53,969 nt of DNA from an uncultured Mediterraneibacter sp. Its GTDB lineage: Bacteria > Bacillota > Clostridia > Lachnospirales > Lachnospiraceae. Position numbers and translations under genes: made by a program. How positions within the stretch are numbered: the first letter of the stretch is position 1; the number at the start of each line of letters is the position of its first letter. Shown here one piece after another: positions 1 through 53,969 of the stretch. The stretch lies in the NCBI GenBank assembly GCA_944384505.1, contig CALWTQ010000017.1, positions 1-53,969 of the forward strand, read 5' to 3'. The notes below the pieces were generated by a model. That model saw only the letters and a list, made by a program, of their open reading frames with translations. It did no database searches and had not been told where the DNA came from.

Positions 1-139
1 TCCGCAGCCGGAACTTCTTAGTTTCCCTTATCCCCTGGAGCGAAGCCCTGAGTCGTCCTCCATCCCCGCAGAATACGCCTTAGAAATAGCCCCTGTTTTC
101 GAACGTTTTGCAGTAGGGTGTTATTGAACTTTATAGCTG
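1..139 (+). repeat. Palindromic repeat element, copy 1 (C-end only, cut by window start)
   Basis: This is the right-hand end of the tripartite palindromic element described at 12626-13386. It contains the outer arm of palindrome C (CCATCCCCGCAGAATACG at about 60-77, CTGTTTTCGAACGTTTTG following) and closes with the C-type terminal repeat TTGAACTTTATAGCTG ending at 139. Its left part lies outside the window. The arm has diverged more than in the complete copies, for example GTCGTCCTCC where others read GCCATCCTCC. No coding potential is seen. The promoter of the next gene begins 13 bp after the end. Confidence 0.85.
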
Positions 140-152
140 AAGAGCTGACCTG

Positions 153-181
153 TTCACATCTCCCGGCAATTGTGCTATGAT
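153..181 (+). promoter_or_regulatory. Sigma-A promoter of the helicase gene
   Basis: The -35 box TTCACA (153-158) and -10 box TATGAT (176-181) are separated by 17 bp. It lies between the end of repeat copy 1 and the helicase start at 281, so the transcript would have a leader of about 90 nt. Motif reading only. Confidence 0.6.
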
Positions 182-280
182 ATCGATGATGCGCAAGGAA
201 CGGCACGATGCAGAAGTGTGCTGCAAGTCTGCCGTCCGGTGTACGTTGTTTTTGGCAGAAAGGAAGAAGTCGGAGAACGG

Positions 281-2638
281 ATGCAGGAATTGAAAGACGA
301 AGAAAAGATTGTCCGTATCTCTGTCCGTAATCTTGTGGAATTCATTCTCCGGGAAGGAGATATTGACAGCAGGACTGGAGGAGGACCGGACAGAGACGCC
401 ATGCTGATGGGCGGGCGTCTGCACCGGAAGATTCAGAGGCGCATGGGACCGGAATACCACGCTGAGGTGAGTATGAAGATGCGGATTCCATGCGGGGATT
501 TTACGATCCAGGTAGAGGGACGGGCAGACGGGGTTATTCAAAAAGCAGACAACAATTATACGATTGACGAGATTAAAGGAGTGCTCAGAGATCTTTCTCT
601 TGTGGAACAGCCGGTGAACGTACACCTGGCACAGGCAAAGTGCTACGCCTATATTTACGCGGTACAGCATGAGCTGAATGAGATTGGTGTCCAGATGACA
701 TACTGCCAGCTGGAGACAGAGGAGATCCGTCATTTTACATTCCGTTACAGGACGGAGGAATTATCCGGATGGTTTGAAGATCTTATACATCAATACGAAA
801 AGTGGGCCCGGTTTGAGATTGAATGGAAGCAGAAAAGAGACGCTTCGATTCATATGACGGAGTTCCCGTTCCCTTACAGAGAGGGACAGCGTGATGTAGC
901 GGCGGCTGTATACCGGACGATCCTGCGAAAGAAAAAGCTGTTTATACAGGCTCCAACAGGAGTGGGAAAAACGATCTCAACAGTGTTTCCGGCTGTGAAG
1001 GCAGTAGGAGAAGGACTGGGAGATAAAATCTTTTATCTGACGGCCCGGACGATTACAAGGACTGTAGCGGAGCAGGCGTTTCGGATTATGCAGGAACAGG
1101 GACTTTTGATGAAGGTGATCACACTTACGGCAAAGGAGAAGATCTGCTTCTGCGAGGAGACGGTCTGTAATCCTGATGCATGTCCATATGCAAAAGGACA
1201 TTTTGACCGTGTTAATGACGCTGTATTTGACCTGATTACAACCGGGAACGAGATCAGCCGGAAGGCAATAGAGGAGCAGGCAGTGAAATACAGGGTGTGC
1301 CCTTTTGAACTTTCCCTGGATCTCTCTACATGGTCGGATGCGGTGATCTGCGATTATAACTATGTATTTGATCCCAACGCTCATCTGAAACGTTTCTTTT
1401 CGGAAGGCGGCGGAGGAGAATATATTTTTCTCATTGATGAGGCGCATAATCTTGTAGAGCGTGGAAGAGAGATGTACAGCGCCCAGCTTTATAAGGAAGA
1501 TCTGCTTGAGGTGAAGCGTCTTGTGAAAAACAGGGACTCTGTTCTGACAAAGAGGCTGGAGGAGGTGAACCGTCAGTTTCTGGCGCTTAAAAAGGAGTGT
1601 GAGAGCTGCCGGATTCTGGAGAATGTTTCTCATATCGCGCTGAAGCTGATGAATGTGCTGACTGAGATGGAGCGGTTTCTGGAGGAGCCGGAGGAGGAAA
1701 ATGTCAGGGATCAGGTCCTTGATCTCTATTTCCAGATCCGTTCTTTTATTAATATACATGATATACTGGATGAAAATTATGTGGTGTACAGTGAATTAGA
1801 AGCAGGGGGCAGGTTTAAGGTGAAGCTGTTCTGTGTGAATCCGGCGGAGAACTTGAAAGCTTACCTGGAATATGGAGCGGGAACAGTCTTTTTTTCTGCC
1901 ACACTGCTCCCGATCCACTATTATAAAAAGCTGCTTTCCACGGTGGAGGACGACTATGCGATCTATGCAGAGTCTACATTCCCAAAAGAGAACAGACTTG
2001 TCCTTCTGGGCCAGGATGTGAGCACAAGGTATACAATGCGGGGCGCCCGTATGTATCAGAAGATTGCAGGGTATATTATAGAAGCGGCACAGGCAAGAAC
2101 AGGGAACTATATCGCTTTTTTCCCTTCATATAAAGTCATGGAAGAGGTGTATGATTACTTCCTGGCGGAGGCGGACGGGATGGATTCTGTGATTCAGTCT
2201 CAGAGTATGAGAGAGCAGGAAAGAGAAGAGTTCCTTGCTATGTTTGAGGAAAAGCGGGAAGGAAGCCTGGTGGCGTTCTGCGTGATGGGCGGTATATTTT
2301 CCGAGGGTATTGACCTGACGGAAGACAGACTGATCGGAGCGGTGATTGTGGGAACCGGACTGCCCCAGGTCTGTAACGACAGAGAGATCATCCGTCAGTA
2401 TTTTGATGAGAGAGAAGGCAGGGGATTTGACTACGCATATCTCTATCCGGGCATGAATAAGGTGCTCCAGGCCGCGGGAAGAGTAATACGCACAGAAAAG
2501 GACAGAGGATTGATCCTTCTTCTTGACGAGAGGTTCAGACAGAGGCAGTACCGCGAGATTTTTCCCAGAGAATGGGAGAGAGTCCAAACGTGCAGCGCGG
2601 ACTCTCTAAAGGGCTATATGGATGAGTTCTGGAAATAG
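281..2638 (+). CDS. XPD/DinG-family ATP-dependent DNA helicase with N-terminal PD-(D/E)XK-like domain
   Basis: Predicted 785-residue superfamily 2 helicase. The N-terminal 200 residues contain a PD-(D/E)XK-like core (VEGRADGVI ... DEIKG), the fold of Cas4/AddB-type nucleases. Walker A (APTGVGKT) lies near residue 224, the DEAH box at 386-389, a FFSATLLP motif follows, and motif VI is QAAGRVIR near the end. Cysteines 291, 296, 301 and 340 are spaced like the 4Fe-4S ligands of XPD, DinG and YoaA. The role is probably unwinding damaged or branched DNA; the nuclease reading is inference. An upstream in-frame ATG at 170 exists, but GGAG 5 bp before 281 and the promoter at 153-181 favour 281. The 3' end overlaps the convergent LysR gene by 25 bp. 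Confidence 0.85.
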   Translation: MQELKDEEKIVRISVRNLVEFILREGDIDSRTGGGPDRDAMLMGGRLHRKIQRRMGPEYHAEVSMKMRIPCGDFTIQVEGRADGVIQKADNNYTIDEIKGVLRDLSLVEQPVNVHLAQAKCYAYIYAVQHELNEIGVQMTYCQLETEEIRHFTFRYRTEELSGWFEDLIHQYEKWARFEIEWKQKRDASIHMTEFPFPYREGQRDVAAAVYRTILRKKKLFIQAPTGVGKTISTVFPAVKAVGEGLGDKIFYLTARTITRTVAEQAFRIMQEQGLLMKVITLTAKEKICFCEETVCNPDACPYAKGHFDRVNDAVFDLITTGNEISRKAIEEQAVKYRVCPFELSLDLSTWSDAVICDYNYVFDPNAHLKRFFSEGGGGEYIFLIDEAHNLVERGREMYSAQLYKEDLLEVKRLVKNRDSVLTKRLEEVNRQFLALKKECESCRILENVSHIALKLMNVLTEMERFLEEPEEENVRDQVLDLYFQIRSFINIHDILDENYVVYSELEAGGRFKVKLFCVNPAENLKAYLEYGAGTVFFSATLLPIHYYKKLLSTVEDDYAIYAESTFPKENRLVLLGQDVSTRYTMRGARMYQKIAGYIIEAAQARTGNYIAFFPSYKVMEEVYDYFLAEADGMDSVIQSQSMREQEREEFLAMFEEKREGSLVAFCVMGGIFSEGIDLTEDRLIGAVIVGTGLPQVCNDREIIRQYFDEREGRGFDYAYLYPGMNKVLQAAGRVIRTEKDRGLILLLDERFRQRQYREIFPREWERVQTCSADSLKGYMDEFWK

Positions 2639-3504
2639 CTGAGGAATTCCGTTGAGGCGCGGGAGAGAGGCAGCTGTTCGTTGTAGGCGATGGCAAGTTC
2701 CCGCTCCGGAAGTTCTTCTTTTGTATCCAGGATGAAGATGTCCTTCTGGTTATTTAAGACACAGTAGTCAGGGACAAAGGCGATGCCAAGCCCGATTCTG
2801 GCAAGATCGATGAGCAGGTCATTGCTGGTCAGTTCGATCTCGGGAACCAGGTCAAGCTGATGCTGCTGGAATACCTGGTGGAGAAATTCATTGGTTGTGC
2901 TGTTTTTATCCAGCATAAGGATGGGATAGCGCAGGAGCTGGCTAAAGGAGAGGGTTTTTCCCTCCAGATCCCGGAAAGTATTTCCCGCTATAAATACATC
3001 CCGGAATTTTTTGATTCTCATGACAGATGCGTTTGTTCCGAGATGATTGTTGGGATAGTTGACAACAATGAGATCCACAAGCCCGTTTCTCAACAGCTCC
3101 GCGCACTTCATGGAAGTCTGGTTTATCACTTTGATATGCGCTCCCGGAAATGCCTTGTGAAAGCGTTCCAGATAAGGGATCAGAAAGTAGCGGCAGATCG
3201 TGTCGCTGGCTCCAATTCGGATTTGTCCGCCGGTGGATGCGGCGTCTAAAAGCTGGGCTTCTCCTTTCTGAATCAGATTCATGGCAGGTTCAATGTGGCG
3301 CATCAGAATTTCGCCTTCCGGTGTGAGCTGTACTTTTTTTGTACTGCGGATAAACAGCGTCTGATCCAGCTTTCGCTCCAGTGTTTTGATCGACTGGCTT
3401 ACAGCGGACTGGGAGATAAAGAGCTGTTTGGAGGCTTCCGAGAAGTTCAGTGTTGACGCAACGTGGTAAAATACTTTATATAGTTCATAATTGATATCAA
3501 TCAT
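2614..3504 (-). CDS. LysR-family transcriptional regulator
   Basis: A 296-residue LysR protein of normal family length. The winged helix-turn-helix covers about residues 4-62 (ASKQLFISQSAVSQSIKTLE is the recognition region) and the rest is the periplasmic-binding-protein-like effector domain beginning at GGQIRIGASDT. Two tandem ATGs occur; the second (3504) is 7 bp from the GGAGG and is preferred over the first, 4 bp away (3507). It is divergent from the DUF1461 membrane protein gene, the usual arrangement for a LysR protein and its target, so that gene is the first candidate target. The effector cannot be told from sequence. Its 3' end overlaps the helicase gene tail to tail. Confidence 0.9.
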   Translation of the reverse strand: MIDINYELYKVFYHVASTLNFSEASKQLFISQSAVSQSIKTLERKLDQTLFIRSTKKVQLTPEGEILMRHIEPAMNLIQKGEAQLLDAASTGGQIRIGASDTICRYFLIPYLERFHKAFPGAHIKVINQTSMKCAELLRNGLVDLIVVNYPNNHLGTNASVMRIKKFRDVFIAGNTFRDLEGKTLSFSQLLRYPILMLDKNSTTNEFLHQVFQQHQLDLVPEIELTSNDLLIDLARIGLGIAFVPDYCVLNNQKDIFILDTKEELPERELAIAYNEQLPLSRASTEFLSYFQNSSI

Positions 3505-3580
3505 CATTAGACCTCCTTATAAGTACTGCTTGTATTATAAGCGAAATAAAAGGAAAATACAACATATGAAAGGACTGCAT

Positions 3581-4327
3581 ATGGCGATGACTTCACAAGA
3601 AAAAAATCTGAAAACAAAGAATATCGGATGGTTCCAGTCGCTTGCCGGGCTGATTTTCGCCTTCGCGCTTATCGTGGCCGCGCTGATTACCAGCTTTGAG
3701 ATCGGGATGTATGCTGATTTTGACGTGTACCGGCAGGAGTACGAGAAGTATGACGTACTCTCGGATCTGGGTATGACCATGGATGACACCATGTATGTAA
3801 CGCGGGAGATGATGGCTTATCTGAGAGGAGACAGGGACGAGCTCTCTGTGATTACTACAGTGGAAGGAAAAGAGCAGGATTTCTTCAATGAACAGGACCG
3901 GTTTCATATGGGAGAGGTGAGGGATCTGTTTATCGGGGGACTGGATATACGGGCAGGCGCCTGCGTTGTGGCAGCGGTGTGTCTTATTATTCTTGTTTTC
4001 AGCCGGGCGGACATAAGAAGGATCCTTCCGCGTTCTTATCAGAGGGCGCTGATTTTGTGCGCGGCGGCAGTAATCCTGCTGGGGATTGCCTGTGCGATTG
4101 ATTTTAATGCTGTATTTGTGCAGTTTCATCATATTTTCTTTGACAATGATCTCTGGCTTTTCGATCCGGCGGAGGATTATATGATCCGGATGCTCCCGGA
4201 GGGATTGTTCTACGATATGGTCATGCGGATCGGAGCGATATTCGCGGGAATGCTGATAATTCTTCTGGCGCTCAGCCTGGCGCCGGGAATTATTTCCAGG
4301 ATCTCTGCCCGTAAAAAAGAAAATTGA
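3581..4327 (+). CDS. DUF1461 integral membrane protein
   Basis: A 248-residue membrane protein of the DUF1461 (TIGR01906) type. Four hydrophobic segments are visible: one near the N-terminus (LAGLIFAFALIVAALITSF), two in the middle (CVVAAVCLIILVFS; LILCAAAVILLGIACAI) and one at the C-terminus (AIFAGMLIILLALSLAPGI). A loop of about 85 residues with charged stretches separates the first and second, and an aromatic and acidic loop precedes the last. Function is unknown. The start at 3581 has AAAGGA 6 bp upstream; an ATG at 3566 is an alternative. It is transcribed away from the LysR gene and may be under its control. Confidence 0.75.
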   Translation: MAMTSQEKNLKTKNIGWFQSLAGLIFAFALIVAALITSFEIGMYADFDVYRQEYEKYDVLSDLGMTMDDTMYVTREMMAYLRGDRDELSVITTVEGKEQDFFNEQDRFHMGEVRDLFIGGLDIRAGACVVAAVCLIILVFSRADIRRILPRSYQRALILCAAAVILLGIACAIDFNAVFVQFHHIFFDNDLWLFDPAEDYMIRMLPEGLFYDMVMRIGAIFAGMLIILLALSLAPGIISRISARKKEN

Positions 4328-4473
4328 TGTTACATTAGTTCTGCTTATCACAAACTTTTAATTATATTAATTATACTAATGAGCTGAATTGTGATACGAT
4401 ACAGACAGAAGCCCCGCGTGCTCCAGAGGGGAAAACAGCCATTAAACATAGAAAGGTAGAAGGGTGACTGCAT

Positions 4474-7400
4474 ATGAGTAATGTAAAGCGAGTGTTCGTG
4501 GAGAAGAAACCGGAGTTTGCCGTTGCCGCAAAAGAACTGCGCCATGAGATCCGTCATTATCTGGGAATTCAGAATGTGACAGGAGTGCGGACGCTTATAC
4601 GGTATGATGTGGAAAATCTGTCCGATGAGACATTTGAGAAAGCGTGCAAAGGCGTGTTCGCGGAACCGCCCGTAGATATTCTGTACCGGGAAGAGTTCCC
4701 GGCTGAAGAGGAGAACCGCATCTTTTCCGTGGAGTTCCTTCCCGGACAATTTGACCAGAGAGCGGATTCTGCGGAACAGTGTGTGCGTTTTATTAAAGAA
4801 GATGAGTCCCCGGTGATCCGCACGGCAACCACTTATGTGATCGAGGGGGCAATTTCAGATGAAGAGTTTGAAGCCATTAAGCGCCACTGCATCAATCCGG
4901 TGGACTCAAGAGAGGCGGCGCAGGAGAAGCCTGAGACTCTTGTTGCGGTTTTTGATGAGCCGGAGGACATCAAAGTATATGACGGATTCCAGAGTATGCC
5001 GGAAGCAGAATTAAAAAAATTGTATGATTCTCTCGGACTTGCCATGACTTTTAAAGACTTTCTCCATATCCAGAATTATTATAGAGAAGAAGAACACAGG
5101 GATCCGACGGTGACGGAGATCCGTGTCCTTGACACGTATTGGTCTGATCACTGCCGTCATACGACTTTCTCAACTGAATTAAAGGATGTAAAGTTTGATG
5201 AGGGAGATTACAGAGAGCCCATTGAGGAAACATACAGAGAATATCTGAAAGACCACAGCGAGATATTTGCAGGACGTGAGGACAAGTTCATCTGTCTGAT
5301 GGATCTTGCCCTGATGGCTATGCGCAGGCTGAAAAGAGAAGGAAAACTAAAGGATCAGGAAGAGTCGGACGAGATCAATGCGTGCAGTATCGTTGTTCCC
5401 ATCAAGGTGGACGGGGTTGAGGAAGAGTGGCTGATTAACTTTAAGAATGAGACACACAACCATCCGACGGAGATTGAACCTTTCGGAGGCGCGGCGACCT
5501 GTCTCGGAGGCGCGATCCGCGATCCGCTCTCAGGACGTACCTATGTATATCAGGCTATGCGTGTGACCGGAGCCGCAGATCCTACAGTATCTGTGAAGGA
5601 CACACTGAAAGGAAAGCTGCCCCAGAAGAAACTGGTGCGGGAGGCGGCTCATGGCTACAGCTCTTACGGCAACCAGATCGGACTCGCTACAGGGCTTGTC
5701 AAGGAGATTTATCATCCGGATTATGTGGCAAAGCGCATGGAGATCGGCGCGGTATTAGGAGCGGCTCCGAGGCGGGCGGTGATCCGCGAGACTTCGGATC
5801 CGGGGGATATCATCATCCTGCTTGGCGGCAGAACCGGGCGTGACGGCTGCGGCGGCGCGACCGGTTCCTCCAAAGTGCACACAGAGGAGTCCATTGAGAC
5901 ATGCGGCGCGGAAGTACAGAAGGGTAATCCGCCCACAGAGCGAAAAATCCAGAGGTTATTCCGCAGGGAAGAAGTGAGCCGGCTTATAAAGAAGTGCAAT
6001 GATTTCGGAGCCGGCGGAGTATCCGTTGCCATCGGAGAGCTGGCGGACGGACTTCGGGTAGAACTCGACAAGGTCCCGAAGAAATATGCAGGACTGGACG
6101 GAACAGAGATCGCAATTTCTGAGTCCCAGGAGCGAATGGCAGTTGTTGTGGATCCGAAAGATGTGGCACAGTTCATGGCATATGCAAAAGAGGAAAACCT
6201 GGAGGCCACAGAGGTTGCTGTTGTAACAGAAGAACCCAGGCTTGTTCTCATCTGGAGAGGAAAGGAGATTGTCAATCTGTCCCGCGCATTCCTCGATACA
6301 AACGGCGCCCATCAGGAGACGAATGTAGAAGTGGAGATGCCAAAGAAGGAGGAGAGCCTATTTGTCCGCCGGGAAATCCCGGATGTGCGGGGAGAGTGGC
6401 TGAATACTCTGCGCGATTTGAATGTATGCTCGCAGAAAGGGCTTGTTGAGATGTTTGACGGCTCTATCGGGGCGGGATCTGTGTTTATGCCTCACGGAGG
6501 AAAGTACCAGCTGACAGAGACCCAGGCAATGGCGGCAAAAGTGCCTGTTCAGAACGGACAGACAGACAGCGTGTCTCTGATGAGTTATGGATTCGATCCT
6601 TATCTGTCAAGCTGGAGCCCGTATCACGGCGCGGTTTATGCGGTTGTGGAGTCTGTCGCTAAGATCGTTGCGGCAGGCGGAGACTGGAAGAAGATCCGGT
6701 TTACCTTCCAGGAGTATTTCCGTCGTATGTCGGAAGATCCGAAGAGATGGAGCCAGCCGTTCGCGGCTCTTTTAGGGGCATACGCCGCACAGATCGGCTT
6801 CGGTCTCCCGTCCATCGGAGGCAAGGACAGTATGTCCGGAACCTTCCAGGATATCGATGTGCCGCCTACACTTGTCTCCTTTGCGGTGGATATGGCTGTT
6901 GAAAAGGATATCATAACGCCGGAGCTGAAAAAAGCCGGCAGCAAGCTGGTATGGCTGCGGATCGCGCGCGATGAGAACGACCTGCCGGTATACGATCAGA
7001 TCACGGAGCAGTATGGGAAGTTTACAGAAGATATCCGGGCAGGACGCATTATTTCAGCATACGCGCTGGACCGTCACGGTATTGCGGCCGCGGTAAGTAA
7101 GATGGCCTTCGGAAATAAGATGGGTGTGAAGCTTGAGCATAATGTGGATCCGAGAGACGTGTTCGCTCCGGCATTTGGCGATCTCATTGCGGAAGTGGAA
7201 GACGGACAGGTTGGAAATCTGCAGATTACTTATACAGTGATCGGTGAAGTGACAGACCGGGGAACATTTGAATATGGGAATACAGCGATCGGTATGGACG
7301 AAGCGCTGGCGGCATGGACGGGAACTCTGGAGAGCGTATTTGCTACAAAATCGGCCGAGAGCGAGAATCTTGCCGTAGAAGAAAAGCTTTATGACACGAA

Positions 7401-8229
7401 GGAGATTCACATCTGCAGCCATAAGATCGCTCAGCCGACGGTGTTCATTCCGGTATTCCCGGGGACAAACTGTGAATATGACAGCGCACGGGCATTTGAG
7501 CGTGCAGGCGCAAAGGTGATCACAAAGGTGTTCCGCAATCTGGATGCCGAGGATATCCGAAGTTCTGTGGAGGAATTTGAGAAGGCAATCAGTCAGGCAC
7601 AGATGATTATGTTCCCGGGAGGATTCAGCGCGGGCGATGAGCCGGACGGATCTGCGAAGTTCTTTGCTACTGCTTTCCAGAATGCGAAGATCAAGGAAGC
7701 GGTAGAGAAGCTGTTAAGTGAGAGGGATGGTCTTGCTCTTGGCATATGCAACGGATTCCAGGCGCTGATTAAGCTTGGCCTGGTTCCGGGAGGGAAGATC
7801 ACGGGTCAGAAGGAAGATTCTCCGACTCTGACTTACAACACTATCGGACGGCATATCTCAAAGATGGTTTATACGAAGGTTGTAACCAATAAGTCGCCCT
7901 GGCTTGCAGAGGCGCGGCTTGGCGGCGTATATACCAATCCGGCTTCCCACGGCGAGGGACGGTTCGTGGCCGGAAAAGAGTGGCTGAACCGCCTGTTTGA
8001 AAACGGCCAGGTGGCAACCCAGTACTGTGATCCGGAAGGAAACATTACGATGGATGAAGAGTGGAATGTGAACGGATCCTACTGTGCGATTGAGGGAATC
8101 ACGAGCCCGGACGGCAGAGTGCTGGGCAAGATGGCTCATTCTGAGCGCCGCGGCGATTCCGTTGCCATAAACATCTATGGAGAGCAGGATATGAAAATCT
8201 TCGAATCCGGAGTAAAATATTTCGGATAA
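4474..8229 (+). CDS. purL: Phosphoribosylformylglycinamidine synthase (PurL, single polypeptide)
   Basis: A 1251-residue enzyme of de novo purine synthesis that converts FGAR, glutamine and ATP to FGAM. The N-terminal and central parts carry the AIR-synthase-like repeats (FKNETHNHPTEIEPFGGAAT; GGRTGRDGCGGATGSS; PSIGGKDSMSGT). The C-terminal glutamine amidotransferase begins near FPGTNCEYDSARAF, has the nucleophile Cys1092 in GICNGFQ, and ends with a HGEGRF histidine motif. Domain order matches the fused large PurL of gammaproteobacteria and many Clostridia rather than the split PurLQS system. The upstream 146 bp are AT-rich; no purine riboswitch was recognised. It has its own transcription unit, closed by the hairpin at 8282. 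Confidence 0.97.
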   Translation: MSNVKRVFVEKKPEFAVAAKELRHEIRHYLGIQNVTGVRTLIRYDVENLSDETFEKACKGVFAEPPVDILYREEFPAEEENRIFSVEFLPGQFDQRADSAEQCVRFIKEDESPVIRTATTYVIEGAISDEEFEAIKRHCINPVDSREAAQEKPETLVAVFDEPEDIKVYDGFQSMPEAELKKLYDSLGLAMTFKDFLHIQNYYREEEHRDPTVTEIRVLDTYWSDHCRHTTFSTELKDVKFDEGDYREPIEETYREYLKDHSEIFAGREDKFICLMDLALMAMRRLKREGKLKDQEESDEINACSIVVPIKVDGVEEEWLINFKNETHNHPTEIEPFGGAATCLGGAIRDPLSGRTYVYQAMRVTGAADPTVSVKDTLKGKLPQKKLVREAAHGYSSYGNQIGLATGLVKEIYHPDYVAKRMEIGAVLGAAPRRAVIRETSDPGDIIILLGGRTGRDGCGGATGSSKVHTEESIETCGAEVQKGNPPTERKIQRLFRREEVSRLIKKCNDFGAGGVSVAIGELADGLRVELDKVPKKYAGLDGTEIAISESQERMAVVVDPKDVAQFMAYAKEENLEATEVAVVTEEPRLVLIWRGKEIVNLSRAFLDTNGAHQETNVEVEMPKKEESLFVRREIPDVRGEWLNTLRDLNVCSQKGLVEMFDGSIGAGSVFMPHGGKYQLTETQAMAAKVPVQNGQTDSVSLMSYGFDPYLSSWSPYHGAVYAVVESVAKIVAAGGDWKKIRFTFQEYFRRMSEDPKRWSQPFAALLGAYAAQIGFGLPSIGGKDSMSGTFQDIDVPPTLVSFAVDMAVEKDIITPELKKAGSKLVWLRIARDENDLPVYDQITEQYGKFTEDIRAGRIISAYALDRHGIAAAVSKMAFGNKMGVKLEHNVDPRDVFAPAFGDLIAEVEDGQVGNLQITYTVIGEVTDRGTFEYGNTAIGMDEALAAWTGTLESVFATKSAESENLAVEEKLYDTKEIHICSHKIAQPTVFIPVFPGTNCEYDSARAFERAGAKVITKVFRNLDAEDIRSSVEEFEKAISQAQMIMFPGGFSAGDEPDGSAKFFATAFQNAKIKEAVEKLLSERDGLALGICNGFQALIKLGLVPGGKITGQKEDSPTLTYNTIGRHISKMVYTKVVTNKSPWLAEARLGGVYTNPASHGEGRFVAGKEWLNRLFENGQVATQYCDPEGNITMDEEWNVNGSYCAIEGITSPDGRVLGKMAHSERRGDSVAINIYGEQDMKIFESGVKYFG

Positions 8230-8281
8230 CACTGACTGCGGGCAGCAGATGATATAAATATCAGACGGCAACGCTAAAAAA

Positions 8282-8322
8282 TAGACTGTAAAATGCAACG
8301 AAACGCTGCGTTTTACAGTCTA
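8282..8322. terminator. Bidirectional terminator between purL and aroC
   Basis: TAGACTGTAAAA (8282-8293) pairs perfectly with TTTTACAGTCTA (8311-8322), with extra GCA/TGC pairs above. It is flanked by A-rich sequence on the left and T-rich sequence on the right, so it can end transcription from both convergent genes. Confidence 0.85.
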
Positions 8323-8330
8323 ATTTATAT

Positions 8331-8378
8331 AATGCCGGGACTGTGGAAGTGCACAGCACAGAGCAGTCCGCAGGCATT
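8331..8378 (-). terminator. Second hairpin at the aroC 3' end
   Basis: AATGCC...GGACTG on the left pairs with CAGTCC...GGCATT on the right. The base of the stem overlaps the aroC stop codon. On the minus strand the sequence after it is only AT-rich (ATATAAATT), so it may help protect the transcript end rather than act as a strong terminator. Confidence 0.45.
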
Positions 8379-9528
8379 AATTATAAACTTTTTTGATATT
8401 ATCCATCCGTGAGGCCAGATTCCTCAGCAGCAGATCTGCAAGTGTGAGGGCGGTCATGGATTCCACAACAACCACGGCCCGGGGAACGATAACCGGATCA
8501 TGTCTGCCGCGGATGACGATCTCCGTGTTGTTCCCGTGTATGTCTACGGTATGCTGGGGCTGTGCAATGGAGGAGGTCGGTTTGACAGCCGCTCTTAAGA
8601 TGAGCCGGGAGCCGTCGCTCATGCCGCCGAGAACGCCGCCGGCGTGATTGGTCTTCTTGTGTATGAGACGGCGCGGGTCTTCTTTGCTAGTTAAGCTGCT
8701 TCCTTTGTCAGATGCGGTATCCGCAGGCTCTGAGAAGAAGGAATCATTATTTACGCTTCCGACCGAAGCGGATGCGGCAAATCCTTCGCCGATCTCCACG
8801 CCTTTTACCGCGCCCACAGACATGACCGCCTGAGCGAGGAGCGCATCCAGCTTGTCAAAGACAGGCTCCCCCAGACCGACGGGAAGCCCGTCCGCAGTGC
8901 ACTCGATGATACCTCCGCAGGAATCACACTTCGCCATCAGAGATGTGATATATTTTCCGGCCTGCTCCGCAGCGTCATTGTTTGGCATATACAGACTGTT
9001 CTGAGTGATATGGTCATAACAGTAATCCTTTTCCTCTACAGTAACCGGCCCAATGGCTTTTGTATATGCCCGGACTGTGATGCCAAGCTCTTTTAAAAGA
9101 AGTGACGCAACCGCGCCGGCAGCTACTCTGCCGATGGTCTCACGGCCGGAAGAGCGTCCGCCGCCTCTGTAATCACGGAACCCATACTTTTCCGTAAACG
9201 GGTAATCCGCATGTCCGGGGCGGAAGAGCGTGGCGATATTGCCATAGTCTTTTGAACGCTGGTCCTGGTTGCGGATGAGAAGAGAAATCGGAGTGCCGGT
9301 AGTCATTCCTTCGAATACTCCAGAAAGAATCTCTACGGTATCGGTCTCGTTTCTCTTTGTAGTATATTTGCTCTGGCCGGGCCTGCGCCGGTCGAGAAAA
9401 ACCTGGATGTCTTCGGCCTGAAGCGAAAGGCCGGCCGGACATCCGTCAATCACAACGCCGACGCCGGGACCGTGAGATTCGCCCCATGTAGTGACGCGGA
9501 ATATAGTACCAAATGATGAACCGCTCAT
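8377..9528 (-). CDS. aroC: Chorismate synthase
   Basis: A 383-residue FMN-dependent enzyme that makes chorismate from EPSP, the last shared step to aromatic amino acids and folate. Family signatures are present: the N-terminal TTWGESHGPGVGVVIDGCPAG, the central GGGRSSGRETIGRVAAGAVA, and near the C-terminus IRGRHDPVIVPRAVVV. Length is typical. The start has AAAGGAGA eight bases upstream. It is a single-gene unit, convergent with purL; no other shikimate gene is in the window. An insert of about 25 residues rich in S, D and K (around PADTASDKGSS) is a variable loop. Confidence 0.97.
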   Translation of the reverse strand: MSGSSFGTIFRVTTWGESHGPGVGVVIDGCPAGLSLQAEDIQVFLDRRRPGQSKYTTKRNETDTVEILSGVFEGMTTGTPISLLIRNQDQRSKDYGNIATLFRPGHADYPFTEKYGFRDYRGGGRSSGRETIGRVAAGAVASLLLKELGITVRAYTKAIGPVTVEEKDYCYDHITQNSLYMPNNDAAEQAGKYITSLMAKCDSCGGIIECTADGLPVGLGEPVFDKLDALLAQAVMSVGAVKGVEIGEGFAASASVGSVNNDSFFSEPADTASDKGSSLTSKEDPRRLIHKKTNHAGGVLGGMSDGSRLILRAAVKPTSSIAQPQHTVDIHGNNTEIVIRGRHDPVIVPRAVVVVESMTALTLADLLLRNLASRMDNIKKVYN

Positions 9529-9699
9529 GAATGTGTCTCCTTTCTGAATCCATGTATGATAACAGAACCAATTATAAAGGAGGTTGGGCCGGGAGGCAAG
9601 GAAAAAAACGGGCTGATTTTTATGCGGGCAGAAATCTGCGGCCTGACGGCAGAAGACGGAAAGATTATTTAAATTTAGTTTAAGATATACAGAATTTTC

Positions 9700-9728
9700 T
9701 GTACATTTTAAGCTTTTCGTACTATAAT
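9700..9728 (+). promoter_or_regulatory. Sigma-A promoter of the L,D-transpeptidase-tgt unit, with an overlapping inverted repeat
   Basis: The -35 box TGTACA (9700-9705) and -10 box TATAAT (9723-9728) are 17 bp apart. An inverted repeat ACAGAA-TT-TTCTGT at 9689-9702 overlaps the -35 box and could be an operator for an unknown regulator. The operator reading is speculative. Confidence 0.6.
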
Positions 9729-9768
9729 GTTGGCGAGTACTGTGTAAAAAAGGAGAGATGACAAACTG

Positions 9769-11490
9769 ATGAGCAGAAAAAGCGAAAAAGACCAGCCATA
9801 TTTACATCAGAAGAACATGGATCCTGCAGAAGCAGATATACAGGAAGAGGAACGTCCTGAGGAAATAGATATACAGGAAGAAGAGAACACTGCGGAAGAT
9901 GCTTCTGAGAACGAAGGGTTCTCAGATATAGAGGAGGGGATCCCGGAGTCGGATGAAGAATCTGAGGAGTTTGAATCAGACGAGGCAGAAGACGACAGCG
10001 CCCCGGATCTGTCCGATAAGGGCAGAACGGGCACAGCCCGCGGAAGGGAAGCGAGAATGAGCAAAAGAAGAAAAAGAAAGAGAAAAAGAGGAATCAGGGC
10101 AATGGGAAAGAAACCGTGGATCATTGCGGGAAGTATTGTCGGTGGACTGCTAGTGATCTATTTGGGGATTTCTGCTTTCTTTATCAGCCATTTCTATATA
10201 AATACGACGATCAACGGGAAAGATTTCTCGGGGAAAACCGCTGAAGATGTGGAGGCATATTTTAAAGAGCAGGTTCAGGATTATCAGCTGACCCTGATTG
10301 AGCTTGACAATACTACGGATGTAATTGACGGATCGGAGATTTCTCTTGTATATGAAGAAAACTCAGAGATTGACGACGCTCTTAAAGCCCAGAACCCTCT
10401 TCTGTGGGTGAAGGCGTTCTTCTCACGGTCTTCAACGGACGTGACGATCAGTGTAGACTATGATGAAACAGCTCTGAATGATAAGATTCAGAATATTCAG
10501 GCGGTTACAGGCGAGCAGACGGAGCCGGTTTCCGCATATCCGAAATTTGACGGGAATTCTTTTGTTGTAGAGCCGGAATCTTACGGGACTGCGGTGGACA
10601 TGGACGTGCTGTCTCAGAAAATCGGGACAGCCATTGCCCAGTTTGAACCCACCCTTGACCTTCTGGAGGAAGAGTGCTATAAACTGCCTAAATATACATC
10701 AGATTCGCCGGAAGTCCAGGAAGCATGTGATACAATGAATGAGTACTGCAAGGCGAGCGTCACATATACGATGACAGAGAATGTGGTCGTGGATAAGACG
10801 CTGATTTCCACATGGCTTTCCTATGATGATAATATGCAGGTTACATTTAATGAAGACGCGGTGCGAGAATGGATGAGAGAGTTTGGCAGCACATATGATA
10901 CTGTGGGCTCCACCAGAACCATCACAACGCCGACGGGAAAGACTGCTGAAGTATCCGGGGGTACATATGGATGGTCCATTGACGAGGACACGGAGACACA
11001 GAACCTGATCAACAGCATCAAAAATGGAGAGACTGCAACGCGGGAGCCTGCCTACGCACAGACAGCTGCGTCCCATTCCGCGCAGGACTGGGGGACAACA
11101 TATCTGGAGGTGGATCTGTCCACCCAGCATATGTGGTATATTGTGGACGGATCTGTTGCGCTTGAGACAGATGTCGTGACGGGGCTTCCCACTCCGGACA
11201 GACAGACGCCCGCCGGTGTGTATGACATCCTCTATACGGAGAGGAATGCTACGCTGAAGGGAGAGACGGATTCTAAAACCGGAAAACCGATCTATGAGAC
11301 TCCGGTTGCCTACTGGATGCCGTTTACATGGCAGGGGCACGGCTTCCACGACGCGACATGGCAGCCCGCGTTCGGCGGCAGCCTGTATCAGACGATCGGA
11401 TCCCACGGCTGTGTGAATATGCCGCTGGATCAGGCGGGAAATCTCTTCAATATGCTCAGCGCAGGGACTCCTGTTGTCATTCACTACTAA
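9769..11490 (+). CDS. Membrane-anchored L,D-transpeptidase (YkuD domain)
   Basis: A 573-residue cell-wall enzyme. Residues 1-90 are extremely acidic (runs of E and D), followed by a basic patch (KRRKRKRKRG) and a transmembrane segment at about 117-139 (IIAGSIVGGLLVIYLGISAF), giving a cytoplasmic N-terminus and an outer catalytic part. The middle looks like tandem PG_binding_4 domains (INGKDFSGKTAEDVEAYF). The YkuD domain at the C-terminus has SHGCVNMP with nucleophile Cys548. It probably forms 3-3 peptidoglycan cross-links. tgt starts 18 bp downstream in the same direction, which suggests cotranscription. The acidic cytoplasmic tail could bind a partner; that is inference. Confidence 0.92.
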   Translation: MSRKSEKDQPYLHQKNMDPAEADIQEEERPEEIDIQEEENTAEDASENEGFSDIEEGIPESDEESEEFESDEAEDDSAPDLSDKGRTGTARGREARMSKRRKRKRKRGIRAMGKKPWIIAGSIVGGLLVIYLGISAFFISHFYINTTINGKDFSGKTAEDVEAYFKEQVQDYQLTLIELDNTTDVIDGSEISLVYEENSEIDDALKAQNPLLWVKAFFSRSSTDVTISVDYDETALNDKIQNIQAVTGEQTEPVSAYPKFDGNSFVVEPESYGTAVDMDVLSQKIGTAIAQFEPTLDLLEEECYKLPKYTSDSPEVQEACDTMNEYCKASVTYTMTENVVVDKTLISTWLSYDDNMQVTFNEDAVREWMREFGSTYDTVGSTRTITTPTGKTAEVSGGTYGWSIDEDTETQNLINSIKNGETATREPAYAQTAASHSAQDWGTTYLEVDLSTQHMWYIVDGSVALETDVVTGLPTPDRQTPAGVYDILYTERNATLKGETDSKTGKPIYETPVAYWMPFTWQGHGFHDATWQPAFGGSLYQTIGSHGCVNMPLDQAGNLFNMLSAGTPVVIHY

Positions 11491-11508
11491 AAGATATGAG
11501 GTTAATAT

Positions 11509-12636
11509 ATGTATGAACTGTTGAAAAAGGACGGACAGGCTAAACGCGGAAGACTCCATACAGTACACGGGACGATAGAGACGCCGGTGTTTATGAATGT
11601 GGGAACGGCGGCTGCGATTAAGGGGGCGGTTTCTACAGATGATCTGAGAGGAATAAAGACGCAGGTGGAACTGTCGAATACCTATCATCTCCATGTGCGT
11701 CCGGGCGATCAGATCGTAAAGAAACTGGGCGGGCTCCATAAGTTTATGAATTGGGACAAGCCGATCCTGACAGATTCCGGCGGATTCCAGGTATTTTCCC
11801 TCGCTTCCCTGCGGAAGATCAAAGAGGAGGGGGTGCACTTCCATTCCCATGTAGACGGGAGAAAGATTTTCATGGGGCCGGAGGAGAGCATGCGGATCCA
11901 GTCAAACCTGGCGTCAACGATCGCCATGGCTTTTGACGAGTGTCCTTCCAGTGTGGCGGATAAAAAATATATTGCCAATTCTGTGGAGCGGACTGCCCGC
12001 TGGCTGAAGCGCTGCAAGGCGGAGATGGAAAGACTGAACACCCTTCCGGATACAATCAATCCTCATCAGATGCTTTTCGGTATCAATCAGGGAGGCGTAT
12101 ACGAGGATATCCGCATTGCGCATGCGGAACAGATTTCCGAGCTTGACCTGGACGGATACGCGGTGGGGGGTCTGGCGGTAGGAGAGAGCCATGAGGATAT
12201 GTACCGTATTCTGGATGCGGTAGTGCCGCATCTTCCGGAAAACAAGCCCACTTATCTGATGGGCGTGGGCACCCCGGCCAATATTCTGGAGGCCGTGGAC
12301 AGAGGGGTTGACTTCTTTGACTGCGTGTACCCGTCGAGAAATGGGAGACATGGACATGTATATACAAATCACGGGAAGATGAATCTCTTTAACGCAAAAT
12401 ACGAGCTGGATGAGCGGCCGATTGAGGAAGGCTGCGGATGTCCGGCCTGCAGAAGCTACAGCAGAGCTTATATCCGGCATCTTCTGAAGGCAAAGGAAAT
12501 GCTGGGGATGAGACTGTGCGTCCTCCACAACCTGTATTTTTATAATACGATGATGGAAGAAATCCGCGATGCAATCGAGGCGGGGAACTATAAAGCCTAC
12601 AAAAAAGCAAAGCTGGAGGGCATGTCAGCTATTTAG
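11509..12636 (+). CDS. tgt: tRNA-guanine transglycosylase (queuine tRNA-ribosyltransferase)
   Basis: A 375-residue enzyme that exchanges guanine-34 for preQ1 in GUN-anticodon tRNAs. The DSGGFQVFSL motif near residue 87 and YPSRNGRHG (base and tRNA binding) are present, and the structural zinc ligands are Cys309, Cys311, Cys314 and His340. A GAGG sits seven bases before the start. The last codons (GCT ATT TAG) lie inside the terminal inverted repeat of the element that begins at 12626, so the gene ends in Ala-Ile contributed by the repeat. yajC, its usual neighbour, follows only after the 761-bp element. Confidence 0.97.
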   Translation: MYELLKKDGQAKRGRLHTVHGTIETPVFMNVGTAAAIKGAVSTDDLRGIKTQVELSNTYHLHVRPGDQIVKKLGGLHKFMNWDKPILTDSGGFQVFSLASLRKIKEEGVHFHSHVDGRKIFMGPEESMRIQSNLASTIAMAFDECPSSVADKKYIANSVERTARWLKRCKAEMERLNTLPDTINPHQMLFGINQGGVYEDIRIAHAEQISELDLDGYAVGGLAVGESHEDMYRILDAVVPHLPENKPTYLMGVGTPANILEAVDRGVDFFDCVYPSRNGRHGHVYTNHGKMNLFNAKYELDERPIEEGCGCPACRSYSRAYIRHLLKAKEMLGMRLCVLHNLYFYNTMMEEIRDAIEAGNYKAYKKAKLEGMSAI

Positions 12637-13386
12637 TTCACTACCATTTCTTATGACTCACGTCCGGAAGCGGAACAGATGTTTGAAACGTGTTCTTGGA
12701 GAGGGGACGTGCGTGTACTGCTCCGTTCCGGAATCCGGGAAGAATCTAAGAAGCCGGAGAGCTGTTTAAGTGCAAAGCGGCGCTCCGGGCAACTCGCTTC
12801 GCTCAAACAATCCCTGCGCGCCGCTTAACAACAGCTCTCCGACTTCTAAGATCTTCCATCAGATTCCTCCAAAGTCACAGTCCCCACACGCCCCCTCTCC
12901 AAAAACTTACGCTTCAAACATCCGCTCCGCTTCCTGCGCATCTCCTGTCAGAAATGTTACTGCCTCAAATGAGCTGTAAAGCACGAATTGGCGCGGCTTG
13001 GGGACTTTCGGCTGAGAAGCTTTCCGGCCGCGCCTGCTTTGCATAGCAGCTGTATATTCACTGACTCCCGATTTGTAAAGCCCAGAAAACAGCCTCATTT
13101 CGAGAAAGATTCTGCGGGGATGGAGGATGGCGACGGGCGCCTTCGGAAGGGGATTAGGGAAAGTTAAAGCTGCGGCGACAGACGTTAGGGCTGACGGTGG
13201 AATTGTCTGAGCGGATGCGAGTTGTCCACCGTCAGTCCTTGCATTTAGTCTGTCGCCGCAGCTTTTAGTTTCCCTTATTCCCTGGAGCGAAGTCCTGAGC
13301 CATCCTCCATCCCCGCAGAATACGTTTTAGGAATAGTTGCTGTTTTCGGAAGTTTTGTAGCAGGGCGTTAGTGAACTAAATAGCTG
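12626..13386 (+). repeat. Tripartite palindromic repeat element, copy 2 (complete, A-B-C orientation)
   Basis: This 761-bp non-coding element is bounded by CAGCTATTTAGTTCACTA and its reverse complement at the right end. Inside are three abutting palindromes meeting at AGCT: A 12627-12975, B 12972-13051, C 13048-13385. A pairs over arms of about 160 bp (AAGCGGCGC with GCGCCGCTT at the tip). B pairs GGCGCGGC with GCCGCGCC. C pairs AAGCTGCGGCGACAGAC with GTCTGTCGCCGCAGCTT. The apical loops of A (12790-12811) and C (13202-13224) are mutually complementary. No target duplication flanks it. A 69-codon reading frame at 12770-12979 is only a reading of the A and B arms. The element separates tgt from yajC. 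Confidence 0.92.
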
Positions 13387-13410
13387 AATTAAAAAATATT
13401 GGAAATTCTC

Positions 13411-13439
13411 TTGAAGAATCCTCCTTTTTTGTGTATAGT
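13411..13439 (+). promoter_or_regulatory. Sigma-A promoter of yajC
   Basis: TTGAAG (13411-13416), 17 bp, TATAGT (13434-13439). It begins 25 bp after the end of repeat copy 2, so yajC is not dependent on read-through from tgt. Confidence 0.7.
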
Positions 13440-13479
13440 AATTTTATTGTGGATAGTAAAACAGGAGGAAGTTATTATT

Positions 13480-13758
13480 ATGAATGAAACACTGGTTATG
13501 CTGTTTTGGATTGTGATTATGTTTGGTGTGATGTATTTCCTGATCATGCGTCCTCAGAAGAAGGAGCAGAAAAGGGTTCAGTCTATGCTGGCGTCCATGG
13601 AAGTGGGAGATACAGCCCTGACAACAAGCGGATTCTATGGTGTGATCATTGACATTACAGAAGATGACGTGATCGTGGAATTTGGAAACAATAAAAACTG
13701 CCGTATTCCGATGCAGAAAGCAGCGATTGCACAGATCGAAAAGCCGAATGCGGAGTAA
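13480..13758 (+). CDS. yajC: Preprotein translocase subunit YajC
   Basis: A 92-residue protein with one N-terminal transmembrane helix (LVMLFWIVIMFGVMYFLIM) followed by the YajC signature RPQKKEQKR and a small cytoplasmic beta domain (MEVGDTALTTSGFYGVIIDI). It accompanies SecDF at the Sec translocon. The start at 13480 is chosen because AGGAGG is at 13463-13468; an upstream in-frame ATG at 13399 would overlap the promoter. tgt-yajC adjacency is common in bacteria, so the preceding element looks inserted into that pair. secD and secF are not in the window. Confidence 0.95.
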   Translation: MNETLVMLFWIVIMFGVMYFLIMRPQKKEQKRVQSMLASMEVGDTALTTSGFYGVIIDITEDDVIVEFGNNKNCRIPMQKAAIAQIEKPNAE

Positions 13759-13771
13759 AGGTAAAGAGATG

Positions 13772-13797
13772 AAAAAGCCGGGGGATCCGGCTTTTTT
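13772..13797 (+). terminator. Intrinsic terminator after yajC
   Basis: AAAAAGCCG and CGGCTTTTTT form a GC-topped stem ending in a T run, 13 bp after the yajC stop. The A run on the left would also let it work in reverse. Confidence 0.9.
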
Positions 13798-13933
13798 CTT
13801 TTCTGATGCATTGCGGCATCTGTGATAAGTACGAAGCGCGGTTTTGCGAATGACACGCTTCAAACCATTGATCCTGTAAGTTGTGAATAGTAACGAGTGT
13901 TACAGAGTGCCCTCTATTTTTTCGGTGAAACTC

Positions 13934-13962
13934 TTGAAAGAGATCTTAAAATGCGGTATGAT
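13934..13962 (+). promoter_or_regulatory. Sigma-A promoter of leuB-ilvD-ilvB
   Basis: TTGAAA (13934-13939), 17 bp, TATGAT (13957-13962), 37 bp before the leuB start. No T-box sequence or leader-peptide attenuator was seen in the 175 bp between the yajC terminator and leuB. Confidence 0.75.
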
Positions 13963-13999
13963 AAACAGTAATATTTCACATTTGGAAGGATGAAGAATT

Positions 14000-15085
14000 A
14001 TGGATATGAAGATCGGAGTGATAAAAGGGGATGGAATCGGCCCTGAGATCGTGGATGAAGCTTTAAAAGTGCTTGACAGGATCGCAGAGGCATACGGACA
14101 TTCCTTTTCTTATACGCAGCTTTTGATGGGCGGCGCGTCCATTGACGTGAACGGAGTCCCGCTGACAGAGGAGACGCTGGAGACCGCGAAAAACTGCGAG
14201 GCAGTGCTGATGGGCTCTATCGGAGGAGACGCGAAGACGTCTCCCTGGTATCAGCTGGAACCTGCGAAGCGCCCGGAAGCAGGTCTGCTCAGCCTCAGAA
14301 AGGGGCTGAACCTTTTTGCAAATTTAAGGCCTGCGATGCTCTACCCGGAACTTCGGGGAGCGTGCCCGCTGAAGGAAGAGATTTCTGAAAAAGGCTTTGA
14401 CATGATGATTATGCGCGAGCTGACCGGCGGTCTTTATTTTGGAAAACGCAGCACCGAAGAGGTGGACGGCGTGCTTGTGGCAAAAGATGAGCTTACATAC
14501 AGCGAGACCGAGATCCGCCGGATTGCAAAACGCGGATTTGACATTGCCATGAAGAGAAGAAAGAAAGTGACCAGCGTTGATAAAGCTAATGTGCTGGATT
14601 CTTCCCGCCTCTGGAGGAAAGTTGTGGAGGAAGTCTCTGCTGATTATCCGGAAGTGACTCTGGAGCATATGCTGGTTGACAACTGCGCAATGCAGCTTGT
14701 AAAAGATCCGGCACAGTTTGATGTGATCCTGACAGAGAATATGTTCGGAGATATCCTTTCAGATGAGGCCAGCATGGTGACGGGATCCATCGGAATGCTC
14801 CCAAGCGCCAGCTTAAATGAGACAAAGTTCGGACTTTATGAGCCGAGCGGCGGATCTGCTCCGGATATTGCGGGAAAAGGCATTGCAAATCCTATCGCAA
14901 CGATCCTTTCCGCGGCTATGATGCTGAGGTACTCTTTTGATTTGGACCGGGAGGCGGACGCCGTTGAAAATGCTGTTTCCCGTGTGCTCTCAGACGGATA
15001 TAGGACGATTGATATTATGTCAGAAGGAAAGAGGCAGATCGGCACAAAAGAGATGGGAGACAGGATTTGCTCTTATATTAAATAG
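14000..15085 (+). CDS. leuB: 3-isopropylmalate dehydrogenase
   Basis: A 361-residue NAD-dependent decarboxylating dehydrogenase of leucine synthesis. The N-terminal [18 protein letters not shown], the substrate-binding arginines around [13 protein letters not shown], and [20 protein letters not shown] with [25 protein letters not shown] are typical LeuB motifs. Isocitrate dehydrogenases and tartrate dehydrogenases are relatives, but the length and the LeuB-specific loop favour LeuB. GGAAGGA lies upstream of the start. It is followed by ilvD (54 bp gap) and ilvB in one branched-chain operon; leuA, leuC and leuD are not in the window. Confidence 0.95.
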
Positions 15086-15139
15086 CAGAGAAGATAAAAT
15101 CATTATAGACAAAAAGTTCAGGAAAGTGAGGAAAGACAG

Positions 15140-16813
15140 ATGAGAAGTGATACAGTGACAAAAGGCGTCCAGCAGGCGCCGCACAGATCCCTGTTCAATG
15201 CTCTTGGGATGACTCAGGAAGAGCTGGAGAGACCGCTGATCGGCGTGGTCAGCTCTTATAATGAGATCGTACCGGGACATATGAATCTGGACAAAATTAC
15301 AGAAGCTGTAAAAATGGGAGTGGCAATGGCAGGAGGCACCCCGATTGTAGTGCCGGCGATTGCGGTATGTGACGGGATCGCCATGGGACATATCGGGATG
15401 AAATATTCCCTGGTGACAAGGGATCTGATCGCAGATTCAACAGAAGCTCTTGCCATGGCCCATCAGTTTGACGGTCTGGTTATGATTCCAAACTGTGATA
15501 AAAATGTACCCGGACTGCTTATGGCGGCGGCCCGTGTCAATATTCCGACGATCTTTGTCAGCGGAGGCCCGATGCTTGCAGGGCATGTAAAGGGCGGCAA
15601 AACAAGTCTCTCAAGTATGTTTGAGGCAGTCGGCGCCTATGCCGCAGGCAAAATTACAGACGAAGATCTCTGTGAATTTGAAAACAAGGCATGTCCGACC
15701 TGCGGTTCTTGTTCAGGCATGTATACGGCCAACAGCATGAACTGCCTGACAGAGGCGCTGGGAATGGGACTTAGGGGCAACGGCACCATCCCGGCAGTTT
15801 ATTCTGCAAGGCTGCAGCTCGCAAAACATGCGGGCATGCAGGTGATGGAACTGGTGAGAAAGAACATCCGTCCAAGGGATATCATGACAGAGGACGCGGT
15901 CCTGAACGCGCTGACGGTTGACATGGCACTGGGATGCTCCACGAACAGTATGCTCCATCTCCCGGCTATCGCTCATGAGATCGGCATGGACTTTGAGATT
16001 GACTTTGCAAATACAATCAGTGAAAAGACGCCGAACCTGTGCCACCTCGCTCCGGCCGGGCACACCTATATCGAGGATCTGAACGAGGCGGGCGGCGTGT
16101 ATGCGGTTATGAACGAGCTGAATAAGAAAGGCCTTCTGCACACAGACTGCATGACTGTCACAGGAAAGACCATAGGAGAGAATATCGCGGGATGTGAGAA
16201 CAAGAATCCGGAAGTAATCCGTCCGATTGACAACCCGTACAGCCAGACCGGAGGACTGGCCGTACTCAAGGGAAATCTGGCGCCTGACGGAAGCGTCGTA
16301 AAGCGTTCCGCGGTGTGTGAGGAGATGCTTGTCCATGAAGGGCCGGCAAGGATTTTCGAGAGTGACGAGGAAGCCACTGAGGCGATCAAGAGCGGTAAGA
16401 TCAATCCTGGGGATGTGATTGTGATCCGCTACGAAGGGCCGAAAGGAGGCCCGGGCATGAGGGAGATGTTAAATCCTACATCTGCCATCGCGGGATATGG
16501 CCTTGGCTCCACAGTAGCGCTGATTACAGATGGAAGATTCAGCGGCGCATCCCGGGGAGCGTCCATCGGACATGTGTCACCGGAGGCTGCGGTAGGCGGC
16601 CCCATCGCTTTGGTAGAGGAGGGCGATATTATCAAGATCAATATTCCGGAGCTTAAGCTGGAGCTGGATATCTCTGAGGAAGAGATGGCGGCAAGAAGGG
16701 CAAAATGGCAGCCGAGGGAGCCGAAGGTGAAGACAGGATACCTGGCGAGATATGCTGCTATGGTTACGTCCGGGAACCGCGGCGCTATCCTGGAGGTTCC
16801 GGGAAAGGAATAG
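15140..16813 (+). CDS. ilvD: Dihydroxy-acid dehydratase
   Basis: A 557-residue Fe-S enzyme that dehydrates dihydroxyisovalerate and dihydroxymethylvalerate in valine and isoleucine synthesis. Cluster ligands are visible in NCDKNVPG (Cys119) and [16 protein letters not shown] (Cys185, Cys188, Cys191). The C-terminal signature [24 protein letters not shown] is intact. Length is standard. It sits between leuB and ilvB on the plus strand with short gaps, so cotranscription is likely. A RBS-like GGAAAG precedes the ATG. Confidence 0.97.
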
Positions 16814-16837
16814 AAAATACGAAATGAGGAGTGCAAC

Positions 16838-18517
16838 ATGCAGTTAAACGGAGCAGAAATCGTTATCGAATGTTTAAAAGAACAGGGCGTGGATACGGTA
16901 TTTGGTTATCCGGGCGGAGCGATCTTGAATGTGTACGATGAATTATATAAGCACAGGGATGAGATCCGCCATATTCTGACTTCCCACGAGCAGGGAGCTT
17001 CCCATGCCGCGGACGGCTATTCCAGGGCGACCGGGAAGGTGGGTGTGTGCCTGGCCACCAGCGGGCCCGGAGCGACCAATCTAGTGACAGGGATTGCCAC
17101 GGCTTATATGGATTCCATCCCGATTGTGGCGATCACATGTAATGTAGGCGTTTCCCTGCTTGGCAAGGACAGCTTCCAGGAGATCGATATTACCGGTATC
17201 ACAATGCCAATCACAAAGTACAATTTTATTGTTAAAGATGTGACAAAGCTTGCAGATACGATCCGCAAAGCATTCCGCATCGCGAAGACCGGAAGGCCGG
17301 GACCAGTACTTGTGGATATCCCGAAAGATGTGACCGCGGCGGTGACAGAATATCAGAAAGAAGAACCGGGGAAATATATTCCGGAATTCCCGCATATGAA
17401 TGAAGGGGCGTATGCAAAGGCAGTGTCCATGCTGGAAGAGTCGGAGAAGCCTTTTGTATTTGTGGGAGGAGGAGCCGTGCTTTCCGGCGCCAGCAAGGAA
17501 CTTATGGAGTTCGTAAATAAGCTGGACGCCCCGGTGACAGATTCCCTGATGGGAAAGGGCGCATTCCCGGGGACAGATCCGAGATATACAGGGATGCTCG
17601 GCATGCACGGGACAAAGGCATCCAACTATGGGGTCAGTGAATGTGACCTTCTGGTTGTGCTTGGAGCAAGATTCAGCGACCGTGTCACCGGAAATACAGA
17701 GACCTTTGCAAAAAACGCGAAGATCCTTCAGATTGATATCGATCCTGCGGAGATCAATAAGAATGTGGTTGTCACTGAGGAGATTGTAGGAGATATCAAA
17801 GAAGTGCTGAAAGTGCTCAACAGGCATCTGAAGCAGCAGAATCATTCAGAGTGGCTTCAGAAAATCCAGAGCTACAAAGAAAAGTATCCGCTGAAATATC
17901 ATCCGGATACTCTGACAGGCCCCTTTATTGTAGAGGAGATCTACAGGCAGACGAAAGGGGACGCCCTGATTGTCACAGAGGTGGGGCAGCATCAGATGTG
18001 GGCGGCCCAGTATTATAAATATACAAAGCCGAGAACACTTCTGACTTCCGGCGGGCTGGGAACAATGGGGTACGGCCTCGGCGCGGCCCTCGGAGCCAAG
18101 ACGGGCCGCCCGGACAAAACAGTGATCAATATAGCCGGGGACGGATGCTTCCGGATGAATATGAATGAGATCGCGACTGCCGTGCGTCATCACATCCCAG
18201 TGATTCAGGTGGTAGTGAACAATCATGTGCTTGGGATGGTGCGCCAGTGGCAGGATCTCTTCTATGACGAGAGATATTCCGCGACGGTCCTCAGAGACGC
18301 GGTGGACTTTGTGAAGCTGGCAGAAGCCATGGGAGCGGAAGGAATTCGTGCTCAAACGCAGGAAGAATTCCGGGCTGCCCTTGAGCGGGCGCTGACGCTG
18401 AACCGGCCGGTGGTGATTGACTGTCAGATCGACAGCGATGATAAAGTGTGGCCCATGGTGGCCCCGGGCGCGGCCATCAGCGACGCCTTTGACGAGGAAG
18501 ACATGGCAGGAAAATAG
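16838..18517 (+). CDS. ilvB: Acetolactate synthase large (catalytic) subunit
   Basis: A 559-residue thiamine-diphosphate enzyme joining two pyruvates, or pyruvate and 2-oxobutyrate, at the branch into valine, leucine and isoleucine. Glu51 in TSHEQGASHAADGYSRATG is the cofactor-activating residue and IAGDGCFRMNMNEIATA is the Mg-ThDP motif. FAD-domain and C-terminal motifs (NHVLGMVRQWQ) match biosynthetic AHAS rather than catabolic AlsS. Unusually for an ilv operon, no small regulatory subunit gene (ilvN/ilvH) follows; serC comes next. The small subunit must lie elsewhere or be absent. Confidence 0.95.
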   Translation: MQLNGAEIVIECLKEQGVDTVFGYPGGAILNVYDELYKHRDEIRHILTSHEQGASHAADGYSRATGKVGVCLATSGPGATNLVTGIATAYMDSIPIVAITCNVGVSLLGKDSFQEIDITGITMPITKYNFIVKDVTKLADTIRKAFRIAKTGRPGPVLVDIPKDVTAAVTEYQKEEPGKYIPEFPHMNEGAYAKAVSMLEESEKPFVFVGGGAVLSGASKELMEFVNKLDAPVTDSLMGKGAFPGTDPRYTGMLGMHGTKASNYGVSECDLLVVLGARFSDRVTGNTETFAKNAKILQIDIDPAEINKNVVVTEEIVGDIKEVLKVLNRHLKQQNHSEWLQKIQSYKEKYPLKYHPDTLTGPFIVEEIYRQTKGDALIVTEVGQHQMWAAQYYKYTKPRTLLTSGGLGTMGYGLGAALGAKTGRPDKTVINIAGDGCFRMNMNEIATAVRHHIPVIQVVVNNHVLGMVRQWQDLFYDERYSATVLRDAVDFVKLAEAMGAEGIRAQTQEEFRAALERALTLNRPVVIDCQIDSDDKVWPMVAPGAAISDAFDEEDMAGK

Positions 18518-18621
18518 AATGTCCTGCAACTGTGGATGAGAAGGAGAGGCAGACTGCAGAACAGGACGCATTTCTGACGGGATCACAGGATATAATTTCA
18601 TATAAACAGGAGGTAAGGAAA

Positions 18622-19704
18622 ATGAGCAGAGTGTATAATTTTTCAGCGGGACCGGCGGTGCTGCCGGAGGAAGTGCTTAAGGAAGCGGCGGCGGAGATGC
18701 TGGATTACCGCGGGACAGGGATGTCCGTTATGGAGATGAGCCACCGTTCCAAAGCTTTTGAGGAGATTATTACAACTGCAGAACAGGACATCCGGGATCT
18801 GATGAATATTCCGGATAATTATAAGGTGCTGTTCCTGCAGGGAGGCGCTTCCCAGCAGTTTGCGATGATCCCTATGAATCTGATGAAAAACCGCGTGGCA
18901 GACTATATCATCACAGGACAGTGGGCGAAGAAGGCGGCAAAAGAGGCGGAGAAATTCGGCAAGGTGAACCGGATCGCATCCTCTGAGGATAAGACGTTTT
19001 CCTATATCCCGGACTGCTCGGATCTCCCGGTGTCTGAGGATGCGGATTACGTGTACATCTGTGAGAACAATACAATCTACGGGACAAAGTTTAAAGAGCT
19101 TCCGAATACAAAGGGAAAGACGCTTGTCGCGGATGTGTCCTCCTGCTTCTTATCAGAACCGGTGGATGTGACAAAGTACGGCATCATCTACGGCGGAGTT
19201 CAGAAGAACATCGGCCCGGCCGGTGTTGTGATTGTCATTATCCGTGAAGACCTGATTACCGAGGATGTGCTTCCGGGGACGCCTACCATGCTTACATATA
19301 AGACTCATGCGGACGCAAAATCCCTCTATAACACACCGCCGGCATACGGCATCTATATCTGCGGAAAGGTGTTTAAATGGATCAAGGCTCAGGGCGGGCT
19401 TGAGGCTATGAAAGAGAAGAATGAGAAAAAGGCGAAAGTGCTCTATGATTTCCTGGATCAGAGCAGACTGTTCAAAGGCACGGTTGTTCCGAAAGACCGC
19501 TCACTTATGAACGTGCCGTTTGTCACCGGAGACGCGGATCTGGACGCGAAGTTTGTCAAAGAAGCGAAGGAAGCCGGACTTGAAAACTTGAAAGGCCACA
19601 GAACTGTGGGAGGCATGCGCGCAAGCATTTACAATGCAATGCCGTATGAGGGCGTTGTGGCGCTCGTAGAGTTCATGAAAAAATTCGAAGAGGAGAATCT
19701 GTAA
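18622..19704 (+). CDS. serC: Phosphoserine aminotransferase
   Basis: A 360-residue PLP enzyme that forms phosphoserine from 3-phosphohydroxypyruvate and glutamate. The N-terminal RVYNFSAGPAVLPEEVL, the PLP lysine at about residue 195 in YGGVQKNIGPAG, and the C-terminal GHRTVGGMRASIYNAMP are diagnostic. The start is at 18622 because AGGAGG is at 18609-18614; an in-frame ATG at 18532 lacks a ribosome binding site. It is separated by 104 bp from ilvB and by one base from serA, so serC-serA are translationally close. Together they make the first two steps of serine synthesis. Confidence 0.97.
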   Translation: MSRVYNFSAGPAVLPEEVLKEAAAEMLDYRGTGMSVMEMSHRSKAFEEIITTAEQDIRDLMNIPDNYKVLFLQGGASQQFAMIPMNLMKNRVADYIITGQWAKKAAKEAEKFGKVNRIASSEDKTFSYIPDCSDLPVSEDADYVYICENNTIYGTKFKELPNTKGKTLVADVSSCFLSEPVDVTKYGIIYGGVQKNIGPAGVVIVIIREDLITEDVLPGTPTMLTYKTHADAKSLYNTPPAYGIYICGKVFKWIKAQGGLEAMKEKNEKKAKVLYDFLDQSRLFKGTVVPKDRSLMNVPFVTGDADLDAKFVKEAKEAGLENLKGHRTVGGMRASIYNAMPYEGVVALVEFMKKFEEENL

Positions 19705-19705
19705 G

Positions 19706-20869
19706 ATGTTTAAATATCATTGCCTGAATCCGATCTCTCAGGTTGGACTGAGCCAGTTGGATGAAAATTATGTGAATACGGAGAATGCAGACGACGCAGA
19801 CGCCATTCTGGTGCGAAGCGCCAAGATGCACGATATGGAGTTCTCAAAGAAATTAAAAGTCATCGCGCGCGCCGGAGCCGGTGTGAATAATATCCCTCTT
19901 GAACGATGCGCGGAAGAAGGAATTGTTGTGTTTAATACTCCGGGCGCGAATGCGAACGGTGTAAAGGAACTTGTGATCGCCGGAATGCTGCTCGCTGCCC
20001 GCGATATTATCGGAGGCATTAACTGGGTGCAGGAGTACGAAGAAGACGGCGACATCGCGAAGATTACGGAGAAGAAGAAGAAAGCCTTCGCGGGAACTGA
20101 ACTCCAGGGGAAGAAACTTGGCGTAATCGGCCTTGGCGCCATCGGTGTCCTCGTGGCGAATGCCGCGATCAGCCTTGGCATGGAAGTGTACGGATATGAT
20201 CCGTATGTGTCTGTTGATTCTGCATGGCGGCTGTCCAGAAACATTTATCATGCAAAGACAGCGGATGAGATTTATAAGGACTGCGATTATATCACAGTAC
20301 ATGTACCTGCCACAGACGATACAAAGGGCATGATTGACAAAAACGCGATCGGCCTGATGAAGGAAGGCGTTGTTATCTTAAACTTTGCCCGTGACGTGCT
20401 GGTGAACCAGGAGGACATCGTAGACGCTCTCGTATCTGGAAAAGTACACTGCTATGTGACAGACTTCCCGACAAAGGAAATCGTAGGAGTGAAGGGGGCA
20501 ATCGTAATCCCGCATCTGGGCGCTTCTACAGAAGAGTCTGAGGACAACTGCGCGAAGATGGCTGCAGAAGAGGTGAGGGATTTCCTCGAAAATGGAAATA
20601 TCACCCACTCAGTAAACTTCCCGGACTGCAATATGGGAGCAAAAGGAGAGGGACCGCGTGTCACAATCCTCCATAAGAACATCCCGAATATGCTCGGACA
20701 GTTCACGGGCCTTATGGCAGATAAAAACATTAACATCTCTCTTATGACAAATAAGAGCCGTAAAGAATATGCATACACAATGATGGATGTGGACACAGAA
20801 ATCCCGGCAGATGTAGAAGAACAGCTTGCGTCCGTGAATGGAGTTCTAAAAGTAAGAGTAATCCGTTAA
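19706..20869 (+). CDS. serA: D-3-phosphoglycerate dehydrogenase
   Basis: A 387-residue NAD-dependent enzyme, the entry step of serine synthesis. The Rossmann motif is GVIGLGAIGVLVANAAISLG, the catalytic region includes LNFARDVLVNQEDIVDAL and IPHLGASTEESEDNCA (catalytic His), and a C-terminal ACT-like domain of about 70 residues (KNIPNMLGQFTGLMADKNIN) may bind serine or another amino acid for feedback control. It lacks the extra ASB domain of the long form. The gene starts one base after the serC stop and ends four bases before repeat copy 3. Confidence 0.96.
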   Translation: MFKYHCLNPISQVGLSQLDENYVNTENADDADAILVRSAKMHDMEFSKKLKVIARAGAGVNNIPLERCAEEGIVVFNTPGANANGVKELVIAGMLLAARDIIGGINWVQEYEEDGDIAKITEKKKKAFAGTELQGKKLGVIGLGAIGVLVANAAISLGMEVYGYDPYVSVDSAWRLSRNIYHAKTADEIYKDCDYITVHVPATDDTKGMIDKNAIGLMKEGVVILNFARDVLVNQEDIVDALVSGKVHCYVTDFPTKEIVGVKGAIVIPHLGASTEESEDNCAKMAAEEVRDFLENGNITHSVNFPDCNMGAKGEGPRVTILHKNIPNMLGQFTGLMADKNINISLMTNKSRKEYAYTMMDVDTEIPADVEEQLASVNGVLKVRVIR

Positions 20870-20872
20870 GAA

Positions 20873-21637
20873 CAGCTATATAGTTCACTTACGTCTGGAT
20901 CATAAACGTCCGAAAACAGAGACTATTTTAAAAACGTATTCTGCGGTGATGGAGGAGGACTCCGGGCTTCGCTCCAGGGGATAAGGGAATCTAAAAGCTG
21001 CGGCGACAGACTAAATGCAAGGAATGACGGTGGACAACTCGCATCCGCTCAAACAATTCCACCGTCATTCCTAACGTCTGTCACCGCAGCTTTAACTTTC
21101 CCTAATCCCCTTCCGAAGGCGCCCGGAGTCCTCCTCCATCACCGCAGAATTTTTCTCGAAATAGGGCTGTTTTCTGGGCTTTCTAAATTGGACATCAGTG
21201 AATATATAGCTTCCAGAAGTAAGGCGCGGCCGGAAGACTTTCGCAACGAAAAGCCCTCACGCCGCGCCAAATTGCGCTTTACAGCTCTGTTTAGGGCAAT
21301 AACATTTCCGTCTGGAAAAGCGCAGGAAGCGGAGCGGATATTTTGAGCGTATAATCTGAGGGAGGGAACAGGAGGGACATGCGCCTTTGGAGGAATCTGT
21401 TGGAAGATCTTAGAAGGCGGAGAGGTGTTGTTAAGCGGTACGGCGGGGTTGTCTGAGTGAAACGAGTTCCCCGGCGTACCGCTTTGCTGTTAAACAACTC
21501 TTCGGCTTCTTAGATTCTTCCCAGATTCCGGAACGAAGCATGGAACTTCTGTTCCCTTCATCAGAATACGCGTTACAAAATATCCGCTCCGCTTCCGGAC
21601 ACATTTTGACGGAAAAGATTATTGCGCTAAATAGCTG
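20873..21637 (-). repeat. Tripartite palindromic repeat element, copy 3 (complete, C-B-A on the plus strand)
   Basis: A 765-bp copy in inverted orientation relative to copy 2. Palindrome C is 20874-21211 (338 bp, the same length as in copies 2 and 4), B is 21208-21286, A is 21283-21636. Terminal repeats are CAGCTATATAGTTCACTT on the left and TTGCGCTAAATAGCTG on the right. It is the most diverged full copy, yet changes in one arm are mostly matched in the other: the A tip reads GCGGTAC/GTACCGC instead of GCGGCGC/GCGCCGC. Apical loops are at 21035-21057 (C) and 21448-21469 (A). It lies four bases after the serA stop and eleven bases before the next promoter. Confidence 0.92.
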
Positions 21638-21647
21638 CACTTTTTTG

Positions 21648-21676
21648 TTGACAATGATTGTATGATTGTATACAAT
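21648..21676 (+). promoter_or_regulatory. Sigma-A promoter of the citrate synthase-gntR-icd operon
   Basis: TTGACA (21648-21653), 17 bp, TACAAT (21671-21676). This is a near-consensus promoter placed directly after repeat copy 3. Its -10 box lies inside the palindrome at 21665-21676. Confidence 0.85.
21665..21676. promoter_or_regulatory. Candidate GntR/FCD operator (ATTGTATACAAT)
   Basis: A perfect 12-bp palindrome covering the -10 box. Short AT-rich palindromes of this kind are typical operators of FCD-type GntR regulators, and one is encoded as the second gene of this operon, so autorepression is likely. The inner TTGTATACAA recurs at the pta promoter (28099-28108). Confidence 0.6.
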
Positions 21677-21757
21677 TATACGAGGATACAAAACAGAGAT
21701 AAAAAGCACTTGTCCCGGGACGTTGTCCGCCTTTCAGGGACGGGAGGGAGACTAAGG

Positions 21758-23146
21758 ATGGAAAACAGAAAAGTATTTTTGAACAAGCACACAAATCTTC
21801 TGGAACTGGAGGAGCATATCTATCCGCTTGTGGATGTGGATACGCCGAATGTGTTCCGGAATCTGTTCCACTATGATGAGATACCGAAGATCGCGTTCAA
21901 CGACAGGATCGTGCCTCACAATATGCCGGATGAGATCTGGATTACGGACACGACATTCCGGGACGGCCAGCAGTCCCGCGCTCCCTATACAACAGAGCAG
22001 ATTGTGACGATTTATGATTATCTGCACCGTCTGGGCGGGCCAAAGGGAAAGATACGCCAGAGTGAATTCTTCCTGTACAGTAAGAAAGACAGAGATGCTG
22101 TGTACAAATGTCTTGAAAAAGGATACGAGTTCCCGGAAGTGACCAGCTGGATCAGGGCGAGCAGGAAGGACTTTGAGCTGGTGAAAGAGATCGGCCTGAA
22201 GGAGACAGGAATCCTTGTGAGCTGTTCGGATTATCATATTTTTTATAAGCTGAAAATGACGAGAAAGCAGGCGCTTGAGCATTATCTCTCTGTTGTGAGA
22301 GAGTGTATGGAGACAGGTGTAAGGCCGAGATGCCACCTTGAGGATATCACCCGTTCAGATATTTACGGCTTTGTGATCCCGTTCTGCCTGGAGCTGATGA
22401 AGCTGATGGACGAGTATCAGATCCCTGTGAAGATCCGCGTCTGCGACACCATGGGGTATGGTGTGAATTTCCCGGGAGCTGTGATTCCCAGATCCATTCC
22501 GGGCATTATTTACGGCCTTATGACTCATGCGGGCGTGCCAAGCGAACTGATCGAGTTCCACGGGCACAATGATTTCTACAAGGCGGTGAACAATTCTACT
22601 ACGGCGTGGCTGTATGGGGCATGCGGAGTGAACTGCTCCCTGTTTGGAATCGGGGAGCGCACGGGAAATACGCCGCTGGAGGCTATGGTATTTGAGTACG
22701 CGCAGCTTCGGGGAACTCTGGACGGCATGGATACTACTGTCATCACAGAGCTTGCGGAGTACTATGAAAAGGAAATCGGATATCACATCCCGCCGCGCAC
22801 TCCGTTTGTGGGAAAGAATTTCAATGTGACCAGAGCGGGCATCCATGCGGACGGAATGCTGAAAAACGAAGAAATCTATAATATATTCGACACGGATAAG
22901 TTCTTAAACCGCCCGGCTCTCGTCTCTGTATCCAATACATCCGGGACTGCGGGAATCGCGTACTGGATTAACGCGTACTACAAACTTGCCGGAGACCGTC
23001 AGGTAGATAAGAACTCTGAGCTTGTACGGCGCATAAAAGAATGGGTGGACAAAGAATACGAGGACGGGAGAGTTACGGTCTTGACAGATGAGGAATTAGT
23101 TGAGAGAATAGACAGTGTGTGTGACGAACTGCACGTGACATTGTGA
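21758..23146 (+). CDS. HMGL-family acyltransferase, probable Re-citrate synthase
   Basis: A 462-residue DRE-TIM metallolyase-like enzyme. The signature ITDTTFRDGQQSRAPYT and the metal-binding EFHGHNDFYKAVNNST are characteristic of 2-isopropylmalate, homocitrate and Re-citrate synthases. A LeuA-type allosteric domain is absent: after the barrel there are only helical subdomains (KNFNVTRAGIHADGMLKNEEIYN). Linkage to isocitrate dehydrogenase, rather than to leu genes, favours Re-citrate synthase as in Clostridium kluyveri, feeding 2-oxoglutarate and glutamate synthesis. The ATG at 21758 has GGGAGGGAG seven bases upstream; an ATG at 21662 would overlap the promoter. Homocitrate synthase is the alternative. 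Confidence 0.8.
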   Translation: MENRKVFLNKHTNLLELEEHIYPLVDVDTPNVFRNLFHYDEIPKIAFNDRIVPHNMPDEIWITDTTFRDGQQSRAPYTTEQIVTIYDYLHRLGGPKGKIRQSEFFLYSKKDRDAVYKCLEKGYEFPEVTSWIRASRKDFELVKEIGLKETGILVSCSDYHIFYKLKMTRKQALEHYLSVVRECMETGVRPRCHLEDITRSDIYGFVIPFCLELMKLMDEYQIPVKIRVCDTMGYGVNFPGAVIPRSIPGIIYGLMTHAGVPSELIEFHGHNDFYKAVNNSTTAWLYGACGVNCSLFGIGERTGNTPLEAMVFEYAQLRGTLDGMDTTVITELAEYYEKEIGYHIPPRTPFVGKNFNVTRAGIHADGMLKNEEIYNIFDTDKFLNRPALVSVSNTSGTAGIAYWINAYYKLAGDRQVDKNSELVRRIKEWVDKEYEDGRVTVLTDEELVERIDSVCDELHVTL

Positions 23147-23161
23147 CCGGGAGGACTTTAC

Positions 23162-23818
23162 ATGGAAGAATATCAGGATCATTCCCTGGGCGGCCGGGTT
23201 TTCCAGAAGCTTCGTGAGGACATCTTAAGCGGAAAGTACAAGGAAAATGATGAACTTAGGGAAAATACCGTAGGAAAAGAACTGGGGGTGAGCCGGACTC
23301 CGGTGAGGGAGGCGCTCCGGCAGCTGGAGCTGGAAGGACTTGTGACAATCATTCCCAACAGAGGCGCTTATGTGACCGGGATCTCTCATAAGGATATCTG
23401 GGATATCTATATGATCCGCTCTATGCTGGAGGGCCTGTGCGCGCGCTGGGCGGCTGAACATATTACGGAAGCGCAGCTGGATGAGCTTGAAGAGGCGATT
23501 CTCCTGTCTGAGTTTCAGATGAAAAAGGAGAGCGGATTTAATACAGAACAGATCACGGCTCTGGACGGAAGATTCCATGCGATCCTCTATGAGGCGTCAG
23601 GGAGCAGGATATTGAGCCATGTACTGACAGATTTCCACAATTACGTACAGGCAGCGAGGAAATCTTCCATCGTATCAGAGGACCGTGCGAGGAAATCGAT
23701 CCGGGAGCACCGCCAGATCTTAAGAGCTATAAAGGACAGGGATCCGGAGATGGCGGAACAGCTTGCAAACGAGCACATCATGCATGTGATGCAGAACTTG
23801 AAAAAGCAGGGGTACTAA
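23162..23818 (+). CDS. GntR-family transcriptional regulator (FCD domain)
   Basis: A 218-residue regulator. The winged helix-turn-helix occupies residues 10-75 ([20 protein letters not shown] is the GntR signature), and residues 85-210 form the all-helical FCD ligand domain with metal-binding histidines ([24 protein letters not shown]). It lies 15 bp after the citrate-synthase-like gene and 76 bp before icd, so it probably senses a carboxylic acid of this branch and controls its own operon through the palindrome at 21665. The same palindrome at pta suggests a second target. The ligand is not predictable from sequence. Confidence 0.93.
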
Positions 23819-23894
23819 TCTGCGTGAATGGACCGGCTGCTTAGAACCAGATGAGGAAAAGAAAAGCCGAATGAATAAACAGGAGGAGACAAGA

Positions 23895-25091
23895 ATGGAA
23901 AAAATCAAGATGACAACACCCCTCGTAGAGATGGACGGGGACGAGATGACGAGGATTCTCTGGAAGATGATCAAGGATGAACTGCTCATCCCTTATATTG
24001 ATCTGAAGACAGAGTATTACGATCTTGGGCTGGAGCACAGAAATGAGACGAACGACCAGGTGACGGTTGACTCTGCGCTCGCTACAAAGAAATATAAAGT
24101 TGCGGTAAAATGTGCGACGATCACTCCGAATGCGGCCCGCATGGACGAGTATGATTTAAAAGAGATGTGGAAGAGCCCCAACGGTACAATCCGTGCCATC
24201 CTGGACGGAACCGTATTCCGCGCTCCGATCGTTGTTAAAGGGATTGAGCCCTGCGTGAAGAATTGGAAAAAGCCGATCACTATCGCAAGACATGCTTACG
24301 GCGATGTGTACAAGGGCGCTGAGATGAAGATCCCGGGAGCGGGCAAAGTTGAGCTTGTGTATACGGCTGAGGACGGAACCCAGACAAAAGAACTGGTACA
24401 TAACTTCGACGGACCGGGAATCGTACAGGGAATGCATAACCTGAATAAATCCATCGAGAGCTTTGCGAGAAGCTGCTTCTCCTATGCTCTGGACACAAAG
24501 CAGGATCTCTGGTTCGCAACCAAGGATACGATCTCCAAGAAATATGACCATACATTCAAGGATATCTTCCAGGAGATCTATGACGCAGAATTTGATGAGA
24601 AGTTTAAAGCGGCCGGAATCGAGTATTTCTACACACTGATTGATGACGCGGTTGCCCGTGTGATGAAGTCAGAGGGCGGATACATCTGGGCGTGCAAGAA
24701 CTATGACGGCGATGTAATGAGCGATATGGTATCCTCTGCGTTTGGTTCTCTCGCAATGATGACTTCTGTGCTTGTATCTCCGGAAGGATACTATGAGTAC
24801 GAGGCTGCTCACGGAACTGTGCAGCGCCATTATTACAAGCACTTAAAGGGCGAGGAGACTTCCACCAACTCTGTGGCGACCATCTTCGCATGGACAGGCG
24901 CTTTGAGAAAGCGCGGCGAGCTGGACGGCAGCAAAGAGCTGATGGAGTTCGCGGATAAGCTGGAGAAGGCGACCATTGATACAATCGAGGCCGGGGAGAT
25001 GACAAAAGACCTGGCGCTGATCACAACGATTGAGAATCCGACGGTGTTAAACAGCGAGGAGTTTATCAAAGCGATTGCGAAGAGACTGTAG
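23895..25091 (+). CDS. icd: NADP-dependent isocitrate dehydrogenase
   Basis: A 398-residue protein of the homodimeric, eukaryote-like class ([50 protein letters not shown]). It oxidises isocitrate to 2-oxoglutarate. The Asp-rich metal site ([25 protein letters not shown]) and the coenzyme loop ([14 protein letters not shown]) are intact. The start at 23895 follows AGGAGG; an upstream in-frame ATG at 23871 would contain that ribosome binding site within the coding sequence. It is the last gene of the operon and is closed by a terminator. No aconitase is in the window. Confidence 0.95.
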
Positions 25092-25117
25092 AATATGCGA
25101 ATAATATAATGTGGTTC

Positions 25118-25157
25118 GAAAAAGAGAGCGGAAAGATGAAATTCTGCTCTCTTTTTC
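25118..25157. terminator. Terminator between icd and tmcAL (bidirectional)
   Basis: GAAAAAGAGAGC (25118-25129) is perfectly complementary to GCTCTCTTTTTC (25146-25157). The T run on the right serves icd; the A run on the left is a T run for transcripts of the convergent tmcAL. Confidence 0.9.
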
Positions 25158-25204
25158 TGTGCACAGCAGCTCCAAAGAATGAATCTGACTTTTTTACAGC
25201 TGAG

Positions 25205-26494
25205 TTATACTTTAATAATCCCCTGCTTATACTCATTCTGAAACGCTGTCCTGAATTTATCCGTCACAACAGACGCATATAAGTTTGACGCCAGTATATC
25301 ATTGCGCAGCATCTTCCGGCCGGATGACGGCAGTTCATCCGCATCGGAAAGCCGGGCAAGCAGCGGGAGAGGGCTTTCCTTTCCGATCCGGCTGATTACT
25401 TTTGCCCTGTCTTTCCGGTATCCGAGAAGACGCGCATAGTAGTGATAACCTCCGGCGGTGTACTCTTCCATATCTTCTTTTTTGAACCCGAGCATAATGT
25501 GGAGGAGCGCCCGGTTGATCCGTGTCTGCGTTGTGTCCCTCGTTTTCAGAAGCTCCGCGAACTGCTTATAGTTAAAGAAGTTATTCAGCTGGGCATAGAT
25601 CCGGTTCGCCAGTTCTTCCGAGACGTCCTGATAGCGGATCAGGCCGGCGGGGTGTTTGTTAAGCAGCTTGTATTTCAAAATGATCGAAAAATCATTCTGA
25701 TAGACCGGGTACTGCACCCGGTGATAATCTTTTAAAAGCTCCAGGCAGGAGGCGGGAACCTGGTCTTCCAGCCGGTCCAGGATGGAGGAGAAGGAAGTGT
25801 TCTCAAATGTGCCTCCCGTGCGGTCGGTTGAGAGGGAGGACCCGGAAAACGCCAGAAGAGAGCGGATGGCAGAAGCGGAGCTGAAGCTGTCTTCTGACAT
25901 GGACTGGTCGTGATAGTGGGCCCCCTCCCGGCGGATTGTGAAAGGGGTAATAGAGCTTTTTGTCCTTTTCAGCGCTTTGAGATATTCTATCCCAAGGATA
26001 TTGTTTGGATCGTCCAGAAGGGAGGCTGTGCTCGTACTGTTCGTATATTCCAGTATGGCGCTGTGTCTGGCGCCGGGGAAAGAGCTTCCCTTTTTCAGCG
26101 CTTTTTTCAGAAGATCTTTATATTTTTGCGGTTCCCTGCACAGAATATCAGCTATATGGGACAGGGCACCCAGATCATTGCACTCGCTGCCAAAACAGAG
26201 TGAATCTACAACCCCCAGACTGTTGAGCAGGGAGACGGCGCCCATGGCAAAATATTCCGCGCTTCCGGTGGCATAGCATGCCGGGAGCTCAAATACGGCG
26301 GAGGCGCCGCACCGGAGCGCCATCTCTGCCCGCAGCCGTTTTGGCATGATGGCGGGAACGCCTCTCTGGACATAATCCCCGCTCATCACAACGATGACGG
26401 TGTCTGCGCCTGTGACTCTTCTGGCTTCCTGTATATGATGAAGATGCCCGTTGTGAAACGGATTGTATTCTGTGATCAGGCCTACAATTTTCAT
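25205..26494 (-). CDS. tmcAL: tRNA(Met) cytidine acetate ligase (TmcAL / YlbM family)
   Basis: A 429-residue nucleotidyltransferase-like protein. The N-terminal KIVGLITEYNPFHNGHLHHI contains the HNGH form of the HIGH motif, followed by TVIVVMSGDYVQRGVPAI, typical of the former DUF795/YlbM family now known to make N4-acetylcytidine at the wobble position of elongator tRNA-Met from acetate and ATP. The start at 26494 has AAGGAG six bases upstream; the frame stays open further upstream but is not coding. It uses acetate directly, which fits a genome with pta-ackA close by. It is divergent from mgtE. Confidence 0.9.
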   Translation of the reverse strand: MKIVGLITEYNPFHNGHLHHIQEARRVTGADTVIVVMSGDYVQRGVPAIMPKRLRAEMALRCGASAVFELPACYATGSAEYFAMGAVSLLNSLGVVDSLCFGSECNDLGALSHIADILCREPQKYKDLLKKALKKGSSFPGARHSAILEYTNSTSTASLLDDPNNILGIEYLKALKRTKSSITPFTIRREGAHYHDQSMSEDSFSSASAIRSLLAFSGSSLSTDRTGGTFENTSFSSILDRLEDQVPASCLELLKDYHRVQYPVYQNDFSIILKYKLLNKHPAGLIRYQDVSEELANRIYAQLNNFFNYKQFAELLKTRDTTQTRINRALLHIMLGFKKEDMEEYTAGGYHYYARLLGYRKDRAKVISRIGKESPLPLLARLSDADELPSSGRKMLRNDILASNLYASVVTDKFRTAFQNEYKQGIIKV

Positions 26495-26531
26495 AAGAAT
26501 CTCCTTGTATATAAATTTCTTCCATATTATA

Positions 26532-26555
26532 CTATAAAAAGATAAATTTTTATAG
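26532..26555. promoter_or_regulatory. AT-rich inverted repeat in the tmcAL-mgtE divergent promoter region
   Basis: CTATAAAAA (26532-26540) and TTTTTATAG (26547-26555) are perfect inverted copies with a 6-bp spacer. TATACTATAAA (26528-26538) within and before it can serve as a -10 region toward mgtE, and TATAAT on the opposite strand toward tmcAL. It may be an operator or simply back-to-back promoter sequence. Confidence 0.4.
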
Positions 26556-26569
26556 GGAAAAAGGAAACA

Positions 26570-26632
26570 GTTCAGCCCGCGCCACTGGTAAAAATGGCAC
26601 TTCGCGCTTACCGCGGCTGCCGGGGGCTGAAC
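26570..26632 (+). promoter_or_regulatory. Structured 5' leader of mgtE, class not recognised
   Basis: GTTCAGCCC (26570-26578) pairs with GGGCTGAAC (26624-26632) as a 9-bp closing helix. Inside it are alternative pairings, GGTAA with TTACC, and GCCA with TGGC, that cannot all form together. Such a leader upstream of a magnesium transporter suggests a cation-responsive switch. The conserved M-box (ykoK) core was looked for and not recognised, and no T run expected of a terminator follows. Confidence 0.45.
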
Positions 26633-26666
26633 CGTTACTATACCGCTGCAGCAGAAAGGGGAAAGC

Positions 26667-28019
26667 ATGGAAGAGAAAAACAAGCTGGATGTCGGGCAGA
26701 TGATCCGCCTGCTTGACGGACATAATTTCAAAGAGCTGAAAGAGGAGCTGGAATCCATGCATCCCGTGGATATTGTCGATGCGCTGGAGGAATTGAATAA
26801 AAAGCAGAGAACTCTTATTTTCCGTCTGCTGGCGAAAGAAGAGGCCGCGGAAGTGTTTACGGACATGGACAGCGACATGCGCGCGGATCTGATCAATGCC
26901 CTGACAGACTCAGAGCTGGAAGAGGTCATGGATGAGATGTACGTGGATGACACAGTGGACGTCCTGGAGGAAATGCCGGCCAATGTGGTGGACCGGCTTC
27001 TGGCGGCGACGGATGAGGAGACGAGACAGAAGATCAACGCCCTTCTCCAGTATCCGGAGGACAGCGCGGGAAGTATTATGAATATTGACTATGTCAGCCT
27101 GCGCAAAGAGATGACCGTGGCGGACGCGATCTTAAAGATCCGCCAGGTCGGGATCAATAAGGAGACGATCTACACATGTTATGTGACGGAGAAAAAGAAG
27201 CTCATCGGTATGGTAGACGTCAAAGATCTTCTGACTGCCGGGGAATCCAGGCTGATCCGGGAGATCATGGATGAAAATGTGCTCTATGCCCGCACCTTGG
27301 ATGATCAGGAGCATGTGGCAAATATGATCAACAAGTACGGCCTTGTGGCAATTCCGATTATTGACCACGAGAACTGCCTTGTGGGAATCGTCACTGTGGA
27401 CGACGCCATGCTCGTCCTGCAGGATGAGACGACGGAAGATATCAGTATGATGGCCGGTGTGAGCCCGAGTGAAGATTCGTATTTCGGGACAACGGTTCTG
27501 GAGCATGCAAAGAGCCGCGCGCCCTGGCTGCTTTTGATGATGCTCTCCGCGACTGTGACAGGGGAGATCCTGGGCTATTATGAGAACGCCATGGCGGTCA
27601 TGCCGGTTCTGATCACATTTATCCCTATGCTTATGGGAACCGGCGGAAACTGCGGCTCCCAGAGCTCCACTCTGATCATCCGCGGCCTGGCAGTGGGGGA
27701 GATCGAATTCGCAGACATTTTCCGGGTTATATTCAAAGAGATCCGGGTGGCCCTTGTGGTGGGCGCGCTTCTCGCGTTCGTCAACGGAATCCGGATCTGC
27801 ATTATGTATGACCGGAATCTGATGCTTGCGGTCGCTCTCGGGATAACAATGATCGCGGTGGTCTGCATGGCCAAATGCATCGGATGCATCCTGCCTCTTC
27901 TGGCGAAGAAGATCGGGCTGGATCCTGCGATTATGGCGGCTCCGCTGATCACAACAATACTGGATACCTGTACGATCCTTGTTTACTTTAAGATTGTGAC
28001 AGTGATGTTTCATCTATAG
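26667..28019 (+). CDS. mgtE: Magnesium transporter MgtE
   Basis: A 450-residue Mg2+ channel. Residues 1-130 form the helical N domain (VDIVDALEELNKKQRTLIFRLL), then come two CBS domains (MTVADAILKIRQVG; VAIPIIDHENCLVGIVTVDDA), a connecting helix and five transmembrane helices including the pore motif PMLMGTGGNCGSQSS. In the family, Mg2+ binding between the N and CBS domains closes the pore. Length and domain order are normal. AAAGGGGAAAG precedes the start. It is a single gene with its own structured leader, followed by the pta promoter. Confidence 0.96.
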   Translation: MEEKNKLDVGQMIRLLDGHNFKELKEELESMHPVDIVDALEELNKKQRTLIFRLLAKEEAAEVFTDMDSDMRADLINALTDSELEEVMDEMYVDDTVDVLEEMPANVVDRLLAATDEETRQKINALLQYPEDSAGSIMNIDYVSLRKEMTVADAILKIRQVGINKETIYTCYVTEKKKLIGMVDVKDLLTAGESRLIREIMDENVLYARTLDDQEHVANMINKYGLVAIPIIDHENCLVGIVTVDDAMLVLQDETTEDISMMAGVSPSEDSYFGTTVLEHAKSRAPWLLLMMLSATVTGEILGYYENAMAVMPVLITFIPMLMGTGGNCGSQSSTLIIRGLAVGEIEFADIFRVIFKEIRVALVVGALLAFVNGIRICIMYDRNLMLAVALGITMIAVVCMAKCIGCILPLLAKKIGLDPAIMAAPLITTILDTCTILVYFKIVTVMFHL

Positions 28020-28098
28020 ATCGTTATTTTTGTGACAAACTTATAAACATTCTGCCGGAAAACATGGGATTGTACTTGAAAATGCACATGGATTCCCC

Positions 28099-28127
28099 TT
28101 GTATACAAAAAACCTTTGAGTTATAAT
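28099..28127 (+). promoter_or_regulatory. Sigma-A promoter of pta-ackA with overlapping TTGTATACAA palindrome
   Basis: TTGTAT (28099-28104), 17 bp, TATAAT (28122-28127). The -35 box is the first half of the perfect 10-bp palindrome TTGTATACAA (28099-28108), the same core found at the promoter of the citrate synthase-gntR-icd operon. This would place the regulator over the RNA polymerase site. Confidence 0.7.
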
Positions 28128-28171
28128 ACAGATGAATCAGAGAATTAGAAATGAAAGGTGGCAATTTAGAC

Positions 28172-29167
28172 ATGGGATTTATTGATGAAATCAAGGCAAG
28201 AGCGAAATCTGATAAGAAGACGATCGTTCTTCCCGAGACAGAGGACGAAAGAACTTATAAGGCTGCGGAGACAGTTTTAAAAGAGGGTATTGCAGACCTG
28301 ATCCTTGTGGGAAGCGAAGAGGAAATCGCGAAGAACAAAGGTACATACGATATCTCCGGAGCGGCGATCGTAGATCCTGCAAAGAGCGATAAAACAGAGG
28401 CGTATATCGCAAAGCTTGTTGAGCTCCGCCAGAAAAAAGGCATGACAGAGGAACAGGCAAGAGAGCTTCTTCTGAACAATTATCTTTACTATGGAGTTAT
28501 GATGGTAAAGATGGGCGATGCGGACGGTATGGTATCCGGCGCATGTCATTCTACAGCTGACACGCTTCGCCCGTGTCTTCAGATTCTTAAGACAAAACCG
28601 GGAACAAAGCTTGTATCCGCTTTCTTCCTTATGGTAGTACCGGACTGCGAGATGGGCGACCACGGAACATTTATCTTCGGAGACGCCGGCCTTGAGCAGA
28701 ACCCGGATCCGGAAAAGCTTGCCAATATCGCGATCTCTTCTGCTGAATCCTTCCGGACTCTGACAGGACACGAGCCGATTGTGGCAATGCTTTCTCATTC
28801 AACAAAGGGAAGCGCAAAGCACCCGGATGTTGATAAAGTGGTAGAGGCAACGAAAATCGCTCATGAGCTTGCGCCGGAACTGAAACTGGATGGAGAGCTC
28901 CAGCTTGATGCAGCGATTGTGCCGGAAGTAGGGGCTTCCAAGGCGCCGGGCAGCTCGGTTGCCGGATATGCGAATGTACTGATTTTCCCGGATCTGGATG
29001 CGGGAAATATCGGATACAAGCTGGTTCAGAGACTCGGGAAGGCAGAGGCATACGGACCGCTGACCCAGGGGATCGCAGCTCCGGTAAATGATCTGTCCCG
29101 CGGATGCAGCGCGGAGGATATTGTGGGCGTTGTGGCAATCACATCTGTTCAGGCGCAGGCAATGTAG
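28172..29167 (+). CDS. pta: Phosphate acetyltransferase
   Basis: A 331-residue short-form Pta converting acetyl-CoA and phosphate to acetyl phosphate. N-terminal KKTIVLPETEDERTYKAAE, the ADGMVSGACHSTADTLRP loop and C-terminal SDLSRGCSAED-like motif (NDLSRGCSAEDIVGVV) are the family landmarks. It lacks the N-terminal regulatory domains of the long enterobacterial form. The ATG at 28172 is preferred (AAAGGTGG upstream) over 28151, which has no ribosome binding site. ackA begins 32 bp after the stop, so the two form the acetate/ATP operon. Confidence 0.96.
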   Translation: MGFIDEIKARAKSDKKTIVLPETEDERTYKAAETVLKEGIADLILVGSEEEIAKNKGTYDISGAAIVDPAKSDKTEAYIAKLVELRQKKGMTEEQARELLLNNYLYYGVMMVKMGDADGMVSGACHSTADTLRPCLQILKTKPGTKLVSAFFLMVVPDCEMGDHGTFIFGDAGLEQNPDPEKLANIAISSAESFRTLTGHEPIVAMLSHSTKGSAKHPDVDKVVEATKIAHELAPELKLDGELQLDAAIVPEVGASKAPGSSVAGYANVLIFPDLDAGNIGYKLVQRLGKAEAYGPLTQGIAAPVNDLSRGCSAEDIVGVVAITSVQAQAM

Positions 29168-29199
29168 AAGAAATAGAAATTGTTTGGAGGAAAGGAAAA

Positions 29200-30396
29200 A
29201 TGAATGTTTTAGTAATCAACTGTGGAAGTTCTTCACTGAAATTCCAGCTTATCAACGCGGAGTCAGAGGAAGTGCTGGCAAAGGGGCTCTGTGAGAGAAT
29301 CGGAATCGACGGAAGGCTGACTTATCAGCCGGAAGGCGGAGAGAAAGAGAAGTCGGACAAGCCGATGCCCACACATACAGAGGCGATCCAGTATGTTATT
29401 GAAGCGCTGATGAATCCAAAGACAGGCGTTGTGAAAGACCTGCATGAGATCGGCGCTGTCGGACACCGTGTCGTGCATGGCGGAGAGAAATTTGCATCTT
29501 CCGTTGTGATCACAGAGGAAGTGAAGAAAGCGATCGCAGAGTGCAATGAGCTGGCTCCGCTTCACAACCCGGCCAACATGATCGGAGTAGAGGCCTGCGA
29601 GAAGCTGATGCCGGGAACTCCCATGGTTGCAGTGTTTGATACCGCATTCCACCAGACAATGCCGGAGAAGGCTTATATGTACGGCCTTCCGTATGAGTAC
29701 TATGAGAAATATAAGGTAAGACGCTATGGATTCCATGGCACAAGCCACAGTTATGTGTCAAAGAAAGCTGCTGAAGTGATGGGAAGACCGTATGAAGATC
29801 TGAAGACCATTGTTTGCCACCTTGGAAACGGATCCAGTGTATCAGCAGTTCTGAACGGGAAATCTGTGGACACTTCCATGGGCCTGACGCCGCTTGAGGG
29901 ACTCGTGATGGGAACACGGTCCGGAGATATTGACCCGGCTATCATGGAATATATTGCTCAGAAAGAGGACCTGGATATCGCAGGCGTGATGAATGTCCTG
30001 AACAAGAAGTCGGGCGTATTCGGACTCTCCGGCGGACTCTCCAGCGATTTCCGTGACCTGACGGACGCTATGAACGCAGGAGACGCAAAGGCAAAGAACG
30101 CACTGGATGTATTCTCCTATAGAGTCGCAAAATATATCGGCTCCTACGCGGCGGCCATGAACGGCGTGGACGACATCGTATTTACAGCCGGTATTGGCGA
30201 GAACGACGACTATGTAAGGGAGCAGGTGTGCAGCTATCTGGGCTATCTGGGCGTTGATTTTGATAAAGAAACAAACGATGGGCTCAGAGGAACAGAAGCT
30301 GAGCTTACAAAGCCTGGTTCAAAGGTAAGAGTATTTGTGATTCCGACAAACGAGGAACTTGCGATTGCGCGTGAGACACTGGCTCTGGTAAAATAA
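29200..30396 (+). CDS. ackA: Acetate kinase
   Basis: A 398-residue kinase that makes ATP and acetate from acetyl phosphate. The N-terminal VLVINCGSSSLKFQL, the substrate histidine region FDTAFHQTMPEKAYMYGLP, and HLGNGSSVSAV are the ASKHA-fold acetokinase signatures; the catalytic arginine lies in GHRVVHGGEKF. The start is at 29200 after GGAGGAAAGG; a longer in-frame reading overlaps the end of pta and is rejected. A strong hairpin follows the gene. Confidence 0.97.
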   Translation: MNVLVINCGSSSLKFQLINAESEEVLAKGLCERIGIDGRLTYQPEGGEKEKSDKPMPTHTEAIQYVIEALMNPKTGVVKDLHEIGAVGHRVVHGGEKFASSVVITEEVKKAIAECNELAPLHNPANMIGVEACEKLMPGTPMVAVFDTAFHQTMPEKAYMYGLPYEYYEKYKVRRYGFHGTSHSYVSKKAAEVMGRPYEDLKTIVCHLGNGSSVSAVLNGKSVDTSMGLTPLEGLVMGTRSGDIDPAIMEYIAQKEDLDIAGVMNVLNKKSGVFGLSGGLSSDFRDLTDAMNAGDAKAKNALDVFSYRVAKYIGSYAAAMNGVDDIVFTAGIGENDDYVREQVCSYLGYLGVDFDKETNDGLRGTEAELTKPGSKVRVFVIPTNEELAIARETLALVK

Positions 30397-30433
30397 TAGG
30401 CCGCGCAGGCGGAATTAAATACGGGATTGGGAC

Positions 30434-30475
30434 AGGACAGCGATGCTCCGGAGACGGAGCTGGCTGTCCTGCCTT
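30434..30475 (+). terminator. Terminator after ackA
   Basis: AGGACAGC (30434-30441) pairs with GCTGTCCT (30463-30470), extended by GCTCCG/CGGAGC in the loop, and is followed by GCCTTTTC. The T run is short but the stem is strong. Confidence 0.75.
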
Positions 30476-30516
30476 TTCGGGGATCAACTGTTAGAGTAAA
30501 GTTGTGAAAAATTTTG

Positions 30517-30544
30517 TTGACAAACAAAATTCTCATGATATAAT
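30517..30544 (+). promoter_or_regulatory. Sigma-A promoter of the DUF177-rpmF unit
   Basis: TTGACA (30517-30522), 16 bp, TATAAT (30539-30544). Both boxes are perfect consensus, as expected for a ribosomal-protein transcript. Confidence 0.88.
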
Positions 30545-30572
30545 AGTCTAGGTATGAATAGGAGTAATGACT

Positions 30573-31100
30573 ATGTTGATTAACCTATCAGACGTTATGT
30601 CAGACCAGCATAAGACAGTTGAAGAGACTGTGCCGTTTACGATGGAGTCGGTCCGGACGAAGTCCGGGGAGTATCCGGTGGTAAACAGCGAACCGGTGCA
30701 TGTGCGTGTGGAACATGTGAAGAATAAGGAGATGCTTATCTATGCGGATACCAGATTCACAGTATTGATTCCGTGCGACAGGTGCCTGGAGGATGTCAGG
30801 TATGATTTTGTTTTAAACTGTACAAAGCATGTTGACACAGGTCTCTCCGACGCAGAACTGACAGAGGAGCTGGATGAATCCAATTTTATTGACGGATACC
30901 ATCTTGATGTTGACAGAATGCTTTATCAGGAGATCTTGTCAGAGTGGCCTGAAAAGGTGCTGTGCCGGGAGGATTGCAGAGGACTCTGCGGTGTGTGCGG
31001 CCAGAATCTGAACACGGGATCCTGCAGCTGTGAAGATCCGGGACTTGATCCGAGAATGTCAGTTGTCCGTGATTTATTTAAGAATTTTAAGGAGGTGTAA
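30573..31100 (+). CDS. DUF177 (YceD-family) protein
   Basis: A 175-residue protein of the YceD/DUF177 family, nearly always encoded just before rpmF as here. The central FTVLIPCDRCLEDVRYDF and the C-terminal Cys-rich CREDCRGLCGVCGQNLN give a likely zinc-binding site (Cys pairs at about residues 68/71 and 130-150). In plants and bacteria the family has been linked to 23S rRNA biogenesis; the precise role here is unknown. The start at 30573 is chosen because AGGAG is 8 bases upstream; the ATG at 30567 is only 2 bases from it. Four bases separate its stop from rpmF. Confidence 0.9.
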   Translation: MLINLSDVMSDQHKTVEETVPFTMESVRTKSGEYPVVNSEPVHVRVEHVKNKEMLIYADTRFTVLIPCDRCLEDVRYDFVLNCTKHVDTGLSDAELTEELDESNFIDGYHLDVDRMLYQEILSEWPEKVLCREDCRGLCGVCGQNLNTGSCSCEDPGLDPRMSVVRDLFKNFKEV

Positions 31101-31103
31101 CCT

Positions 31104-31283
31104 ATGTCAATCTGTCCAAAGAATAAATCTTCAAAAGCAAGAAGAGATAAGAGAAGAGCAAACTGGAAGATGAGCGCTCCGAATCTTGTGAAGTGCAGCA
31201 AGTGCGGCGAACTCATGATGCCTCACCGTGTATGCAAGGCATGCGGCGCGTACAACAAGCGTGAGATCATCTCCGTTGACTAA
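31104..31283 (+). CDS. rpmF: 50S ribosomal protein L32
   Basis: A 59-residue L32 reading MSICPKNKSSKARRDKRRAN at the start, with the zinc ribbon CSKCGELMMPHRVCKACGAY (C-x2-C and C-x2-C). The zinc ligand pairs are intact, so this is the zinc-containing form. AAGGAGGTG lies six bases upstream. It is shorter than most gene-calling cutoffs and easily missed. It is followed by a strong terminator, so DUF177-rpmF is a compact two-gene unit. Confidence 0.97.
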   Translation: MSICPKNKSSKARRDKRRANWKMSAPNLVKCSKCGELMMPHRVCKACGAYNKREIISVD

Positions 31284-31296
31284 TCTTTCATAGGAA

Positions 31297-31334
31297 AAAG
31301 GACGTAAAAACTTTGCGTTTTGCGTCTTTTTTTT
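31297..31334 (+). terminator. Intrinsic terminator after rpmF
   Basis: GACGTAAAA pairs with TTTTGCGTC (one G-T pair) around a short loop and runs into eight T residues. Confidence 0.92.
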
Positions 31335-31335
31335 G

Positions 31336-31364
31336 TTGATTTTTATAATGTTTTCCAGTAGAAT
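31336..31364 (+). promoter_or_regulatory. Promoter of plsX-acpP
   Basis: TTGATT (31336-31341), 17 bp, TAGAAT (31359-31364), immediately after the rpmF terminator and 29 bp before plsX. No FapR-type operator was recognised. Confidence 0.65.
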
Positions 31365-31392
31365 ATTTTCAGTAGTGTTAGGAGGAGTAAAG

Positions 31393-32424
31393 ATGTCTGA
31401 TGTTACGAGAGTGGCTCTCGACGCAATGGGCGGCGACAATGCCCCTGTTGAGATTGTTAAGGGAGCCGTAGAGGCAGTGCAGCAGAGAAAGGACATTCAG
31501 GTTCTGCTGACCGGACGGGAGAGCGTGCTGAAAGGGGAACTTTCAAAGTACACTTATCCGTCAGATCAGATCGAAGTGGTGAATGCGACTGAGGTGATTG
31601 AGACTGCGGAGCCGCCGGTCAAGGCGATCCGCGGGAAGAAGGATTCTTCTATCGTGGTTGCCATGAAGCTGGTTAAGGACGGGAAGGCGGACGCCTTTGT
31701 TTCGGCCGGGAGCACGGGAGCAGTCCTCGTGGGAGGACAGGTTCTTGTGGGAAGGATCAAGGGAGTGGAGAGGCCGCCGCTGGCGCCGCTTCTGCCCACA
31801 TTAAAAGGCGTGTCCCTGCTGATTGACTGCGGAGCCAACGTGGACGCCCGTCCCTCTCATCTTGTACAGTTTGCGAAGATGGGTTCCATCTATATGGAGA
31901 GTGTGATGGGAAAGAAGAATCCCACTGTTGGAATCGTAAATATCGGAGCAGAGGAAGAGAAGGGGAATGCCCTGGTAAAAGAGACATTTCCGCTTTTAAA
32001 GGCCTGTAAGGACATTAATTTTGTCGGAAGCGTTGAGGCGAGGGAGATCCCTTACGGCAACGTGGATGTGATTGTGTGTGAGGCTTTTGTCGGGAATGTG
32101 ATCCTCAAACTCTACGAGGGTGTGGGAGGCGCTCTGGTAAAGAAGATCAAGAAAGGCATGATGACGAATCTCAGAAGCAAGATCGGAGCTCTTCTTGTGA
32201 AGCCGGCGCTGAAAGCCACCATGAAAGACTTTGACGCCAGCGAGTACGGCGGCGCGCCGCTGCTGGGACTTAAAGGCCTGGTAGTCAAGACACACGGAAG
32301 TTCGACTTCCAGAGAAGTGTGCAATTCCATTATCCAGTGCGTCACGTTCAAAGAGCAGAAGATAAACGAGAAAATAAAAGCAGTGATTCAAACGGCGCAG
32401 GAAGAAAACAAAGAAAGTGTGTAA
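31393..32424 (+). CDS. plsX: Phosphate acyltransferase PlsX
   Basis: A 343-residue peripheral membrane enzyme that makes acyl phosphate from acyl-ACP for phospholipid synthesis with PlsY. The N-terminal VALDAMGGDNAPVEIVKGAV and the VSAGSTGAVLVGG and LLIDCGANVDARPSHLVQFA motifs are the PlsX signatures. The ATG at 31393 has AGGAGG upstream; an in-frame ATG at 31333 overlaps the promoter. acpP follows after 12 bp. The partner plsY lies at 44758. Confidence 0.96.
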   Translation: MSDVTRVALDAMGGDNAPVEIVKGAVEAVQQRKDIQVLLTGRESVLKGELSKYTYPSDQIEVVNATEVIETAEPPVKAIRGKKDSSIVVAMKLVKDGKADAFVSAGSTGAVLVGGQVLVGRIKGVERPPLAPLLPTLKGVSLLIDCGANVDARPSHLVQFAKMGSIYMESVMGKKNPTVGIVNIGAEEEKGNALVKETFPLLKACKDINFVGSVEAREIPYGNVDVIVCEAFVGNVILKLYEGVGGALVKKIKKGMMTNLRSKIGALLVKPALKATMKDFDASEYGGAPLLGLKGLVVKTHGSSTSREVCNSIIQCVTFKEQKINEKIKAVIQTAQEENKESV

Positions 32425-32436
32425 GGAGGAATTAAT

Positions 32437-32667
32437 ATGGAATTCGAAAAACTTCAGGAAATTATTGCTGATGTTCTCAATGTACAGAAAGATGAAATCA
32501 GACCGGAGACTACATTTGTAGACGATCTTGGAGCTGATTCTCTGGATATTTTCCAGATCATTATGGGGATTGAGGAAGAGTTTGACATCGAGATTGACAA
32601 TGAGGAAGCAGAGAAAATAGTAACGGTTCAGGATGCGGTTGACCAGATCAAGAAAGCAGTGGAATAG
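32437..32667 (+). CDS. acpP: Acyl carrier protein
   Basis: A 76-residue acidic carrier of fatty-acid chains. Ser35 in DLGADSLD is the phosphopantetheine attachment site. A strong AAGGAGG is upstream. The gene is followed by a terminator at 32683 before rnc, which would keep its expression above that of the downstream genes. Confidence 0.97.
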   Translation: MEFEKLQEIIADVLNVQKDEIRPETTFVDDLGADSLDIFQIIMGIEEEFDIEIDNEEAEKIVTVQDAVDQIKKAVE

Positions 32668-32682
32668 ATTTTAGAAAGAGAC

Positions 32683-32710
32683 GAAAAAGCCCCTGTGGGC
32701 TTTTTCGTTT
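32683..32710 (+). terminator. Terminator between acpP and rnc
   Basis: GAAAAAGCCC (32683-32692) and GGGCTTTTTC (32697-32706) form a perfect stem with a 4-base loop, followed by GTTTT. It ends 21 bp before rnc; no separate rnc promoter is obvious, so partial read-through is implied. Confidence 0.88.
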
Positions 32711-32730
32711 TACAGAGGGAAATATAGATT

Positions 32731-33420
32731 ATGAACAGCAGCTTAAAAGAACTAGAGCAGAAGATCGGGTATGAATTTCACGATTTCTCGCTCCTGAAAC
32801 AGGCGATGATGCACAGTTCTTATACAAATGAAAAGAATCTTCCGAAATATAAGTGCAATGAGCGGCTGGAGTTCCTGGGAGATGCGGTGCTGGAACTGAT
32901 TTCCAGTGAGTATTTGTTTAAAGATTCTCCGCAGATGCCGGAAGGAGAGCTGACCAAAACCAGGGCGAGTATGGTGTGCGAACCGTCCCTTGCGATGTGC
33001 GCCAGGGATATCGGTCTTGGAGGATACCTTCTCCTCGGAAAAGGAGAGGAGGCTACCGGCGGAAGACGAAGGGATTCTGTTACATCGGATGCTTTGGAGG
33101 CATTGATCGGAGCAGTGTATCTGGATGGTGGTTTTACTAGTGCAAAAGAGTTTATACACAGATTTGTTCTGACAGATCTGGAAAATAAAAAGCTCTTTTA
33201 TGATAGTAAAACTATCCTCCAGGAGATGGTTCAGGCTGAAAAGAGCGGAAGCGTCTCCTACCGTCTTACCGGGGAGCAGGGGCCGGATCATGAAAAATCT
33301 TTCTCGGTGAAAGTTCTCGTCGGGGAGAAGGTGCTTGGAAAAGGCACCGGACGGACGAAGAAAGCGGCAGAACAGCAGGCCGCATACGAAGCGATTCTGC
33401 GTCTCAGGAAACAAAAGTAA
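32731..33420 (+). CDS. rnc: Ribonuclease III
   Basis: A 229-residue double-strand-specific endonuclease that processes rRNA precursors and structured RNAs. The signature ERLEFLGDAVLELISSEYLF with the catalytic acidic residues lies near residue 45, a second acidic site is in SDALEALIGAVYLDGG, and residues 155-229 form the dsRNA-binding domain (ILQEMVQAEKSGSVSYRL; GTGRTKKAAEQQAAYEAI). smc begins 12 bp downstream. Long double-stranded transcripts of the repeat elements would be natural substrates, if they are transcribed. Confidence 0.97.
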   Translation: MNSSLKELEQKIGYEFHDFSLLKQAMMHSSYTNEKNLPKYKCNERLEFLGDAVLELISSEYLFKDSPQMPEGELTKTRASMVCEPSLAMCARDIGLGGYLLLGKGEEATGGRRRDSVTSDALEALIGAVYLDGGFTSAKEFIHRFVLTDLENKKLFYDSKTILQEMVQAEKSGSVSYRLTGEQGPDHEKSFSVKVLVGEKVLGKGTGRTKKAAEQQAAYEAILRLRKQK

Positions 33421-33432
33421 AGCAGGTGTTAT

Positions 33433-36400
33433 ATGTACTTAAAAAATATTGAGGTACAGGGCTTTAAGTCCTTTGCTAATAAGATCAGATTTGATTTCCA
33501 TAACGGCATCACAGGAATTGTCGGACCTAATGGGAGTGGAAAGAGCAATGTGGCTGATGCTGTCCGCTGGGTGCTGGGAGAACAGAGGGTGAAGCAGCTC
33601 AGGGGCGGCAGCATGCAGGATGTGATCTTTTCCGGAACGGAGAACCGCAGGCCTTTAAGCTATGCCTCGGTGGCGATCACGCTGGATAATTCTGACCATA
33701 AACTCCCGGTGGACTATGAGGAAGTGACTGTGACCCGGAAGCTCTACCGTTCGGGGGAGAGCGAGTATCTGATCAACGGAGCTGCGTGCCGGTTAAAGGA
33801 CATTAACGAGATGTTCTATGACACCGGAATCGGGAAGGAAGGATATTCCATCATAGGCCAGGGCCAGATCGAGAAGATCTTAAGCGGGAAGCCAGAGGAG
33901 AGAAGAGAGCTCTTTGACGAGGCAGCGGGAATTGTGAAGTTCAAACGGCGCAAGAATCTTTCTGTGAAGAAGCTGGAAGAGGAGCGGATGAACCTAACCC
34001 GTGTCAACGACATCCTTCAGGAGCTGGAAAAACAGCTGGGGCCCCTTCAGAAACAGTCGGAGACCGCAAGGGAATATTTAAAGAAAAAAGAAGAACTGAA
34101 AACCTATGATATCAATATGTTCCTGCTGGAAGAGGAGAGAATCAGGGAACGTCTGAAAGAGACAGAAGAAAAATACAATATCACATCCTCGGAGATGGAA
34201 GAATCCAATGTCCGGTATGAAGAAATGAAGGCGGAATATGAGGCCATCGAAGAGGAAGTGGAACAGATTGATCTTGCCATTGAGACTGCCAGAAACCAGC
34301 TCAATGAGACGAATCTCTTAAAGCAGCAGCTGGAGGGGCAGATCAATGTCCTGAAAGAGCAGATCAATACGGCCCGGATGAACGATGAGCACTATGATAA
34401 CCGTTTCCAGGCAGTGAGCATTGAGATCGGGACAAGGCAGGAGCAGAAGGAGGCTCTGGAGAAAGACCGGGAAGAAACATCGGAGAAGCTGCAGACAGCT
34501 TCCCGGCAGGACGAAGAGGCGAAGAAAGCCCTGATTGAAGTACAGTCTATGATCGCGGAGCATACAGCTTTGACGGAAGAGAAGAAGCAGGAGATCATAG
34601 ATATTCTCGGGAACCGGGCGTCCACAAAGGCCAAGATTCAGCACTACGACACAACAAAGGATCAGATCGCGGCGAGAAAAACATCGTTAAACCGCAGTAT
34701 TCTGGAGGCGTCCTCTGAGGCAGAGCGTCAGGCGGAAAAGGTTGCGGAACATGAAGAGACTCTGCGCACGATCCAGGAGGCAATCCGGGAACAGAACGCA
34801 AAGATTGAAGAAAATGAAGCTCAGATTGAGCGCCTGCAGAAGGATTTAAACGAGAAGCAGGAGAAACTCAGAATCGGCCAGACTGCCTATCACAGAGAAT
34901 CCTCACGCCTGGAATCCCTGAAGAATATCACAGAGAGATACGACGGTTACGGGAACAGTATCCGGAAAGTGATGGCCAACAAGGACAGGGAAAAAGGCCT
35001 GATCGGAGTTGTGGCGGACATTATTAAAGTAGACAAAGAGTATGAGATTGCCATTGAGACTGCGCTCGGAGGAAGTATCCAGAACATTGTCACGGACAAT
35101 GAGGACACGGCGAAGCGCATGATCGCCTTCCTGAAGAAAAATAAATTCGGAAGGGCTACATTCCTGCCGCTTACCAGTATGCGGGGAAGCGGAGGAGTCC
35201 GCAGTGAGGACGCGTTAAAGGAACCGGGAGTGATCGGCCTCGCGAATACGCTGGTTCATGTGGAGAAAAGATTTGAGGGACTGGCGGATCAGCTTCTCGG
35301 CAGAACGATTGTAATCAGAAACATCGACGACGGAATTGCCATTGCGAGAAAATACCGTCAGAGCCTCCGTCTTGTCACGCTGGAGGGAGAGCTGATCAAT
35401 CCCGGAGGCTCCATGACCGGAGGCGCGTTCAAAAACTCCAGCAATCTGCTGAGCAGAAGGCGGGAAATTGAGGAATTTGAAAAGACGGTTGCCATGCTCA
35501 AAGCGGACATGGATGATATGGAAGCTCAGGTAAACAGGATCAAGACCAGCCGCGCGGCCTGTTACAATACAATTGACGAGATCCAGAAGGAGCTGCGAAG
35601 AGCGTCTGTTGTTGAAAACACCGCGAAAATGAGCGTGGAGCAGGCAAAAGCCCGCCAGGAAGAGGCGAAGAAAAGTATTGCCGGCTGCAGGCGGGAACAG
35701 GAAAAACTGGAGGCGGAGCTGAGGGAGATTGAGGAGAATGAAGAGTCCATACAGATGGAGCTTGAAACTTCTGAACAGCTTGAAACCCGGCTGAACGCAG
35801 AGATTGAGTCGATCCAGCAGACTTTGGAAGCGGAAAAAGAACAGGAGTCAGCTCAGATGCAGGAATGCGAGAAAGTGCACCTGGCGCTTGCGGCTCTGGA
35901 ACAGCAAAGAGAGTTTATCCTGGAAAATATATCCCGTATTGACGATGAAATATCGAAGTTCGAGGAGGAGTTAAAAGAACTGGATGCAGGAAAAGCCAGT
36001 GCATCCGGCGAGATCAGGGAAAAGGAAGAAAAGATTCTTGAGCTCAGGAAAACTATTGAGGACTCAAAAGAACTGTTTGCGGAAATTGAAAAGGAGATTA
36101 AGGAGCAGACCGGGAAACGGGATGAACTGAATCAGAAACATAAGGATTTCCTGAAAAAACGGGAGGAGCTTTCAAAACATCTCTCAGCCCTGGACAAGGA
36201 GTGCTTCCGCCTGAACAGCCAGAAGGAGTCTTACGAGGCGGCGTCGGAGAAGCAGATGAATTATATGTGGGAGGAATATGAGCTCACATATAACCGCGCT
36301 ATGGAGCTTCGTGATCACAATCTGACAGATCTGGCATATATGAAACGGCAGATCCAGGAACTAAGAAACGAGATCCGTAAACTTGGGTCGGTAAATGTCA

Positions 36401-36990
36401 ACGCGATCGAGGATTATAAAAATGTATCCGAGCGGTATGAATTCCTTAAGGGGCAGCACGATGATCTTGTGGAGGCGGAAGCGACGCTTATACAGATCAT
36501 TGATGAGCTGGATGCTGCAATGAGGAAGCAGTTTTCAGAGCAGTTCGCCCGGATCGCGGAAGAGTTTGACAGTGTGTTTAAACAGCTCTTCGGAGGAGGA
36601 AAGGGCACGCTGGAGCTGATGGAGGACGAGGATATTCTGGAGGCGGGAATCCGGATCATCGCCCAGCCGCCGGGCAAAAAGCTGCAGAATATGATGCAGC
36701 TCTCCGGAGGGGAGAAAGCGCTGACTGCCATTTCCCTTTTGTTTGCCATCCAGAACCTAAAACCATCCCCCTTCTGTCTGCTTGACGAGATCGAGGCGGC
36801 GCTGGATGACAACAACGTGGACCGTTTTGCCCGGTACCTCCACAAACTGACGGAGAATACACAGTTCATTGTCATTACCCACAGGCGGGGCACCATGGCG
36901 TCGGCGGACCGCCTGTATGGAATCACCATGCAGGAAAAAGGTGTCTCCACACTGGTGTCGGTGGATCTTCTGGAGGATAAGCTGGATTAA
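33433..36990 (+). CDS. smc: Chromosome segregation protein SMC
   Basis: A 1185-residue condensin subunit. Walker A is GPNGSGKS at residues 31-38. Coiled coil runs from about 170 to 500, the hinge lies at about 510-650 (GLIGVVADIIKVDKEYEIAIETAL is interrupted by conserved glycines; GGSMTGGA), and a second coil continues to about 1000. The ABC signature is LSGGEKALT at 1090-1098 and Walker B is CLLDEIEAALDD with Asp1118-Glu1119. All ATPase elements are intact. The order rnc-smc-ftsY is the classical Firmicutes arrangement. Confidence 0.97.
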   Translation: MYLKNIEVQGFKSFANKIRFDFHNGITGIVGPNGSGKSNVADAVRWVLGEQRVKQLRGGSMQDVIFSGTENRRPLSYASVAITLDNSDHKLPVDYEEVTVTRKLYRSGESEYLINGAACRLKDINEMFYDTGIGKEGYSIIGQGQIEKILSGKPEERRELFDEAAGIVKFKRRKNLSVKKLEEERMNLTRVNDILQELEKQLGPLQKQSETAREYLKKKEELKTYDINMFLLEEERIRERLKETEEKYNITSSEMEESNVRYEEMKAEYEAIEEEVEQIDLAIETARNQLNETNLLKQQLEGQINVLKEQINTARMNDEHYDNRFQAVSIEIGTRQEQKEALEKDREETSEKLQTASRQDEEAKKALIEVQSMIAEHTALTEEKKQEIIDILGNRASTKAKIQHYDTTKDQIAARKTSLNRSILEASSEAERQAEKVAEHEETLRTIQEAIREQNAKIEENEAQIERLQKDLNEKQEKLRIGQTAYHRESSRLESLKNITERYDGYGNSIRKVMANKDREKGLIGVVADIIKVDKEYEIAIETALGGSIQNIVTDNEDTAKRMIAFLKKNKFGRATFLPLTSMRGSGGVRSEDALKEPGVIGLANTLVHVEKRFEGLADQLLGRTIVIRNIDDGIAIARKYRQSLRLVTLEGELINPGGSMTGGAFKNSSNLLSRRREIEEFEKTVAMLKADMDDMEAQVNRIKTSRAACYNTIDEIQKELRRASVVENTAKMSVEQAKARQEEAKKSIAGCRREQEKLEAELREIEENEESIQMELETSEQLETRLNAEIESIQQTLEAEKEQESAQMQECEKVHLALAALEQQREFILENISRIDDEISKFEEELKELDAGKASASGEIREKEEKILELRKTIEDSKELFAEIEKEIKEQTGKRDELNQKHKDFLKKREELSKHLSALDKECFRLNSQKESYEAASEKQMNYMWEEYELTYNRAMELRDHNLTDLAYMKRQIQELRNEIRKLGSVNVNAIEDYKNVSERYEFLKGQHDDLVEAEATLIQIIDELDAAMRKQFSEQFARIAEEFDSVFKQLFGGGKGTLELMEDEDILEAGIRIIAQPPGKKLQNMMQLSGGEKALTAISLLFAIQNLKPSPFCLLDEIEAALDDNNVDRFARYLHKLTENTQFIVITHRRGTMASADRLYGITMQEKGVSTLVSVDLLEDKLD

Positions 36991-37047
36991 AGAGTTGAAG
37001 AAAGTGTTCCGGCCGCCGGGGCGGAGCATGGATGAGGAGATAGATCT

Positions 37048-38016
37048 ATGGAAGAGAAAAAAGGTTTTTTTAAACGGCTCGTCTCTGGACTTACAAAGAC
37101 GAGAGATAACATTGTATCCGGGATGGACAGTATCTTTCACGGCTTCTCCAAAATAGACGACGAGTTCTATGAGGAGCTGGAGGAGATGATGATCATGGGC
37201 GACCTGGGAGTCCGGGCGACCATGGAGATTCTGGATGACTTAAAAGAAAAGGTAAAAGCGCAGCACATCAAAGATCCCATGGACTGCAGACAGCTTCTGA
37301 TCGACAGCATCAAGGAGCAGATGGACGTGGGCGAGGCGGCTTATGAGTTTGAGAACCGCACATCTGTTGTGTTTGTCATCGGCGTCAACGGCGTGGGAAA
37401 GACCACGACCATCGGAAAGCTGGCCGGCAAACTGAAAAGCCAGGACAAGCGTGTAGTCATCGCGGCGGCGGATACCTTCCGGGCAGCGGCGGGAGAACAG
37501 CTGAAAACCTGGGCTGACCGGGCCGGCGTGGACATGATCGGCGGCCAGGAGGGCGCGGATCCGGCGGCGGTTGTCTTTGACGCAGTTGCCGCGGCAAAGG
37601 CCAGGAAGGCGGACGTGCTTTTGTGCGATACAGCCGGAAGGCTCCACAATAAGAAAAATCTCATGGAAGAATTAAAGAAGATCAACCGTGTGATCGACCG
37701 GGAGTACCCGGAGGCATTCCGTGAGACTCTGGTGGTGCTGGACGCCACAACAGGGCAGAATGCCCTGGTGCAGGCAAAAGAGTTCAATGAGGCGGCGGAC
37801 ATCACAGGCGTGATCCTGACGAAGATGGACGGCACCGCAAAAGGCGGTATCGCAGTCGCAATCCAGGCAGAGCTTGGCATCCCGGTCAAATACATCGGAG
37901 TGGGCGAGACAATTGACGACCTGCAGAAGTTTAATTCAGAAGAATTCGTAAACGCGCTGTTCTACAGAGAGGAAGATGGGGGAGCCGCGCAGGGAGAGGC
38001 ACAGGAAGAAACATAA
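37048..38016 (+). CDS. ftsY: Signal recognition particle receptor FtsY
   Basis: A 322-residue SRP-type GTPase that docks SRP-ribosome complexes at the membrane. The N domain spans about residues 1-100 and starts with a basic amphipathic stretch (KKGFFKRLVSGLTKTRDNIV) rather than the long acidic A domain of E. coli. The G domain has GVNGVGKTTTIGK at 112-124, DTFRAAAGEQL, DTAGRLHNK and TKMDGTAKGG. The C-terminal tail is acidic. It follows smc by 57 bp. Confidence 0.96.
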   Translation: MEEKKGFFKRLVSGLTKTRDNIVSGMDSIFHGFSKIDDEFYEELEEMMIMGDLGVRATMEILDDLKEKVKAQHIKDPMDCRQLLIDSIKEQMDVGEAAYEFENRTSVVFVIGVNGVGKTTTIGKLAGKLKSQDKRVVIAAADTFRAAAGEQLKTWADRAGVDMIGGQEGADPAAVVFDAVAAAKARKADVLLCDTAGRLHNKKNLMEELKKINRVIDREYPEAFRETLVVLDATTGQNALVQAKEFNEAADITGVILTKMDGTAKGGIAVAIQAELGIPVKYIGVGETIDDLQKFNSEEFVNALFYREEDGGAAQGEAQEET

Positions 38017-38079
38017 AAGCCGGATATAGAATGGAAACAGGAAAAAGTCAGATGTTTAGGCAGAAAGAGGGTATAAAAG

Positions 38080-39294
38080 ATGATGACTTTAGAAAAATTC
38101 GAGGAAGCGAGTGAGCTTGTAAAGCAGGTGACGAATCCGACAAAACTGATCTACAGCGACTATTTAAGTGCAGCCAATGGCGCCAAGGTATATTTAAAGC
38201 CGGAGAACATGCAGTACACCGGCGCGTATAAGATCCGCGGCGCATATTATAAGATCAGTACGCTCACAGATGAAGAGCGCGGCAGGGGACTGATCACTGC
38301 CTCCGCGGGGAACCATGCCCAGGGCGTTGCTTTCGCGGCGCAGAAGTTCGGGTGCAGGGCGGTTATAGTCATGCCGACAGTGACGCCTCTGATCAAGGTG
38401 AACCGGACAAAGAGTTACGGCGCGGAAGTGATCCTGCACGGTGACGTGTATGATGATGCCTATGCGTATGCCTGCGAGCTGGCGGAAAAAGAGGGATACA
38501 CATTTGTCCATCCCTTTAATGACCTGGACGTGGCTACAGGCCAGGGAACGATTGCAATGGAGATCGTACAGGAGCTTCCGACTGTGGACTATATTCTCGT
38601 CCCCATAGGCGGCGGAGGCCTGGTCTCGGGAGTTGCCACCCTGGCGAAGATGCTGAATCCGAAGATCAGAGTGATTGGAGTGGAACCTGCCGAGGCTGCC
38701 AGCATGACAGCGGCCCTGGCAGCGGGGGAAGTGGTGGAGCTTGACAGCGCGGACACCATCGCGGACGGAACCGCGGTAAAGGCTGTGGGGGATAAGATCC
38801 TTCCCTATGTGCAGGAAAATGTGGATGAAATCCTTCTGGTAGAGGACGATGAGCTGATCGGAGCATTCCTGGATATGGTGGAAAACCATAAGATGATTGT
38901 TGAGAATTCAGGGCTCCTCTCCGTGGCGGCTCTGAAGCAGCTGGACTGCAGGGGAAAGAAAGTGGTCTGTGTCTTAAGCGGCGGCAACATGGACGTGATC
39001 ACCATGTCGTCGATCGTACAGCACGGACTGATCCAGAGAGACAGGATCTTTTCAGTTTCCGTCCTTCTCCCGGATAAGCCGGGCGAGCTTGTGCAGGTAG
39101 CAAAGACGATTGCGGACGAGCAGGGCAATGTCATCAAGCTGGAACATAACCAGTTCGTGAGCACAAACCGGAATGCGGCCGTAGAACTGAGGATCACTAT
39201 GGAGGCGTTCGGAACAGAACACAAGCACAGGATTCTTGATGCGCTGGAGAAAAACGGATTCCGGCCGAAGATGATCAGCGCCAAATTATATTAA
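38080..39294 (+). CDS. ilvA: Threonine ammonia-lyase with ACT domain
   Basis: A 404-residue PLP enzyme deaminating threonine to 2-oxobutyrate. The PLP lysine is Lys51 in GAYKIRGAYYKI, the phosphate-binding loop is PIGGGGLVSG, and SGGNMDV is conserved. Residues about 325-404 form one ACT domain (FSVSVLLPDKPGELVQVAKT), placing it in the TIGR01127 group rather than the long biosynthetic IlvA with two ACT-like domains. It could serve isoleucine synthesis with ilvB and ilvD, or threonine catabolism as TdcB. It is preceded by ftsY (63 bp) and followed by a DUF1653 gene. Confidence 0.9.
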   Translation: MMTLEKFEEASELVKQVTNPTKLIYSDYLSAANGAKVYLKPENMQYTGAYKIRGAYYKISTLTDEERGRGLITASAGNHAQGVAFAAQKFGCRAVIVMPTVTPLIKVNRTKSYGAEVILHGDVYDDAYAYACELAEKEGYTFVHPFNDLDVATGQGTIAMEIVQELPTVDYILVPIGGGGLVSGVATLAKMLNPKIRVIGVEPAEAASMTAALAAGEVVELDSADTIADGTAVKAVGDKILPYVQENVDEILLVEDDELIGAFLDMVENHKMIVENSGLLSVAALKQLDCRGKKVVCVLSGGNMDVITMSSIVQHGLIQRDRIFSVSVLLPDKPGELVQVAKTIADEQGNVIKLEHNQFVSTNRNAAVELRITMEAFGTEHKHRILDALEKNGFRPKMISAKLY

Positions 39295-39334
39295 ATCAGT
39301 TCGGGTATGAAAAGCAGCGGAAAGGAGCCCTAAG

Positions 39335-39829
39335 ATGGAGAGAAGAATTCCGAAGGCGGGGGACATTTACAGACATTTCAAAGGAAAAAAGTATAAGGTT
39401 CTCCATATTGCAACCTGTACGGAAACAGGAGAAGATATGGTGGTTTTTGAGACACTTGAAGGAGAACAGAAAGTGTACGCAAGTGAACTGGAGGCATTCC
39501 TAAGTCCGCTTGATCCGCGCAAATATCCGCAGACTGAGCAGAAGCACCGGTTCGAACTGTGCAGGGACAGAAAGGAAGAGGACGGACTCGGGCTGAAACG
39601 CCACGGAAATACAACCGCGCTGATCCTCGAATTCCTCGAACTGGAGGACAATGAGGAGCGCATTTCATTCCTTTCCCGCCACCGCTCAGAGATCGATTCC
39701 CGGTTCCTTACAGCCGCGGCGGAGAGCATGGAGTTCGCGGAGAACGGAGAGAGCGTAGAAGAGAGGTATGCGGCGCTGGTACGGTTCCTGAAGACAAAAA
39801 TGAAATACGAGAGTAGGAGACTGCGATAG
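39335..39829 (+). CDS. DUF1653 domain protein
   Basis: A 164-residue protein. Residues 1-75 match the small DUF1653 domain (PKAGDIYRHFKGKKYKVLHIA; VVFETLEGEQKVYASELEAF), a compact beta domain often found alone in Firmicutes. Residues 85-164 are helical and charged (LILEFLELEDNEERISFLSR) with no recognised family. Function is unknown. AAAGGAG precedes the start. Its stop codon (39827-39829) lies five bases before repeat copy 4. Confidence 0.8.
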   Translation: MERRIPKAGDIYRHFKGKKYKVLHIATCTETGEDMVVFETLEGEQKVYASELEAFLSPLDPRKYPQTEQKHRFELCRDRKEEDGLGLKRHGNTTALILEFLELEDNEERISFLSRHRSEIDSRFLTAAAESMEFAENGESVEERYAALVRFLKTKMKYESRRLR

Positions 39830-39834
39830 GATGT

Positions 39835-40595
39835 CAGCTATAAAGTTCACTAACTTGCGTGTGTAAAACGTCCGAAAACAGAGTTGATTCTCAAAACGTA
39901 TTCTGCGGGGATGGAGGGCGGCTCAGGGCTTCGCTCCAGGAGATAAGTGAAACTAAAAGCTGCGGCGACAGACTAAATGCAAGGGCTGACGGCGGACAAC
40001 TCGCATCCGCTCAGACAATTCCACCGTCAGCCCTAACGTCTGTCGCCGCAGCTTTAACTTTCACTAATCCCCTTCCGAAGGCGCCCGTCGCCATCCTCCA
40101 TCCCCGCAGAATTTTTCTCGGAATGGGGCTGTTTTCTGGGCTTCACAAATCGGAAGCAAGTGAATATATAGCTGCTGCACGAAGCAGGCGCGGCCGGAAG
40201 ACTTTCGTAATGGAAAGCCTCCAAGCCGCGCCAGTTGTACGTCTCAGCCTGTTTAGGGCAGTAACATTTCCGACAGGAGATGCGCAGGAAGCGGAGCGGA
40301 TGTTTGAAGCGTAAGTTCTTGGAGAGGGGGCGTGTGGGGACTGTGACTTTGGAGGAATCTGATGGAAGATCTTAGAAGCCGGAGAGATGTTGTTAAGCGG
40401 CGCGCAGGGATTGTCTGAGCAAAGCGAGTTGCCCGGAGCGCCGCTTTGCACTTAAACAGCTCTCCGGCTTCTTAGATTCTTCCCAGATTTCGGAACGGAA
40501 CAGTACACACACGTCCCCTCTCCTAGAACACGCTTCAAACATCCGCTCCGCTTCCGGACGTAAGTCACAGGAAATGTTAGTGCGCTAAATAGCTG
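39835..40595 (-). repeat. Tripartite palindromic repeat element, copy 4 (complete, C-B-A on the plus strand)
   Basis: A 761-bp copy between the convergent DUF1653 and prs-like genes, five bases after one stop codon and four bases before the other. C is 39836-40173 (338 bp), B about 40170-40249, A 40246-40594. The AGCT between B and A is mutated to AGCC here. Terminal repeats are CAGCTATAAAGTTCACTAAC and GTTAGTGCGCTAAATAGCTG. Apical loops are at 39997-40019 (C) and 40410-40431 (A). The A arms are nearly perfect complements for about 165 bp. A 102-codon frame at 40143-40451 on the minus strand is a reading of the palindrome, not a gene. Confidence 0.92.
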
Positions 40596-40599
40596 ATAA

Positions 40600-41781
40600 C
40601 TATATTTTTTCGCCCCGCGCTCTTTTTTCGAGCAGCGCATGGATCTTGTCCGTCGGATTGAGAACGGCTCCGATGGTGATGTCATGATTCATGGAATCGA
40701 TGATCAGCGCGAGGAACTTGCTCATGTCTGCCTGGACGAAATATGGTTTTTCGTACAGTTCGGGCGGAAGGTAAGTCAGGTTCGTGGTGATGACTTTATT
40801 GATATATCCCTTTTCATAGTATTCATCAAACATATCAAATCCTTCTGTGAACAGGCCGAAAGTGGTGCATACGAATACGCGGCCTGCCCTGCGTTCTTTT
40901 AACTGCTTTGCTACATCCAGCATGCTTCCTCCCGAAGAGATCATATCATCCACGATGATGACGTCCTTGCCTGCTACGTCGTCCCCGAGAAATTCATGGG
41001 CTACGATCGGATTCTTTCCATTTATAATAGTTGAGTAGTCGCGGCGCTTGTAGAACATACCCATATCCACTTCAAGCACGTTGGAAAAGTAAACGGCGCG
41101 GTGCATTGCCCCCTCGTCCGGGCTGATGATCATAAGATGTTCTTTGTCAGCGATCAGATCCGGAACCGCTCGGAAGAGCGCTTTCATGAACTGATATGGA
41201 GGGTTGAAGCTGTCAAATCCTTTTAAGGGGATCGCGTTCTGTACTCTCGGATCATGGGCGTCAAAGGTAATGATATTGGATACGCCCATTTCAGTAAGTT
41301 CCTGAAGTCCCAGGGCACAGTCCAGGGATTCCCTCTTTGAGCGCTTATGTTGACGGCTTTCATACAGGAAAGGCATGATTACGCTGATGCGCTTTGCTTT
41401 TCCGGTGGCAGCGGAGATGATCCGCTTTAGATCCTGAAAATGGTCGTCCGGAGACATATGGTTCAGATGTCCGCTCACTGTGTATGTAAGGCTGTAGTTG
41501 CATACGTCCGTCATAATAAATAAGTCAGTTCCGCGGATGGTCTCACGCAGGACGCCTTTTGCCTCGCCGGTGCCAAAACGCGGGCAGCAGCAGTCAACCA
41601 GATAATTGTTTGATTTGTAATTGACATAAAGCGGGGATTCAGATACTTCATTGATCGTGTTCTCGCGAAAGGAAACAATGTAATCATTGACCTTTTGGCC
41701 CAGAGCTTTGCAGCTCTCCATAGCGACGATCTTAAGGGGTGCTGTAGGAAGCGTTCTTTCAAGAAATTCAATATTTGACAT
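40600..41781 (-). CDS. prs: Ribose-phosphate pyrophosphokinase, divergent long form
   Basis: A 393-residue PRPP synthetase-like protein, longer than the usual 310-320 residues. The PRPP-binding loop VIIVDDMISSGGSMLDVAKQL and the N-terminal-domain PFLYESRQHKRSKRE and FDAHDPRVQNAIP motifs are present. An N-terminal extension of about 40 residues and a C-terminal extension (YLPPELYEKPYFVQADMSKF) set it apart from canonical Prs, as in a second Prs class seen in Clostridia. It would make PRPP for purine synthesis (purL nearby). A housekeeping copy may exist elsewhere. The gene ends four bases from repeat copy 4. Confidence 0.85.
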   Translation of the reverse strand: MSNIEFLERTLPTAPLKIVAMESCKALGQKVNDYIVSFRENTINEVSESPLYVNYKSNNYLVDCCCPRFGTGEAKGVLRETIRGTDLFIMTDVCNYSLTYTVSGHLNHMSPDDHFQDLKRIISAATGKAKRISVIMPFLYESRQHKRSKRESLDCALGLQELTEMGVSNIITFDAHDPRVQNAIPLKGFDSFNPPYQFMKALFRAVPDLIADKEHLMIISPDEGAMHRAVYFSNVLEVDMGMFYKRRDYSTIINGKNPIVAHEFLGDDVAGKDVIIVDDMISSGGSMLDVAKQLKERRAGRVFVCTTFGLFTEGFDMFDEYYEKGYINKVITTNLTYLPPELYEKPYFVQADMSKFLALIIDSMNHDITIGAVLNPTDKIHALLEKRARGEKI

Positions 41782-41839
41782 GTTTTTCTCCTGTCTGATA
41801 AATCTTAAGATAATCGGTGAATACCGATGTTACATATCT

Positions 41840-41868
41840 TTTATATCATCTTTCACATGGAAATTCAA
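41840..41868 (-). promoter_or_regulatory. Sigma-A promoter of the prs-like gene
   Basis: On the minus strand, TTGAAT (41863-41868), 17 bp, TATAAA (41840-41845). The leader contains a small perfect hairpin, ATCGGT-ATTC-ACCGAT (41813-41828). Confidence 0.72.
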
Positions 41869-41884
41869 TCCCCTGAAATATGCT

Positions 41885-41912
41885 TTGCTCCGGGGGAAGA
41901 TTGTGTTATACT
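41885..41912 (+). promoter_or_regulatory. Promoter of the DUF512-der-plsY-gpsA unit
   Basis: TTGCTC (41885-41890), 16 bp, TATACT (41907-41912), divergent from the prs promoter. The -35 box is weak. Confidence 0.5.
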
Positions 41913-41965
41913 TTACTGGAACATGCCGGAAACCCGGCGCAGAGGATAAGGAGTATGCAGTTATT

Positions 41966-43315
41966 ATGAAGAAACATGAGCATATTGTAAAGAATATTGT
42001 GCCGGGAAGTATTGCGGAAGAAATGGGGATTGAGCCGGGAGATAAACTCCTCTCCATAGACGGACATGAGATTGAGGACATATTTGACTATCAGTTCTAT
42101 ACAGAAGATGAGGAGATTGTCCTCCTGATTGAGAAGCCGGATGGGGAACAGTGGGAACTGGAAATTGAAAAAGAAGAGGACGAGGAACTTGGGATTCAGT
42201 TTGGAGAGGGCCTGATGGATGAATACCGGTCCTGCCGGAATAAGTGTATTTTCTGTTTCATAGATCAGATGCCCAAGGGAATGCGGGATACGCTTTATTT
42301 TAAAGACGATGATTCCAGGCTTTCTTTCCTGCAGGGCAATTATGTGACGCTGACGAATATGAGCAGTCATGACATTCAGAGGATCATCAACTATCATCTG
42401 GAACCCATCAATATTTCTTTCCAGACCACGAACCCGCAGCTGCGCTGCAAGATGCTCCACAACCGGTTTGCAGGGGAGGCGCTTAAGAAGGTAGACGAGC
42501 TCTATCAGGGCGGCATTGAGATGAATGGACAGATTGTGCTCTGTAAGGGAGTGAACGACGGGGAAGAGTTGGAACGGTCCATCCGGGATCTGACGGCTTA
42601 TCTTCCCTTGTTAAAGAGTGTATCTGTTGTGCCTGTGGGGCTTTCAAAATACAGGGAAGGCCTGTATCCTCTGGAGCCGTTTACAAAGGAAGACGCCAGG
42701 GAAGTTCTCTCAACCATTCACAGATGGCAGGAGAAACTCTATGAACAATGGGGGCTTCACTTTATCCATGCAGGGGACGAGTGGTATCTGCTGGCGGAGG
42801 AGGACATTCCGGAGGAAGAGCGCTATGACGGATATCTGCAGCTGGAGAACGGAGTGGGAATGCTCAGGCTTCTTTTCAATGAGTTTTCAGAGGCATATGC
42901 CTGCCTTGACGGAGATGAAAGACAGGAGGAGATCGCGCTGGCGACAGGAAAGCTGGCCTATCCGGTTCTGCGCGATATGGCGGGAAAGATGGAAGAGAAA
43001 TTCCCGAATCTGAAAATCCACGTGTACTGCATCAGGAATGATTTCTTCGGAGAACGGATCACTGTTTCCGGACTGATTACCGGGCAGGATCTTGTGGCTC
43101 AGCTTCAAGGAAAAGATCTGGGCAGCAGGCTCTTAATTCCCTGCAATATGCTGAAAGCAGATGAAGATATCTTTCTGGACGACTATACGGTAAAAGACGC
43201 AGCAGAAGCTTTACAAGTCAGGATTGATATTGTAAAATCAAGCGGGCAGGATCTGATTCGGTCGATGCTGGGAAACAGTTCAGCCACCAGGAATGAGCAG
43301 ACGGATTTATGCTGA
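41966..43315 (+). CDS. Radical SAM DUF512 protein with N-terminal PDZ domain
   Basis: A 449-residue protein of unknown function conserved in Clostridia. Residues 1-70 resemble a PDZ domain (VKNIVPGSIAEEMGIEPGDK). The radical SAM cluster motif is CRNKCIFCFIDQMPKGMRD (C-x3-C-x2-C) at about residue 90, and the C-terminal half is the DUF512 region (RLLIPCNMLKADEDIFLDDY). AAGGAG lies 12 bases before the ATG, rather far, so the start is less certain. It sits immediately before der in this genome, as in many relatives, which suggests a link to ribosome assembly or RNA modification; that is inference. Confidence 0.85.
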   Translation: MKKHEHIVKNIVPGSIAEEMGIEPGDKLLSIDGHEIEDIFDYQFYTEDEEIVLLIEKPDGEQWELEIEKEEDEELGIQFGEGLMDEYRSCRNKCIFCFIDQMPKGMRDTLYFKDDDSRLSFLQGNYVTLTNMSSHDIQRIINYHLEPINISFQTTNPQLRCKMLHNRFAGEALKKVDELYQGGIEMNGQIVLCKGVNDGEELERSIRDLTAYLPLLKSVSVVPVGLSKYREGLYPLEPFTKEDAREVLSTIHRWQEKLYEQWGLHFIHAGDEWYLLAEEDIPEEERYDGYLQLENGVGMLRLLFNEFSEAYACLDGDERQEEIALATGKLAYPVLRDMAGKMEEKFPNLKIHVYCIRNDFFGERITVSGLITGQDLVAQLQGKDLGSRLLIPCNMLKADEDIFLDDYTVKDAAEALQVRIDIVKSSGQDLIRSMLGNSSATRNEQTDLC

Positions 43316-43396
43316 GATGGTCTGATTTATACTGAACGGGATCTGTACCGGAAGGAAAACAGTTGAGATTAAGATAGAGAAAGGCAGAGAATAAAT

Positions 43397-44725
43397 ATGA
43401 GGAAACCAGTAGTTGCCATAGTAGGGCGGCCTAACGTTGGAAAATCAACTCTGTTCAATGTGCTGGCGGGAGAAATGATTTCCATCGTAAAAGACACGCC
43501 GGGAGTGACAAGGGACAGAATCTACGCGGACGTATCCTGGCTGGATAAGGAGTTTACGATTATTGATACCGGCGGAATCGAACCGGACAGCAGGGATGTG
43601 ATTCTCTCCCAGATGCGGGAACAGGCACAGATCGCCATCGATACTGCGGATGTAATTATTTTTATTACGGATGTGAAGCAGGGACTGGTAGATGCGGACT
43701 CAAAGGTGGCGGATATGCTCCGGCGGTCAGGGAAACCGGTAGTCCTTGTTGTGAACAAGGTGGACAGTTTTGAAAAATACATGCCGGACGTATATGAGTT
43801 TTATAATCTGGGGATTGGGGATCCGGTTCCGGTTTCCGCGGCATCCAGGCTAGGCCTTGGGGACATGCTTGACATTGTGACGGGATATTTCCCGGAGGGA
43901 AGCGGGATGGCGGAAGAAGACGACCGGCCGCGCATTGCCATAGTCGGGAAGCCGAACGTGGGGAAATCATCCATTATAAACAGGCTGCTCGGGGAGAACC
44001 GTGTCATTGTATCCGATGTGGCGGGAACAACGAGGGATGCCATTGACACGGCCATTGTACACGACGGAAAAGAATATGTGTTTATTGATACCGCGGGGCT
44101 TCGCCGGAAGAATAAAATTAAAGAGGAGCTGGAGCGCTACAGCATCATCCGCACTGTGACCGCCGTGGAGCGGGCAGACGTGGTGCTTATGGTGATTGAC
44201 GCTATAGAGGGCGTTACCGAGCAGGACGCGAAGATTGCCGGAATCGCCCATGACAGGGGAAAAGGCATTATCATTGTGGTGAATAAGTGGGACGCTATTG
44301 AAAAAAATGACAAAACCATGCGGGAGTATGAGAACAGCATACGGAACGTCCTCTCATATATGCCATACGCGGAGATTATGTACGTGTCGGCTTTAACCGG
44401 ACAGAGGCTGGTTAAGCTCTTTGACAAGATTGATATGGTGATTGAAAACCAGACGATGAGGATCGCCACAGGAGTCTTAAATGAGATTATGACAGAGGCC
44501 GTCGCTATGCAGCAGCCGCCGTCAGACAAGGGAAAGAGACTGAAGCTGTACTACATTACCCAGGTCTCGGTAAAACCGCCTACTTTTGTAATCTTTGTGA
44601 ATGATAAAGAGCTGATGCACTTTTCCTACACAAGATATCTGGAGAATAAGATCCGGGAGGCGTTCGGATTCCGGGGGACTTCTCTTAAGTTCTTCATCCG
44701 GGAGAGAAAAGAAAAGGATCAGTAA
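43397..44725 (+). CDS. der: Ribosome assembly GTPase Der (EngA)
   Basis: A 442-residue double GTPase acting in 50S subunit maturation. The two G domains start at GRPNVGKST (residues 9-17) and GKPNVGKSS (184-192), each with DTPGVTRD or [11 protein letters not shown] switch regions and NKVD or NKWD specificity motifs. A KH-like C-terminal domain ([18 protein letters not shown]) ends the protein. All nucleotide-binding motifs are intact. plsY follows after 32 bp. Confidence 0.97.
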
Positions 44726-44757
44726 AGGATCAGGAGAGTAAAGGAGCTGGAAAGTTT

Positions 44758-45414
44758 ATGGAACGTTTGATCTGTCTTGCGGTCGGATATGTGTGCGGTC
44801 TTCTGCAGACCGGGTATCTGGTCGGGAAGATGAGCCATGTGGATATCAGGAAGAAAGGAAGCGGGAATGCCGGGACGACGAACGCGCTGAGGGTTCTCGG
44901 ATGGAAAGCCGGAATTCTGACTTTTCTGGGAGACGTCCTGAAATGTATCGCTGCGTTTTTGATCGTATTTTTTATGTACCGGGGAAGCGAGTATGTGCCG
45001 CTTCTGTGCATGTACGCCGGAGCGGGTGTCACGCTGGGCCATAATTTCCCATTCTATATGAACTTTAAAGGGGGCAAAGGAATAGCGGTAATGGCTGCGC
45101 TTGTAGCTGCCAACAGTTTCTGGCACGTGCCGGTCAGCATTCTTATGATTCCGGTCACGCTGGCTTTCTTTATTATCCCGGTGGCGGTGACCAGATACAT
45201 ATCCGTGGGATCGCTGTCAGCGTACACTGCATTTCTGGTGGAAATGATTCTGACCGGACAGGCCGGGTGGTTTGAGATGGGGCAGGCACGTTGTACAGAG
45301 CTTTATGCGGTTCTCTTCCTTATGACCGCATTGGCGTGGTACCGGCACCGGGCAAATCTGTCCCGCCTTTTAAACGGTACAGAGAATAAATTCGGAACAA
45401 AGAAAAAAGACTAA
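44758..45414 (+). CDS. plsY: Glycerol-3-phosphate acyltransferase PlsY
   Basis: A 218-residue inner-membrane enzyme that moves the acyl group from acyl phosphate (made by PlsX) to glycerol 3-phosphate. The three conserved motifs are present: KKGSGNAGTTNALR near residue 38, GHNFPFYMNFKGGKG near 97, and a YISVGSLSAY segment near 160. Five hydrophobic helices are visible. Its substrate glycerol 3-phosphate is made by the next gene, gpsA, 30 bp downstream, a natural pairing. Confidence 0.95.
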   Translation: MERLICLAVGYVCGLLQTGYLVGKMSHVDIRKKGSGNAGTTNALRVLGWKAGILTFLGDVLKCIAAFLIVFFMYRGSEYVPLLCMYAGAGVTLGHNFPFYMNFKGGKGIAVMAALVAANSFWHVPVSILMIPVTLAFFIIPVAVTRYISVGSLSAYTAFLVEMILTGQAGWFEMGQARCTELYAVLFLMTALAWYRHRANLSRLLNGTENKFGTKKKD

Positions 45415-45444
45415 GACCACAAAAACAGAGAGGAGTGGAATGAT

Positions 45445-46461
45445 ATGGCAGAGGCAGGAGTGCTTGGCGCAGGAAGCTGGGGAACCGCGCTTTCGGTGCT
45501 TCTCCACGACAACGGGCATCACGTGACAGTCTGGTCCATTGACGACAGTGAAGTGAAGATGCTGAATGAAAAGAGAGAACATGAACTGAAGCTTCCCGGG
45601 GTGAAGATTCCGGACGACATGATTATTACGGGAGACATGGGAGAGGCTATCCGGGGAAAGGATTTCCTCGTGCTGGCGGTACCGTCCCCTTACACAAGAG
45701 ATACTGCCCGTAAGATGCGGCCCTATGTAAAAGAGGGGCAGATCATTGTGGATGTGGCGAAAGGAATCGAGGAAACCACACTGATGACACTGTCGAAACA
45801 GATTGAGGAGGAGATCCCGCAGGCAGACGTGGCAGTGCTCTCGGGGCCAAGCCATGCCGAGGAAGTGGGGAGAAGGCTGCCTACGACCTGCGTGATCGGC
45901 GCGAGGACAAAGAAGACTGCGGAGTATCTCCAGTCCATGTTTATCAGCCGGGTGTTCCGTGTGTATACAAGCCCGGACATTCTCGGCATTGAGCTGGGCG
46001 GCTCCCTTAAGAATGTCATCGCCCTGGCTGCCGGTATTGCGGACGGTCTGGGATATGGAGACAATACAAAGGCAGCCCTGATCACAAGAGGGATTGCTGA
46101 GATTTCCCGCTTAGGAGTGAAGATGGGCGGGAAGATCGAGAGCTTTACCGGCCTGACCGGAATAGGCGATCTGATCGTAACCTGTGCGAGCCGTCACAGC
46201 CGGAACCGCAAAGCCGGGTACCTGATCGGCCAGGGAAGAACCATGCAGGAGGCCATGGATGAGGTGAAAATGGTAGTGGAAGGCGTATACTCTGCAAAGG
46301 CCGCGGCAAGGCTGGCAGAAAAGTACGGTGTCTCCATGCCGATTGTGGAAGAGGTAAATGCGGTTCTCTTTGAGGGAAAGGAACCCGCCCAGGCTGTGGA
46401 TGACCTGATGATGAGAGAATCCCGCAGCGAGAACGGCGCCCTGCAGTGGGAGAACCCGTAA
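45445..46461 (+). CDS. gpsA: NAD(P)-dependent glycerol-3-phosphate dehydrogenase
   Basis: A 338-residue enzyme that reduces dihydroxyacetone phosphate for phospholipid synthesis. The Rossmann motif is VLGAGSWGTALSVLLHDNGH, LSGPSHAEEV follows, and the catalytic lysine lies in GGSLKNVIALAAGIADGLGYG. The C-terminal domain carries TGLTGIGDLIVTCASRHSRN. Length is typical. It is the last gene before the sporulation gene spoIVA, which has a separate promoter. Confidence 0.97.
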   Translation: MAEAGVLGAGSWGTALSVLLHDNGHHVTVWSIDDSEVKMLNEKREHELKLPGVKIPDDMIITGDMGEAIRGKDFLVLAVPSPYTRDTARKMRPYVKEGQIIVDVAKGIEETTLMTLSKQIEEEIPQADVAVLSGPSHAEEVGRRLPTTCVIGARTKKTAEYLQSMFISRVFRVYTSPDILGIELGGSLKNVIALAAGIADGLGYGDNTKAALITRGIAEISRLGVKMGGKIESFTGLTGIGDLIVTCASRHSRNRKAGYLIGQGRTMQEAMDEVKMVVEGVYSAKAAARLAEKYGVSMPIVEEVNAVLFEGKEPAQAVDDLMMRESRSENGALQWENP

Positions 46462-46501
46462 CTGCTAAGACAGAGTGATCTGATGAAATAAAAAAGAAAA
46501 T

Positions 46502-46531
46502 GGAATACCCCCTTCTGTGTCTGCATACACT
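46502..46531 (+). promoter_or_regulatory. Sigma-E-like promoter of spoIVA
   Basis: CATACACT (46524-46531) matches the Bacillus sigma-E -10 consensus CATACAMT at every position. GGAATACC (46502-46509), 14 bp upstream, fits a loose sigma-E -35 element. spoIVA is transcribed by sigma-E in Bacillus, so the motif and the gene agree. Confidence 0.7.
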
Positions 46532-46558
46532 GTATCAGCACAGCAAGGGGGTATCTCT

Positions 46559-48031
46559 ATGGATTCATTTCAGGTATACAGGGATATGAAAACGCGTACA
46601 GGCGGTGAGATCTATATCGGCGTGGTAGGTCCGGTTCGGACAGGCAAGTCAACATTTATCAAACGCTTTATGGATCTTCTTGTACTGCCGAATATGGCGG
46701 ATGAACACGCGCGTGAGAGAACAAAGGATGAACTGCCCCAGTCCGCATCCGGCACAACCATTATGACAACAGAGCCTAAATTTGTGCCTAAAGAGGCGGC
46801 GGCCGTCAGACTATCTGACGATGTAGAGGTGAAAATCCGGCTCATAGACTGTGTGGGATTCATGGTGGAAGGCGCGTCAGGCCACACGGAAAATGACGCG
46901 GAAAGACAGGTAAAAACTCCGTGGTTCGAGTATGAAATCCCATTTACAAAGGCAGCGGCCATTGGTACGCAGAAAGTGATTCACGACCACGCGACGATCG
47001 GCTTTGTAGTGACTACGGACGGAAGCATTACGGATCTGCCAAGGGAGAATTATATACCTGCGGAGGAAAAGACGGTAAAGGAGCTGAAATCCATAGGAAA
47101 GCCATTCGTAATTCTTCTCAACTGCCGGAAGCCTTACACAGAGGAGGCGAAGGCGCTTAAGGAGGAGCTGGAGGCAAAGTACGGCGCGTCCGTGATTCCG
47201 GTAAACTGTGAGCAGTTAAAGAGTGAAGATATCGGGGAGATCATGAGGCAGGTACTCTATGAGTTCCCGATTACAGAAGTGGAGTTCTATGTTCCGAAAT
47301 GGGTGGAAATGCTCTCGCGGGATCACAGGATCAAGCAGGATCTCCTCACCAGCGTAAAAACCATTATGGACGGCCTGGATGAGATCAAAAGCATCGTGTC
47401 CCGGAAAATCGACTCAGACAGCCCTTACATAGACGGGATCACAGTGGACCAGATCGAGATGGATACCGGCAGGATAAAAATCTGTATCAGTTTCGAGCAG
47501 AAGTATTATTATGAGGTATTAAGCGAGCTGACCGGAGAGGATATAAAGGGAGAATATGAACTGATATCTACGGTAAAAGAGCTCTCCTCCATGAGGGATG
47601 AACTGAGCCGGATCCAGGATGCCTTCACAGATGTGAAGCTGAAAGGCTACGGCGTAGTCAGTCCGGCCAGGGAAGACATTAAGCTGGAAGAGCCGGTTAT
47701 CATCAAACAGGGCAGCAAATACGGGGTGAAAATCCGCTCCGAGGCGCCGTCCATCCATATGATCCGGGCAAATATAGAGACGGAGATCGCGCCGATCGTG
47801 GGAAGCGAAAAGCAGGCGGAGGATCTGGTTGAATATATCAAAAAAGAAAGCGCGTCCCCGGAGGGAGTGTGGGGCACAAATATCTTCGGGAAATCCGTGG
47901 AGGAGCTCGTCATGGACGGAATGAGAAATAAGATCGCCATGATCAACGATGAGAGCCAGGTAAAACTCCAGGAATCCATGCAGAAGATCGTAAATGATAT
48001 GAATGGTGGGATGGTGTGCATAATCATCTGA
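46559..48031 (+). CDS. spoIVA: Stage IV sporulation protein A
   Basis: A 490-residue cytoskeletal ATPase that polymerises on the forespore surface to anchor coat and cortex assembly. The Walker A GPVRTGKST is at residues 24-32, and the N-terminal GTPase-like domain extends to about 240; the middle and C-terminal domains (FEQKYYYEVLSELTGEDIKG; SPEGVWGTNIFGKSVEELV) follow. It ends in the characteristic hydrophobic tail (NGGMVCIII). The ATG at 46559 has AAGGGGG upstream; an in-frame ATG at 46517 precedes the likely transcription start. Presence of this gene argues for an endospore-forming organism. Confidence 0.96.
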   Translation: MDSFQVYRDMKTRTGGEIYIGVVGPVRTGKSTFIKRFMDLLVLPNMADEHARERTKDELPQSASGTTIMTTEPKFVPKEAAAVRLSDDVEVKIRLIDCVGFMVEGASGHTENDAERQVKTPWFEYEIPFTKAAAIGTQKVIHDHATIGFVVTTDGSITDLPRENYIPAEEKTVKELKSIGKPFVILLNCRKPYTEEAKALKEELEAKYGASVIPVNCEQLKSEDIGEIMRQVLYEFPITEVEFYVPKWVEMLSRDHRIKQDLLTSVKTIMDGLDEIKSIVSRKIDSDSPYIDGITVDQIEMDTGRIKICISFEQKYYYEVLSELTGEDIKGEYELISTVKELSSMRDELSRIQDAFTDVKLKGYGVVSPAREDIKLEEPVIIKQGSKYGVKIRSEAPSIHMIRANIETEIAPIVGSEKQAEDLVEYIKKESASPEGVWGTNIFGKSVEELVMDGMRNKIAMINDESQVKLQESMQKIVNDMNGGMVCIII

Positions 48032-48039
48032 AGTGTGTG

Positions 48040-48617
48040 CAGCTATTTAGCGCACTAACATTTCCTGTGGCTCACGTCCGGAAGCGGAGCGGATGGTTTT
48101 CGATACGTATTCTGTGAAAGGGGACAGCCGTGCGATATTCCGTTCCAGAATCCGGAAAATCTAATAGGCCGAAGAGATGTTTAAATGCAAAGCGGCGCTC
48201 CGGGCAACTCGCTCTGCTCAGACAATCCCTGCGCGCCGCTTAACAACATCTCTCCGCCCTCAAGATTTTCAGCGGATTCCTCCAAAGTCACATCTCCCGG
48301 CTGTCCCCTTCCCCAGAAAGTATGCTCAAACCATCCGCTCCGCTTCCTGGGCATTTCCTGTCGGAAATGTTACTGCCCTAAACAGAGCTGTAAAGCGCGA
48401 ATTGGCGCGGCTTGCAGGCTTTCCTCTGCGAAAGTCTTCCGGCCGCGCCTGCTTCTTCTGACAGCTATATATTCACTGACTTCCGGCTTGAAAAGCCCAG
48501 AAAACAGCTCCCTTTCGAAGGCGCCCGTCGCCATCCTCCATCCCCGCAGAATACGTTTTAGGAATAGTTGCTGTTTTCGGAAGTTTTGGAGCAGGGCGTT
48601 AGTGAACTATATAGCTG
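48040..48617 (+). repeat. Tripartite palindromic repeat element, copy 5 (internally deleted)
   Basis: A 578-bp copy in A-B-C orientation, eight bases after the spoIVA stop. A is 48041-48389, B 48386-48466. C (48463-48616) is only 154 bp instead of 338: the left arm and apical loop are missing, and the sequence jumps from CAGAAAACAGCTCC to TTTCGAAGGCGCCCGTCGCC, which is the complement of what normally stands in that arm. Terminal repeats CAGCTATTTAGCGCACTAAC and TTAGTGAACTATATAGCTG are intact. A frame of 164 codons from 48185 is a chance reading. The pnp promoter starts 35 bp later. Confidence 0.9.
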
Positions 48618-48651
48618 TTAAACTTTATAACTGCCCGGAAGAATTTAAGTC

Positions 48652-48680
48652 TCGACTTATAGTATCTCACAGGGTATAAT
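48652..48680 (+). promoter_or_regulatory. Sigma-A promoter of pnp and downstream genes
   Basis: TCGACT (48652-48657), 17 bp, TATAAT (48675-48680). It directly follows repeat copy 5 and lies 35 bp before the start codon. Confidence 0.65.
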
Positions 48681-48714
48681 AGGAAACGTACACACCAGAA
48701 AGAGGAGTGATTTG

Positions 48715-49548
48715 ATGAGCAGGCAGTATGACAGACTGGAGAAATGCTATGAATACTACAGGACAGTGTCAGATTTTGTGCCGGAGACGGGGCTGATTCT
48801 CGGTTCCGGGCTGGGCGGATATGCCCGCAATATGAAGGTGATAAAAGAGATCCCGTACAGAGATATTCCGGGCTTCCCTGTGTCTACTGTCCGGGGGCAT
48901 GACGGCAGGTTCCTTCTCGGGTATATCGGAGATGTCCCTGCTGTAGTTATGAAGGGAAGAGTGCACTATTATGAAGGGTATTCCATGGAGGAGGTGGTTC
49001 TTCCGGTCCGCCTGATGATACGGATGGGAATCTGCACGCTGTTTCTGACCAATGCGGCAGGCGGCATCAGCCGGAAGTTTCAAACCGGCGATTTCATGAT
49101 GATTACGGATCAGATTTCCAGCTTTGTGCCATCGCCCCTGGTTGGGGAAAATGTCTCGGAACTTGGAGAGCGCTTCCCGGATATGACGCACATTTATGCT
49201 CCTGAGCTAAGAGAGATAATCAGAACTACAGCTGAGGAAGAAAAGATCCCCCTTCAGGAAGGGATTTACCTTCAGACCTCGGGGCCGAACTTTGAGAGTC
49301 CGGCAGAAATCCGGATGTATGGCGCTCTTGGCGCGGACGCTGTGGGGATGAGCACAGCATGTGAGGCTATTGCGGCGCGTCATGCAGGAATCCGTGTGTG
49401 CGGGATCTCATGTATTTCTAATATGGCCAGCGGCATATCAGATACAGAATTAAGTACTCTGGATGTACAGGCTGTAGCGGATCAGCGCGCGGAAGAGTTC
49501 GGGCGTCTTGTCACAAGGAGCATTGAAAAGATGGGGACGGACAAATAA
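48715..49548 (+). CDS. Purine nucleoside phosphorylase (trimeric type)
   Basis: A 277-residue salvage enzyme that phosphorolyses inosine and guanosine. GLILGSGLGGYARN (phosphate loop), VSTVRGHDGRFLLGY (His), LTNAAGGI, and SGPNFESPAEIRMYGALGADAVGMSTACEAI with the purine-site Glu and Met, then CISNMASG with Asn, are the DeoD2/PunA-type signatures. MTA phosphorylase is a near relative, but the Asn fits inosine/guanosine preference. The ATG at 48715 is seven bases after GAGGAG. The next gene is a deaminase, suggesting a nucleoside salvage unit. Confidence 0.92.
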   Translation: MSRQYDRLEKCYEYYRTVSDFVPETGLILGSGLGGYARNMKVIKEIPYRDIPGFPVSTVRGHDGRFLLGYIGDVPAVVMKGRVHYYEGYSMEEVVLPVRLMIRMGICTLFLTNAAGGISRKFQTGDFMMITDQISSFVPSPLVGENVSELGERFPDMTHIYAPELREIIRTTAEEEKIPLQEGIYLQTSGPNFESPAEIRMYGALGADAVGMSTACEAIAARHAGIRVCGISCISNMASGISDTELSTLDVQAVADQRAEEFGRLVTRSIEKMGTDK

Positions 49549-49645
49549 GGGCACTGTAAAAAAAGAGCACTAAAAACAAGAAAGACTGCCATAAAAGGAC
49601 GGCGGATAAGAGAAAGGATAATGGAGAAAGGACAGGAGAGAAGGT

Positions 49646-50920
49646 ATGAAAACAAGAATTTATAATGCGAGAATCCTGACTATGGAGGAAGGAAGGGACA
49701 TCTTCCGGGGAGAACTGCAGATAGAGGACGGCAGGATTCTTTATATTGGTACTTCCCCGAAAAGCGGCGAAGCATGGGATGAAGAAATTGACGCGGGGGG
49801 AAACCTGATTATGCCGGGCTTTAAGAACGCCCATACTCATTCTGCCATGACGTTCCTCCGGTCCTATGCAGATGACATGAAACTGCAGGAGTGGCTGTAT
49901 GAGAAGGTGTTCCCCGCTGAGGCAAAGCTTACGGGAGAGGATATTTACTGGCTGACAAAGCTGGCAATTATGGAGTATCTGACAAGCGGGATTACCGCGG
50001 CTTTTGATATGTACAAGCTCAAAGCGCACAGCGCCCGGGCGGCGCAGGAGACGGGATTCCGTATGACATTCTGCGGAGACCTCAATGATTTTGGAGGGAC
50101 TGTGGATGACATGGAGCAGGACTATCTCAAATATAATGAGGATCCGGAGAGTCTGCTTTCCTACAGGATCGGATTCCACGCGGAATATACCACAAACCGG
50201 AAACTGATGGAAGAGATCGCCGCGCTCGCCGGGAAGTACAAAGCCCCGGTCTGTGTCCACTGCTCAGAGACAAAGAGAGAGGTGGAGGAGTGCAGGGAAC
50301 GCACGGGGATGACTCCGGTGGCGTATATGGATTCCCTTGGCCTGTTCCGGCATGGCGGAGTCCTGTTCCATGGCGTACACATGGATGAGGCTGATTTTGA
50401 TATTATAAAGGAGAGGGGAATTGCTGTTGTTACGAACCCTGCTTCGAACTTGAAGCTGGCCAGCGGCATTGCTCCGGTGAAACGGTATCTGGATCTGGGG
50501 ATTCCGATGGCGATCGGAACAGACGGGCCTGCCAGCAACAACTGTCTGGACATGTTCCGGGAAATGTTCCTCGCGACAGGGCTTCAGAAAGTGGTCTGCG
50601 ACGACCCGGAGGCAGTGCCGGCTATGGATGTGCTCCGCATGGCGGCAGTGACCGGCGCGGAGGCAATGGGGCTTTCAGACTGCAGGACTCTCACAGCGGG
50701 CAGCAGGGCGGATCTGATTATGATCGATCTGATGCAGCCTAACATGCGCCCGATCCATAATATTGAGAAAAACATTGTGTACAGCGGAAGCAAACAGAAC
50801 ATAAAGATGACGATGGTAAACGGGAAAGTCCTTTACAGGGACGGTGCGTTTTTATTCGGGGAAAGCCCGGAGACGATCTATGAGAACGCAGAGAGAATCG
50901 CAGAGAGGATCCTGGGCTGA
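49646..50920 (+). CDS. Amidohydrolase, MTA/SAH/5'-deoxyadenosine deaminase type
   Basis: A 424-residue TIM-barrel metal hydrolase. Metal ligands appear in GFKNAHTHSAMT, HCSETKREVE, HGVHMDEADFD, and GTDGPASNNCLDMFREM. The sequence organisation matches the MtaD/DadD family that deaminates S-adenosylhomocysteine, methylthioadenosine or 5'-deoxyadenosine. The last is a by-product of radical SAM enzymes, so this could recycle it with the phosphorylase encoded upstream. Substrate choice among these cannot be settled from sequence. An AGGAGAGAAGG stretch precedes the ATG. Confidence 0.85.
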   Translation: MKTRIYNARILTMEEGRDIFRGELQIEDGRILYIGTSPKSGEAWDEEIDAGGNLIMPGFKNAHTHSAMTFLRSYADDMKLQEWLYEKVFPAEAKLTGEDIYWLTKLAIMEYLTSGITAAFDMYKLKAHSARAAQETGFRMTFCGDLNDFGGTVDDMEQDYLKYNEDPESLLSYRIGFHAEYTTNRKLMEEIAALAGKYKAPVCVHCSETKREVEECRERTGMTPVAYMDSLGLFRHGGVLFHGVHMDEADFDIIKERGIAVVTNPASNLKLASGIAPVKRYLDLGIPMAIGTDGPASNNCLDMFREMFLATGLQKVVCDDPEAVPAMDVLRMAAVTGAEAMGLSDCRTLTAGSRADLIMIDLMQPNMRPIHNIEKNIVYSGSKQNIKMTMVNGKVLYRDGAFLFGESPETIYENAERIAERILG

Positions 50921-50969
50921 TCGAAAGGCCCGGCGTCTGAAACAGGGGGAAATAAAGAAAGGGGTACAT

Positions 50970-51437
50970 ATGATGAGAGCAGCGATATTTACAATAGACA
51001 CAGGCGCGTATAAAGCAAAGGCGGAAAGCGCGGCCGCCTCCGCGCTTAAAAGACTGCTGGAACAGGTGGGATTTGAGGTGAAGGCTGTGGGAGTCCTGCC
51101 TCAGAACCGGGAGATTGTGGCAGAAGTGATGACACGCCTTGCAGATTCGGAATCTGTGGAGCTGATCCTGACGACCGGTGCCGCGGGGTATCTGGATGAC
51201 GATATTGCTCCGGATGCGCTCTGCGACGTGGCAGAGAGACGGCTTCCGGGAATTCCGGAAGCGCTCAGGGCATACAACCTGAGATACTCGAAAAAAGCTA
51301 TGATGGACCGGATGGATGCAGGAATACGGAAACAGACGCTTCTGATGAACCTTCCGGAGAGCGCTAAGACAGCAAAGGAAGATATGGAATATATCCTTAC
51401 GGAAATAGTACAGGTGGTGGAGAATATCAGCTTATGA
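50970..51437 (+). CDS. MogA/MoaB-like molybdopterin-binding-fold protein
   Basis: A 155-residue protein of the MoCF-biosynthesis fold. The overall order LTTGAAGYLDDDIAPDAL, RLPGIPEALRAYNL and MNLPESAKTAKEDM parallels TTGGTGxxxRDxTPEA, PGFxEALR and NLPGSPKA of MogA, but the GGTG and RD residues that define the catalytic site are replaced, so adenylyl transfer to molybdopterin is doubtful. No other molybdenum-cofactor gene is in the window. Two tandem ATGs (50970, 50973) follow AAAGGGG. The gene overlaps the next by four bases (ATGA type), indicating translational coupling with the hydrolase. Confidence 0.75.
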   Translation: MMRAAIFTIDTGAYKAKAESAAASALKRLLEQVGFEVKAVGVLPQNREIVAEVMTRLADSESVELILTTGAAGYLDDDIAPDALCDVAERRLPGIPEALRAYNLRYSKKAMMDRMDAGIRKQTLLMNLPESAKTAKEDMEYILTEIVQVVENISL

Positions 51438-52141
51438 TGAAAGTAACGTATTTGGGACACAGCGGATTTCTTGTGGAGACAGAAGAAGGGTATCTTCTGT
51501 TTGACTACTATAAGGGCGAGCTCCCTGAGATGGATTCTGCAAAGAGACTGTTTGTATTTGTGAGTCATGCCCATTATGATCACTATAACCGGGAGATTTT
51601 CTCATTTAGGGGAAAGATGCCACAGGTGCATTTTATCCTTTCCTGGGATGTACCGGTAAGGGATGCGGACGCGGGAGAGGACATTGTGTTCTTACGCCCC
51701 GGCGAGGAAAAGAAAGTTTCAGATCAGTGTACGGTGCGCACTCTGCGGTCCAATGACGAGGGCGTTGCTTTTCTCGTCCATTTTGGCAGAAAAACGTTCT
51801 ATCACGCGGGGGATCTGAACTGGTGGCACTGGGAAGGGGAGCCGGAAGAGTACAATACCTCAATGCGCAGATCTTACCAGTCAGAGATCAACAAGCTCCA
51901 GAAAGAGAAGATTGACGCGGCCTTTGTCCCTGTGGATCCGAGACTTGGCGAACAGTACTGCTGGGGGCTTGACTGCTTTATGAAGCGGACGGACACGGCC
52001 AGGGCATTTCCCATGCACTTCTGGGGGAACTTCCAGGTGTTTGACCGTCTGATGCTGGAAAAATGCACAGAGGAATATAAAGACAGGATTATGAAGATCG
52101 GGAGAGAAGGACAGTGCTTCCTTCTGGAGGACTCTGAGTGA
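51434..52141 (+). CDS. Metallo-beta-lactamase-fold hydrolase (UlaG-like)
   Basis: A 235-residue protein of the UlaG-like branch of the metallo-beta-lactamase fold. The metal motif is VSHAHYDHYNREIF (H-x-H-x-D-H), with further ligands in TFYHAGDLNWWHW and PMHFWGNF. Such proteins are small metal-dependent hydrolases of often unknown substrate. The start overlaps the stop of the preceding Mog-like gene, and a second ATG at 51437 is possible. RNase HI follows after 88 bp. No substrate can be proposed from sequence. Confidence 0.85.
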   Translation: MMKVTYLGHSGFLVETEEGYLLFDYYKGELPEMDSAKRLFVFVSHAHYDHYNREIFSFRGKMPQVHFILSWDVPVRDADAGEDIVFLRPGEEKKVSDQCTVRTLRSNDEGVAFLVHFGRKTFYHAGDLNWWHWEGEPEEYNTSMRRSYQSEINKLQKEKIDAAFVPVDPRLGEQYCWGLDCFMKRTDTARAFPMHFWGNFQVFDRLMLEKCTEEYKDRIMKIGREGQCFLLEDSE

Positions 52142-52229
52142 ACAGGATCCTGAGACGGCGGCTGCAGTGTGCGGATGACTTGATCAGCGCACTGCGTTTA
52201 GCCGGCCAGGACAGAAGAAGGAGAATATT

Positions 52230-52718
52230 ATGCTTGTAAAAATTTATACGGACGGCGCGGCCAGGGGAAATCCGGACGGACCGGGAGGATATGGTTCAGT
52301 GCTGGAGTATGTGGATACGAAAGGGGAACTTCATGTAAAGGAACTTTCCCGGGGATATGTGCGGACAACCAACAACCGAATGGAGCTGATGGCGGTGATC
52401 GCCGGTCTGGAAGCCCTGAACCGTCCATGTACAGTGGAAGTGTATTCAGATTCGCAGTATGTGGTAAATGCGTTTAATAAGCACTGGGTGGACGGATGGC
52501 TGAAAAAAGGCTGGAAGCGCGGTAAGAATGAACCGGTTAAGAACGTAGACCTCTGGAAGAGACTGCTGGCGGCGAAAGAGCCTCACAGTGTCAGCTTCCA
52601 CTGGGTAAAAGGCCATGACGGGCATCCGCAGAATGAGAGGTGCGACAAACTCGCCACATCCGCCGCGGACGGGGATGGACTGATTGTGGATGAGGGGCTT
52701 GATGTCAGCAACAACTAA
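52230..52718 (+). CDS. rnhA: Ribonuclease HI
   Basis: A 162-residue endonuclease that degrades the RNA of RNA-DNA hybrids. Catalytic residues are visible as Asp8 ([13 protein letters not shown]-like, here [10 protein letters not shown]), Glu52 (NNRMELMAV), Asp74 ([12 protein letters not shown]) and Asp at about 139 (NERCDKLA). The basic protrusion [16 protein letters not shown] is present, as in the E. coli type. AGAAGGAG stands upstream of the start. Confidence 0.96.
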
Positions 52719-52822
52719 ACTGGCCTGGTATAAAAATGCAATTCTGGATATTTCAAACCAATCCATATCTGATATACTTTTCCATAAAGATTTTTAAAAA
52801 TTCAAAAGAGAGGTATATCATT

Positions 52823-53668
52823 ATGAAACGGATTGTAACACTTCAGGACATATCCTGCGTCGGCTGCTGCTCTACTACAGTCGCCCTGCCGGTTATTTCC
52901 GCGATGGGCGTGGAGTGCAGTATCCTGCCGACCGCTGTATTATCCAATCACACAATGTTTAAAGAGTTTACCTGTGTAGATCTGTCAGATCAGATTGAAC
53001 CCATAGCAGAGGCATGGAAACGCCAGAACATTGCCTTTGACGGAATCTACACGGGGTATCTGGCGTCAGAAGAACAGTGCGGGCAGGTCGCGGAGTTCTT
53101 TGACCGGTTCTCGGAGAATCATCCTTTGATCATAGTGGATCCGGCCATGGCGGATAACGGAAAGCTCTATCCGGCTTTCGGGGAAACGTTCCCTGCGGCA
53201 ATGGCAAAGGTCTGCGCGAAGGCAGACGTCATTCTCCCCAATATTACAGAAGCGGCGCTTCTGACTCAAATGCCGTATAAGACGGAATATGACAGAGACT
53301 ATATCAGGGAACTTCTGGAAAAGCTCCTGGATCTTGGATGCGGCACCGCGGTTCTTACCGGAGTGAGCTTTGAGCCGGGCCGCCTGGGGGTGGCATATCT
53401 TGACCGGAACGGAAAAGAATTTACCTATTTCACAAAATGGTGTGAGCAGTCCTATCATGGCACGGGAGATATCTTCGCATCCACCGTAACCGGCGGGCTT
53501 ATGAGGGGGCTTGACCTGGGGGCGGCTCTTACGATCGCGGTGGACTATGTTGTCGCGTGCATTGAACAGACGGCGGCCTCGGAGAGCGGACGCTGGTATG
53601 GGGCCGAGTTCGAGCCAGTGATTCCGGAACTGTGCCGGATGCTTCAAGAGAGAGTGACAGCTATTTAG
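52823..53668 (+). CDS. Pyridoxal/pyridoxamine kinase (PdxK/PdxY-like)
   Basis: A 281-residue ribokinase-fold vitamin B6 kinase. QDISCVGCCSTTVALPVIS at the N-terminus, DPAMADNGKLYPAF in the middle, NITEAALL, and the catalytic SYHGTGDIFASTVTGG near residue 225 are family motifs. The GTGD aspartate is the catalytic base. AGAGAGGT precedes the ATG at 52823; an ATG at 52736 lies in AT-rich promoter-like sequence (TATACT at about 52774). The final codons GCT ATT TAG are within the terminal repeat of element copy 6, so as in tgt the protein ends Ala-Ile from the repeat. Confidence 0.92.
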   Translation: MKRIVTLQDISCVGCCSTTVALPVISAMGVECSILPTAVLSNHTMFKEFTCVDLSDQIEPIAEAWKRQNIAFDGIYTGYLASEEQCGQVAEFFDRFSENHPLIIVDPAMADNGKLYPAFGETFPAAMAKVCAKADVILPNITEAALLTQMPYKTEYDRDYIRELLEKLLDLGCGTAVLTGVSFEPGRLGVAYLDRNGKEFTYFTKWCEQSYHGTGDIFASTVTGGLMRGLDLGAALTIAVDYVVACIEQTAASESGRWYGAEFEPVIPELCRMLQERVTAI

Positions 53669-53969
53669 CGCACTAACAATTCCTATGACTCACGTTCGGA
53701 AGCGGAGGGGATGTTTGAAACGTGTTCTTGGGGAGGGGCGTGTGTGAACTGTTCCGTTCCGGAATCCGGGAAGAATCTAAGAAGTCGAAGAGCTGTTTAA
53801 GGGCAAAGCGGCGCTCCGGGCAACTCGCTACGCTCAGACAATCCCTGCGCGCCGCTTAACAACAGCTCTCCGACTTCTAAGATCTTCCATCAGATTCCTC
53901 CAAAGTCACAGTCCCCACACGCCCCTCTCCAAGAACTCACGCTTCAAACATCCGCTCCGCTTCCTGCGT
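53658..53969 (+). repeat. Tripartite palindromic repeat element, copy 6 (A part, cut by window end)
   Basis: It begins CAGCTATTTAGCGCACTAAC at 53658, the A-type terminal repeat shared with copies 4 and 5, and covers almost all of palindrome A up to the window edge. The tip reads AAGCGGCGC...GCGCCGCTT with loop CAACTCGC...GCTCAGACAAT (53820-53841). It overlaps the last 11 bases of the pyridoxal kinase gene and provides its stop codon. No coding potential is seen in this stretch. Confidence 0.9.

Follow-up and report, generated by a model that had tools for sequence, protein, structure and literature searches.

What is the element described as filling the long gene-free stretches of a Lachnospiraceae contig, and how did it come to lie there? 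The window analyzed here, 53,969 nt in length, is the complete contig C17 of the 3.95-Mb, 141-contig draft genome of an uncultured Mediterraneibacter sp. The initial annotation described six copies of a non-coding family of about 760 bp, each full copy made of three abutting, near-perfect palindromes (A, B and C), and left the choice between a foldback mobile element moved in trans and a large structured RNA or DNA.

Architecture of the Element

A repeat search reproduced the coordinates of all six copies (Table 1), and within the window the family is gene-less, dispersed and present in both orientations, as first described. Copies 1 and 6 are incomplete because the window is the whole contig. 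Full copies measure 761–765 bp; copy 2 has 761 bp, holds no gene, and its terminal inverted repeats match at 16 of 16 positions. Palindrome A spans 345–350 bp and palindrome B 76–78 bp (copies 2–5). Palindrome C is 339 bp long in copies 2, 3 and 4, and the 338 bp originally given for it are indeed the distance from AGCT to AGCT in these three; in copy 5 it is reduced to 155 bp, its middle gone. In some copies the end repeat is followed, 16 nt farther out, by another one, and L477:182-521 is a solo hairpin unit flanked on either side by end repeats.

Table 1. Positions of the element copies and their parts in the window.
Feature	Position	Strand	Remarks	Basis
Copy 1	1..139	+	3' part of palindrome C; cut by contig start	Repeat search
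Copy 2	12626..13386	+	Full element A-B-C	
Copy 2, 5' terminal inverted repeat CAGCTATTTAGTTCAC	12626..12641	+	Exact inverse of 13371-13386	
Copy 2, 3' terminal inverted repeat	13371..13386	+		
Copy 2, core of palindrome A	12733..12860	- (canonical strand)	120.3 bits	Model R1
Copy 2, spacer hairpin B	12971..13047	+	GC-rich, 77 bp	
Copy 2, core of palindrome C	13153..13280	+ (canonical strand)	136.0 bits	Model R1
Copy 3	20873..21637	-	Full, reversed; 3 nt past stop of phosphoglycerate-dehydrogenase-like gene	
Copy 3, hairpin core C	20979..21106	-		Model R1
Copy 4	39835..40595	-	Full, reversed; between convergent ORFs, stops 5 and 4 nt away	
Copy 4, hairpin core C	39941..40068	-		Model R1
Copy 4, hairpin core A	40361..40488	+		Model R1
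Copy 5	48040..48617	+	C lacks middle; 8 nt past spoIVA stop	
Copy 5, hairpin core A	48149..48274	-		Model R1
Copy 6	53658..53969	+	Cut by contig end	
Copy 6, hairpin core A	53764..53891	-		Model R1

The palindromes are real, but "near-perfect" overstates them: self-complementarity in the full copies is 0.69–0.74 for A and C and 0.57–0.68 for B, compared with 20 shuffled 340-mers that average 0.50 and reach 0.53 at most. Folded as single-stranded DNA, copy 2 reaches -208.7 kcal/mol, compared with -110.1 (sd 5.4) for its shuffles (z -18), none of 20 of which folded as well.

Nor are the three palindromes independent. All three are present, but A and C, each read on the right strand, are diverged versions of one hairpin placed head to head around B. 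The conserved tip of this hairpin consists of TTGTYTGA, a GC mini-stem of 2–3 bp with a short loop, and GAGTT (TTGTYTGA-GC-loop-GC-GAGTT). A and C also share two internal loops, one reading CGTTA in the 5' arm and TTTAG in the 3' arm, the second with CTTA and TTAG. The letters of the tip and of GTTA/TTTAG are largely invariant, and the asymmetric internal loops are among the best conserved parts. The stems, by contrast, vary by compensation: in the alignment of 41 cores from 20 genomes behind core model R1, in which six rows picked from 91 found represent the own genome, 39 of 44 pairs have changed on both sides. Paired cells make up 91.5% of this alignment, against 67.1% after shuffling (500 shuffles, all lower) and no more than 50.0% after sliding. 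The loop of the mini-hairpin is often GNA: in 27 of 49 tips of the own genome, 50 of 86 tips of relatives and 14 of 25 tips from plasmids and later loci, as well as in 18 of 20 viral tips, where the search pattern forces it. The DNA mini-hairpin d(GCGNAGC) is unusually stable.

Among 150 cores of the own genome, all 22 close pairs run (-) then (+) and lie 411–420 nt apart. The head-to-head layout recurs in genomes G102 (374 nt) and G528 (343 nt), in Variovorax (409 nt) and in a Parabacteroides record (364 nt); many other copies are single hairpins, for example in G029.

Copy Number and Assembly

Further copies were expected elsewhere in the genome, and they are abundant. The terminal 11-mer CAGCTATTTAG occurs exactly 195 times, compared with two occurrences of the backward control, and the core model matched all 150 candidates scored out of 957, giving at least 150 cores. 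As most full elements hold two cores, the genome carries roughly a hundred or more elements. By blast, copies are 80–91% identical to copy 2 (40 scored of 329 candidates). No fewer than 30 of the 141 contigs begin 800 bases or less from a core or an element end; the repeats thus probably break up draft assemblies, this one included.

Location and Neighboring Genes

Orthologous loci provide an empty site. Copy 2 follows tgt, and in 13 of the 14 relatives viewed, tgt and yajC (the latter recognized by eye) are separated by a short, element-free spacer; the fourteenth (L184) has a different neighbor at tgt. The nearest loci by tgt protein come from Lachnoclostridium sp. An76, a Mediterraneibacter MAG, a Lachnospiraceae MAG and Ca. 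Mediterraneibacter quadrami, which makes Mediterraneibacter in the wide sense the most likely genus. Across 80 tgt loci, some of them cut off shortly past the gene, a single core was seen, on the other side of tgt. By eye, the flanks viewed contain no constant target duplication; the copies are old. The best genome match to copy 2 is only 91% identical, so no recent jump was caught. When flanks of relatives' copies were compared with 30 own copies, nearly all matches were element to element and came from truncated loci.

The elements sit closely behind genes. Placement was assessed by mechanical ORFs on 24 full copies, six of 30 loci having been dropped as cut by contig ends and four borders being approximate. 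Nineteen of 24 adjoining gene 3' ends lie at -11 to +8 nt from the element, and 22 of 24 gene 5' ends at 11–590 nt, with two reading -16; 17 of the 24 full copies abut a stop codon. In the window, the end repeat of copy 2 supplies the TAG stop of tgt (12634-12636), the element taking over the last tgt codons, and the terminal repeat of copy 6 supplies that of a pyridoxamine kinase gene (52736-53668).

In other genera and families, 80 stretches minus two without a tip and three duplicates left 75 hairpins. Their median distance is 43 nt to gene 3' ends (n = 77) and 144 nt to 5' ends (n = 68; p 0.002). Precise stop-codon abutment thus characterizes the own genome, and the 3' preference is general. 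The gene contexts are 21 sense, 31 antisense, 11 convergent and 7 divergent. With 21 sense against 31 antisense among the 52 tandem contexts (p 0.21), the canonical strand has no link with transcript sense, and a sense-strand RNA role was rejected on these counts.

Mutation Patterns

What keeps the hairpin intact? On the canonical strand, at consensus Watson-Crick pairs, G-T mismatches outnumber A-C mismatches by 144:63 in A and 126:67 in C; the cells are not independent, and by pair columns the ratios are 58:34 and 43:30, together p 0.005. A bias tied to the replication strand would cancel out between A and C, which occupy opposite strands; one strand therefore seems to have been selected as a single strand. 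If all mismatches are counted, conserved ones too, the raw G-T:A-C figures for inner and outer positions become 164:24 and 228:174 for the own genome, 129:19 and 176:113 for the genus, and 189:90 and 62:76 for other genera and families. The invariant T-G pair explains only part of the strand excess in other genera, as the 189 drops to 148 when T-G pairs in a GT context are removed. Changes unique to one copy have no G-T excess (36:30).

Compensation also differs between shared and unique changes. States found in at least two copies are compensated in 45 of 167 cases, those seen once in 27 of 197. By cells, the proportions are 245 of 793 for shared changes and 6 of 130 for changes all confined to a single copy, a contrast inflated by the repetition of inherited changes and weaker by states. 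As shared changes are more often compensated than once-seen ones, the constraint seems to act mainly on the spreading lineage and less on single copies. Single copies that mostly drift within a constrained lineage are as expected of a mobile element. The six recent double changes, against 0.36 expected under independent mutation, point to some correction or selection on single copies too.

In genome G103, the outer arms of four copies pair at 200 of 202 positions with letters differing from copy to copy, and a fifth copy, aligned further out, pairs at 91 of 112. Together with the lack of strand bias in the outer arms of other genera, this makes the outer arms look corrected at the DNA level, and the core selected.

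Distribution in Relatives, Other Phyla and Phages

The suggestion that other Lachnospiraceae be searched proved fruitful. In the counts that follow, which include the own genome, DNA similarity found matches in 22 of the 58 genomes from the genus and in 5 of the 299 from the family, four of the latter, besides the own, matching over stretches of 28–41 nt. The core model detected the hairpin in 48 of 58 genomes of the genus, 28 of 299 of the family (one genome per genus), 10 of 246 of the order (six outside the family) and 4 of 299 of the phylum (two outside the family). At most 59, 11, 14 and 11 candidates were scored per genome at these four levels, so the counts are lower bounds. The hairpin therefore reaches beyond Lachnospiraceae. 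Distant copies, a few of which were displayed at the wrong place where loci lie at contig ends, are mostly long hairpins with tip and loops kept and stem letters different. Some genus and family relatives (L053, L055, L035, L042 and L060) carry a second type of palindromic repeat beside or in place of palindrome A, by eye about 130–140 bp long, with letters like GTAAGGCCGCAAAGGACGCGGCC..GTGCCGGCG and without an Rfam match.

The tip pattern matched 87 stretches of viral contigs, as against one for the backward pattern. In 22 of 80 viral loci viewed, it caps a hairpin of at least 44 pairs, several of these loci being near-identical to one another; the remaining 58 mostly lack such a hairpin. Model R1 matches the viral hairpin loci weakly (E 7e-6 to 0.22, 20 loci). 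The GTTA/TTTAG loop stands at its usual spacing in 6 of 23 tips viewed (L335, L325, L287, L278, L265 and Aureibacter). Two phage-type hairpins searched against plasmids and phages gave no match, and an apex query found none in phages. On four phage contigs labeled Haemophilus-like by eye (L256, L328, L268 and L272), the loop looks reversed, with TTTAG 5' and GTTA or a relative 3' around the same tip.

Tips also occur in records of Ilyobacter and Fusobacterium (Fusobacteriota), Parabacteroides and Aureibacter (Bacteroidota), Variovorax (Pseudomonadota) and Butyrivibrio. In five of these six, the sequence around the tip located first folds as a hairpin; in Ilyobacter it does not, and Ilyobacter has five other copies with arms of 44–59 nt. 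Six Pseudomonas tip rows fall within a chemotaxis gene. A looser tip pattern occurs 46 times, compared with none for its backward form, in nine records or genomes chosen as carriers. In Bacteroidota, Variovorax and some viral loci (L335, L345, L346, L278 and L348), a T-rich inverted repeat of the CTTGATTTTTTGGTTACTTTTT type follows the hairpin; it has a terminator-like look and may belong to the unit. With its tip signature in unrelated bacterial groups, the hairpin looks like a widespread mobile repeat family. Its common descent across phyla is likely, although a stable tip may also have arisen by convergence.

The Search for a Mover

The transposase search covered Y1 (PF01797). Y1_Tnp genes are present in 49 of the 58 genus genomes. 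The long form of 234–301 aa (one cut by a contig end) has constant gene neighbors, and 20 loci of such genes yielded one core match, 2.3 kb off. By hand count, cores occur in 33 of 38 genomes with the long form (a fragment in G004 counted as long) and 15 of 20 without it, a weak co-occurrence. Two long Y1_Tnp (RAYT-like) gene families (L156-L175) are apparently vertically inherited and have no hairpin core beside them. Among 11 genomes or records searched, no Y1 gene was found in the near-complete carriers G289 and G318, nor in W01, W04 and W05, which as single replicons weigh less. A RAYT/HUH enzyme as required partner was rejected on carriers G289 and G318, within the sensitivity of the search.

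In the own genome, two of four short Y1 matches lie inside or against elements, at different points, and are probably later insertions. A candidate autonomous parent on contig C15, with a Y1 gene in 1.4 kb between two end repeats, was likewise set aside as, by eye, an IS200-type insertion between B and A; by eye, contig C73 has a second one inside the A hairpin. These IS200-type genes within elements (L471 on C15 and L472 on C73) hint that the hairpins are single-strand transposon targets. No autonomous relative with matching ends was seen among the listed matches to the 195 ends.

Relation to Known Repeats

No hairpin match reached the Rfam gathering score in the window, 16 relatives and 12 viral loci, and a permissive scan returned sub-threshold microRNA models only. 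An sRNA-Xcc1 match on a viral contig (L328:555-640; 70.1 bits, cut-off 53) lies about 3.4 kb away from the hairpin and is a separate feature. A literature search by tip string, neighboring strings and topic, with subscription papers outside its scope, returned no description of the element in the accessible parts of its sources. Judging by their titles, the 4 papers that contain a tip string and the 7 with a neighboring string appear to have no relation to it; the topic papers included ones on REPINs (PMC3116915), HuH enzymes (PMC6006769) and a Porphyromonas MITE (PMC4596501).

In the accessible text of Di Nocera et al. (2013; PMC3733652), REPs of the GTAG and CGTC superfamilies are dispersed extragenic palindromes of 20–40 bp, often dimers, that lie beside gene 3' ends and whose own ends often give the stop codon, and no transposase gene accompanies the CGTC group. 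On that description, the element resembles REPs, BIMEs and REPINs in its dispersed palindromes, its head-to-head dimers (22 of 22 close pairs), its place beside gene 3' ends and its ability to give the stop codon, and the CGTC REPs in that no association with a transposase gene was found. It differs in size, 761 bp with modules of about 340 bp, and was rightly called far larger than a REP at the outset. Its conserved tip (TTGTYTGAGC..GCGAGTT) and GTTA/TTTAG loop also set it apart, as does its absence from the flanks of RAYT genes in the 20 loci examined.

Like MITEs, the element is short, gene-less, multicopy and bounded by terminal inverted repeats. By eye, its flanks showed no constant target duplication, no parent transposon was seen among the ends listed, and other genera share its inside, not its ends. 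Other dispersed repeats with predicted hairpin folds are bcr1, BOX and ERIC; by their general descriptions these resemble the element in folding but are much shorter. The element is best filed as a non-autonomous palindromic mobile repeat that works like a REP dimer or a MITE. It stands outside the REPs by size and partner, and the target duplication and parent expected of a MITE are unproven.

A Proposed Mobile Hairpin and Its Alternatives

The explanation we favor, at somewhat better than even probability, is that of a non-autonomous, REP- or MITE-like mobile hairpin that an enzyme supplied in trans would act on in the form of a folded single strand. The element has roughly 20 to 40 times the length of a REP, and its working part would be the hairpin with conserved tip and internal loops, present twice head to head (A minus, C plus) around a spacer and bounded by the 16-bp terminal inverted repeats. 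The enzyme would recognize the folded strand, more likely DNA than RNA, and copy or move the unit, leaving no constant target duplication. Copies may survive where they are harmless, just behind stop codons, and then mostly decay. We infer transposition in trans, a single-stranded substrate, and tip and loops as the recognition site. Of the alternatives initially offered, the mobile element gains from the dispersal, the empty site and the mutation pattern, and a host RNA at each site is weakened. The foldback structure, the dispersal and the empty site support a dispersed foldback family, whose movement in trans is a proposal. Against a mobile hairpin count that the Y1 search identified no mover, that no recent jump was caught, the absence, by eye, of a constant target duplication, the lack of a G-T excess in unique changes and in the outer arms of other genera, and the compensation of unique changes above independence.

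Could the hairpins instead serve the host, as bidirectional transcription terminators or mRNA-stabilizing 3' UTRs? A head-to-head pair would offer each passing transcript one correctly oriented hairpin, and the abutted stop codons, the position of copy 4 between convergent ORFs, the compensatory changes, the G-T excess on one strand and the surplus of recent doubles all fit such a role. It is nevertheless quite unlikely, as states seen once are less compensated than shared ones, the tandem contexts in other genera and families show no preferred sense, and relatives do without the element between tgt and yajC. The RNA-like covariation and the canonical-strand G-T excess would also suit a family of large structured non-coding RNAs that spread by chance or along with another mobile element; this appears improbable given only sub-threshold microRNA models in Rfam, A and C on opposite strands of one element, and orientations without link to the genes.

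Correction of the arms at the DNA level, by template switching, might also maintain palindromes that have no function and of which only the tip is old. The near-complete pairing of arms with differing letters in G103, the unbiased outer arms in other genera and the recent doubles above chance speak for such correction. As a full account it is unlikely: correction should erase asymmetric internal loops, yet these are among the best conserved parts, the strand bias in cores is not expected from it, and it leaves the dispersal unexplained.

Implications

A broader version of the mobile hairpin may be entertained tentatively: one ancient class of selfish giant hairpins, present in at least four bacterial phyla and in phages, defined by TTGTYTGA, a stem of 2–3 bp, a short, often GNA loop, GAGTT and the GTTA/TTTAG loop. 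Its stems would be free to vary as long as the arms stay complementary, and its mover would be no HUH transposase but a recombinase, or a step of replication, guided by the shape of the single strand. If this is right, gut and other bacteria would harbor a common class of repeats, so far without a name, that sit behind stop codons and are mobilized by hairpin shape without a known enzyme. The comparisons of G-T with A-C mismatches and of shared with unique changes would be applicable to REPs and other palindromic repeats as well.
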